DNA of 64,000 bases from Owenia fusiformis. Taxonomy: Eukaryota > Annelida > Polychaeta > Sabellida > Oweniidae. The notes beneath the pieces are model-generated. The model saw nothing but the letters and a program-made list of their open reading frames with translations. It had not been told where the DNA came from and ran no database searches. The stretch lies in NCBI GenBank assembly GCA_903813345.2, contig CAIIXF020000001.1:13039915-13103914 (forward strand), in the 5' to 3' direction. Each line of letters begins with the position of its first letter. Position 1 is the first letter of the stretch. A program made the position numbers and the translations under genes. Below are positions 1-64,000 of the stretch, piece by piece.

Positions 1-230
1 AGATTTAACCTTCAATCCTTTACAATGTTTGATTAAAGTCGTCCACATTAAACATCCGATTCTGTATTTAATGTTTGATACAAGTCCTCCACAATCCACA
101 TGTAACCTCCGACTCATTGCAATATTTGATAAAAGTCTTCCACATGTAACCTCCGATTCTTAACAATGTTTGATAAATGCCCTCCACATGTAACCTCCGA
201 TTCTTTACGATGTTTGATAAAAGGCCAGAT
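1..230. repeat. Minisatellite array, unit about 43-45 bp (first block)
   Basis: Tandem, imperfect copies of a unit containing TACAATGTTTGATAAAAGTC followed by CTCCACATGTAACCTCCGAT. The array is already running at the window edge, so its true start lies outside. The same unit reappears at 800-1105. Short reading frames through it on the minus strand are by-products of the repeat and not genes. Confidence 0.85.
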
Positions 231-800
231 GTATATATTTAAAATGTTTAGCATTACTTTTAGAATATAGTCGTCTGTCAAGCATATGTTCCCGTTGGGT
301 GGGGAAGTAAAAATGGCCACTACGAATTTTTTTATATTTTTATTCTTGCAGAATAAAGTACATTCTTGTACATTAAATTATAATGACTGTCACCCTGTTG
401 AAACAAAGAACCTGCCTTGATAACACTTTTCAAACCCCATTCACAATATAATTAAAATGATACATTGACATTGCAGCTATTCAATACACATTTGAAAATG
501 TGTACATGTATATTTACCCACTCTGTAGTTCCCTTTATATTTAAAACGGGTGTAGGCTTTAACATAAAAACTAGTGCAAGGTAGAATCAATATGCGTTTT
601 AAATACTATATTTATGCTTGGAATTGCTGCAGGAGGTATATATAACTATTTTGTAAATAGAAGTAAAGAAATATTTATATTTATTAAAATATATTAAAGT
701 TATTTCTAACCTTTTAATTTAGTTTTCTTTTCAAAAGACTTCTGTAAAGTAGAGTTACTGGAGTATTCGTCACATGTGCGCATGTGTCGTTTCCTTTGAA
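230..800. repeat. Diverged segment duplicated at 2090-3155
   Basis: This spacer between the two minisatellite blocks is a diverged copy of intron sequence found again at 2090-2460 and 2960-3155. Shared landmarks include GGAATTGCTGCAGGAGGTAT (near 620 and near 2970), TTTGTAAATAGAAGTA, and CACATGTGCGCATG (near 772 and 3119). The downstream copy ends in the splice acceptor of a cyclase exon. Here similarity stops at the corresponding point and minisatellite follows. Confidence 0.7.
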
Positions 801-1105
801 TGTTCCGACCATTCTTTACAATGTTTGATAAAAGTCCACCACATGTAATCTCCGTTCTTTACAATGTTTGATAAAATCCCTCCATATGTAATCTCCGTTT
901 CTTTGCAATGTTTGATAGAAGTCCTTCGCGTGTAACCTTCGATCCCTCCATATGTAACCTCCATGTCTTTACAATGTTTGATAAAAGTCATCCACGTGTT
1001 ACCTCCGACTTTCTTTGTTTGATAAAAGCTTTCCATGTGTAACTTCCGATCCGTTACAATGTTTGATAAAAGCTAAGGCCTCCACATGTAACCTCCGATT
1101 ATATT
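800..1105. repeat. Minisatellite array, unit about 43-45 bp (second block)
   Basis: Six to seven imperfect units of the same sequence as at 1-230 (TACAATGTTTGATAAAAG, then CCACATGTAACCTCCG). The block ends about 160 bp before the first recognisable cyclase exon. Confidence 0.85.
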
Positions 1106-1265
1106 ATTAATGACAACTATATTTTGTTATATCCGTGGCCAAGAGGATACTTGAGTTCAAATACAATGCAAAATATTCCACAGTAGTAAACTGGCGTGAA
1201 ATATCGAGGTGCTATGGCAAGGATAGTATTTTATTACTGAATTCCACAAGTAACCTATATTTTAG

Positions 1266-4200
1266 GGTTCGATGTTTTCCCTGTTTCTCCACGATGCTGT
1301 CTATCTCTATCTTCTCGCCTTGAACGCTACGATTTCAAACGGTTTAGACTATAAAAATGGATCCATGATATTCGCCATGGCAAAAGAAATGGAATTTGAC
1401 GGTATTTATAATTTACTCTATTTGCAATCTTCATTTACTCAACTAAACAATGGTTCCTTAACCTTTGTTCATTGTTTAGGCTGTTGGGGCTTGTTTTCTT
1501 ACAACTGGCTGTGCTTTTCAATAATTCTTTACGGCCCAAATTATATTTCCTTAAGATGTAATTGTTTGTTTTTCACATTTGTATTTACACATTTTCACAA
1601 TACAATGAAGAAATCATGCATAATCCTAATTTCCCATGTCAACGGGTCCAATATAATATAAAAAATGAAATGAAACAATACCAGGACGGAATGAGGGTCA
1701 CTATAAAATGATAGCATCAAATCAAATTGAATTAAATTTCCCAGGAATGAGTGGTAGGGTAGTGCTTGATGATCAGGGAGAGAGGGAACCTGACTTCTGG
1801 ATCTGGCAACTTCCCCCAGGGAAAGATGAGTTCGAATACATGGCAGAAGTGAAAAACACTGGAAAAGAAGGCCAGGTTAGAAATTTGACATTTTAATATT
1901 TAATATTTTGGGTAAATCAGGATGATCATCTGCCATGCCATGTGTCCCTTGATCTGGGAATATTGATCCATTGCGCCCATAAATGTCAGAATGTGTCAGA
2001 TTTGTAAATTAATGCGCCGTGTAAAATGAAAACCCCAGGATGAACTCACATTATGATGATAATGGTGATATGCAAATGTCATTCAGATGTATGTATATGT
2101 AAACTTCCAACATTTCCATAAGAATATAGTCTCCTGCCGAGTATGTGATCCTATATGATGGGTCAATTGTTAAATAATTATTAAATAATTGACCCAAATA
2201 ATTTTTACTTTCTTGTACATATCAAAAATGTCAATCTCGTGAAACAAATTAAGAACATGTCTTGATAACATTTACTTTTGTGTCCAAACGCTTAATATTT
2301 AAACCCCATACAATATATGATTATAATGATAAATCGACCTTAACTGAAGCTTTCTTATTTTTATTTTCAAATCTGAATTTTACTGCCGTTTCCTTTAAAC
2401 GTGTGTAGCCTATTACAGAAAACTGATGGAAGATAGGATTAATCAATATACATTTTAGATACTATATCCACACGCAGCGATGCAAGGTGTGTCCAATTTC
2501 AACCAATCAGAACACGCTACTTCATATAACTGCATTGCATTATATAGCTAACAACCCACCCAAGGTCATTTATAGATTCTAGTGAAACTAATGAAACTGA
2601 TAAGCTGATCAATTTCATAGTCGAGTAAAAATATAATACAGTATCATATCATGTTTATTATAATAGGGAATAACCTGCAAAGTGCTTGTGCAGGTCAAAT
2701 GGTAAGTATTAAATGGTTGTCAAGGTGACAAGTTGTCTCGTACAAAATATATATTTGAAAATATATTCCTTTTAGTCATTTCGTATCTTTTAAGTGATGT
2801 TGTAAGGAACATTTTGCGATGTGTGAAAAGAATTTAAGCCCAAGACGCATTGCATTGTGGCTTATTCATTCCATTCATTCAGGCGTTATTTCCTAAACAC
2901 CTTAGAGGAATGATTATAATCAGTCTACAATGCACTGAATCTAGGGTTTAAATTCTCAATTTATTTTTGGAATTGCTGCAGGAGGTATATATAATTATTT
3001 TGTAAATAGAAGTAGATAATTCCTTAAATTCATTAAAATATAAAAATGTTAAAGTTTATTTCAAACCTTTGATTTAGTCCTCTTCAAAGGGTTCGTGTCT
3101 CTTAGAATTGCATTAGTCACATGTGCGCATGCGTGTTTTCCTTCAAATGTTCCAGCGAGTCCATGTTCTGAACAAGCCCTATTGGCAAACGAAGGATGGT
3201 AGTGTTCCGCTAGACACCCCAGCGTGTGGGTTTTTTAATGAAAAATGTCTGGAAGAGGAACAAAACAGAGGTAATTTATTTACATGTAAAATGTGTATAT
3301 TGATTAATTCACATAGCGTTAGAGTTACTGCTTAAATAATCCTTTAGCTCATCAAGGAACACTTATATTATCCCTATTAGTGTTTTGTTCTAGTCATCTT
3401 GGAATAGATACTCGTTCTTTGCTTCAGGGCTTGATATTGCCATTATTATGATAGTTGGTGGAGCTGCCGTGTTGTGTATGATGTTGACAGGGGGATATCT
3501 ACTATACAGGTACTTTGCATTGGGAAATTATTGTCGATTTAAGTGGGATTTTACATGACTGTTATATATTTAAGTCTCTATACTTAAATATTTGTATTTG
3601 TTTGTATACTAAACAATAATAATTATTATTCTATTCAGACGGAGGAGAAATGAGGGTGAAGACGAGATGATGTCATGGAAGATCGAGTATGAAGATTTGA
3701 AGTTCAATGTAAAAGTAAAGAAAGGAATCGGAAGTACTGCTACCAAATCAACCGGAAGTCAGGTGTGCAATTTAAATTGTTAGAACGCTGTAATCTAATC
3801 TTATCAGTAATGTGCAAATTCAACAGATTTAGTTGAGAAACATGTCAAGATACAAACTATGATTGTTAATCTAAAATAGTGTGTATATGTGTTTCAAAAA
3901 CATTCATTTCACTTTTTGACAATTACACTGTAGATGTCTAAAAGCAATCTAGACAATCGTTCCAAGAGTAATAACAGCTCTTCGCACGTCGATCAGTCCA
4001 GTCAGGAAGGCGTGACGAGCCAGGAGAGGCAAGATAGAACTGTTGGAATGTATAAAACAGTGACTGTATGGGTGAAATACATCCACGCTGGAATACTTCT
4101 CACCAAAGAAGACCACAAGGAACTCAAAGTGGTAACTGCGGTTATGATTATTAACTAAATAGTAACGTTAGCAACTGAATGAATAATGAAACACCACTGA

Positions 4201-7200
4201 GTAAAAATTACGTAAAAGTCATGATACATAAAAGCAAAAGTAGTAAAAGTATTGAACATTTACACTATTTATATAATTTTTGTGTTTTTAGATGAAAGAC
4301 TTGAGTCATGAGAATGTTAACCAGTTTGTCGGAGTTTGTATCGTTCCACCAAAAGTTTGCATTTGCTTCGCATTTGCCGCTAAGAGAAGTCTGCAGGTGA
4401 AACTATGAATATAATTTATATAAGTCTATATGTACATCCCATAAATGGCTGACCATTATACACAAGCGTTATATTGTGCACATTTTTAAAAAAGCATGTG
4501 AATGTATTCTATGTAACTAATGAATGGTTGACATTGTAGGACATCATTTCTAATGAGGACATCAAACTGGATTGGATGTTTAAACAGTCACTAATCTCAG
4601 ACATCGTCAATGTATGTATTTATGTTCCTCTTAAAACCAATGTGCACGATGTTAACAAAGTAACTATAGAATCCTTCCAAGTCATCCTCCGAACGCAGGG
4701 TTCCAGACATCATCCACTAAGTTCCTTCCTTCTTCTAGAAGAAGGAGGTATGACTTCTGGAGGCCTGTGTTTGGAGGATGTTCGAAGTAAGTGTTTCAAT
4801 TCTTTTGGACAAAAGCAGTGCAAAGGCTAATTACATAATGATGATTTAAAAGAAACAATTCATATCGGTAGTTCTTACGTGAGCAATTTCAGTAAAATAA
4901 AATATCATCAAAATTATTTTAATTTCAAAGGGTATGGAGTATATCCATGGCTCATTGTTGGTCTCCAATGGTAATCTGAAGAGTAGCAATGTTGTTATTG
5001 ATGGTCGTTGGATGCTCAAGATATCTGACTATGGTCTACAGTCTTTTCGGATGGCCACTGCCAGAAAGAATTCAAAGGGCGAATTCGCAGCATATTATGG
5101 TTTGTAGACTATATTGAATAATGTGCGTGCAAACAAATAATATTATTATGATATTAATATTTTAATTGGTATGCCGATCTATGAAAATATGTTTGATTAC
5201 TTTGAACTAATTCTATTTTTGCTTTCAGCAAAGCTGTGGCGAGCTCCCGAGCTGCTGAGGATGGCAAACGCTCCACAAAAAGGAACTCAAAAGGGAGACA
5301 TTTATAGCTTTGCCATCATTCTGCAAGAAATAATATTTCGCACTGGACCCTATCATCAGACTGAAATCCACCCAAAAGGTATTTTATTCACTATGCAGAG
5401 TTGCAGACCGCCATTATACCTATATACAGAGGGTGGGCCAAAAAAAACCAATACCCAACTTCAAATCAGGATAAAAATAGTTGCATTCAATATGATACAT
5501 TGACCTACATATCATTTTAAAGGTTATACAATTTCAAATAATTTGATATATAACACTATGTCATGAAATCAATAGTACAGTTTTATTATACTTATTTGGG
5601 AGGCCGGGTTGCTATTTGGGGTCTCTAGATTTTAGGGAGAAAATAGTAAATCTGCGGGATTTTGTTAATTTTTTTTATAGAAAATTATTCTTTTGTTAGG
5701 TGAATACATGCTTGGATATTGATATTTGCATCATTGTGTGACTAAATTTATTGTTTATGAATTTCAGTGTTGTTTAATAACATTTTACACTTTATTTATT
5801 TAAACAATTTTAACAATTGCTCAATGTACCCCACCCCCTCCCCTCTGAATCAACAATAAGCTTCAAGTGGTAGCGCAATCTATCAATAGCCTTATTGAGA
5901 GATTTCTGTTGCAATTCCTTTCAGCACTTTAGGATTTTGTTTCAGCTCATCAATGCTGTTTATTGGATACTTTTAATTGTACCATTTCTTCGAGATGGCT
6001 CCATGTATGGTAATCAAACACATTAGCATCGGGGCTGTTGGGTGGCCAAGCATCGAGATCAATCAAATTGACACCTTGTTTGCAAAGAAATGCCAATGTC
6101 TCCTTTGATCTATGGTACGAGGCAATGTCTTGTAGGAAAATAAAATCCTCGTCACATATACGTTTAATTTCTTTTAACAGACCCCCTTTGAGTACTTATT
6201 GATAATAAACAACACTAAAATTCATAAACAATAAGTTAAGTCACACAATATGCAAATATACAAGCATGTATTCACCTAACAAAATGATATTCTATAAATA
6301 AAAAATTAACATTATTCCGCAGATTTACTATTTTCTCCCTAAAATCTGGATACCTTAAATACCGACCCGGCCTCCCAAATAAGCATGATAAAACTTTAAT
6401 ATTGATTTCATGACATAGTGTTATATACCAAATTGTTCGAAAATGGATTACCTTTAAAATGATATATAAATCAATGTAACATATTGAACATAGCTATTTT
6501 TATTCTGATTTAAAGTTGGGTATTGTTTTTTTTGGCCCACCCTGTAAATTGAAAGATTCGGATGTCTTTTTGAGTAGTTTCTACTAGTGATAGTGATCAA
6601 TTTTATTTTGAACTGTTTTAGCATGTTAAGCGTGCATTGTATGTGATTTGTGCAGATATCGTAGGGAGGGTTGCTCGAGGTGATAACCCACCATATCGAC
6701 CTGATGTACCTGCAACGTCCGAAGAGGGAAACACTGCGATAGCCATGATAGAACTTATGCGAAACTGCTGGCATGAAAACCCAGACTATCGCCCTTCTTT
6801 TACTGACATTAAGAAACAGATGACAAGTGAAAATCGGGGCAGGTGAGTCTAACATATACTTGATAAACTTTATTTTGTATTTAGAAATTGTTGGTCGAGT
6901 AGCAAGGGGGGATAATCCACCATATCGACCTTTGATGCCAATGGATGCAGATATTAACATCAATATGGTTGAGATGATGCGAACCTGTTGGCATGAAAAT
7001 CCATTTTATCGACCAAGCTTCGTTGACATAAAGAAACAATTGAAATCATTTGATCAAGGAAAGTAAGTATAGAAAACAGTCTACATTTTAGTGTTAATGG
7101 TTTTGGTCTTTTTGGATTGACAGCGTTCGTACCTGGGTTTACCCTTGTTTTCCATTCATTCGATCTTTGTTATCGTAACATTGGGTAATTGGGTACTGTT

Positions 7201-10200
7201 AATCTTGATGATATGTTTCTGCACGTGTAGGAAGTATAATATCATGGACAAGATGCTGATGAAAATGGAAGCTTATGCGAATAACCTTGAAGAAGTTGTG
7301 GAGCACAGAACACAGGAACTGATGGAGGAGAAGAAGAAGACTGATACACTGTTATACAGAATGTTGCCGGGGTAAGAATCCAGAAACACCTCTCTGGCTT
7401 TCATTGTCTCGTGGTCGGACATTTCATTTCAAGTATGTGAGGCATATAATGATAAGATGGTATGGCCTCGATGTGTTTACACTCTCCCATGTATACCGTT
7501 CCGTATTAGTGAAATTGTTGACATTAATACGGAATAAATCATACCATTTCATGAAAAATGGTGACCTTGTCCTACGGAAATTGAGATTATGTTTCACAGC
7601 AAGTTCGCACGGCGATACTGTATAGCACATGCTCTGGGGAATTGATTCTACTTTCTATAGACACCAATCACATCTCTGTCAATATAATAATAAAAAAGCC
7701 TTAGGGTCCCAACCTCCTTTGTTTACATTTACAAAAATCTGAAAAAATGACAAAAGTTGCCATAACTTTTTAAATCTAAATCTGTTGAAACCGATTTCAC
7801 TTGCTTGCGACAGATACTTTAGTCCTTCACGAACCGAACATGTCAGTTTGGTTCGTAATATCTACAAATAAACGATTTCAACATTTTGAAAAACTCGATG
7901 CTAGTCCACGTGTTAATACGGAATGGGTGTTAAATCGTATACATTCCCGGGGAAATCACAATTTCCACAAAGCTTGCAATGATGCATCTTATTGCATGCA
8001 AATGGCACGTTAATCAACAGCGTCAACACGTCCGTCAATCGCAAGGATCGAATGTACATAAACAGTGTTCTCTTTTTCTTAAAGGCCCCATGTAAAGTTT
8101 AAACCACTTTGGCTTATATTGTAGTCTTACCCAATGTTATCAAAGTGTGATATGTGAAACTTTTTTTTTAAATTTCAAAAAGTGGTTTTTGATAGACTTT
8201 GTGTTCCAAAATTTGTGAATTTATTTAAAACCAACTTTTAGAGGTCACTCATATCTTGTTATTAGCCACAATTCATACCAATGCATAGCATTCATCCTCC
8301 CATGTTTTTTGCAGAAAAAATTAAGAAAATCGGTTGATAAACAAGCGAGAAATGAACTTATCAGTGCATGAAAATGGTTCTGAGAAAAATGCATTTCAAA
8401 ATTTTAGTTCTCATAGAAACCAATGGTACAATGATATCTAAAACATAATTTATTCTTCCTTTTAACCTGGTTAGACAATCAATATTGTTTTTTTTATGAA
8501 AGTTTAGCATATTTAGAAAAGATTGATATCGAAAAAAAAAATTCAATTTTTTTCAAAAAGTTTTTGTTACCTTAGTGACATCACTAATGTTTCAAAATAT
8601 TTTTGATAAGCTAAAACATTGAAGTGGCCCATTAAATATGACATTTTATTATTGAAATAGTGTGTCTTTTGTTCAATCTTTGCATTGGTGTTAAAAAGAT
8701 AATCTTTTTTGAAATGCATTAAGAAATATTTGATGATTAAGAAATTTCAACTTTTTTTGAAAAATGGCGGGAAATTTGAATATTTGAGAAATGAAATGCT
8801 CACAACTTTTTTTTCCAAAATTGTTTTTTGTTCAAAAATCTCTAAAACCACTTTTTAAGTCCTGACAAATAGTAAATGAATGATAAAAAAATATTTTCAA
8901 ACTTTAGACGGGGACTTTAAGTATTTAAAGATACATGTAAGTTGTCCATCGACGGCGTCAACGTGATAGCTTTACGCCCATTAATAGTATAGATAGGTTG
9001 TTGTGCCTTTTCTTATTGCATCTAATAGGTATTAGTTTTACCGACGGCTACAACGTATGTCCTGGATCCAAGCAACGTGTTTGTTTTGTATTTAAGAATT
9101 GCTATAGCCATGGGATGGTCTCGCGTGGGGTATTTTTTGGGGTGCACAAGAAAACCCCACGAAAGTCCCGGTAGGTGTATATTATTAGGTACTTTGTGAA
9201 CGTGTTGAGTTGTTTTCTTACCTGCCGATTCCCCCAACACGTTCCCATTACACCAGAGGATGATTGAAGTGTTAAAAATGGACAGCCAGCCGCATTGTCT
9301 TTGTAAAAGTGGGCAAGACCACAACAAAAGTCTTTTGATTTTTCCGACATTTTCATTCAAAAACGTGGTTGACGCCACATTTTAGAAAGACAATTAGTAC
9401 TAAATGAGAATAGCTGTCCATTCCAGTCTAGTGCTGGCACTTAGATGATTTTCTTGCCAAGGTTGTGGTACATTCTTCAAACCGACATGACACTCTTACC
9501 CTCTCCATGACAATGAAGTTATAATTGAAACTAAATGCCCATGCTACTGAAACCCGTATTCAAGGTATTATGTTTAATACCCCGGGTTAAAACATACTAA
9601 TATTGTACAACACTACTAATTATCTTAATTGCTTCATTTCATTCACGAGTGTACAGTTTCGTTCATTGAGTTTACCTATCGAGTCGACCAATTCCGTATT
9701 AACACGTGGACTAGCATCGAGTTTTTTAAAATGTTGAAATCGTTTATTTGGAGATATTACGAACCAAACTGACATGTTTGGTTCGTCAACGACTAAAGTA
9801 TCTGTCGCTGGCAAGTGAAATCGGTTTCAATAGTTTAAGATTTAAAAAGTTATGACAACTTTTGTAATTTTTTCACGTTTTTGTAAATGTAAACAAAGGA
9901 GGTTGGGACCCTAAGGCTTTTTTATTATTCTATCGACAGCGATGTGATTGATGTCTATAGAAAGTAGAATCAATTCCCCAGAGCATGTGCTATACAGTAT
10001 CGCCGTGCGAACTTGCTGTGAAACATAATCTCAATTTCCGTAGGACAAGGTCACCATTTTTCATGAAATGGTATGATTTATTCCGTATTAATGTCAACAA
10101 TTTCACTAATACGGAACGGTATACATGAGAGAGTGTTTATATTTGATGCTATAACCGTTTTGTTCACACATTTGAAGTATATGAGGCATATAATGATCAG

Positions 10201-13200
10201 AGGGTACAGCCTCGAAGTGCTTCTATTATACTAAAATCTCTTTGTTTACACATTTTAGACCTATTGCTGAGAGTTTGAAGACTGGGAAATCTGTCCACCC
10301 AGAACTATATGATACAGTGACTGTTTTCTTCTCAGATATAGTGGGCTTTACAAGGTTATGCTCAAAAAGTACACCATTACAGATCGTCACTCTTCTTAAT
10401 GACCTTTATACACTTTTCGATGATGTCATTGCCAAATATGATGTATATAAGGTACACTAATCTGAACATTTTATTTCAATGTTATGTCTGTTTTGGCATG
10501 TCTTATAAACTGCCAATCATGCAAGCATGCTTGAAATGCAAAACTACTCAATGCGGTCCATCAACTACATCAAGGATCATCGAAACCGGTGGAAGCAAAA
10601 TACATTGATTAAGGGGGTGGGTATTTGAATTGTCAGTTATATGTATTGTTGTCTATGGGGTCATTTATCTAGGTGGAAACTATAGGAGATGCCTATATGT
10701 GTGTGAGTGGACTACCTCTACGAAATGGTAACAAACACGTTGCTGAAATAGCAGACATGGCCCTCGACTTGCTCAGTTCTATAGCTTCTTTCAAGATCAG
10801 GCACAGACCAAATAAACAGCTACAGGTATGAAAACTCCCGCAATTCCGGGACTACTCTGTCGGGATCAAGATAAGATTTGATCCTATGTTTCAAATTATA
10901 GTGTCTATAAGGATTTGTCATTTATTCCGTGTACTGGTAGAAGTGCATTGGACATTATAAGCCCCAAAGATACAAAATGATGCCTTTTTATTTGAGTTGG
11001 GCTGATGTTCAGAAGTTATCATTTATTATTTTAGATTTGTTTCTTTTAACGTTTTACATGATACATGGATATGGACCATATTTTCATTTTCATCCCTTTT
11101 ACCATGTTTTTACAATATTCATTAAGGCTAGGATAGGGATCCACACCGGCCCATGTGCAGCAGGTGTTGTTGGGACACAGATGCCTCGGTACTGTCTATT
11201 TGGTGACACTGTCAATATGGCATCCACTATGGAATCAACAGGGGAAGGTAAAATAGGTTTAACAATAACATCTTATGAAATAGAACGCTATTTAACACAT
11301 TATCTCCAGTATGGCATTATTTTTGCTTCTTTATTCATTAAATTCAAATATATTCGATATATGAAACATTCATATTCGCTAAATCATTTTTCCATTCGGT
11401 AAAAACGTTTATATGTTTGTTACAGCAAATTAAGTTTTCAAAATAGCCAATCACTTAATACTATGTGCATTAAATTACATATTTCATTCGTTAAATGATT
11501 TTTTTGCGTAAATTGTTATGGTATTCCTTAAGAGTAACACATTATATGCACAATATTGAATTTTTATTTGAACCCTACCGAAATAAGTTTGCCTATATTT
11601 ACCAAATGGTTTATTTTTCTATGACATAGTTAATGCATTTTACCGAAAACTGTTTTGCTATTTACCGAAAGCTAATTTGCTATTTACCGAATGCAATAAA
11701 GTAATATTCGATAACTTGCGTTGTGGTTCGATATTTTGTCACGTGACTTCGAGATTTGCAAAATGGCCGCGCAGCTATTCTACATCGTACAAATATATCA
11801 CGTGACTGAAAGTCTCGTAAATTATCGAAAAATAACGAAATTTATCGAATGTGGCATTCGGTATTTACCGAATATAAATAATTTAAATACCGAATGTACA
11901 AATAATTAATTGAATTATACGTGCGTTAAGGAAAACAAATTGATTCGCTGCATCACACAAATACATGTATACATATCAAATGTGAATGTCAATACAAAGA
12001 ACAAGTGAAACTATTTAGCGAATATAAATTGTATAGATTATTACATTTGATAAAATAAAAAAACATTCGATAGATTGGGTAAAGGTTTGGTAAATTGTTT
12101 GTTTTATTTGGTATTTATGGAATATTGATGTACCGAATAAAGAAGCAGTTTAAACATCATATTCCAGTTGTGATTGTCTAGAATGTGATCAGACCCTGGG
12201 GATCAGATCCCACATGTTCCCATCGTATGCCTGGACCAATCGGTGCACATGGATATTGCCTTTCTGCACTATAAATATTCCTTTGTACTAATTTAGTGTC
12301 AAGGCTATTCCAAAGAATTCATCCTCATGCAATTTATGAGAAGAATAAATAATGTTTTAATGGTTGTAGCATTACGTATACAGATGAGCCAGGAGGCAGT
12401 AGATGTTCTCTTGGAACACACAGGCTACATGGTGAAGGAAAGAGGCGATGTGGAAGTAAGAGTAGGTGTCCTATTATGTATTTTCGAATCGTTTCCTTTT
12501 CGTTGTCTGTATCATAAATACAAAGCTTTTGATGTATCATTCATAGAGAACAATTGAAAAATATGAATTTTTATAGGATATTAATTAGTCTATTTATCAT
12601 CTGCTTCATCTATGTAGGGAAAGGGAAATCTGACGACCTATTGGTTGACTGGTAAACGGGGTTTCCACAAGCCGCTCCCCAAACTCAGTGTTGACTTGTA
12701 AGTTATACACAGATCGTGATCACTTATTTGATGTACTGGCCCTTTTAGCATGTTTTTTGATATAGTCAATCACTTTATACAACAGTTATATTAAGGATGT
12801 TCAGGGGACAAACTTTGTTTTAAATAGTATTTCAACATAATATTTGGTAAGCACATGGGCTACAAATATGTAAGGGCTAGTATCAGAAAATTTCCAGAGA
12901 ACATCCTTAATTTGCAATATTTGATCATATGAATATTTTGGTTATTGGAAAAAAATGAATATTTTGGTTATGTAGGCGGTTGAAATAGAACAAAAGGCCT
13001 ACTTCCATTTTCAGGCCTCATATGATTGTTGAGGAAATTGATGACTTGACAGGTCAGTATCAACGAGTTGAAATCCTTCCACGTTTTTTTCTAAAAGTTT
13101 TATAAAGTGATTGTTCAACTAATGACTAAATCATATTCTGTCTTGCAATGTGGATATTTAATTTTATAAAGTCAATAAGTATTTAAGAGATATATCATTT

Positions 13201-13301
13201 GAAACTTGATTAAATGGAACTTACACGCTTTACAAAAGAATTTAATCTTAATTGATTTTGAATTATAAATCTTAACCCTTTCAGATCAAGTGGTGACATG
13301 A
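1266..13301 (+). CDS. Membrane receptor guanylyl cyclase (natriuretic-peptide-receptor type), 5' partial
   Basis: Makes cGMP from GTP at the membrane. Exons read by phase: 1266-1401, 1745-1875, 3156-3270, 3428-3509, 3639-3762, 3934-4131, 4292-4396, 4540-4611, 4931-5099, 5229-5378, then 6656-6842 or 6885-7062, 7231-7371, 10259-10451, 10673-10825, 11127-11247, 12370-12455, 12618-12697, 13015-13052, 13285-13301 (stop). Order: end of the ANF-receptor domain ([22 protein letters not shown]), membrane helix ([20 protein letters not shown]), kinase-homology domain ([37 protein letters not shown]), linker coil ([20 protein letters not shown]), cyclase domain ([42 protein letters not shown]). The Glu of ETIGDAY and the Cys of RYCLFGD are the GTP-selective residues. 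The usual NTASRMES reads NMASTMES, so the transition-state Arg is Thr. Acceptor of the first exon and the last two small exons are less certain; upstream exons lie outside or are lost. Confidence 0.93.
2090..3155. repeat. Downstream copy of the 230-800 segment, interrupted by an insertion
   Basis: Intron sequence paralogous to 230-800. The match covers about 2090-2460 and resumes near 2960, with about 500 bp of unrelated dispersed repeat inserted between (see 2470-2955). It ends at the acceptor of the cyclase exon at 3156. Confidence 0.65.
2470..2955 (+). mobile_element. Dispersed repeat, copy 1 (second copy inverted at 21183-21560)
   Basis: Shares GCAAGGTGTGTCC at one end, then GTGTGAAAAGAATTTAAGCC and AGGCGTT.TTTCCTAAAC, with the reverse complement of the chitinase-intron segment at 21183-21560. 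Its insertion splits a segment whose uninterrupted copy lies at 230-800, so the empty site is visible. No coding capacity seen and the class is unknown. Confidence 0.65.
4683..4780. mobile_element. Short hairpin MITE, copy 1
   Basis: A 98-bp near-palindrome in a cyclase intron. It starts CATCCTCCGAACGCAGGGTT and ends GGCCTGTGTTTGGAGGATG, and the arms pair through CCAGA/TCTGG. A second copy lies at 32713-32799. Confidence 0.65.
5427..6544 (-). mobile_element. Mariner/Tc1-like element relic with long inverted repeats
   Basis: A 1.1-kb element in a cyclase intron, flanked by TA. Both ends read CAG.GGGTGGGCCAAAAAAAAC (left) and its inverse (right), and the inverted arms extend about 380 bp. The minus strand near 5990-6140 encodes a decayed DDE transposase piece: [20 protein letters not shown] followed by [15 protein letters not shown], the QD..SYH and WP..SPD.N blocks of Tc1/mariner enzymes. 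No intact frame is present. Confidence 0.8.
6656..6842 (+). other. Guanylyl cyclase alternative exon A (kinase-homology C-lobe)
   Basis: 187-nt exon entered in phase 1 and left in phase 2. It encodes [16 protein letters not shown], then [19 protein letters not shown] and DIKKQ. The acceptor is TTGTGCAG and the donor is AG|GTGAGT. It joins in frame to the exon at 7231. It is a paralogue of the exon at 6885-7062, and using both would shift the frame. Confidence 0.9.
6885..7062 (+). other. Guanylyl cyclase alternative exon B (kinase-homology C-lobe)
   Basis: 178-nt exon with the same entry and exit phases as exon A. It encodes [16 protein letters not shown], then [19 protein letters not shown] and DIKKQ. 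The acceptor is TTTGTATTTAG and the donor is AA|GTAAGT. Only 42 nt separate it from exon A. The segment between the two conserved blocks differs most ([12 protein letters not shown] in [12 protein letters not shown] in B). Confidence 0.9.
7474..10141. repeat. Large inverted repeat in a cyclase intron (arms about 430-450 bp)
   Basis: The arm at about 7474-7925 is closely matched in reverse complement by about 9706-10141. Shared landmarks are GTATACCGTTCCGTATTAG, GGTTGGGACCCTAAGGCTTT and ATACTTTAGTC. A TTAA-flanked MITE (8083-8916) sits in the loop. Outside the arms is a roughly 45-bp direct repeat (7431-7475 and 10175-10218, sharing GAGGCATATAATGAT). Both arms keep an open frame containing NMSVWFVIS and [11 protein letters not shown], but no family is recognised. 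Confidence 0.8.
8083..8916. mobile_element. TTAA-flanked MITE, family 1 copy 1
   Basis: 834 bp between TTAA (8079-8082) and TTAA (8917-8920). The ends AGGCCCCATGTAAAGTTT and the inverse of AGTCCCCGTCTAAAGTTT form imperfect terminal repeats. A nearly identical copy in opposite orientation is at 56253-57084 in a NIPBL intron. TTAA duplication suggests piggyBac-type mobilisation (inference). No coding region. Confidence 0.8.
11400..12150. repeat. AT-rich intron segment with scattered TTACCGAA/ATTCGGTA motifs
   Basis: The cyclase intron between 11247 and 12370 carries around ten short motifs of the form TTTACCGAA, ATTCGGTA or ATTCGATA in both orientations within 700 bp, with very AT-rich spacers. 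No gene or clear terminal repeat found. Confidence 0.4.
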
Positions 13302-14219
13302 ATGGACGTATGACTCAAGATAGTGACTGATGTCATAAAACATGACAGTTCCTTCCAAGGGATTAAATTTAATGAGGTTGGAAATAATCACGGCTTGATG
13401 AAGCAAGATTTGTAATCTTAGAAACGAAATCACCGAAACATCGTCGCCTGACAATGTAATACCAGAATCAGTCATCCTGGAAGAGACAAAGACTGTCATT
13501 GTTTTTTACATTTACAGTTTCCGGGGAGTGAATTTTATCTTATATGTATTATATGACAGACTATTGTGCAAGATATTAGTAGTAGGTAGAAAGTATTCTG
13601 TTCGTTAATCTTAAAATATTTTATTGGCATTCCTAAACAGCACAAGTTTAAAAAATGAACTATACTACTCCGTAAAATTATGGTGTAATTTAGTACAAAA
13701 ATAATCTACATACATTAAAGGAATGTACCACTTTTTGAACACCCTGTTTTTAAACGTTATTGTTATATTATGTTTTCTAAGTTCTACGAGATGAGCGTGT
13801 TTATTTAGGTTTAACGCCAAAGATTCTGTTGAATCTTTGAAAGATTTTTAAACTCTTATTAAATAGGTACGAATTATTGTGAATGGTACATTTTGTTTAG
13901 TGTTTGTTAATCAATGTAGTCGACGTATTTTATCGTAATTAAACGATTTTTTAATTGTAAAATGATGTTATTACTAGAACATTGCTCAATCATTAAATGT
14001 GCTAATTACTATATGGAAATGTGCAATTTAAAACAAATTAAACATCACTTAGTGAGCGTTTATTGCATGTTCTTATGTATGTTATAAATTCATTATCATG
14101 TCGATATATTGATACAAAACTATTTTAGATGGAAGTTATTTCCTGTTTAAATATTCGCTAAACTAACTTCGCTGTCGACTTTCAGCTCTGATATGTGCTA
14201 TGTACACTTCCCTCAATAA

Positions 14220-14538
14220 CACGGGGTGCGATCGAAAGATTAATCCACTATGACGGAGCATGCTATTTTTCATAAAAAAAATTAAGAAAATTTCACAATT
14301 TATTTTTCAACTTACGTACATGTTTCGTAATATCAATAGCTTATACTCCTAGAGTTATTGGACTCCAAACAGAAGTGAAGGTTGTCCGGAAATGATATAT
14401 CCATTACATGGAGTAGGTAATTGTTTTTTGGTATAACGAAACATTAAAGTTCAAAAATAAATGGTGACGTTTTCATAGTGTCTTATGAAAAATAGCATGC
14501 TCCTTCATAGCGGACAAATCTTTCGATCGTACCCCGTG
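14220..14538. mobile_element. Palindromic MITE (CACGGGGT ends)
   Basis: Starts CACGGGGTGCGATCGAAAGAT and ends with the inverse (ATCTTTCGATCGTACCCCGTG). The arms extend to a shared GGAGCATGCTATTTTTCA. AATAA-like sequence flanks both sides, a possible target duplication. No coding. Confidence 0.75.
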
Positions 14539-14599
14539 AATAATTGTCTACGTAATATGTACTGTCACATTGTACAGGGTTGGCCAAAAAGGGTTGGGC

Positions 14600-16081
14600 A
14601 GGATATGCAGAAATCAATTTTACAATTGATGTGGGATAAATCGATCTCCAGTTTTTTAATAGTCATAGTGTCTCACATATTCGATCAAAATTTGCCATGC
14701 AAACATGTTAGTCTACTTTACTGCCCCCCCCCCTTGCTGTAACAAGGAACCCAAAACACATTAAAACGTAAACATAAACCAATTAGTCACTTCACTATGA
14801 AAGTGGGGGTGTTAGCAAATGTATATTAGCAGAATACGCTGTGTGCATGGACTAACACAATATCAGTGGTCATTTACTGTGTCAACTTAATAACCCTTGC
14901 ATATCGTGCTCACTCAAGTATTGAATAATTTTTTTATGATCTAAATGTTTGTGGTTTATAAAAAAAAGTGATATATTTTAGTTAGAAATACATTAATTAA
15001 TATATTCATTCAAACAGCACTAGAATGCGGGAAGAAAGAGCAATGGTGACAAAATGCAGACAGAATTTTCCGTAAGGGTTTCAAACATTTCTGGACACAA
15101 TCATACATGTACTTCATGTGTACTGTTATTTTTAGTGCTGTATTTATAATTTCACGTATTAAAATCATATTTTCCAGCAATGACTTCAAATCCGGAACCA
15201 CACCCATATCACATTTTCTTCAATAACTCCAAACATGTGTAAACATTGACCATGTGCATATAAATTCAGATTTCACGAGCTCTTTCCTATTCGAGTACCT
15301 CATACACCCCTGCATGGATTTGAGTTGGATTCGCCTTTTATACGTGAGCCGACACACTCGCAAACGGTGATTGGATAAAGATTGCGAGAAATTTGAGAAA
15401 TTACAGATTTCAGAATGTTATTCGAGGCAACACGTTTACACTGATATTAGTCATGCCTCTTGGGGTCATGCCTTAAATTAAAGTACCAGTTAGAAATACA
15501 TTAGGTAGGGTGATCATTATATTCTGAAATAATTTCCATTTATAAGGATCAAGTAAGACAAATGAATAAGATGAAGAAAAACTGATTCAGCATCAGGAGA
15601 AACGATGATTTTAGAAAATCATTCTGAGATCTTATTTGTGGCAAAAAGATCAGCATGGAGCTTGATTAAGCCAACACATTGAAGAACCTGTTTCTGATTG
15701 TCGTTTAAGACCCAGTTTATATAAAAAACAAGCCAATAAAATAACATCATTTTTCATCAAGACTTTCGCCTACCAGTTCTGTTTTTCTTGATGTTAAACC
15801 AGTACATCTAAATTTCCTTATCAGTCTCAATACACTTCAAAATGCTTCTATCAGAAATATAAATTGCATTAGTGTATACAAAATACTATAACGTTTCTCA
15901 AGCTATTTGAGGCATGATCATTATCATTGTAAGATTGTCATATTTAATTCTATCCTGATGTCTGTAAGTTTTCAAATATACCCCTAGGATCTGTTTACCT
16001 TCATAATTTTAAAACCCCTAGAGATTTATTAATTCCACTTCCGGAATATTTTTGAAATTAATTTCTGCATATCCTGCCATG
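14600..16081. repeat. Distant short inverted arms, possible old element
   Basis: GGGCAGGATATGCAGAAATC at about 14600 is matched in reverse complement near 16060-16081. The left end is preceded by CAGGGTTGGCCAAAAAG, which resembles a Tc1/mariner terminus. No matching right terminus was found, so a full element is not claimed. Confidence 0.35.
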
Positions 16082-16487
16082 CATTTTCATAAAGGTTCTA
16101 TCGAAATAAGAATTGTGGACGTTTTTGGTTTACCCTTTACAGGCGTTCCAGCACGGAGCACGGCATAGCGATAGCCAACGTACACGCTTACCAAAAATGA
16201 CAGCGATGCCATCAATGTCATTGTCGATTGTAAATCAAAAAAAAAGAAATATTTGTCTCTATATCTACCAACACATCTATTCATTACATTTAATTGATTG
16301 GAATTTGGGCAGTGTACATTCTTATTGATAAATATGATATTGTAAATCATAGTCATCTAGATCATATAACACATGGAAGGAAAATATTGAGTAAAAATGG
16401 ATTTGTGATCGGGGTCGGTGGGCCTCGGTTTCATTCGGGCGGTATCGGATAACCTGTATAGCCTTTCCCATAGTCTGCTCTTACCAA

Positions 16488-16504
16488 GGGGGGGGGGGGG
16501 GGGG
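16488..16504 (+). repeat. Run of 17 G
   Basis: Homopolymer of 17 G in otherwise AT-rich spacer. It could be a real mutable tract or an assembly-length uncertainty. Confidence 0.9.
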
Positions 16505-17453
16505 TTGACAGTTTTGGCTAAAATAATGCGAAAGAGCTCAGAGTGGTGAAAAACTGCAGCCAGCTCCCCTTGGCTTCGGGCCTGATAGCCCAATCAAATA
16601 CGCCAAACTCGAATGAGTTGGATTGAATGATTTTTCTGTATGTATAAAGCCGTTCTATTGTACACATATATTATTAAATCTGTTTGTATTGCAAATAAAT
16701 CTTAATAAAATACGATACATGTACATTCTATTGTTTTAGTAATTACATAATAAAACAATACCTCGTTGAATGTTGTATTGGGTGCCCTAAAAAAACACCG
16801 AGATTAACACAGAATAACTCATAGAGTGACGAAGGAATTCTTGAAATTTGGTCATCTGACATTTGACATTAATAAACATCCATTAAGTATCATTAGGTAA
16901 CTCTTTTTAGTTTTAGAAAAAGGGTTGTATTTTACCGACCATATTTCAATGCTCAAACTATGAATTTACTCTATGAGGAATATTTTCGAAATTTAGTGAG
17001 TTGACAGTTTGACCTACCAGTATGCATTTTTAAAACAATTTTGTATAAGAACATTAAAGAAATAATTATTCAAAATTATTGTCATACGAATTCATTATTC
17101 GGGTTTCCTACAGTAATAAAATAGAGTTATATCAGGTATCACCTGCAAGTGATAGATCACATATTTGGGTAGGGATGATATCTGATATGACATTGTGATT
17201 AGAGAGGTGATATCAGGGATGATATGGATATCAACCCGAGTATTTATTCAAATCTTTTTTACAAAATTTTCATTTTTTTCAAGTTTCATTTTTTAAAAAA
17301 AATCATTTTTTACAAAATTTTCACTTTTCAAGGTTTTCATTTTTTGAAAATTTTTCTCATTCAACAGATAATCTTAGGTAGATATTGCTGTTGAACATGG
17401 TATAAGATCATTATCATGTCACCTGTCGGGATGATATGAGGAATATATCCCTA

Positions 17454-17512
17454 GGATGATATCAATATTTCTCTCCGTAACTGCGCTCCCTCGGGAAATA
17501 TTGATACCATCC
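17454..17512. repeat. Imperfect hairpin in GATATC-rich spacer
   Basis: GGATGATATCAATATTTC pairs with GAAATATTGATACCATCC across a roughly 20-nt loop. It lies in a 17130-17530 stretch rich in GATGATATC-like words. Function unknown; probably a repeat fragment. Confidence 0.5.
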
Positions 17513-17986
17513 ATGTGATATTCCCCATATCAGATCCCTCCTGGTGAATAACTTCTTTCAAGTTCTTTACATACTGTGATGTAATATAGGGTCAATTGGC
17601 CTTCATATTTGTCCTTTAATTTGTTTACCACTTGTATAATAGGTCTCAAGGTTAAGACACTCGGCGTCTCAATTGGTAATATTCCTTGTAGTGTAACACT
17701 TGGCAATGTTTAAACAATTAAAGACCAGATGCTACAAGATATTAATGCCACTCAACTTTTGGGTACGGTTAATATAAGTCTTTGGATATGAAAAGTTATT
17801 GTTGGTTAGGGCTACTAACGTACGATTGTGACACATATAGCAGTGTAATGGTGACATCTGTTGCTCACTTAGTATCTTAGATATTTGACCCACCCAACTT
17901 TGACGAGGATAGTATACATTTATAGTGTATGACTGCCAAGTCTTTCAGTAGGAACTATTATTATGGCCTGAAGATAACTTTTCAAG

Positions 17987-20900
17987 ATGGATATATGGAT
18001 TTTGTTATCGTCTGCATTTTCTATTGCATTATGGGGCATTGTCTCTTCGTCAGGTATGTCTGTTTCAATAATCTCAAATTGTATTTATGGATATGACTTA
18101 GGCCTGTAATCTGCAGCAATACTGTATACTTGTATCAAGACATGTTCTACATGCCCATTGAATGATTTAAAGCATCTTTTTGCATCCACGCTAGAAATCA
18201 CCAAAATTCTTATTGAATTGGCATTACAGAGAACAAGATGTTCTGTTACTACAGTAGCTTCGCCATCAACAGATCAGGCAAGGCTAAGTTCCTCCCCGAA
18301 CACATCAACCCTTATCTCTGCACTCATATCATTTACGCATTTGCTGACGTGGTCGATGGTAGAGATCTGAGGCCATCGGCTAAGGATGACGTTAGCAATA
18401 AAGGTATACAGTGTAAATATTGTAATTTTTTTAACACAAATAATGTGTTGTTCTTAAATGTAATAACACGATTAATTTTTAGAAAATGTTGATTTTCAGT
18501 GTTTGCATATTATAGATAACAAAGCTATATAGGAATCTGATATGATTAAACTTACCAGCCCAATGCTTCCGAGTCGGAGTTTACTTACAAATGAATTGTA
18601 TCCATGTTCCAGATATTCATTCAGATATTTCCCAAGTTAATTTAGTGTTAGAGAATAATATGTTGGTTTTGCATATAAATACGATATTTTTCGGTAGAAC
18701 AAATGTTCTTCTTCAGCCATGCTATAACTATATACGAACATGAATCACATTATTAAAACAAGGTACATCTTTTAGGATTATACTACAGGACAATGGGTCT
18801 GAAGAAGTTAAATCCAGAACTAAAGGTCCTGTTGGCAGTAGGGGGTTGGTTTGTCGGTTCAAAACCATTCATTCCTATCTTGCAGTCCGACTCCAATCGT
18901 TTGGCATTTGTTGCCAACGTAATTGCCTACCTAAGAAAGGTACGTAGGTTGGCATTTTTGTCATATTTTTGAAAATGTTGTTATTCAGTAAAAGCCAAGT
19001 CGCAAGATAGCAGATAAGCGGCATTTAAAAAACATTTGAATTAAAGTTCTCTATGTTAATTCCCGATGACACAAAATATTGCAGATTCATTCCAAATTGA
19101 TTTTAAAATTACAATTTGATTTCTAATTCTTTCGCTCTCTTCAGTATAACTTTGATGGCCTGGATATGGACTGGGAGTTTCCAGGGGCACGAGGAAGTCC
19201 TGAATCTGACAAGCATCGTTTCACTCTCCTGATGAAGGTACATGGATTTAAAATACCTGTCACATTTACAGTGTGGGCTCACCGTTTGCCACCATGTGGC
19301 TGATTCTCCAGAATTTTTATTAATGCCCAGGCATTAATCTTTTAATTAATCAATTGCCATAATTTTTGTATTTGGTGTGATGGGGGATATCTTGCTTTAA
19401 AAATATTTATTTTACCCATCATGTACCCATGCCGAATCCCATCGTCTGCCCAAAAATATTCACACGGTTGAAAAAATTGTGTCAAAGCCCAATGTGACAG
19501 CTCCATAAACACAAATCCATTAATACAAGTTAGAATATGTTCTCTCGTTTGAAAATATTATGATAGCGTTTATAGTCATCTTAAACGAAACATGCTTGAT
19601 AATTTATAATCAATACTGTTGTGATAGTGTTTTCCAATAGATTAATTGTTGGCGCATTAAATTCAAAACTTTGTCCATTTGATTTACAGGATCTCCAAGA
19701 TTCATTCCGAGAAGAGTCAAAGTCTAGTGGTAGAGAAAAACTTCTGTTAACCATGGCAACCGCCGGAGGGATGTACTTTATCAGTAAATCGTACGATCCA
19801 CCACGGTTGATACCGTAAGTAAAATCAACGTTCAAACAGATACTTATAACATTACTTCTGCACTAATATCTGATAACTATTGATTTTTATAAAAAGTAAT
19901 TGATCAAAAAATATCAAAGTCATATTTCATTTCGATCATATTATCTCGGCCAGCCCTCAATTAATCGAATAAGAAACAATAGGCCAATGGGTCAATGGAA
20001 GTTTATTTTTTGCGTAAATATCATTTCCGACATTGAGTTTGAAACAAACCACTGGCAATTGCAGGTTTCACAGTTGATTACCATGAACAATTCCAAAGTT
20101 GCATACGCTGAATTTGATCTTTAGATGTTTTAAATGTTAAGCAAGAGGGAAAATTTTCCGGATTTTTCGGATTTTGATTATTTTAGATAGGTTTGTAGCT
20201 GCTTTTTCTCTCTTCAAGGGTAACAATATAAAAATGCAACCTTTTTAAAGTGCTTTGTTACATGAAAAATCCTCATCGAAGAAAGTCATTGGCATCTGAA
20301 AATATTGCCAGATTTACAATACTGAGTTTGCTACATTTTGCTGGAATGCATCGGTAGTAGCCAGCGTGGTACATTATGAGGTGTAAGCTAATTTATAAAT
20401 AGACATAAGACACATCTAACTCATCTTTCTTATAATTTTTAGTTTTTATTGCCTTATGGCAGATAATATCTTCTGCGCCGGCTATTCTATTTGACCTACT
20501 TTCTGAACTTTCTCGCCTTTTTGGAACTTTCTTGATTTCTGTCGGCAGTTTTGAAAGATTGAAACTGGCAAAGAAGAAAAACTTCCCCCACAATATGTTT
20601 GTAATAGAAATTCATTATTTCTAAATAATGGTAATTTCCTACTTTTTTGATTTAGTCATTTTTTTATCGAAAATTAATTACTTTCAGTCACATCGACTAC
20701 CTGTTACTAATGGCCTACAACTATCATGGGAGCTGGGAGGATAGGACTGGGCATCACAGCGGTAGCCACCCCCGGGCACAGGAAGTGGGGCCTGAGAGGC
20801 AGTTAAACCAGGTTAGTCACTATATCTGGAACAGGCGTAAAATATTGGATGTGCTTACCTCATTATAAAATACTTCTTTGACTCCACCAAAATGAATTAC

Positions 20901-23489
20901 AGAAAATGGTAGCGGTACTAGCTGCGGAATATCTCTCGAGAGCCCTGTCTTTGGAGGATGCTTTTATATTATTAATGGTTGAAATTTATCAGCTTTTCAG
21001 GTTTATGGCTAATTGTGTACTGGATATGATTTGTCAATTAATGAGTCGACTGTCTTAATAAATGCAAAACGATCAATTGAATTTATCGATATATTTTATA
21101 AGGATGAGTTATTATAAGATTGACAAGCATTGAACATTTAAATCTTCTCGAAAATAAATAAAAAATCTCTAACGATACTATTGTTTAAGGATTTAAGCCA
21201 TGGACTCAGTGCATTGTTTGCTGAATCATTGTTTCTAAACCTTTGCATGACCGCGCAGCGGGAATGCAACGTTTAGGAAACAACGCCTGAGTGGAATGAA
21301 GTCTTGGGCTTAAATTCTTTTCACACATTGCAATTTTTCTACAAAATCATCCAAAAGGAACGAAATCACCAAAATAACACATTTTCAATGAATTTTTTTG
21401 CAAGGGTCAAGTTGGCAAGTCATCAAATCCAAGGTGAAAAGTCCATTCATCAACATGACATCTGTTTAACAAGTGACCTTGCATGTGCTATTGATATTTC
21501 ACACACTGTTCTATCTGTGAAATACTATTTGGCTGGAATCGGACACACCTTGCCTAGCTATGTGTGAATAGTGTCTTAAAGTTATAAACTCAGGACTCCG
21601 TACATATTGTTCAGTGTGACAATGGAATAGAATGACAAGATACAAGGTGGCGTCTAGAAAATAAAATTTTAAGTGCTCTAACTGTATTCAATGGATTTCA
21701 TGTTTTGTTGTAAACCACCAAATATCTACCAAAATATAGCTGCCTTTCTGTCAGGAATATACAATTAATGGAATTAATTAATTAATGAAAATATCAAAGC
21801 TTCTGCTTGAAAGAATTGCTTATATCACACAAAAACCTCAAGCCGTGGGTGTAGACCACAGAAAGCATTAACGAGCATTTGATAGTTTTTTGTAATTTTG
21901 GGATCAAAGTTTGAGAGATCTTTCGCTCATATTATTTTGTGTAATAATTTTTTTTGTAAATCAAAAAGTTCATACCTCAAGAGCTATAAACAGTATATCT
22001 TTTCATTTCAGCAATGGACAATTGACTACTGGTTAGAGCAAGGTGCCAGTCAGGACAAATTGATCGTTGGCATAGCAACGTATGGAATGACTTTCACGTT
22101 GGCGGATGCAAATCAAAATGGTGTAAATGCAAGTGCAACCGGGGGTGGAAAGAAGGGAAAATATACAAAAGAAGAGGGCATACTTTCGTACTTCGAGGTA
22201 AAATTCAACAAAGCAATATTTTGTATAGCTGCATTTTAAAGAGTTCAGTTAAGAACGTCCCTCTCCGAAAAGGCATTTACAAATCGAGTAATGCCAAATA
22301 TTATTTATGTTCCAGATATGTGATTATATGAAATATGGGATGAAAACTGTTTGGATGGATGAGCAAATGGCGCCTTATGGTTACCATAACAACCTGTGGG
22401 TTGGCTATGACAACCAGGAGAGTATCACCTACAAGGTTCGTTACAATGGTTTTGAACATATTTGTACTACATTTACTAATAATATTATGTAATTATCATC
22501 GTCTTTTTTAGCCTAATTGAGTTTGTAACATAGAATCATAGATTGGTTTTGAATTTTTCCTTTAGATATGGTATGAACTAAGACTGAAACAAGTTTTTCC
22601 AGATATCAAACTCATTCTCTTTTGTTCGGTTCTTTGATTTTAAATCGGTTTATTGTAGGCCAATAACATCAGGAACAGAGGCTTAGGCGGGGCATTTATT
22701 TGGTCGGTGGAAATGGATGACTTCAATGGAAAATCATGTAACCAAGGCAGATATCCACTCCTTTCGACAATAGCAGAGATCCTTAGACCACAATCGGTGA
22801 AGACGTACATACCAAGATTCCCTCGTCCGAATAGGCGAACCACTTTACAACCTGGCCAGAGGACGCTAAGGCCAACACCAAGGAAGGTTAGACCAACTAA
22901 GAATAAAGTAAGACCTCGTTCTCGAACAAATGCTATCCCTGAAAGACCCAAAACTGACAGCCAGAATGCTAACGGTGTAAAAACAGCCAAATCCGACTCA
23001 GCTGACAACATGAGGGAACTGACTTCCAAAAAGGAAGGAGATCCCGATATGGTAACAGACGAAGAGAATGGCGACAGTCGGATTTCTCATCGAGGGGGAA
23101 ATAACAAATATCAACGAACGAGAACTATTCCTACTGAAAACGAAGATGATACAGAATCAAAACAGATTAAAACAGGTACGAGATCAAAAATCGAAAGATT
23201 AGACAATAAACTTTTAGAGGATGAGCAAAGCGTCCATGTTATAAAAAAGAAAAAGACTCCAATTGAAAACACAAAACCTTCAACTCATGATCAAAATACT
23301 GAAAGTGAGTCTAAAGTTAAACGAAAGGATGGAAAACGGATACGAGTTCGACTCAGAAAGAATAAAACTGGGGAGAAAAATAGTATTCCTGACAATTTGT
23401 CAAGTTCAGCTCCATATATGCCCGATGCGTCCTCCACCTCATTTACCGTATTAACGATATTGATGGCACAATATTGCATTTATATTTAA
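17987..23489 (+). CDS. GH18 chitinase, long isoform with basic tail and GPI-signal-like C-terminus
   Basis: Hydrolyses chitin outside the cell or at its surface. Exons: 17987-18053, 18230-18403, 18776-18939, 19145-19237, 19690-19814, 20688-20811, 22012-22197, 22316-22435, 22659-23489; all phases agree and give 627 residues. A signal peptide ([19 protein letters not shown]) is followed by a GH18 barrel: [20 protein letters not shown], the catalytic [11 protein letters not shown] (DxxDxDxE, Glu as proton donor), [37 protein letters not shown]. After about residue 380 comes a long low-complexity tail rich in Lys, Arg, Glu and Ser. The last 15 residues ([15 protein letters not shown]) follow [14 protein letters not shown], which looks like a GPI-attachment signal. 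AATAAA lies 105 nt after the stop. Exon-internal donor at 23175 allows another ending. Confidence 0.93.
21183..21560 (-). mobile_element. Dispersed repeat, copy 2 (inverted relative to 2470-2955)
   Basis: Lies in the chitinase intron 20812-22011. Its reverse complement shares GCAAGGTGTGTCCGATTCC, GTGTGAAAAGAATTTAAGCC and AGGCGTTGTTTCCTAAACG with the cyclase-intron copy. A short frame within it is not a gene. Confidence 0.65.
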
Positions 23490-23593
23490 CCTATAAAAAG
23501 TTGAAAAACAACCATTTCATTATTTGTATTTTCTACGTGTTTTCCAACAAGTTTGTAATACTACTGTACATATATTATATTGATACCAGACGA

Positions 23594-23599
23594 AATAAA
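23594..23599 (+). terminator. AATAAA polyadenylation signal for the long chitinase isoform
   Basis: AATAAA about 105 nt after the stop at 23489 and upstream of the CBM14 exon at 23691. It lies inside what would be the intron of the chitin-binding isoform, consistent with a composite terminal exon. Confidence 0.55.
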
Positions 23600-23690
23600 T
23601 AACTGTTTACTATTAATCATAAAGTTTGTTATAAAACTATACAAACAACACAATCATTTATAAATTGTGAAAAACATATTTTATTTTCAG

Positions 23691-23860
23691 GCAAATTCGT
23701 TTGCCCAACTGCTGGTTTTTATAAAGACACCCTAGACTGTGGTAAATATTACATCTGCTTGAACATGGGGAATAAATATCGCCAGTTTCACCTTTCTTGT
23801 CCCCGGGATCTTAGGTGGGATAATACCCTACAGATTTGCACTTATAAGCATGGTTGCTGA
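23691..23860 (+). CDS. Alternative terminal chitinase exon: CBM14 chitin-binding domain
   Basis: A good acceptor (TTATTTTCAG) opens an exon whose first two bases complete a Gly codon from the internal donor ACAG|GTACGA at 23175. The reading is FVCPTAGFYKDTLDCGKYYI, then CL..., LSCPRDLRWD, LQICTYKHGC and stop. Six cysteines and the YY.C and CP..L.WD blocks are those of the peritrophin-A type chitin-binding domain (CBM14). The resulting protein would be 579 residues and would lose the hydrophobic C-terminus. As no other gene start precedes it, it is best read as the second ending of the chitinase. Confidence 0.85.
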
Positions 23861-26419
23861 AGAGGCTCGATATAAAGACTTATAATATGAATAGTAGTGT
23901 AGAATTGTTATTGCTTTGTATTTCATCATATCATTATCATTACTAGTACTGTGTCAATAGTACCCTGGATAGAGTCAAGACAGATGCATGTTTTAATGTT
24001 ATTATATTATAAGGTGGCCAGGGTTAAAGATGCACTCTAAACCAAGAAGTGGGCAAGGTTAACTGCCATTATAGCGCAGTGTTCTTTGTTCGGACAATTT
24101 GGGATCAGGGGTGTTCTTTTTTCAATTCATTTCAATTTATTCATTTCATAATTCTTATATAATATACACTATAAAAACAAGCCGCTAGACACCCTAGTGG
24201 ATTCTTCAAGGACCATTCTGTTTTATTTCAAAAATAATTCATGTATATTGCCTAGAAGGTCGATGAAACAAAGAAAACACGATATATTGCATTGCATTGG
24301 CATTTAAGGGACATTATTTCAAGTCTTTAGTATACACAGTATACATTCACATTATTAACTTGTCAATTAAAGTGAAAAATAGTGATGATTATGTACTGAA
24401 ATCAAATATAAGGTTGAGATTGAACCCATTATATTAGAGATTAATTTTTTACACTTTTTCACTTCAACATACATAAACATTTATAATGTCTCTATTACAA
24501 TAATAATTACTCCAGTGAATAATATACTGTGTCAATTTAAAGTTGTACTAAAACCAATTTAAGAATCTCTTATTATCTTGCTTTTAGCACAAATAGCATC
24601 CCTTTTGTTATTTTGACTAGAAAGCTTTTGATATTTCCCCACAAAACACGATTTATTAAGTGACTGTCAACCTCTGAAATGTTGTTATTTTTGCGCACGT
24701 TTTGAGGTCACATGACCATGACGCACCGTGTGCCAAGTTATTCTGGCGCTAAAACGAAAAGGTTTTGTTGCAAACTACTACGAAGGCTGAACCAAAGTAG
24801 AAATATACATTAGTTCCACATTCGCACGCATTCCAATAGCCACATAAATACGTTTAACTGATTGAACTTCACAAAAAGAAATTCTTGAGGAAAGAGCATT
24901 GCAATATTAATCATTACATATTCAAGGAATTGATTGAAATGCATTTGTGAAACCGTATATCGATAACTGAAAATGTTAAACCGAGTTTTATAGTTTGGCC
25001 TTACAGCATTACATTTGGTTTAATCCCCAAACACTGACACTGTTTGCTGTCATAATGCTGCTCGATTGATTCCGCACTCAATTGCAAGTGATATTATATA
25101 TTATTTCGCAGAAAATCGTTTCAATCACACTCGTCATGTCACGTGACCTAAAATTCTGCTCTGAAATGAAATCAGTTTTGGCGCGAAAACAGACACGTGC
25201 TGACTTTATATCCCCGATATCATGATAAAATGAACTTTTGGAATTGTTGATGGTTCACCATCATCGTAAAGTGTGGCCTTCATACGGTAAGATATCATAA
25301 AAATATCTAAATCGAGTAAAATGGTTTGAGTACAACTTTAAAGATTAATCTTTTGAATTTCTCAATTATTTGATATGCTACCTGGCACATTGAAATATAT
25401 GAGCCCCTTAACAAATATTTATACTCTGGTTAGAGTCTGGGTGTGTCTTAGCGACTATAGTCACATGTATATTATGGTGCTTCATATGTATGTAGAACTA
25501 GGACTACATTGTCATGGTACATTTTTTCTCATATGGTGGCTGAATGGTGATCGATCCCAAATTTTCATCAACCCTATTCCTCAGAAATGTGCACAGATTA
25601 GCTGATATATCATCATGAGAAAGCCACATCGTAAATATGGACACACAGGATTTGCAACCAAATATACCAGGAATATATGTATTAACAAAACTGAATTTAG
25701 GACACTGCTAAAACAATGTTAAATAAAGAATATCTGTTTAATACTGTTTTGTAATGTCTACAATAATACATCAACTGCCAAACTAATACATCTTTTGCCA
25801 AAAGAAGAGTCAAAAGCATTTTACAAACATTTGGAAGAAAAATTTGAGGACAATGTTGTACTAAATCTAGTAGTACAGGTTGAAGAAAGTAATGAATTAA
25901 ACTGTCACACTACAAAGAAATAAAGCATGTGATTTCTGATAATGATTCAATTTATTAAACATCATGTTCAATGTTAGTTTTATATTCAATTGTTACAATA
26001 AATTATAGACATTTAATTACTGCACTTATATTTACATTGCTACGTTCAAAAATCAACTCTCATATGCATGAAATTAATAAAATATTCTATATTCCACTGT
26101 TTCCACTTATAGTGAACATGACTGGATATCAAGTCTCAGTAAAATATCTTAATTCTCTCATGATAATATTTTTCATAACCAACTGACATCCATTCAACTT
26201 ATTTTACATTTTTTACTTACAGCTACTGCATTGACTTACTAATTATGGCCTTTTCTAGGTGAAAAGACCAATCAAATAATTTACGCTACCTGTTGGGTTT
26301 CAGGGCAGATATTTGGTTAACTTATGGCATCATTGATATTAAAAAAAAAAAATTGGTCAGGATTCTTTGGAAATGTCTATTTGCTGGTCCCTTGGTCAAA
26401 TAATCAAATAAACCCTTTT

Positions 26420-26706
26420 AATGTATGATACATATGCAATATATTGCTCTTGAAAATGTATGATACATATGCAATATATTGCTCTTTCAAATGTATGATA
26501 CATATGCAATATATTGCTCTTGAAAATGTATGATACATATGCAATAATATATTGCTCTTTCAAATGTATGATACATATGCAATATATTGCTCTTGAAAAT
26601 GTATGATACATATGCAATAATATATTGCTCTTTCAAATGTATGATACATATGCAATATATTGCTCTTTCAAATGTATGATACATATGCAATATATTGCTC
26701 TTGAAA
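26420..26706. repeat. Tandem array, about eight units of 35-37 bp
   Basis: Units read ATGTATGATACATATGCAAT then ATATTGCTCTTGAA or ATATTGCTCTTTCAA; two units carry an extra AAT. Two junction variants (CTTGAAA and CTTTCAA) alternate irregularly. ATGTAT.ATACAT inside the unit is palindromic. Overlapping minus-strand frames full of YVSYIF-type repeats are artefacts. Confidence 0.95.
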
Positions 26707-27583
26707 GTAAAGGAGTACAACATCATATGATAATTTCAAATACAAGAATATGAGTCGAATCAATTAAAAATTGGTCACATTTAGATTGAGGCATTCAGTT
26801 CACATAATGAGGTTCAAATAACATGTCAGTAGATAGGGAATCATGAATAAGGGTAAAACATTCTTTAGTTACATTACACTTCAGACAGGTTTCCTTGAAC
26901 GTGCACGGAGGTCATACAAATAACATTGATCTATTACTGCTTTATGTTTAACCAATAAAACATGTAACTTCATGCCTCACTATGTAATAATGAGACAACA
27001 ATACCATACCAGTCTACCATGTTATTTAATGATGTGAAAAATTGACTTCTATACTGTGTCCATGTACAAGAACATGACAGATGGCATAACATGAAGCAGA
27101 ACAGGTAGTAGGATAAACATTAATAGTGACATTGCTCAGGGAAACAAACTTCCTGAAGGCCCTACTCACCCTAGAAATCTCACTTTGATCCCTGGATGCT
27201 GTTTTTCTTGTATCATATATTTTGATTCTTAAATAATATTTTATTCTAATATTTCGATTCTGTTTTTCTTGGATCATATTCTTACGCATAATTTGCATAA
27301 TCTACCCAACAAGTTTCATCCCTGCATATAAGTCATAAACTAGGACCATTCATTTTGTCCTTGAACCATATACCTGCCTGCTCAGTTTCTCCATCATAGG
27401 GTACCATGACCTTATATGACTTGACATGACAGCAAAACATGACAGCAGCCACACATAACATGATTTATAGACTCGGCATCACACTCAATTACTTTGATAA
27501 GTTCCCTATACTGGATAATATTGCATTGTTATTGCTGTGTATATCTATATCCTAGTTAATTAATGCTAGTCGCTAATCATATA

Positions 27584-27755
27584 CAGTAAAACCTGTTTAG
27601 GTGGAACACATTTCATAACTCTAAAAAGTGTTCTTGGGAGGTGTTCCACTTACAAAGGTAGGCTCATTTAATGTCAATTGATCATAGGACTCTGAAGTGT
27701 TCCACTTATGGAGGTATTCTGCCTACAGAAGTGTTCACATTAACAGGTTTCACTG
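27584..27755. mobile_element. Small Tc1/mariner-type MITE
   Basis: 172 bp flanked by TA. It starts CAGTAAAACCTGTTTAGGTG and ends with the inverse of CAGTGAAACCTGTTAATGTG. The internal sequence repeats GTGTTCCACTTA. No coding. Confidence 0.8.
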
Positions 27756-27867
27756 TACTATAAAACACATGAACATTCATCTGTTCATATAAAAATATTA
27801 AAGGCCTCTATTTCAAGTCCTGTTTACTTGGCACATTTTGGTTGGTGTATTGGATTGGAGTGAATGT

Positions 27868-30800
27868 CTACAGTTTGGATGTCCCAGCCTTTGGTTGAAA
27901 TTCCTTCAGTTTAAGAGCCAGAGACATATTGCCTGTGACCTTTAGCTTCCCTTGGAAGAATGCCTGCAAAAATACAAAATAGTAAAAAACTGTGTTAATT
28001 GCTCTAACCACATATACTATAAAGGCACAATCTTAACAGAATCTGGTATCCAATGATACTCGATGTATCTCTGTCCAATTTTGGTTGATATGCAAGTATA
28101 ACCTTAGCCAAGGACTATTTTAAATATAGTGAAGCTTGAGTTCAGACCTGTATACATATACTATAATATAAACAAATTGTAGCACTTGTGGAATATTATA
28201 TCCATGCCAGAATGCATTAATACTAGCTCCATGAAAATTGTCAATACATCTACTTGCATTTCTACATTTAGCTATAGTACTTTTATCAGAATATGTTTTA
28301 TGACACGTTCTTACCTTCTGTGGGTTGAGCTGTCCTGTCATGAGATTGAGCAAATCTTCATCAGCCATATTAATAGTACAATCTCCCTTAGCTGGAAACA
28401 GAAGTGTTATTAAGTAACAACTACTCAGATTAAAGTTTAATTGTTGAATTAAATGAAAACAATAAATCAAAACAAGGCATTACAAATCAGATGTTGACCA
28501 TTGAATGCTGAACACCATCCATAAAAAGTTGGAGACAATAACAATGCCACTAGTGGTGACATAATAATTTATTGAATATATGAATTGAATACTACACTAT
28601 AAATGACATACAATTTGTATTTTAAAATTAAAATTTACGGAGGATAATTCTTTTTTGAAAATAGGTTTGTTTCCATGAGAACTGACTATATATGTACTTG
28701 ACTTATGTAATGCATTATAGTACCATCTCCATGAAAACTGACTTTACATGGACTTGACTTATGCAAAAAATGAATGGGACATATCAGTTAATGTCAGCTG
28801 TCAATTGGCTCTGCATTGATCTCACCTTCTGTTCCAAATGAGACTGATCCATTGCCTGATTTGGCATCTACTACCCACACCCCTTCTTTGCCTCCGGGAC
28901 CTCCTCGCACCTTAAACACGTACACAGCCTTCACCTTTTTCACTATGTCAGCACCATTCTGGAACAGGGAAATATAGCAGGTTTATTTTTTAAGATTTAT
29001 TTATTTAGAAAAATTAATATATACAATGATAAAACATGACAAATACTGACACCAAATGGCATATATAAGTATAAAGTCAAGTCTCAAAGAGTACCATTAA
29101 TAAAACAAAAATGTAATAATCACTATACAAGTATTTATACAACAAAACAGTACAATGTATACAGCAAATGTGAAATATCCCAAGTTTGGAATATCAGAGG
29201 TAAATATCTACACAAGTGGACAAGGTTCAGAGGCCAAAAACACTTAAATTCACTTAAACTACAAATGAGAGATCCAAGAAGAAGAAGACCACTGCACAAC
29301 TGCCAGTAAATCTGTAAATGATATTGAAAAGATGAACATGATAAAATTCATAATCATATCTTTATTCTCTGAACTGGCAGACAAAGTTACCTTTTTCAAT
29401 TCCTTCTCCAGCTCAACAAATACTGGTGATGACTTGAACCCTTCTGATCCAAGGGCACTGGAGCTAACAGCCATTGTTTGAAGACCACTAAGAAAATAAG
29501 AAATAAAAACAAAAACACCTCAAACAAAATTTATAACTAAACAAAATATTTTTTTGTAAGCAGTTGAAAAAAATGCAACAGAGAAAAATATTTTACAGAG
29601 ACATCTATTACAGAAAATTATTTAGAAAACAGTGACACATTATTTAAGTATCAATTGAGTATAAAATTTGTATCAAAATAAAAAACAACAACTTTGAATG
29701 TGATAGCCATTGTATTTGTTTCAATCATGTGTCCTAAGATTATATTCCATCATATATTTTCATCAACAATAATAATATTCAATGGATAAAACGTACGACT
29801 GTACAGCCTCTGGAAATCCAAGTCTATAAATGGTGACCACAGCAGCACCTCCAAGTCCTAGATTATGTTGTAGAGCTATCTTAGCACCAGGAACCTGTCT
29901 TTTACCAGCCAGACCTCTCAACTGCCAGGAAAGTTCTGCACACTGAGCAAGGCCTACAATGTAAGGTATTAGAATTAATACATAGTGACAATAGTCTTCT
30001 ATGGTAGTTCATTGAGCAAGGCCTACAATGAAAGGTATTAGAGTTTATACATAGTGACAATAGTCTTTTATGGTAGTACATTGAGCAAGGCCTACAATGA
30101 AAGGTATTAGAGTTTATACATAGTGACAATAGTCTTCTATGGTAGTTCATTGAGCAAGGCCTACAATGAAAGGTATTAGAGTTTATACATAGCGACAATA
30201 GTATTTTATCGTAGTTCATTGAGCAATACCTACAATGTAAGGTATTAGAGTTTATACATAGTGACAACACAACAGTCTTCTACATTTAAATTCCGGATTG
30301 TGACCCATCTGGCTGAACATGCATTATGATGTCTATTGTAATTTTAATGTGTCTATTACAACAATATGGTATAGATGGTAGTGTTATCATTGGACTGTGC
30401 TTTATGGAATGTACAAGCCAGGTAAATTGTATTAACACACAAAAGAATATAACAAATAATACATGATCATTTGCAATAACAAACAGTGGGTCAGTGGCAG
30501 CCAGCATTTTTTTGTTATTAGTCAAGTACTATGACTCTTAGTTAACGCCTTGGTCACATATGCTCTGATCCGGTCCCCGGCCGATTGAGTGTTTTGTTCA
30601 ATATTGTATTCAATTTTGAACAAAATACTCAATCGGCCGGGCGCTGTAGTGAAAATCGGAGGAAATGTGACCAAGGCATTACTTATGCAATGCATGCTAT
30701 TTGCAGATTACCTGTAGCTCCAAGTGGGTGACCTTTGGATATTAGACCTCCACTGGGATTCACCACATACTTGCCACCATATGTGTTGTCACCCTTGTCA

Positions 30801-33800
30801 ATGAACTCTCCAGCTTTACCTGTAACAAGACATGTTTAATGGAGATTCACATACTCTCAAATCTATCTATAACTTCTAATTTTGTTCTTGTATAAAAAGA
30901 CAAAATTTTAAAGGGACAGAGTGTCATATATGTAGATAAATACACATTAATGATTCCGTCAGATTCAATTAAACTTTGATGAAGTTATTTAGCATTCAAT
31001 GCCATTGCTAAACTCTCCCGGTGGTAAAAATATCATAGAAAACCACCAGTATTTTCCAGAAAGCATACTACATGCACTCATTTAGTATTGGTGACTGATT
31101 ATAATTCACTTACCTTCTTCACAAAGACCAATGGCCTCATATGTGACAAGCTCATTTGCAGCAAAACAATCATGGAGTTCCACAACATGTACATCATTAG
31201 GTGTAAGACCCGCTTGTTTGTAGCACTTCTCAGCTGCCTTTTTAGAGAGGTCATACCCAATCTGAAAAAATAATTTGTTCATAATAAATTAAAAATTGCC
31301 ATTTGTTACAGACACCGAATGCCAACTGCTGAACACCGTCCACAAAAAAGTTATAACAATATGTCACTTGTGGTTCTGACATAAACAACAATCGATTATT
31401 ATTGTTATATATTTTTAATGTGTGTTCTCTATTGTGGTAGTATTTATTCTCATAATCTGGCCCAGCATTCATGAATACTCACCAGTTTCATAGCACTGTT
31501 GTCCTGGAATGTGCTGGGAAGGTCAGTGACCATGGCTTGGGCAATAATCTCCACTGCCTGCGACTGAAGATTGTGCTTCTTAACAAACTCCTCACTGGCC
31601 AGTATGGCTGCACCAGACCCGTCAGATGTTGGGCTATTGTAATATATAATACATGTAAGAAAAACATATTTAAGACAATTCTATGCTATAGTAACAAAAT
31701 GACTTTTTATTCAATGGTCTTTAATTACATCGATTTAGTTAATCAATATAGTCAATGACATAACATGAATATTATTAAAAATTTCAAAATGAAAATACTA
31801 TAAGTTATTGAATGATTTGACACGCAAAACAGGATATATTCTGCTCGAGAAATTCCGTATTGGAACGAGATGAAGAAAGAAAAACAGATATATTGACTAC
31901 TCATCAAATAATGTAGAGAATAAAATAGTTTATGAAAATGTATCAACTGAAAGACTTACCAACATTGTAGTTTTGTCAATGGGGCATGGATCATTGGGGC
32001 CTTCAGGATCTGTTCAAGAGTGTATTCATCCTGGAACTGGGAATACCTACAATCACATGCTATACGTGAATCACAAGCAAAATTGCAATCATATGACTTG
32101 TAGCTGAACTTTCTTACAGGTCACTCACCTTTATATTCAAACTTCCACTGATGAAGAGGTACAAGAGATGGGACAAACATAGAAGACTCATACAACATAT
32201 TTTCATTTTTCCTAGACTCCATTAAGGAATTCCTTTTTAAGAGTTACTTAATATATCAAATTAATGCAAATTATATTATGTTAAATTGTACAATATCCTT
32301 AATGGCATATTTTCTGTTACAAATAAGAGAGTAGAGGACAAATATTAAAACTTACGGGTTATTGACAGAATGTTTGTGGTTCTTGTATGCTATCTTTGCA
32401 AAATGTTCAGGTTTGGTGCCTGAAAATATAATTGTATTTAATCCATTAGGTCACCAATATTTGAAGATCTGTTCACATTTGATAGATTTCAGATATGATA
32501 GAGGGAAACATTTCAATGACTGATACAAATGGTATACTTTTTACAATAAGTAAACGTAGTTTTCAGGTATCAAATTAATTTTTGAAAAACACAATGAATT
32601 AAACTAGAAACACATCAACTCCATCCATGGAGTAGCAAGTCCTAACGAACAAAACATATTTTATCAGATCATTCCTCATTTTGAACTTTTTATGATACAA
32701 TATGGTTGTAAACATCCTCCGCAAGCAGGGTTCCAAAATCCAGAATACCTTCTTTCTCTTTACTGAGGTACAAATTCTGGACACCTGCTTAGGAGGATGG
32801 GCAGAAAAAGAAGGCAGGATTTTGTAGTAGAATTGTTTGAAAGTGAGTACAAGATTTTCTGAATGGAATAGACATGGAATTATCAGCAAAGCATTGTAGC
32901 TGCTCAACAAACTCTCCGTGGCTGATTCACAGAATATGATGTCTGTCAATTTCCATTCAAAGAATACAAGTGCAGAAGAAATACAAAGAAACGACAAAAA
33001 TAGCCTAATCGCTAACTGGATCACCTGTAGGAATACAAATATTAGTTGTTGCCTCCAAATAACAGAAGATAGAAATTACATGAAGGGATGCCTTAAGAAG
33101 AGGCAGAATAATAGAAAATGTGATGAGATTGAGGATAAATTATATTAATGAACACATACTAGATGAAAAAGTACAGACTATTCAAATAAAAGTGGAAGAG
33201 AAGTGTGGAGATTTATGCAACCCTCATATGCAGTACATACCATACTTTTCCATATGTTCTCTACCAGCATTGCCAAACATCTGAGGAGTAATTGGGGTTG
33301 ACTCAAGACCTCGATTATCCACCATGTTTTGTAAATGTTTGTCCATAGGGTTTGTTCTATCCATGTACTGAGTGAATAAAACATTCAAATATGCAGTTAA
33401 GTAAATGAGTGCTGGGGTATATATGAGGGAGGGGGTATTAGAAAGGTGGAGTGTGACTGAAACACCATCAAGAGAGACCAAACCTACAAGTGAAGAAAAA
33501 AGTTTCAATTCATTGTGAATTAAACATATATTTCACTGTTCAATGATGGTCTGAGTAAATGTGTTGAAGAAATTAATTGGATTAAGATCAGGGTTCTAAT
33601 TTTCATCGTCATTAAAGGAATATTCCTTGCCAAATCATCTCTCTCCTCATATGGTAGCTATAACCATATATATGCTTGCCATGTTTAGCAAAACACGCAA
33701 AAATGTTTTGATATGGTCAAATTTGATCACTTGGAAATGTGATGCTCAATTCCAGTAAGCTGCCATCTTTTAAAATTTCACACAGGAAGCGATGTCATCG

Positions 33801-36800
33801 ACTCTCAACTTTGCATATAGCATTAGGTGAGGAGCTATTAAGAATTACAAAACCAGCTAAATATTCTTTTTCAACTTTGTATCTTATTTAATCCTTCTGA
33901 AAATCTCTTCTTTTATTCTAAGTTGACAAGCCCTGAAAATATTTTGCACAGAAAGTAATGATCACTTGTCTAGAAGTGATTTTGTGCTACTTTCCTATAC
34001 TGTTATGGGCAAGGTTATAGAATTTGAGAGTTGATGACATCACTTCCTGCAAGAAATCTTAAAAGATGGCAGCTCACTGGAAATAAGCACTAGATTTTTA
34101 AATGATCAATATTGACCATATTAAAACATTTTCCCATGTTTTGCTAAATATGGAAACTATATATATGATTATAGCTACCATATCAAGAGAGAAAGGGTCT
34201 GGCAAGGAATATTCCTTTAAGGATTGACAATTGTGTATTGGGCATTTACAGCAGTCAGGTCAGGATGCATTGCAATTTCATTCTGTATTCATAAGGAACA
34301 TTAACAAGATAGTGATGTGGTTAGAAGATTGACAAGTTAACAACTAGTGTGAATGACCTGTTTTGACAAATTGAGAAGGAAGTTTTAGTTGATCTGAACT
34401 TGACACCAACAAACTCTGGACGAGAAAAAGACAAGATGGACATAATGAAGACTTTTACAAATGAACTGGCATCGCATTATAGGCATTTACCATGGCCACC
34501 GGCTGTTGAACAATTTTTTGAACATGATAAGACATTTTGAGAACTGCTTTGGTGTGAAAGTTAACAGAATTTCAAAAGTTTTTCATGAAAATTCTCTGAC
34601 AAATCTTGACTTTGGGTTTTCCTAATGTCATGTTAATTAATGGATCCCATTTTTGAATACAGTTCTAATTCTTTCCAGATTTCAACTCAGACCTTCAATG
34701 AAACCAGAAACACTGTCAACCACATATCTTACCATATTTTTTCATATGCTCTCTCCCAGCATTACCAAATAGCTGTGGATTTCTTGGTCCACTGGTCATT
34801 CCGTGAAGCTCTTTCATTTGAGTCACATGCCTGGCCAGTGGCTGAGTTCTATCTGTGTACTGTACAATATCATGGAAACAATCAAAATTCTGTTGCAATT
34901 CTATGCTAGAGATAATCACTTATTTACATCATTAAGGATAGAAGGATTAACTAAATCCATAATTTTACATTCACAATTTAACAATGTGACTTGTTTATGT
35001 TTTTAACTTAATAAATTCCTTTGGCAGATATTTACCTTGGCAGACAGGGAACCACGCTCCATTTTCTCAAAGCCAAGGGCCAGGACACATTCTGAAAGAC
35101 CCCCCTCGATGAACTGCCTTGCCATCATAAGAGCTGTGGAGCCAGTAGAGCAAGCATTGTTAACATTATATACAGGGATCCCTGTCATTCCGACCTCGTA
35201 TATGGCCCTTTGTCCACATGTTGTATCCCCATAGCAGTAGCCTACACAAGCTTGTTCTACTTCCTTGTAATGGACCCCTGAATCCTTCAAGGCTTTAGTA
35301 ACTGGAAAATAGAGAGTGGACAATGTACTACAACAATAACTTACTATCTAAGTCAATGGAAATGGCTGAGAGAGATTTAAGCAATCAATTTTGAATCGCT
35401 ATTGTCCTTGTATCATATTATGTTTCATAGCAAATACAAATATGTGTATCACGGTTTTATTTTACAAATTGATTTCGATCTCATTCTCTTTACTTTTGAT
35501 TTACATCAGTGATTTGGTTAATCTCCAGACTAAATGTACCCAGTTAAGTCAATCAGTAGCTATACAACATGTTTTAATTTTCAAAAGTTATACTAACTTC
35601 AATTTTAAGAGAACAATATTTAGATAAGAACATGCTATTGAGTTGTTGAGTATTTAGCCATGGTTGAATATAAAGATTTTAATGTTAATTTTTAAATACA
35701 GGGTGTCCAAAAAAAACAGGACCATAAGAAAGTTGAATAACTCGGTCAGTTTTGCATATTTTGCCTTGAAATTTAGGAATCATTTAGTTCATTCAATGAG
35801 AATTTTGTTCTGAAAGTTTGATGATAATCTGTTTATTTTGTCAAAAACTACAGTCCTTTACAAAACATGCCCAAGGTGGGCACTTTTCCTCTCTATGCAC
35901 AAACGAATCCTGCGAACAAAGTTGTTAATGACCCTAACCTATACACATTAATGTGGATGGTAAATATTGGGGTAGTTATTGGCCTCTTAAGATTGTTAGG
36001 GGCCTGTCAGTATACACATTGGCTTTGAGAAATCCTCAAAGATAAAAATTTGGGGGATTTAGATCAGGCAAATGAGCTGCCCATATGGTTTGGGTTCTGC
36101 AACTGATGAGCTGTCCACCAACGCATTGTCTAAACCATTTCAGCATATCATTTGCAGTGTTGAGGTGTTATTGGTTTGTTGAAACCACTGTTTAATTATC
36201 TCCTTAGATGTCCCTTCTGGTGCTTAGTGACCTCCAAATCTTGGTGAGAACTTACTGGTCCTTGTTCATGCTGATAGCAAGTCCCAAGTCACCTTCGACC
36301 CAAAAGGGACTGATGATTCCATGTTTCCTCATTGCCACCCAGCGAGTGCATTGTTCAGAATGCAATGGATGCTGTAACACTTCATCAGGAGGATGTAAGC
36401 CCTAGTAGCAATTGTTCTTGGAACAAACTTGTCCATTCAGAAAGACATGTGTGTAGGAGGATCATCAACAGCTTTGTTCGCCGGATTGAATTGTGCATAG
36501 AGATGAGATTTGCACATTTGGGGCATGTTTTGTAAGGAGCTGTAGTTTTTGACTCAATTGGTAGATTATTATCAAACTTTCACAACAAAATTCACATTGA
36601 ATGAACTAAATAATTCTGAAATGTCAAGGCAAAATATGCAAAATTGACTGAGTTATGCAACTTTCTTACGGTCCTGTTTTTTTTTTGGACACCCTGTATT
36701 TAGATAGGCCTTATAACATATGTTCTGCAAATCTAACAAGGCACTAATGTGACAAAATGTCACCTGGTTGCAATTTTAAATTGTATAAAAAGCATTTCTT

Positions 36801-39800
36801 AAAGACACTGATGATCCAACTCGAAATTATTAAAGTCACATTGTCCTCAGCTTAATAATAGAAACTGCTAATCTTTTTTTTAGCAACATAATTGTGACAA
36901 ATTGACTTACATCATACAATCATTGACAATCTGTGTTTTAAAGAGATTAAACATCAAATAAAATTATGGAGGTGTGTTAGACTTGAGTCAAGTAGATCGA
37001 AACCTTGAACAGAAAATATAGATAAGTGGTGTTAGAATATAGGACAATCTGAGATCATGAAATGAAGAGAATTTTTGTGCAAAGTCTGTTGCGTTTCGTT
37101 TATCTAAAACTAAAAGATCAATGTTTATTTTGTAGTCCAGTGTTAACCAATAAAACTCCTCTTGGTGACATGTGAAACAATGTAGAACTTTTTAAAAAGT
37201 GACAAAAGAACTGTGTGAAAAACTGATTTTATTTACAATGGAGTACTTTTTAAGAGGCAGGGATGGGGGTGAGGGACATGATAAAAAATAAAAATGTAAG
37301 TAGGCTACTGACCTGCTTCTAAAGCCATATCTGGATAATCAAAGTTGTCTCGGCGACCAGGTTTTTCAAACTGGAATATATAGCAACAAATGGTTAAAAT
37401 ATTATTCAGTACTGACCAGTGACCATATAGACTTTCTTCATCCTAAAAAATATCAACTTGTTTGGGAAGGGGGCAGACTTCAACAAAGATATTGAGATGC
37501 TACATTTCTAGTTCTAAAAAATATTAAAAATAACATGGGTCAATTTTGTTTTCACGTTCAATTTCAAGCCAAACACAAACGTGAAAGAAAGTGTGCAAAA
37601 TGTAGTGCCCTCTGTGGGAATCAATGTCCAAAGTCATCAAGTCAATGTCCAAAGTTGGGTGCAAACATGGACCATGTGGGACCTGTAGGGTCTTCATAAA
37701 TAAACCATATATTATAAGGTTGGAGACACTCTGACAGTTTAACTCATCAGAATTCTCCTTTTCGCGGTTCGCTCTTTGAATCAGAACGTTCGCAAATATG
37801 CACTGAAAAAGCACTCAAAAAGGACAAAATTTGATTGGTCAATATTTTCCCACTTTGCATTTCGCGTAGCTATTTGCGTGACACGAAAGTTCTAAATCAA
37901 ACTAATTACTCAATTTTGTTTTTACACCCGCACGCTAAATAAAACAATGACACCATCGTAAGTATTCTTCTTTGTCATTGCTTTAATAGTCAGTATACCG
38001 AGTTTAATCAATAAAAGAATGTACAATGAACAACAAAATTCGGAAACGAGTACTATAGATTTGCTTTCGGACCACTGAACAGATTGACCTAGATAATAGC
38101 GACACGTCTTCTTTGGTCTACTGCTCAGTTGTTTGTGGGTTTTCAACGTAACTCTATAATGTAATTTGAAGATGAATACTTTTATTCAGTTGTTGCATCG
38201 ATGTCGCAGTTTGTAGTGTGGTAAGATTGGCATGAAAGTATTGAAAGTCGAATGGAATTGTTTTTTCCAATATGGCGACTAGTCTACTGATCACATGACC
38301 TTCTCTTCCGGAATATTTTCTCACTTTTCAATCATCGTTTTCACCACGCTATGAATTAATACAATGAAAAAAATAGCTGTTATATTAAGATTAATGAGAG
38401 ATCAATCGTTCGTTTCTAATAATTTTTTCTGTACTCTCGTACGGGAATATGAACGAATATATCGTTTGAAAAATAGGTGTGAAAATCCCCATGTTAAACC
38501 TATGAGGGAAAATATAAAGTATAAATTTGTTCCTCCGCGAACTGCATCATGGGAAATATTTTACCCTTATAAGGAAAGATTTTCGCGTCTTCTCTTTTGA
38601 AGAGGGAACAACGATTTCGAAAATTGGGGCATCCCCATTTAGTCCAAAGTATGATGCTCTACCAACAGAGATAGCTAAAAACCCATTGTAGCTGCGCTGT
38701 AGTAGCTAATTCCTATCCAATGTCACTACACAATTCCCCTTTGGATGAATGATGTTCCCTTGGTCATCTCTGCGTGTTTACTTGCACAAGAAATCTAGAA
38801 TAGTGCTAGGCCTAGCAGACATGGCCCACATTTACTATGTGGGTATAACCATAGATATCATGGGCGTAGCACCTATTACGCAAAGTACGCTCGGGCGCAC
38901 CAATATAATGACCCGAGTCTTCTGAAGAATGACCAATACCATGCATATTAGCCTTACAATGAATATCTATCTATAGATTATAAAAAATGAAAGTCAAGTG
39001 ATCAATGCCCTCCTACAGTCGGTTACACTGCTTCAAAGGCAAGCAGTTAAACCTGAAATATAAGAAATCTAAATAATGTTGTGCAATAATATATAGAAAA
39101 ATATATTCATATTGCACACGAATGACATTTGTACAGTATATGTCAGTATATGATAACCAAACCTGTCTGGCCCAGTTATCTACTCCTGACGTCGTAGATC
39201 TACGACTTCTGGAGTAGATAACTATGGTTTGCCAACCTACCCTATGTATGCACGTGTTGTTTACGGGTGTATAGGCATTAATTACGCCCATGTAAACGTG
39301 AAATTACGCCCATGCAGACGTAATTTACGCCCGTGTAGGCGTTAATTACACCCGTTAAGAAGTGAATTCTATACGCGTTAAAACAAATACAGGCGTAAAC
39401 TAACGACGTTAAAATGTTCAATAGCGGGCGTCAAGACATTATCTAACACCAGTTGAAAAATATCTATACGCCCGTCGAGTTCATTTTAGCGACTTGAATA
39501 ATGAACCAATCAGCATCTTGCTTACATAATGATACAATGCATTCTAGCTAAAAGATCAACTCCAAGATCCTTGTGCAAGTTAATAACATACTCATGATTG
39601 TGCCAGGAACAACTGTTGCAATTGAAGGCATATGAAATATTATTTATTTTCTGGGTATCTCGGTGCACTAATTGTGCAAATATGAAAGATGTACATCATA
39701 TATTAAATGAGTTATATTCCTGGAAATAACATGTGACGGCTGCATAAAGATTCCAAAAAGTACACATCTCCCTAACACCAAATTTGAACATATGTTGGCT

Positions 39801-42017
39801 AGGTATACTAGGTATATACAGTAGGCTCATCTGACATTTTCAGTACATTTTCAAAAAATGCCAGATCTGCAGGATATAGCTTTACTCAAGAGTCAATTTG
39901 CAGTTGATCAGATACTATAATTCTAGTATCTGAACACATCCTTTAGAGGGATACATTAGCGATCTGACTGTATAGTGAGACTGTAACCTGCAATGCATGT
40001 GAGCTTAATAAGTCCCTATCTCTGAAGCCGCCGCCTAGATTGGAGAATTATCCAAAAAATCATCGTATTTAGAAACCAAACATGTATACCTTCCAAAAAT
40101 ATAAGTTGCAATTTTGTCGTTTCTACAATGGGTGTTGATAACTGCCAACACAGTACATGTCTCTTCAATTTGCCTTTTAATTTGCTCTAACAATTGAATA
40201 CTTCTTTGGTTATATCTAACAATCTTGAATGAATATTTAAGGACCTCAATGCAACACACTAAAATGTAAGCAGGCTTCTGATTGTTATTTACTTGGGCAA
40301 GGATCTTGGAGTTGCTCTTTTAGCAAGGATGCATTAAATCATTATGTAAGTAAGGTTCTGATTGGTTCATAATTTACGGCGCTAAAAATAAACTCGACGA
40401 ACTGAAGATGTTTCTCAGCGCGTGTAAAATAACCGTCTTAACGCCCGTAATTAATCATTTTAACGCCGTAAGTCCACGCATGTTAAGGTGCTATGGAAGT
40501 TAACAGGAAATGACAAAACAGGAAGTGACAATTTTTTTTGCATTTTTAGATATTTTTTGAATAAAGATAACAGAGTTCTGGTTTGACCTCCAGTCAATTT
40601 AACTATTGCCACATATCATTTACATGACCAGGATCACAATGTGCATGGTCAGAATGACCCTAAACATGATGAAATAACCTTTTTAGCCCTTTGAAAGTGT
40701 GACTGAAAAAAGGCTAAAAGTAGGAGCGTAGGGAAGGTCACTGAACAGAATCTTTTGAATTTTTCAGAAAATGTGCCCAATATATTGCTCTAAATGATAC
40801 AATCTTTGAAAATTTGATATCATTCATAGAAAAAGAAAAAAAAATGAAAAAACTGATTTGAAAAGCGATCTATTTTCCTTTTTATGACCGCCATTTTTGT
40901 TTAAGACAATTTTCTAAAATTTCAAAGATTGTACTAGTTAGAGCATTATATTGGGCACATTTTCTGAAAAATTCAAAAGATTCTGTTCAGTGACTATTCC
41001 TACGCTCCTACTTTTAGCTTTTTTTCAGTCTTCAAAGGGCTAAAAAGGTTATTTCATCATGTTTAAGGGTCATTCTGACCATGCACATTGTGATCCTGGT
41101 CATGTAAATGATATGTGGAAATAGTTAAATTGACTGGAGGTCAAACCAGAACTCTGTTATCTTTATTCAAAAAATATCTAAAAATGCAAAAAAAATTGTC
41201 ACTTCCTGTTTTGTCATTTCCTGTTAACTTCCATAGCACCTTAATGTTATCTGAACGCCCGTAGAATTTACTTCTTCACGGGCGTATTATTTAGGCTGTA
41301 TGACATTTGGAATCAAACCTAACCTAGATCCAAAGCCTGATGCTCTAAGCTACTGACAGAGCTACATAACTTAGCTAGAAAAGATATGGACAATAGATCT
41401 AAAAGGACAAACTGATTGCAATAAAACATAACAAAATAAAAATGCACAGAATCAAAACAAAAATGACAGGTCCCTGAACCTTGACCAAGGAGGATTGGCT
41501 CCCAGAGTGCACCACCGATATTCTGTCCCATATATGGGTATGTCGTAATACAAAATTCGAATTCAAACAGCCGCCATTTTGTTCACTTCAACATTTAAAT
41601 CGTGAATTTTGGTCTTATTTCCAAACGAAAAATTCCAAAACTCACAAGAAATGATCGAGATATTGGTTCGAATCTTTTGAACTGTTTATTTTGAATTTAT
41701 AGTCGGTTTTAATTTCAGAAAATAACGACATTTCGACGTTTTCATTGTTGGAAAATATCGAGTTTCGATCCTGGGAGCCAATCCTCCTTGAACCTTGACC
41801 TAGAATTTTAATTTTCAGATTTTTTCGAAATCCAAACCTAGTTTTCATATTGCTGCAGACTCCTACAAGCATAGTTCATATAAATGTTACAAGACATTCG
41901 TACTAAGTTGATGAGTACTTTCAGTTGTATTCGAGTCCATACAATACACATTTATTGAGAAATTACCTTGGTCATTCCGACACCGACAACGAAAACTCTT
42001 CTCTTGGGCGCAGACAT
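27868..42017 (-). CDS. SCP2: Sterol carrier protein X: peroxisomal 3-oxoacyl-CoA thiolase fused to SCP2
   Basis: Cleaves branched 3-oxoacyl-CoA in peroxisomes and carries lipids. Minus-strand exons in order: 42017-41967, 37370-37313, 35301-35036, then 34859-34733 or 33367-33241, 32419-32356, 32046-31960, 31633-31483, 31261-31114, 30819-30712, 29953-29797, 29487-29391, 28958-28826, 28391-28315, 27963-27868. All phases agree and give 539 residues, close to the vertebrate length of about 547. The start [17 protein letters not shown] is followed by the thiolase domain: [19 protein letters not shown], the nucleophile motif [52 protein letters not shown]. The SCP2 domain follows: [52 protein letters not shown]. 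The C-terminus is SKL, a canonical PTS1. Convergent with chitinase and divergent from NIPBL. Confidence 0.96.
29945..30267 (-). repeat. 69-bp tandem array multiplying an SCPx splice acceptor
   Basis: Five copies with exact 69-bp spacing (GAGCAAGG-type landmarks at 29945, 30014, 30083, 30152, 30221). On the minus strand each holds CATTGTAG|GCCTTGCTCA or a close variant: the acceptor plus the first bases of the exon ending at 29953. Only the copy nearest the exon continues into coding sequence. In the next copy the frame meets TGA straight after G-L-A-Q. Confidence 0.9.
30543..30681. mobile_element. Short palindromic MITE in an SCPx intron
   Basis: The left end ACGCCTTGGTCACAT and right end ATGTGACCAAGGCAT are inverted, and the inner arms share CCGGCCGATTGAGT and TTTTGTTCAA. 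GC-rich for its surroundings. No clear target duplication. Confidence 0.7.
32713..32799. mobile_element. Short hairpin MITE, copy 2
   Basis: 87 bp with ends CATCCTCCGCAAGCAGGGTT and CACCTGCTTAGGAGGATG. Same family as 4683-4780, so the hairpin is mobile rather than local. Confidence 0.65.
33241..33367 (-). other. SCP2: SCPx alternative exon, distal copy (b)
   Basis: 127-nt exon with phase 0 entry and phase 1 exit. It encodes [16 protein letters not shown], then [17 protein letters not shown]. The acceptor is TTCACTCAG and the donor G|GTATGT. It is a paralogue of 34733-34859, and only one of the two keeps the frame. Confidence 0.9.
33616..34216. mobile_element. TTAA-flanked MITE between the two SCPx alternative exons
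   Basis: 601 bp between TTAA (33612-33615) and TTAA (34217-34220). The ends AGGAATATTCCTTGCC and GGCAAGGAATATTCCT are perfect inverted repeats, with long arms sharing GATGGCAGCT or its inverse. No coding. Confidence 0.85.
34733..34859 (-). other. SCP2: SCPx alternative exon, proximal copy (a)
   Basis: 127-nt exon with the same phases as copy b. It encodes [16 protein letters not shown], then [17 protein letters not shown]. The acceptor is ATTGTACAG and the donor G|GTAAGA. It corresponds to the human segment after the GSL.IKF region of the thiolase domain. Confidence 0.9.
35699..36696. mobile_element. Mariner-like relic with transposase ends in both arms
   Basis: Flanked by TA, with ends CAGGGTGTCCAAAAAAAACA and its inverse, and arms of about 230 bp. 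The minus strand carries [15 protein letters not shown] (compare the mariner block P.SPDL.P.DFFLWG). The C-terminal transposase block is present in both arms: [18 protein letters not shown] on the minus strand and [19 protein letters not shown] on the plus strand. Stops and frameshifts show it is dead. Confidence 0.8.
38364..38600 (+). CDS. Hypothetical 78-residue ORF in SCPx intron 1
   Basis: Intronless frame opposite to SCPx. It starts [18 protein letters not shown] and ends ERFSRLLF, and is basic and rich in aromatic residues ([14 protein letters not shown]). It does not match a repeat seen elsewhere in the window. I do not recognise it. It could be a small single-exon gene, a retrocopy piece or chance; no promoter or polyadenylation signal is evident. 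Confidence 0.25.
   Translation: MKKIAVILRLMRDQSFVSNNFFCTLVREYERIYRLKNRCENPHVKPMRENIKYKFVPPRTASWEIFYPYKERFSRLLF
39174..39223. repeat. 50-bp near-perfect palindrome
   Basis: AGTTATCTACTCC....GTCGTAGATCTACGAC....GGAGTAGATAACT, with only a few mismatches. The centre is GTAGATCTAC. It sits at the left edge of the ACGCCC-rich composite repeat. It could form a cruciform or be a very small MITE. Confidence 0.85.
39255..41295. mobile_element. Composite palindromic element with ACGCCC-rich ends, carrying a nested MITE
   Basis: Both edges hold repeated words such as TTAATTACGCCC, TTTACGCCCGTG and GAACGCCCGTAG. Inner inverted arms at 39471-39590 and 40291-40445 share TGAACCAATCAG, TACATAATGAT and CAACTCCAAGATCCTTG. 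A TTAA MITE (40487-41240) interrupts the right side. Exact ends could not be set. No coding region. Confidence 0.6.
40487..41240. mobile_element. TTAA-flanked palindromic MITE, nested
   Basis: 754 bp between TTAA (40483-40486) and TTAA (41241-41244). The ends GGTGCTATGGAAGTTAACAG and its inverse begin arms of about 340 bp sharing AAAAGTAGGAGCGTAGG or its inverse. Almost the whole element folds on itself. One isolated arm recurs at 44850-45018. Confidence 0.85.
41486..41790. mobile_element. Mutator-type MITE with 9-bp target duplication
   Basis: AACCTTGAC is present on both sides (41477-41485 and 41791-41799). The ends CAAGGAGGATTGGCTCCCAG and CTGGGAGCCAATCCTCCTTG are perfect 20-bp inverted repeats. 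A 9-bp duplication fits Mutator-like elements, but only the duplication length supports the class. Located in SCPx intron 1, about 180 bp from exon 1. Confidence 0.8.
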
Positions 42018-43369
42018 CTTGGAATTTGACCTCAAAGCCCGGATGTGAACTATTTCCAAAGAATATTTTATTAATACGCCAAATTTAAAGTGTCTTTCAA
42101 CTTAATCATAAGAGTAAATATGGATTTTAACTTATTAAAATAGTTTCTCTGTATTAATTACATAATGCTGGTTGTATGTATATGGACTATTGATTTAGGA
42201 TAATGATCGAAGGATTTAATTCTAAATCGCAACCATAGAAATAATGGGTAAACTGGCTCAATAACTTTTGGCGCGTTTATTGTTGTTTTTCTGTACTTAA
42301 ATTCCCCATTTACTCTTAATTTGTCATTCGGATCACTAATTAATGGTGGCACTCCATATCTACGTATGCTGATCTTACAGTATGAAAAAAATAAAACAAA
42401 TCGGCTTGATGAAACATCTGTAACGAGGACTTCATAAGTGAGTATATTTTTTAGAATTTTTTTCAAAAATATTCAATTCCAATGTCATATTGTGGTCTAA
42501 ACTTAGCCTACATTCATATATCATTCATCCTCCGTATTCTTAATTTAACATTAATTGACACAATGTCAAATCCTTGACAGTGCTGTTTTTAAACTTGTGC
42601 TTCCTTCAATCCAATTTAGTCGAAGGCATTGTTAAAAAAAACTCAAAAATGTCCAACTGTTTTGCATTTTTTGAAGATTTGCATGAAATAAAGGCCCTTG
42701 CACATCAGTTCAAACTTTTGTTGGAAATTACTAGAATGAGCAAACCAATTCAAACTCCATTCATATCAAATAGTCGGGTACATTTCCTAATTAGGATATA
42801 TATATTGCGAATACCAGTGCTGTCAACCCCCAAAGATTTTCTCACAGGACAGATTTTTTAGACCCAGTGCCCAAAATTTGTGGGACATCTAACTAAATTC
42901 GTGGGATTTGCGTGATTGCCCTAGGCCAAATTTTGATCAAATTTGCGGGACCATTCGAGGGACGAACACGCTAATTTCGGGACAGTTAACAGGGTAACCA
43001 CCAAAGATTTCATATATAGAGGCATACCGGAATAGCCTGACAACGGTAAAGTCAGATAATGTTGTCACAAATGACCGACATAACTTTTGCTTCAACTGTT
43101 TAATCATTTGGTCCTCATTTCATGGGATTACAGATTTGTTTAAATCTATCTGCGGATCTTTGTAATTTCCATAAAAGTTAGAACTGATGAGCAAGCGCCT
43201 TATCTAATCAGCAGAATCAAAGAATGGTTGACAAATAGGCTATGTAGAGTGACAACATTACCTCTGTATTCCAGAGCTGTCAAGTGTCCCGCAATATCTA
43301 GCGAAGTCCCGCAAATGTCGGCTTTGACCTCCGCAAATTTCCAAAATTGTTGCAATCCCCTAGGCTTAA

Positions 43370-44282
43370 GGTTCAGCTGGAAAGTAACATTTTGGTAAAA
43401 AAATGCTATACCTGCACATGTTATTTTCTGGTTAAAAATTAAGTATGAAAGCATGTGTATATTTCCTTGCTTTTTTTTCAGGAAAGTATCATTTCATTAT
43501 CTACTTTGAGTAAACCTGGAAACAGGTCAATGGTAGCTCCTGTGTTGTCTGGAAACTAGGGGTGGGACGGATAACCGAAATACCGAAAAACCGCGGTTCA
43601 TAGCCTTCGGATCGGTTTATGGATCACGGCCCTACTTTCGGATCAGCTTTTCGGATCGTTTTCGGATTAATATTTCATTGGTCAAGTATCAATAAAACAG
43701 TTAAAAACACTGTTTTACAGCAAGATTTTTGATATTCCTAGTCCCTACCTTGTCTGTCTTGTCACTTGCTAGCTCACTCGTTTACTAGATTGGTTTAGTA
43801 TCCGCGTATTCGTATCCCTCGGTAATCAATCATGTGGTCCCTGGTACTATATTCTTTAGTCGTGTATTCTAAATAATATGTATTGTTCATGAAATACTAT
43901 AACATAAAATTCCATCTATAAAATATTGTTATAACAAAGACAAAGCGGCTAATCATGTCAATCAATACAAATCCTTAAAATGAATGAACCGAACAGAAAA
44001 AACCGAACCGACGGCTGATGATCCGAAAAACCGAACCGAACCGTCCCATCCCTACTGGAAACTGAAAGAAAATTTGGAAAAATAGAAAGTGTGAAATATC
44101 AGAATTTCCTGGAGTTCCCATTGACCTCTTACCAGATCTACATAAAGAAGACAATGTAATGATACTTTCCTGAAAAAAGCAAGGAAATTATTTAAAACAT
44201 GCCTTCATACTTTATAGTGTACCAGAAAATAACATGTGCAGGTATAGCAATTTTTACCAAAATGTTATTTTCCAGCTGTACC
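43370..44282. mobile_element. TTAA-flanked MITE split by a hAT element
   Basis: TTAA at 43366-43369 and 44283-44286. The ends GGTTCAGCTGGAAAGTAACA and the inverse of GGTACAGCTGGAAAATAACA, with arms of about 130 bp, are separated by the hAT insertion at 43557-44054. The host element is therefore older. Confidence 0.8.
43557..44054. mobile_element. hAT-type MITE 1 (duplication CTGGAAAC)
   Basis: Perfect 8-bp duplication at 43549-43556 and 44055-44062. The ends TAGGGGTGGGACGG and CCGTCCCATCCCTA are inverted. The interior is rich in CCGAA, CGGAT and AACCG words. No coding. Confidence 0.88.
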
Positions 44283-44849
44283 TTAATAATTGTGATTATC
44301 TTGTCAAATAAGAAGCTAAGTTTTTTGTACTTTTGAGGAGTATTTAGTTTACCTGATTTGAAAAGTGCTGCCAAACTCCCAGTGCATCAGATCATCAAAG
44401 ACTGCTTTTGGAAAGAGCATATAGTCCATTTAAAAAACTGATTTTGATCCAAATAATACCATAGGCTTCTCAAGTGCCTAGTATGCCATTATTTGGTATC
44501 AAAATAAATAGGAAGAGTTCAACTTTCATTTTGATTAAGAAAATAGGGATGTAGGTCACAAATAGTTCCAAATTTTGCCTTTTTACTATGCGTGTGGCCT
44601 TCATCTCAGAACCGAGCAAATGTTAGCAAATGCGAGTTACAATAAACGGACACCGATATCCCGAAAAGAAACCTGACTCCCTGACTGATGTAGATTAATC
44701 AAACCCCTATATGAATAGGTACATTTTATATAATATATAACGGGGGTAAGCGTTTCATAGTTGGTCACGAACGCCATAAGTGCAAAGTATTGTTTAGATT
44801 TTTTTGAATTTCGTGTTGGATTACGGTACATTTTCAGCGGGCTGTAAAA

Positions 44850-45018
44850 GGTATTTCATCATGTTAAGGGTCATCCTGGTCCTGTAAATGATATGTGGAA
44901 CTATTTGAATTGACTGGAGGTCAAAACAGAATGTTATCTTTGTTCAAAAATGTCTAAAAATGCTACATTTTTTGTCATTTCCTGTTTTGTCATTTCCTGT
45001 TAAGTACCACTGCACCTT
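44850..45018. mobile_element. Solo arm of the 40487-41240 MITE family
   Basis: TTTCATCATGTTAAGGGTCA..., GACTGGAGGTCAAA and TGTCATTTCCTGTTTTGTCA match the right arm of the MITE at 40487-41240 at high identity, then end in GCACCTTAA. Only one arm is present. Confidence 0.75.
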
Positions 45019-45319
45019 AACTTGTTTTATATCTCTAATTTCTTGAACAAAGTAATACACTGTATTTCATACCTACCAAGGTTCTAGGAACATAACGAAG
45101 GGGGATATATTGTGTATCTAGGGAGCTATCGCCAAGATGCGGGACCAGGATGGATACACGCTGTACCCATCCCGGTCCTGAAAAAGAGAATTTAGGTCCT
45201 GACTTATGTTTTACTCAACTATCGAAATAAAGATTATATTTCAAACTTATGCCGTATATTTTAAATTATAATTCTGATTCATTGAACTATAACTCACAAA
45301 CTCAAAACGACCTTTTAAG

Positions 45320-45943
45320 TAGTGCTTGCAACGGTAATGGATCTCACTGCCGGTAAATTTCACCTCCATTACCTTACCGTTACCGATAATCGTTGATACT
45401 GATAATGTTCCTAAAATCCCGGGGAAAAATCTGTTAAAATATTTGGAAAAATCCTTAACGAAGCCGATTTCTCAGCTTGATTTCCCGCTCACATCAACTA
45501 CAGTGGATATATTGTATCATCGTGTATCTCGTGTGTGATTGTGTATTGTTAGGAAGTCTTTGAATGATAATATAGAGTGAATTCGATCAAAATTGATCAA
45601 ATTATTTGTGTTTGTTTTTACTTCACCGAAATATCACGTCACGTGATTTGTTAATCTCGCGGCATGGGAGATGATTGACAGAAGTGGGCGGGGTTTTGCT
45701 TATCCTCCCGCCTTTTACGAATGATTTGCAGTTGATTGACAGATTAGCTCTTCAAATGTGGAGATTGAAATATACATGATTGATAAAATATTCTTAAACG
45801 AACATTGTTTCGTAAATTTGACAATGGATCGCAATGCCAATCATGTTGCAGCAGCATGTCGATTATCGGCAATGGATTTTATTACCGGCAATTGAGAGTA
45901 TCTACTGCCGCTGCCGACAATCCGGCATTACCGTAAGGCACTA
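45320..45943. mobile_element. hAT-type MITE 2 (duplication CTTTTAAG)
   Basis: Perfect 8-bp duplication at 45312-45319 and 45944-45951. The ends TAGTGCTTGCAACGGTAATG and the inverse of TAGTGCCTTACGGTAATGCC match imperfectly. The interior carries CCGGTAA/TTACCG words. No coding. Confidence 0.82.
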
Positions 45944-46186
45944 CTTTTAAGACTAAGAAAATACGTACAGTTTTGAATTTGGGAACTTTATGAGTTACTG
46001 TGAACCTAAAACCTCAGTAGGTATGAAATACATCTGTTATGTATGGTCTGTTATTGATTCAGGGTTTATCCCTCAGGAAAAATGTGTATCTCCCTTGGGA
46101 TAAACCCTGTATCCAAAACCTCCCAGTACATATCCCTTATGTATTATACACTAGACTATTATTTTACTATTCCAGACTGAAACACC

Positions 46187-49100
46187 ATGAGTGCCATGAT
46201 GAATGGGGAGGTACCCAGTGTGCCCATTACTACTTTAGCTGGAATCACAAGTCTTACAGATCGTAAGTACATGTATACATATTTATTTTTAAGTCACCAA
46301 CAAGAAGTGGTGGCATATTGTTATGGTCTCCATTTTTTGGTGGTTGGTGGTTAGCGATCGGCATATGTAACAAATTCTTAAAACTTCCAATAACTTAACA
46401 AATACTGCTTAGACTAACTTCAATTTATTTTCAAATCAACTCCCAATTTTCAGAAGTTAAAATCTGACTTGACATTTCAGATTTGACCTTGAATGACTTT
46501 TTGGCTCACAGAGTGAGCCTATGGGATCGACCAGGCATCCGTCCGTTGGTCCGTCCGTTGGTCTGTCTGTCCGTTGGTCCATCCGTCAACATTGGCCGAA
46601 CAAATTAAAACTGCTATTCCGAATTCGGATTGCGTCATATCCACATTCATTTTATGCATATCCATAATGCCTATTTGACCTATCATCGCCATTTCCCAAG
46701 TTCGCCCGGTTTCCGAGAAATTGGGGATTTTGACATCAAAAAGTCAAATTTTCTGTAAATACTAGACACTTTGTTGAAGTAGAATTTTCAAATAACTTTT
46801 AGTAGTTGCTGTATATGCAACGTATGTCCTCTGAAGATTTCAAAGCTCTTGGAATTACAGTTTTTGGTGTTTTGGCATTTTCCGGAAAATTTCTCATGTA
46901 TAAAGTCAATGGCAGGTTTTGTGATTGACAAGTTTCTCAAGGTTTGCCTTATACTTGATCATTTCTTGCAATGAATTACATCATTACTAGATTTAAGCAT
47001 TCCCTACATATTGCTCAATATATGTCAGCATCAAATTTTTACCTTTTTTGAGATATTTGACGTCAAAAAACAGTAAAAATAAGTTATTTTTCAACTTGCT
47101 TCAATTTGACCAAATTTTTTTTGAAAATCATCTACAAGTTGCCAGGAGTTCGAATCTGACATTAGTTTTAGGATTTAACCTTTAATTGACCTTCAGTGAC
47201 CTTCGAAAGGTAAAAAAGTGGACTTTTCAAATTGATTTTTGGATGTAAATTTTGGTCAGCTTAATCACAAAAGACCTTACTGAGCTCTGAATAAGTAAAA
47301 TTTTCAAGGTCAAAGGTCATCAAACTAGGTCACACAACTGTGCTATCTAAGTTTCTCAAAGTTCGAGACTACAAATCCAAATCAATATTTTTGTTTGAAA
47401 GTCAGGATATACATGTACATTCCTCTGAAGGTTCCAAACTGTGTGAGCACAGGACCGTGGGTCCTATTTTTTAAGTAACTTGCTTCCAATTGACCATTTT
47501 TTTTAAAAATCAACTACAAGTTATCAGAAGTTCAAATCTGACTTTAGCTTTAAGATTTGGCCTTCAATGACCTTCTCAAGGACAAAAAGGTCATTTTTCA
47601 ACTTGCTTCAAATTGACCAATTTCTTTTCAAAATCAGCTACAACTTCTCAAATGTTCAAATCTGGCTTTAGATTTGAGATTTCACCATCAATTACCCACT
47701 CGGGGTAAAAAAACTTGTTTCAAAGTTCAAATCTGAATATAGATTTGACCTTTAATGACTTTGGGGTCAAAAAAGTTTTCAGAAGTTAAAATCTGACTTG
47801 ACATTTCAGATTTGACCTTGAATGACCTTCAAATCTGACTTCAGTTAAGATTTGGCCTTCAATGACCTTCTCAAGGACAAAAAAGGTCTTTTTCAACTTG
47901 CTTCAAATTGACCAATTTTTTTCAAATCATCTTGAAGTTCTCAGGATTCAAATCTGGCTTTAGATTTGAGATTTCACCATCAATTACCCACTCAGGGTAA
48001 AAAAACTTGTTTCAAATTGACCCTTTTTTTCAAAATCATCTACAGTTCTCAGAAATTCAAATCAGACTTAAGATTGAACTAATAATATTGTTAGCAACCA
48101 GGTGGTGACATTTTGTCATGTTAATGCCTTGTTTAGTGCTGGCTTTTGACTATAGGCTGAATCATGTGTACCATTTTTCCAGATATGTACTATTCTAAGA
48201 TATTTAGAGAATCTTCAAAAACTTGTATGCATACCTATTGCAATTATCAAGGATAACTTTATGATTTCCATAAAGAAATTACATACTCTTACATAATGTT
48301 TCACTGTGTCTGGTTACCAGCATAAACTGACCTGGAGTCCCTCCACGTTGGCCTAAAAGGCTCATAGTTGACACCTTGTACATCACAAGCAGACTAAACA
48401 TAACTCAACAGTCACCAAGTTCATTATTTATTCCAGTTCTACCAGAACTTCCATTGCCCTCCCCACTACCACAGACAGTTAACAACAAGAGCCTGCTGTT
48501 CCATCCCAAGGTAGCTGATGATGCACGTAGACTACTGGCCTCAACAGATGAGAACATCGTGTCTCAACTAGTGAATGCTTTGTCACAAACAAATACCAAT
48601 GATATGTAAGTAACAGTTGTCTTTAGGATGATGGTAATAATAAATTATCAATATCATACTTAAAAGAGATTGCCATGGGTGCACTTTTATTAAGGTTGCA
48701 TTTTGGATGATAATCTGTCAGTTTGTAATTAGTGAAGGTAATTTCAACTGAAGATCATTCAACTGATAAAAAACAGAACTATTTTTTACATGACTTTATT
48801 TTTTCAGTGAATTGAAAGATAAAGCCCTGGGTAGTGATAGTATACAAGGGGATGTACCAGACCTTCTCAGAGCTATTTTGGCCCAAAACTCAAATGTATT
48901 CAAGGGAGGAAGAGAAAATCGTAAGTTGTACACTGTACATTTATTTTCTTATGCAGTCTGAAAAAGCATGCATGCAAAATAATAAGTAGTATTTAAGATG
49001 CCTTAAATTGAAAATAAGAGATGGATTCCCCTTTATCAATAAAATCCAATGCATAATGATAATAAACTGTTCAAGCAAAAATGAAAAAACATTTTGTATT

Positions 49101-52100
49101 GTAGATGTGCCAGTGAGATCCCCCTACTACCAGCAACAGTCCCCCTACCAGGCTGGTCAAGTGTCGCCCTTTCAACCATCCAGCCCAGCAAGGTATGGAC
49201 ATTGGCAGCATTATTATCATATTTTGCCTTAAATTCTGTTCTGGGTTTAAATGGAAATAGAATAACTGTACATTTTTAATGTAATATTTCTTAGTATGAA
49301 ATAAATCTTTAAAGAATTGTAAACTTTGCAGGTACCAGCAGCCAGGTTATGGAAGTCCTAATAGGTACCCCCAAACTTCTCAAGGTATCCCACCACAAGG
49401 CTTAGACATGTACCAGAAACAGTTCTCAAACTTTGCATCACCTCAGCCAGGTAAATAATATACAAACCCATTTAGTAGATTCACTGTCCAAACTAGCAGA
49501 CTTGAATTTGAATTAAATTCATTTGGATGTTCAATGGACATGGGAAGCAGTGGGTAGATTTTGCGCCTTGTGTGGTATCAGTTATATGCTTAATGTAATT
49601 AATTCATCATTTATGTTGTGATTTGGATAAAACTTGCATCATCATCATGAAGTCATCTATTAAAGTGCATTGAGTTATTAATACCTTCAGAAGTGAACTG
49701 GCTCAGTTGTAGACTGTGTCATTTTTTATTATATTACGTTAGATGTAATATAAACAATTCTCCCAGTTCACTGAAATGGTACAGATTAACAACTGTTTTG
49801 TAAGTCCAAAGAAAACAGCTGTTGATTCTAGAGGTGAACATGGCTTAGTTACACACCTCTGATTGTCTTGTCAGAATTAAGTATTTTGAGTGAGATTTTA
49901 ACACATGCATTTTTTGTAGGAGGGACTATGAATGGAGGTGTGCCAGTACCACGTCCCTCACAAGGAACCTCTCAGTCATTTCAAGGTACATAACAGAGAA
50001 TATAAACTACATGATGTATCATAAAGAATTCAGATCTAAATTAATGGACCAGTTTCACACTGATCATGTATTACCTATAATTGTTGAATTATTTTCCACC
50101 TAAATAATTTACGGGATGTTTTCTAAGAGATCAATATTCATGCCAGACCCCTTTGTAGGTAGTTTAAGAGGTACTTTTTGTCCTATCCACATTTCTGCTT
50201 TTGTAATTTAATTAAATAACAATAAAAGCAATATCAGAAAAACTATTGCAAAATTCACTGTGAATTGAATAATGTACAGTATTCAAGAACAAACAATCTT
50301 TCCATTCAATCTTAATAATGTCTGTATCAGAAACACATGTATATCTTTTCAATTCTTCTAGGCACTCCTCAGACTGTAGTCTCACCACCTAAAGATGTCA
50401 TCCCTAGAGACATGGAAGAGGTGGAAGTCTTAGACCCAGAAACAGGGGCAATAAAAAAGCAACTTGTTCCAAAAAAGTCCTCATCTACCAAAAAATCATC
50501 AGAACCCTCATCTTCTCGGAAAAAATCAACAGAATCATCTGACCATTCAACTACAGATCTTAAATCTGAACATTCATCATCTATCAAGAAATCTTCAGAT
50601 CACCAATCTTCTAGGAGAAAGTCCTCGGAGCCAGTAGTCATGTTAAAACCTCTTGATGCTGATGTAAGTCTATGTGTCTGTAATTAATATTTTATATATT
50701 ATATAATTATTAATATTTTATATATTAGATAATTAATGTAGGTAACATTAATATTTAGAAATAAGGATACTCTAACTCAGTTAATCTGCATTATCTTTAC
50801 CTGGGACTAAAATGTAGTTAATCTTTAATTATTAAAACTAAAAAATGAATATATTTATTTTATTTAATTTTGTGTCCAATTAAGGGTCACAAATTTTTAA
50901 GATAAGATTTTTATAATAGGAAATTGCCAAACAGTTGTCTAAGCACAAATCCAAGAAATCCAGTCACAGTGATAAATATAGAGACAGAGATGGTCATAGC
51001 TCATCTCATAGAGATAGAGATAGGCACAGCTCCTCTAAAAGAGAAGAAGACTTGTCTACACAGGTATAGATATTGATGAAATATTAATTGCTATCTGCAT
51101 AAAGGAGACAAAATAAAATAATAAGAATATACCTGATTTAAGAATGAGAATATAAGAATATTGATAAGAATATATAAGAATATACCTGAATACGAGGGGT
51201 GATCCAAAAGTCTTGGACGCCCTGCTCTAATTTTGTTAGTTTTTGATAAAATTACTTTAATCTTTCCAATGATAAAGACCAACAACCTAACTACTTTGTG
51301 TGTTAATTTCATGGAGAAATTATATATTTGATGTAGTTTTCTAGATAGTTTTTAATATAGGCACCCTGCCACCCGGAACGGTATTCACACATGACAACTT
51401 TCAGCCCTAAATGTTCCCGCCATTTCACTTGTTTCGAAAGTCTTGACCACTATCTTTCTTTGAATTTTGAATATTAAACCATCTTAGTTTACTTCCTTTG
51501 TTATTAAGCAATCAATTAATTGTGTTTTGATTATCATGTCATATATGACAATGGCTGTATATGTTAAATTCTAAGAAAATGACATCAGACAAGCAACCCT
51601 CATTCTGGTATCATTTTTGCTCCAAGATGGCTGCTGAAATGGAGAACATGAAAGAAATCAAAGTGGAACAAAGTATACTACGAGATATTTTCACTTTTAT
51701 TGACCATGAACAGCTACCATATGCACCATACAGTCTTATGGCTCTGTGTGATTTTCTTCCTTTTCTCCAAGTTGAAAGAAGGGTTGAAAGAAAAAGTTTT
51801 TTACTCATTGGATGAGGTTTAGAGTGGCACCCTAGCAGCATTTGTATCACATAAGCAATGGCGGTTTCATAAATGTCTTCCATTCTTCGGTAAAGTGGTA
51901 TGAAAAATGTGTTCAAATTCATGGAAAATATGTTGAAAAGTAGGTCTTAATATGTAAAGATGATGATGGCAGATGACACTCAGATTGAAAATTGGAAATT
52001 CTCTCATATCATGACTGGTGTTAGGTTGTGCACCTGCACCTCAAGTGTTTGCCATATTATAACAGTTGTGATGTGATTTGCTTTTTTCAAATACCGTTCC

Positions 52101-55100
52101 GGGTGGCCGCGACCCGGTATTAAAAACTATTTAGAAAAGTAGCTAAAATATATCATTTTCTGTTGAAACTTGTACACAAAATTGTTAAGATGTTGATCTT
52201 TATTATCTAAAAGTTTCATGTAATTATGTTAGAAAATAGCAAAGTTAGAGCGGGGCGTCCAAGACTTTTGGATCACCCCTCGTATATAAGAATATACCTG
52301 ATTTGGGATCATTATTATTATTGATATATAAATTCAGTTCTCATTTAATACTGTATTGAATTCACGAGACCTTGATATGAAAAAATCTTGAACATTTTAC
52401 AGTAGGTTAAATCATGATGTATACAGTTAATGTGTAGAATGCATACTATTGTAGTCAACCACTGATAACATGCAAGTTATAATTAAAGGTGATCATGTCT
52501 TCTCAATTTTGTTTATTTATTTTCAGTATCAAGGCCTCAAGTTAATGTCTCCATCTGTAAAATGTAAGTATGGGTAAATATTAAATGCAACAACATTGTG
52601 ATGAATTATTTATCAATATGCTGTTCTGTGAAGAATCAAATTGTATTTCCTCCACAAGCAATTCAGTACAAACTTAAAAAGATTGTATTTAAACTCTTTT
52701 CATATATTTTGTGCAAGATATTCTTTCACAATGATTGTAGAGTAGGTGCAGTTAATCCTATATATACTGTGCCAAAATTATGGTATTAGACACAATGGTC
52801 CCAGGAGGACTAGTGTCCATGTGCCCAAATGAACCATTCCCCAACTTGCCACCAAAAATCTGATTTGGGATCAGTAAACTTGGTGTTAACTTGTCAAGGG
52901 AGTTGTCCAAGAATCCATTTCACTACTTTGAATCTTTGCCTGAAAGGTAATCAATGTTGGATGAACATCTGTATATTAGACTATAGATGTAGATTTAACT
53001 TCATCACTTTAAATACTAGCTTCGGAAGATAAGGAAAATGTAGGAAGAGGAAAGGGCAGAAGAACAAGGGGCAAAAGGGTAACTTGGGAGCCCCAAATGA
53101 AGAAGATCCAAACAAATGAGGAACATGCTCTTAACAAAGACAAATCAGAACACATTTCACCAAAGAAAACCAACAAAACAAAAAAGAATCAAACTTTGAA
53201 AACATCCCAGAAGAAAATATCTCCCAAGACAGTTGTCAAAACAAGATCACAAAATGAGAAAAATGAACCTTCTGATGGTTTGTTTAGTTATGGCTAATCT
53301 AAATTAATTAATATGAGTTGGATTTCCTAAAAAATGAACAATCGTTTGCCACAATCCAAATGCTTTTCCCTGATCTGGAAAAGTTGGGAATTTCAGAATT
53401 TTCTCCAAATTAGTTAGATATTAGAAGTTTGAGTAATGTTAGGGAAATTTATGAAAATGGGATCACTAATTGAAAAAACAATTGAATTTTGGAGTCTCAA
53501 TAAATTCCTCAATGTATACTTGACCATGATTTCTTCTTTTCTCGGTTCAACTTAATTAAGAATACATGTAGAAGTGAACATGAAAATGAAGAAATTTTAT
53601 TATTGAAATGTTATGGTAAATGGATAGATGTATTTGCAATTTTTTGAAATTGTAAACTATTTTAGCAAATCCAATGAAGCTTTTAATCGACCAGTTTTCT
53701 TGTTGAGTTTTGATATTATTTGTTTGTTTTGGTTTTTTGTTGTTTTTATGTTTAGTTTTCCATGTCACTATAACTGTTTACTAGGGGTGAGACGAGTCGA
53801 AAAAATCCGATTCGAGTCGAATCCGATTCGAGTCAGAAAATGACGATTCGAGTTTCGAATCCGTTTCGAGTCGCGAAAGTGCGAACAACATCGCTTTTGA
53901 CCGTTCGTATTTTTAATGCGTCAATGGTGGAAAGCCGGAAATATAAACAAACACAATTTGTCGTAAGTTTATTCTGATTTTATTACATATATTCTTTCAT
54001 TTATGTGTACATACAATATAATAATTTAATACAAGCATATCCAAGTCATTGAAACTTATATATTCAACGCAATATCAAGTAAAAACATGCATATTGACAG
54101 TATTTTTCTGAATTTTTTTATTTTTTCGAATTTTTTTCTCAACTCGAAAATGATTCGATTCATCAACTTCGACTCGATTCGACTCGACTCGAAGCCCCAA
54201 ACCCGCGAGTCCTCGACTCATCGGGTTGTCGTCTCACCCCTACTGTTTACTGCTATTGATTGATATCTATCACCATTTTTATAATACCTTTTTAGGCATT
54301 AGAGTTGATATATTTTGGGATATTTCTGGAGCAGTAGATTAACTAAACATGTACTAATTATTAATATTTGTCTAGACTACTTCATACAGAGAAGTATGAA
54401 TTTGATTTAAGCCTCACATCTTATATTTCATTTTCATTGTAAATAGAAATGTTTTCTTATCTGAACGTTTGTGATTTTTAGTATTGAGGATTGATCCCAA
54501 AGATGAGAAGATGATGCGGGATTTAAAGAGAAAGCATTCAGGATCTGACAGTAAATCAGGTGAGTGTTGAGGATCTGGCAGTATGATCTGAAAATATGAC
54601 ATAGTATCGGCAAATTATTTGCTGTCATTTAATCACTTGCATAACACTCCTTACATGAATTGAGAAGTATTTTATATGATTTTGATAGATGCAATTCCAA
54701 GTGCATTCCAAGTGTCAATAATATCCATATATTTATAATAAAAAATAATGGCATGAAAATAACATAAAACTTTTTATGTGGCAAAGGTAAAATACAATCA
54801 TTTTTTCAGCTAAAAGAAGTAAATATGATGAACATGATGAGTTTGATGCCTATGGTGGCTTTGCCCCTTCTTTGACTGAAAGGATAAAGAGTAGACGGAG
54901 AGGAGCGGCGCCATCTTTTGAGAAGACCAAAACACCTGAAAAACGACGTCCAGTTATAGAATCTAGTAGTGAGTCAGAAATGGAATGTAAGTGTCTTATA
55001 TGATTGATTTGATTTCATACCAGGTTGATCAATAATTTTTGAGAAAATGCCTCTTTGATAAGAGTTAATGATACATTGGAGGTGTTTGATGCTTTGTGAT

Positions 55101-58100
55101 TTGAATTTGTCTCTTTATGAATTTTTTTCTTTTTTCGATATTGAGGAAATCAATTGTTTTTCTAATTTAATGTATCTTTTCAATTCGTGGTCCAATGTTC
55201 CTTATTCTATTTTTTTCTATTGATGCAAGTTTGAAAAAACTTCATGATGTCTAATTTTTGAGACGTGTATGGTTGTTTGATATCCATATTTACAGCGAGT
55301 AATAAGGAAGGAAATATTAATGAGCCAAGAAAGTCTTCAAGGATTAAGATCAACATGGCACAGAAGTTTGGTTTGTGATTGCTGTAGATAAAAAGTTCAT
55401 ATGTTGTTTCTGATCTTTCTTTTCTTTTTAAGATTTCCAAACTGTTCAAGTGCTGTAAAGTATTTTGTGGTTCTATTGTTAACAAAAATTGATCTTTTTT
55501 CACTGAACTACATTTTTATGTCACCACCACCAGCAGTTGGTGATCAGCGATTGGCGATCGGTGTCTGTGACAATATTGTGAGCAACTAAGTGGTGACATT
55601 TTGTCATGTTAATTCCTTGTTTAAAAGCGTGTTTCTGGCAAGCTGAAGCTGAAATAGCAAATGGCAAGCTGAAATAAGTAAATGTAAAAAATTTATGTAC
55701 AATTAATATTTCAGATGCACCAAGAAAAAAGGAGAAAAAGAAGAAATCGAGGCGGCAGGTCCAATCAACATTGACCATAGAGGAATTAATGGAGACTCCA
55801 CAATTTAAGCGTTTCACTCATGCCATAGAGACAGTCATAGAAAATGCAGAGGATGTCGACCTCACTGGAATTGACTTAGGTATTTAAGCTTAGCACAAAA
55901 CAATTACAAAATTAAAAAATGACCCAATTATATATTGCTCATTTACAAAAAACAGTACTACAAAGAAATGAATGAGAGCAATATTTCTGTATTATTAATA
56001 TTTCAGATGACCCTGATGCTGAAGCTCCTCCTGAAGCCCTCATTCACAAGAGTTTACTTAATGATCTTGCCAATGAAGCCGCCAAACTTAAGTCCATGAA
56101 CGTTGTAAACCAGGTACTAGATTTCGTATGTTTAGTTCATGTATTCTGAGGTTGCTATGTAATGACGTGATTATCCAAATATTGTTTCCTTTGATGTTTC
56201 AAGGTAACCAGTTGACACATTTGGTGTTGAGAAGCCAGCTTAAAAGCTTTAAAGTCCCCGTCTAAAGTTTGAAAATATTTTTTTATCATTCATTTACTAT
56301 TTGTCAGGACTTAAAAAGTGATTTTAGAGATTTTTGAACAAAAAAAAATTTTGAAAAAAAAGTTGTGAGCATTTTATTTCTCTAATATTCAAATTTCCCG
56401 CCATTTTTCAAAAAAAGTTGAAATTTCTTAATCATCAAATATTTCTTAATGCATTTCAAAAAAGATTATCTTTTTAACACCAATGCAAAGATTGAACAAA
56501 AGACACACTATTTCAATAATAAAATGTCATGTTTAATGGGCCACTTCAATGTTTTAGCTTATCAAAAATATTTTGAAACATTAGTGATGTCACTAAGGTA
56601 ACAAAAACTTTTTGAAAAAAATTGAATTTTTTTTTTCGATGTCAAGCTTTTCTAAATATGCTAGACTTTCATAAAAAACAAATGTTGATTGTCTAACCAG
56701 GTTAAAAGGAAGAATAAATTATGTTTTAGATATTATTGTACCATTGGTTTCTATGAGAACTAAAATTTTGAAACGCATTTTTCTCAGAACCATTTTCATG
56801 CACTGATAAGTTCATTTCTCGCTTGTTTATCAACCGATTTTCTTAATTTTTTCGGCAAAAAACATAGGAGGATGAATGCTATGCATTGGTATGAATTGTG
56901 GCTTATTAAAAGATATGAGTGACCTCTAAAAGTTGGTTTTAAATAAATTCACAAATTTTGGAACAAAAAGTCTATCAAAAACCACTTTTTGAAATTAAAA
57001 AAAAAAGTTTCACATATCACACTTTGATAACATTGGGTAAGACTACAATATAAGCCAAAGTGGTTTAAACTTTACATGGGGCCTTTAACGCTTTAAAAGG
57101 CAGCATTCTTAGTATCAGTTTAGTATCAGTTTAAGTGCTGATTTATACAGTTGTAATAAAAATCTGTGCATCCAACGGTGAGATCTAGATCTCTTAACTT
57201 CAACTCAAGTCTGTTGTATTTTTGAGTATTTTCAGTGATCATACCGGTTTGTATATTGAAATAAGCATAAGCTTATATTTCATTTTACCTTTCAGGTTCC
57301 GTCAGATAGACTTGTTAAACTACTCACCATACTGCAGATCAACATAAGAGATGGTGCAAAACTCATGCCATATTTAGGAGGGGTATGTTAATTCAATCTT
57401 ATTAGAACGAAGGCTATAATAATGGCCATAGTTAAATATGCATTACAGTAAAACTTTGAAGCACAATGAAATAAAAAAAATGAAATAATTTTTAAATCTT
57501 CTTTTCCAGTCAGGGGAGGTAATATTTAGATATATGTAGATAAGAATGTTTTTGTTTAGACCATTTTATGTTTAATCCCACCAAACAAAATTCAAAATGG
57601 TAAAAAAGTGTTTGTTCAAAATGGATGAGTCCACTATTACTTGGTTATTTCCCTCATTAAATGTGTTAAAAGTGATTTGATCAAATATGTATTGTTTTTG
57701 GGGATTTGCTATTCGTTGGAATGGCTGTTTTTCAAGTTCAAATTAAGAAACATTGTACTTGCATATCATTTTATCAAATTGTATGTACATGTACCTGTAA
57801 TTTTTGATGTATAAACTTTTCTTTTAAAACAAAAATGTTTGAAAAGATCCTTTCAACTAAGAATCCATAACAATTTGATATCAAGATGTTAGTGCAGTTC
57901 TACCTGAAAAACTGTTGTATTAAACACTTCGTTAAAACACAGAAAAGTGCTTTGTTAGCTACAGCTGAAATAATGTTGTTTACCCTTTTCATAACTTACA
58001 CATTTGGTCCATATTAAAGGTGCAATAATTAGTGCAGAGGGGTCATTCAACGATCATAGACCAGTGTCAAAATATATTTAAGTTTGGATATTTCATCAAG

Positions 58101-61100
58101 ACTAACATCTATTTTTTTTATTATCTACAAAGAAACCCCTTTAGATAAACATTATTTTAGCTGATATTCCTCTTGAAACATGGTGGATCTTAAAAATGTA
58201 AAAGTGGAAGTCCCCTTTTTGAAGCTTTGAACTGAATTTACACTTCTTAATGCTGAAATTGATAATTTATCCATACATTTTAAGAAAATAGGTATGTCAA
58301 AGAAGATGTTAAACCAAATGTTGCCTTGATAGCTCAGAAAAAATGAAAAAACTTTCCTATTTTTTCTACAGTCCTTATCGCCCCTTTAATAATATTAGTA
58401 CCTACTGCATATGCATTCTCTAATATCCCATATTCATTATAGGAAACTGTAGATGCAGACGAGGAGAATTTATGGAGAGAATTAACCTTAGAACGTGTTT
58501 TAAAAAGTGTTGACTCGGCATTGACAGCATTGAATGTGATGACCTCTGCCAACATGCCAAAGCAGGTTTATCTGGAGGATGTCATAGATAGATGTACCAT
58601 GATTATAAAATACCAACTACAGAACACGATATTCCCAGAGTTTGACCCTGTTTATCGGATGTCTGATAATAAAAAAGGTAAAGAAAATTGAGTGATATAG
58701 ACAGAAAGGTTATAGAAGCCTCTATCATTTGATGATCATTTGCCGTGTCTTCCTAAAATCATCCCATGACATTGTGTTATATCCATATTTTTTGTGACTA
58801 ATATTTCATATAACACACTTTTGCAATTGTAACTAAGTTGGTGACATTTTGTCAGGTAATGTCTTGTCAATTATTTGTTGGCAGGTTATGGAATCCAATT
58901 CTGAGAATATTAGTTTGTTATATTGGCCTTCTCAAACATTTGAACCTTTTAATATTATCAGGTAACTACTACACTAGTTCTAAACAAAAGCGAGCACGTG
59001 CCAAAGAAGTGAAACACAAAGGGACTATAGCCCTGTACAATAAGTTGTGTGAAATGATGTCATCAATGTCTGAACTAATCAACATACAAGAACTCACAGA
59101 TACAAGTATACTACAGGTAGGTCTACATTTTTGCAGTATTCTACATTGCTTCGAATTGCCTGTATAAGTTAATTATTTTTTGAATTAGCGGTTTTTAGAT
59201 AAGAATCTGTGTGCCGAGATTGATATTAGGATATTTCTACTACTTCGTTTATTTTTGCATATATTTTTAAAATTCCAAAATGTCAAATCTTATGGATTTT
59301 CTTCTCAAGGAAATACAGAGGTTTCAACATTTTTGTCCTTCATAAAAATATTGTTGATATTGTTACAGATGTCATCATTAGCAGTCTCTCCATTTTTTGT
59401 GGAGAATGTCAGTGAGCTGCAATTGAACGCCCTGAAGCTAGTCACGTCCATATTTAGTCATTATGAGAAACATCGGCAATTGATCATTGAAGATGTGTTC
59501 GCATCACTAGCAAGGTTACCCAGTAGTAAGAAGAATCTCAGGAGCTATAGGTTAGTATTAAACATTAAAACACAATATACAAACTCTTAACCCTTAAACG
59601 GTTAGGCTATAGAGAATTACACCAAACACCCCCCCCCCCATCTGGGAAATGACCAATCATAGGAGAATGTATTAGGTATCATTGGAAAGCTTATTCAATT
59701 GCCAGTATTTTGAGCTTAGTAATTTCAATATTGAGCCATTGTTAATGAAGAATTTCATATTCTAAGAACAAGGGGTTTATCGTTTCAAGTCAAAACTACT
59801 GGCAATTTGAATATTTAATTAACTTTGACCAGCTCTAACGTTCCTCCTAGGGAGATATAGTCGTTATTTTTTGCTAAAACATGCCAAATTCAATTTTAAG
59901 AAAAGCCAGAAAGTTTCAGATTAAAAGACAAACTCCGAAAAAGTCATCGAAAAAATCCTTAGGGTGGGGGGCAAATCTGCCCCCTAACCATTTAAGGGTT
60001 AATGAATGAGATCTAGTCTCTAAAATACAAACCCCTGAATATCACAATACTGCCACCATCAGGCTATCCCATTTTTTCTTCATTTTTGAAATGATATTTT
60101 CATCAAAGGCAATAATAATTGAACACAATACTCAAGTCGTCTGTGTGTTGTACATTATAGGTTAGATTCCAATGAGTCTATACAGATGGTGACAGCTCTA
60201 GTGTTGAACCTCATCCAGTCAGTGATAATCCTACCCAAGCCTGAGCAACCTACCATACAAGATCCTGATGAGGATGAAGACCATAAAGATGAAAAGGTTT
60301 GTTATATCCCCACCACATAGTGTGGGGCCAGTTTTTTTTTATTATGTATTTATTTTCAATTATAGCAATAATGATACAAAATCATTTGCCTGATGAAGGG
60401 TATTTAAAACTAAGCTAGTTAAATAATATGCTATTCTTGCATAATGTTGTAACTGGAGAGTTTTGGTTGTGTCTTTGCCGACCGAAAAGTGACAAAAATA
60501 AATTGGGATTTTAAGATTGTCTTTAGAAAAGGAAATATTTTTATGATTTATATTTGTTATATTGTTTGGGCATTGCTTTAAAGATACCGATAAATCGGGC
60601 TACGTATACCGCCGTATTTACATAGGGGGATTAGAAGGGTTTATTTTTTATTTAGGTATGCAAGCTATATAAAATTAGCCCCTCTAGCATGCATGTACTC
60701 GTGTGTACAATCAGCATGCCCTTCAATATTATATAAACACAAGTGTTACTATACCAGGCTATTCAATATGTACTACATAATGTACACTATTTATTAGGGG
60801 TCAAACGGTTAACCGCAGTACGCGGTTACCGCGGTTAATGATGCTAGGACGGTATTTTCGGTTCATAAATATGAGATTCGGTTCATCCACGGTTCGAGGA
60901 AAAATTGAAAAATGAAATTTTTTAGACTTCAATATTCTCTCTTTCGTTCGACATGAACTTATTCTTCATGTATATATTCCTTAAAAACATGTTTATAGCA
61001 ATAGAGAACATTCAATTCTTACCTTAGATATGAAACAGATCGCTCACAAATCGATAGACAAGTGATTGTTTACATTTTTGTGACATATAAATAGACCGGA

Positions 61101-63532
61101 AGTTGGTCTCGCCAGATTACGCTATTCATAGTACAATTAATTTTGCTTCGTGGAGGTGTTTTATCTGTTATAATGAGTTAGTTTTTAATCAATATTATTT
61201 AAAAAATACTGCAATTACAGAAATTATAACATTACTGCTTTGACAGACTACAAGAATTGCGAGATTAAATCTCAATTATTGAAATACAAAAGCAACGTTT
61301 GGAATTTTGGGGGTTTTCCTATCGTAAATGGGAAACCAGAGGACAATGTATCAATATGCAGAATCTGTAGGGAGGTCATGAGGTAAATTTTTTCCTCAAG
61401 TTACTGCTCATAGGTCCGGGAAAATGTATAATAAAGATGAGTTGAATACACCAAAAAAAGATCTCTTTACTTGGTGTATGACTATTCGACTCGATCTTTT
61501 TATGCATTTTCCCTGGGCTATGTTACTGCTTGTGCTACATGTAGATCTCAGGTCTTATCTGACAAAAATCTTATCAAGGACAGAAAAATCTAAAGTTTAA
61601 AATTTAAAGTGGGCCACTAGGCCAATAAACTTTGCTTTGTCAAGTCAATTTAATAAAAAAGGATAGTGGGACCAGAACCAGAACTGAACCGTGAACCTAA
61701 AAACCGTGACCGAACCGAACCGTTGGAATTTTGAACCGTTTGACCCTACTATTTATGTGTGTACTTCATGGGAATACGATTCTCGGGGAAACAAAAGACA
61801 AATACTTTTTATATGTCCAAAATGAGCCATTTGATTGATACATACACTAAATAGTTTCATGAATAACATCTACAAAGTATATCTAATAGTAATTTTCAAT
61901 TTCAATGGTGAAACTTCCCTGGTTACGATTATACGGGAAATCATCACGAGACGAAGATCGTTCGCCTTCCTGGCTTACCTCTGAATCGTGTACCTGGTAA
62001 TCTCTTTATATAGTTTAGCGAGAATGCTGCGCCTGCGCAGTATTAAACTTTGGCGCACACTTTAAGTGATTCTATTTTATTTATAACTGACTTCTTTCTT
62101 CTGTGCACTTTTAGGTTGACAAAGAGGTTGTCATAGTTACTTCATATGAAACTGGTATGAGAACAGCACACAGTTTTATAGCTGTCTATTTGCAAAAGTG
62201 AGTACATTCTAATGTCACCACCAAAGTGGTTACATATTGTTATAGTTTTCGACTTTTTAAGGACTGTGTTCAGTGGTCAGCATTCAGCAGTTGGTTGGCA
62301 GTTTGTGTGCTTGTAACAAATGGCAGTCTGTAACATTTTACATGTTAATAACGTGTTTGGTTCTAAATGTTAGGACAGGTTATATAATACAGGTCTCCTA
62401 ATTAATAGTGATGCAATTTGTCAGAATTTGGGGTATTGAGTTATCTGCATAATTGATTTTCTACATATCTTCAAATTTCTTAATCTTCTAGAGGGTATGA
62501 ACAGAGTCAATTGTAATGAGTGTCTTTCAAGAGTATGCGATTTCTATATGTTTGCATCTATATTTATAATGAAATAAATGATTCGTTAATTTTAGATGTG
62601 CAATGAAGGGGGAAGATGTTGATTATCGTCCACTGTTTGAGAACTTTGTTCAGGATTTATTGACAACAGTGAATAAACCTGAATGGCCTGCAGCTGAACT
62701 CATGTTGAGTCTCTTAGGAAAACTACTGGTAAGTCTACATTTTATAGAACCAGATCAGTCAATAATTATACCAAAATTGAAGTTGTGTTCTGTTTCAAGT
62801 CTCTTAGGAAAACTACTTGTGAGTCTTCTATAGAATTATGACCAGTTCATACCCTAAACATTGAAGCAATGTACATTGAATTTTATCAAGTCACCAAAAA
62901 GGTAAAAATCACTGAAAAGTAAACCACCAAAAGGAAAATATATTTAAAAAAAACCTACAAGTAAGAAAGACATTATAGGTTAACGAAAAGTACTATAGAG
63001 AAAATAATATTTTCATTCTGCTATATTTTAATTATACTGATCGGCATTTATAATAAGTGTGTCTGTTATCCTGTGCTCTTGTTAAATGTTATGTGAAATT
63101 ATACTTGTCAGCTTTTTTGGCATCTTATCCAGTATCTTTGAACCACATTTTTTGTCTTTCAGGTTCAACAGTTCAGTAACAAGTCAGTGGACATGTCTAT
63201 GCGTGTGGCCTCTCTGGATTACTTGGGCATTGTGGCTGCAAGGTTGCGCAAGGATGCTGTCACCAGTCAGCTAGACAAGACAGGCATTGATGATGTTATC
63301 CAGAGGGTAAGGAAATGTGATAAAATGGGAAAACTTCAAGAAACAAAAAAGAAACAAAACAATTTGGAGAAACCATAAAAGTTGTGCCTGTTTAAAGCTG
63401 ATACAAAACATGAAATAACAAAAATTTTCATTTCTTAATTTTTTGTTATTTTAGATGTATGAGAATAACAGCGATGATGAAGATTCAGAGAAAGAAGAAG
63501 ATGGTTCAAAAAGTGGAAGAAAAAGCCCCAAG
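46187..63532 (+). CDS. NIPBL: NIPBL/Scc2 cohesin loader, N-terminal part
   Basis: Loads cohesin on chromatin together with MAU2. Exons: 46187-46262, 48437-48605, 48808-48920, 49105-49192, 49332-49450, 49920-49985, 50362-50663, 50920-51063, 52527-52563, 53020-53277, 54482-54559, 54810-54986, 55296-55370, 55715-55879, 56007-56113, 57296-57382, 58443-58677, 58962-59116, 59369-59550, 60161-60296, 62115-62197, 62596-62728, 63163-63306, 63455-63532: 1069 codons in consistent phase, continuing past the window. The start (NGEVPSVPITTLAGITSLTD, LLPELPLPSPLP, IVSQLVNALSQ) matches the MAU2-binding N-terminus of NIPBL. Next are QSPYQ-type and Ser/Lys/Arg-rich disordered stretches, then RQVQSTLTIEELMETPQF, helical-repeat sequence (NVSELQLNALKLVTSIFSHY; MRVASLDYLGIVAARLRKD) and an acidic loop (NNSDDEDSEKEEDG). 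An in-frame Met four codons later is an alternative start. Confidence 0.96.
46290..48140. mobile_element. Composite repeat filling NIPBL intron 1
   Basis: The head GTCACCAACAAGAAGTGGTGG and tail CAACCAGGTGGTGACATTTT are roughly inverted. Inside, GGCTCACAGAGTGAGCC and GGATCGACCAGGCATCCGTC start a second repeat that ends near 47475 with a CAGGACC..GGGTCCT hairpin. From 47476 to 48070 the words CTTCAATGACCTTCTCAAGG, TTCAAATCTGACTTTAG and CTTGCTTCAAATTGACC recur, with a larger period near 300 bp. No coding. Confidence 0.6.
51193..52282 (+). mobile_element. Mariner-like relic in a NIPBL intron
   Basis: Flanked by TA, with ends CGAGGGGTGATCCAAAAGTC and its inverse. On the plus strand PYSLMALCDFLPF near 51720 is a decayed mariner PYSPDLAPCDFFLF block, and KWYEKCVQIHGKYVEK near 51890 matches the enzyme C-terminus. 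Stops and frameshifts show it is inactive. Confidence 0.82.
53782..54242. mobile_element. hAT-type MITE 3 (duplication CTGTTTAC)
   Basis: Perfect 8-bp duplication at 53774-53781 and 54243-54250. The ends TAGGGGTGAGACGA and the inverse of TAGGGGTGAGACGA are inverted, and the ends hold clustered ATTCGAGTC words. No coding. Confidence 0.88.
55515..55621. repeat. Short copy of the GTCACCACC repeat family
   Basis: The head ATGTCACCACCACCAGCAGT and tail AGTGGTGACATTTTGTCATG match the ends of the intron-1 repeat at 46290-48140. Related pieces lie near 58830, 36755, 31300, 28490 and 62211-62350. A dispersed non-coding family. Confidence 0.6.
56253..57084. mobile_element. TTAA-flanked MITE, family 1 copy 2
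   Basis: 832 bp between TTAA (56249-56252) and TTAA (57085-57088), in a NIPBL intron. Nearly identical to the reverse complement of 8083-8916, which implies recent movement. No coding. Confidence 0.85.
59591..59998. mobile_element. piggyBac-type MITE (TTAA, CCC ends)
   Basis: TTAA at 59587-59590 and 59999-60002. The ends CCCTTAAACGGTTAGG and CCTAACCATTTAAGGG are inverted. TTAA next to CCC is the classic piggyBac end. A run of 11 C lies near the left end. Lies in a NIPBL intron. Confidence 0.82.
60795..61748 (+). mobile_element. hAT-type element 4 with BED zinc-finger remnant (duplication CTATTTAT)
   Basis: Perfect 8-bp duplication at 60787-60794 and 61749-61756. The ends TAGGGGTCAAACGGTT and AACCGTTTGACCCTA are inverted. 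Inside, 61264-61386 reads open on the plus strand with SNVWNFGGFPI, then VSICRICREVMR and stop. This is a BED-type finger fragment (VW..FGF, C..C), the N-terminal DNA-binding module of hAT transposases. The catalytic part is absent. Confidence 0.85.
62211..62350. repeat. GTCACCACC-family repeat fragment
   Basis: ATGTCACCACCAAAGTGGTT, ATATTGTTATAG and ACATGTTAATAACGTGTTTGG align with the head and tail of the family seen at 46290-48140 and 55515-55621. Non-coding. Confidence 0.5.
62708..62826 (+). repeat. NIPBL: Duplicated exon end with second 5' splice site in NIPBL
   Basis: AGTCTCTTAGGAAAACTACT plus a donor occurs at the true exon end (62728|GTAAGT) and again 90 nt later (62818|GTGAGT). The 90 nt between are open and in frame. 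Using the second donor would insert 30 residues starting VSLHFIEPDQ and ending SSLLGKLL. Confidence 0.8.
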
Positions 63533-63620
63533 GTAAAACATAAAACCATTGATTGCCATTGCACTTTGAATTAGGAATTTCTTGCACTATCAATGTAAAT
63601 AATACACTCCCATGAATTTT

Positions 63621-64000
63621 AGGTTTGGTATACTGATACCTATACTAAAGGCAGGAAATAAAGATCCTTGTAATAAAGACAATTCCAGAGGCATCACTCT
63701 GATGAACATGTTGCGTAAAGTGTACGATCATATTGTGTTAAAAAGAATTGGATCCCTTGCAAAAAATATTATGCCTAACTTACAAGGTGCTTCTCAGAGT
63801 CATTGCTCTGCTGTTCATACTTCCCTTTTAGTTCAGGAAACCATTGCCCACAATGTCGAAAAGCATAGAAATGTAATATTAGCCACATTAGATATTAGAA
63901 AAGCATTTGACACCGTTTGGTTAGATGGATTGATGGTCAAACTACATAAACTTGGTATCCGTGGCAAACTGTGGCGTATGCTTTATGATAATTACCATAA
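63621..64000 (+). mobile_element. Non-LTR retrotransposon (LINE) reverse-transcriptase fragment
   Basis: An open frame runs to the window edge with LIPILKAGNKDP, NSRGITLMNMLRKVYDHI and the RT block LDIRKAFDTVWLDGL, then LGIRGKLWRMLYD. These are the early RT motifs of Jockey/CR1-like LINEs; the catalytic YADD-type box would lie beyond 64000. It begins abruptly near 63621 in the NIPBL intron, as a 5'-truncated insertion would. Same strand as NIPBL. Whether it is intact downstream is unknown. Confidence 0.85.

Follow-up and report, generated by a model that had tools for sequence, protein, structure and literature searches.

A tandem pair of paralogous exons, probably spliced as mutually exclusive alternatives, in the pseudokinase domain of a receptor guanylyl cyclase gene of Owenia fusiformis

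A receptor guanylyl cyclase gene of Owenia fusiformis carries, side by side, two paralogous exons (A and B) that both code for the final piece of the kinase-homology domain, and we put at about 0.8 the probability that they represent an old tandem exon duplication deployed as mutually exclusive exons. The gene lies on the plus strand of the window, by which we mean the whole 64,000-nt stretch of DNA analysed here (G000:C1:13039915-13103914). The original prediction for this stretch described two adjacent exons coding for the same kinase-homology block with the same entry and exit phases, used one at a time; the coordinates of the pair proved to be exact, and a mutually exclusive pair is still the best reading of the exon anatomy, of the splice-site scores and of the selection acting on both copies, features of the genome sequence from which we infer exclusive and tissue-specific use. 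To our knowledge, the way in which receptor guanylyl cyclases relay the ligand signal through their inactive kinase domain to the cyclase is not settled. A gene with two versions of the last pseudokinase piece, and the rest of the protein identical, would amount to a natural domain-swap experiment, and the 42-nt gap between the exons offers a compact and testable case of steric exclusion in a genome where every sampled intron exceeds it in length by a factor of about 2.6 or more.

Our gene model spans the transmembrane exon to the stop codon (Table 1); the extracellular exons lie outside the model, and the gene extends upstream past the start of the window. The transmembrane segment, the kinase-homology domain, the dimerization helix and the cyclase domain share one open frame. 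A translation that starts at position 4292 and includes B and the dimerization exon aligns to chains of natriuretic peptide receptor 1 with an E value of 4e-84, and the kinase-homology and dimerization part matches guanylyl cyclase C with an E value of 6.5e-34. The match to the Pfam kinase profile reaches position 258 of 258 in the A/B region, at a score below the curated cut-off; short pieces consisting of A or B and the dimerization exon score 22.1 and 19.6 bits, under the 23.1-bit cut-off. The intron directly before A contains an inverted-repeat element (arms at 5436-5685 and 6289-6538, 86%), and between its arms, on the minus strand at 5950-6195, lies a transposase remnant that we take to be Tc1/mariner-like. 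The intron before the cyclase domain contains a pair of 450-nt inverted arms (7479-7928 and 9687-10136) that are 96% complementary, lie 1758 nt apart and probably represent a young palindromic mobile element. Elsewhere in the window, a degenerate tandem repeat, whose ACAATGTTTGATAAAAGTCCTCCACATGTAACCTCCGATTCTTT-like units recur about every 43-44 nt, occupies positions 1-1100. Beside the cyclase gene, at 18110-23860 of the plus strand, are frames that presumably belong to a chitinase-type (GH18) gene; they include a linker rich in Ser, Thr and Lys and, at the C-terminal end, a chitin-binding-like piece.

Table 1. Exons and intervening segments of the receptor guanylyl cyclase gene, in window positions
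Feature	Position	Strand	Basis or remark
Extracellular pieces	about 1270-1400, 1745-1875, 3140-3270	+	approximate borders
Transmembrane-segment exon	3428-3509	+	translation, splice borders
Kinase-homology exons (n = 6)	3639-3762, 3934-4131, 4292-4396, 4540-4611, 4931-5099, 5229-5378	+	
Intron ahead of exon A	5379-6655	+	1277 nt
Alternative exon A	6656-6842	+	187 nt; 63 codons including junction bases
Gap between A and B	6843-6884	+	42 nt; GTGAGT...TTTAG
Alternative exon B	6885-7062	+	178 nt
Common downstream exon	7231-7371	+	dimerization helix
Catalytic-domain and tail exons	10259-10451, 10673-10825, 11127-11247, 12370-12455, 12618-12697, 13015-13052, 13285-13301	+	stop codon in the last

Both exons open with an A directly after an AG, and they are followed by the donors GTGAGT (A) and GTAAGT (B). 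Joined singly to their neighbours, each keeps the frame open through the cyclase domain, for 637 residues counted from the transmembrane exon in the 5378-A-7231 arrangement and for 634 in 5378-B-7231. The frame stops early, after 371 residues, when A and B are joined, after 308 when neither exon is present and after 362 when A is followed by the retained gap; the claim that joint inclusion breaks the frame, each exon length being 1 mod 3, is thus borne out. The lengths are as had been described, but they provide no independent evidence for exclusive splicing: the paralogous single exons are asymmetric too (10 of the 10 read), so that any tandem copy of such an exon would inherit a frame-shifting length.

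The peptides encoded by A and B are 63% identical over aligned codons and match each other in tblastn with an E value of 2.6e-24, which rules out chance similarity. The two exons are reciprocal best matches in searches of the genome and, among the 29 and 25 matches listed, the sole pair less than 10 kb apart. Third codon positions are only 42% identical (dN 0.32, dS saturated), yet the peptides have stayed alike, which argues that both copies have been kept by selection. When neutral drift was simulated down to 42% base identity, protein identity averaged 14% and never exceeded 27% in 5000 runs, with the frame still open in 321 of them. Of the 18 positions conserved in at least nine of ten paralogous exons (see below), A retains 17 and B 15, and each retains nine of the ten positions that never vary among those exons. 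Splice-site strength was judged relative to a reference set of 23 donors and 23 acceptors drawn from the cyclase gene and from its paralogues, without the sites of A, B and L011 and without one further acceptor. The donor of A outscores 22 and that of B 21 of these 23 donors; the acceptor of A outscores 18 of the 23 acceptors, and that of B all of them. Neither exon looks like a relic.

These figures bear on an alternative that we consider improbable, namely regulated unproductive splicing, in which one exon would be constitutive and the other would mainly yield frame-shifted, decaying transcripts and so lower the amount of receptor. The early stops produced by joining A to B and by retention of the gap are what such a mode of control would use. 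However, a pure poison exon need not retain its peptide, whereas both A and B keep most of the family-conserved residues as well as the phases, and the frame shift on joining is a property of every asymmetric duplicated exon and carries no special signal.

The gap between the exons had been described as shorter than animal introns normally allow. It is shorter than any intron in a sample of 167 from the same genome, none of which falls below about 112 nt, and to this extent the statement holds. Intron sizes were estimated from exon-by-exon matches of the myosin, chaperonin, kinesin and cyclase families, in a first set of 105 (minimum 118 nt, median 368 nt) and a second of 62 (minimum 112 nt, median 416 nt). 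Three of the smallest were read base by base and measured 112, 133 and 126 nt, so that of the three estimates those of 112 and 126 nt were exact and that of 118 nt was really 133 nt. By the rule of three, introns shorter than about 100 nt make up less than roughly 2%, in a sample that was partly hand-picked (182 of 296 matches from one search set and 106 of at least 157 from another, in searches that scored part of their candidates; most of the rows left out were isolated matches, matches that continued through introns, or parts of a myosin exon array and a kinesin repeat). Four matches with internal stops, read by eye, contained no short introns. In the rebuilt part of the cyclase gene the remaining introns are at least 129 nt long. 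For animals in general, however, the statement was too strong, as a 43-nt intron has been analysed in human ESRP2 (PMC8363638, in excerpt), and direct splicing of A to B is consequently improbable but possible.

Within the gap, three candidate branch points of the yUnAy type (A6852, A6863 and A6872) lie 10, 21 and 30 nt past the last base of A, and no AG occurs from intron nucleotide 6 to the 3' splice site. Two yUnAy motifs inside exon A are disfavoured by the AGs at 6841 and 6846. With regard to exclusion of the RNA-pairing (Dscam-like) type, which involves conserved, competing pairings in introns, the RNA folding of 6800-6930 is ordinary (z -0.39, from a single sequence). About 50 nt is used as the lower limit for the distance from donor to branch point in the portions of two studies available to us (PMC7969005; PMC5740500), and in a gap of 42 nt any branch point sits under this proposed limit. 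We regard as very unlikely the possibility that the gap is a true ultrashort intron and the A-B mRNA a normal product, encoding a truncated receptor that lacks the cyclase and acts as a dominant-negative or decoy. Its GT and AG score high at both ends of the gap, the stop in A+B comes where the kinase-homology domain ends, and the human intron provides a precedent of nearly the same size (PMC8363638); against it stand the sizes of the 167 sampled introns and the 10-30 nt between the donor and the candidate branch points, and it leaves no reason for the conservation of the B peptide in its own frame.

A search of the 498-Mb genome identified ten further loci (L003 to L012) that hold a homologous exon with an E value of 2.4e-7 or better, and weaker homologous matches at C9:21750026 (E 3.5e-4) and C7:23280606 (E 5.2e-4). 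AG and GT are present at the corresponding borders in all ten loci. The exon measures 178 nt in eight of them and 184 nt in L008; in L011 it measures 175 nt if the donor is the GTAAGT located 8 nt beyond the match. B has the usual length of the family; compared with B and the paralogous exons, A has three inserted codons. Nine of the ten loci have one same-strand copy between the neighbouring exons, and L007 has no upstream neighbour within the flank fetched; the single copy in the nine loci that span the interval rules out an exon pair common to the family. Every additional weak match in the paralogous loci (E 0.026 to 8) lies on the opposite strand and was put down to chance; the strongest, that of B in L012 (E 0.026), overlaps the downstream neighbour exon. 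Two more distant pairs of copies, one on the same strand (C2, 32677402 and 32701225) and one on opposite strands (C1, 50494320 and 50512179), were rejected because each copy has cyclase exons of its own. In prokaryote and viral sequence collections, a search for relatives gave 54 and 46 pattern matches, none of which was confirmed.

In a tree of these exons A and B group together, if weakly (74/90; matched by 20 of 500 label shuffles), B being on the longer branch (0.8 versus 0.25), and the two have in common a glycine at position 4 that is absent from all ten paralogous exons. Identity of A or B to L003 or L004 is 57-60%, near the figure for A against B, which suggests that the duplication dates from about the time at which this gene and its nearest paralogues diverged. 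The least probable reading is that one exon is a relic, open by chance, and the other alone is used: the lack of a second same-strand copy in all nine paralogous loci spanning the interval, together with the longer branch of B and its smaller share of family-conserved residues, would suit a decayed copy, but the gap between peptide and third-position identity, the neutral simulation (few open frames, and far lower protein identity at the same silent divergence) and the splice-site scores, with an acceptor of B stronger than all those compared, go against it.

Under mutually exclusive splicing, the spliceosome would take only one of two sites, the donor of A or the acceptor of B, since a gap of 42 nt would leave no room to occupy that donor and a branch point of B within the gap simultaneously. 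A committed donor of A would block the branch point of B, and vice versa, so that each transcript would contain A or B, in the join 5378-A-7231 or 5378-B-7231. Products with both exons, with neither or with the gap retained would stop early and would be expected to be removed by nonsense-mediated decay. The outcome would be two receptor guanylyl cyclases that differ solely in the last 60 or so residues of the pseudokinase. As the splice sites of both exons are high-scoring, the choice is probably set by trans-acting regulators and not by a weak default.

In the alignment with chain 9bcv_A, A and B correspond to residues 718-776 (the end was placed by eye), the last part of the pseudokinase, which precedes the dimerization helix. 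We take the segment to comprise helices alphaG to alphaI and, by analogy, its variable part to be the alphaG-alphaH region. A and B are identical at 15 of 16 positions in a first block, at 3 of 15 in a middle segment, in which A has its 3-residue insert, and at 20 of 29 in the last block; the isoforms would thus differ mainly in one segment of 15-18 residues before the dimerization helix. The middle segment, whose borders were picked after the alignment was known, is less conserved than the outer blocks in 63 of the 66 pairwise comparisons within the family, with the contrast between A and B the strongest of the 66; it is better conserved than the blocks solely among L003-L005. That this variable stretch tunes the regulation of the cyclase, as had been proposed, is possible. 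A more specific proposal, that the swapped C-lobe segment makes a splice-switched pseudokinase with altered transmission from ligand to cyclase or altered binding of a partner such as a chaperone or a phosphatase, is tentative and in our opinion rather doubtful. In guanylyl cyclase C, as described in part of PMC10400071, the C-lobe packs against Cdc37 within the Hsp90 complex, a contact that might be specific to one isoform. The switch would be old, given that the divergence between A and B is close to that separating the gene from its nearest paralogues, and related animals should share the pair.

Two other arrays of repeated coding sequence were seen in the genome. A muscle-type myosin gene (L018; G000:C9:37985401-37995400, minus strand) has 13 full and two partial tandem copies of a myosin-head exon, of about 53 residues each and spaced by 0.3-1.4 kb, a candidate for a large mutually exclusive exon array; such arrays have been described in lophotrochozoan myosin genes (PMC3912159, in part). 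At G000:C2:23266359-23269174 (minus strand), 18 near-identical matches to one 38-residue stretch of a kinesin motor recur 159 bp apart, and are either a coding exon turned minisatellite or an assembly artefact.

Mutually exclusive duplicated exons, the steric kind included, are already well known. Smith and Nadal-Ginard reportedly showed by experiment, in 1989, that exons 2 and 3 of alpha-tropomyosin exclude each other through an unusual branch-point location; that case concerns another gene and differs from A and B in its distant branch point and longer intron. The domain order of the gene described here is the same as in natriuretic peptide receptor 1 and guanylyl cyclase C, and a text search of the open-access literature found no account of alternative exons at the corresponding position of receptor guanylyl cyclases. 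Among human clusters of mutually exclusive exons, potential steric interference was counted in 57 of 629 (9%) and frame-incompatible lengths in 377 of 629 (60%), and the sections of that study available to us name no guanylyl cyclase (PMC5740500); those clusters were validated by RNA-seq, on junction criteria similar to those of the original prediction, and the A/B pair is read from genome sequence. As far as the excerpts of PMC7969005 go, a close likeness is to exons 4a and 4b of vertebrate OGDH, which are also tandem duplicates separated by an intron limited in size, and in which branch points 25-41 nt from the upstream donor enforce exclusion in humans. Unlike the A/B gap, the OGDH intron measures 118-131 nt in birds and mammals and its branch points are far from the acceptor; these were mapped in OGDH, whereas those proposed between A and B are guessed from motifs in a gap of 42 nt (PMC7969005).
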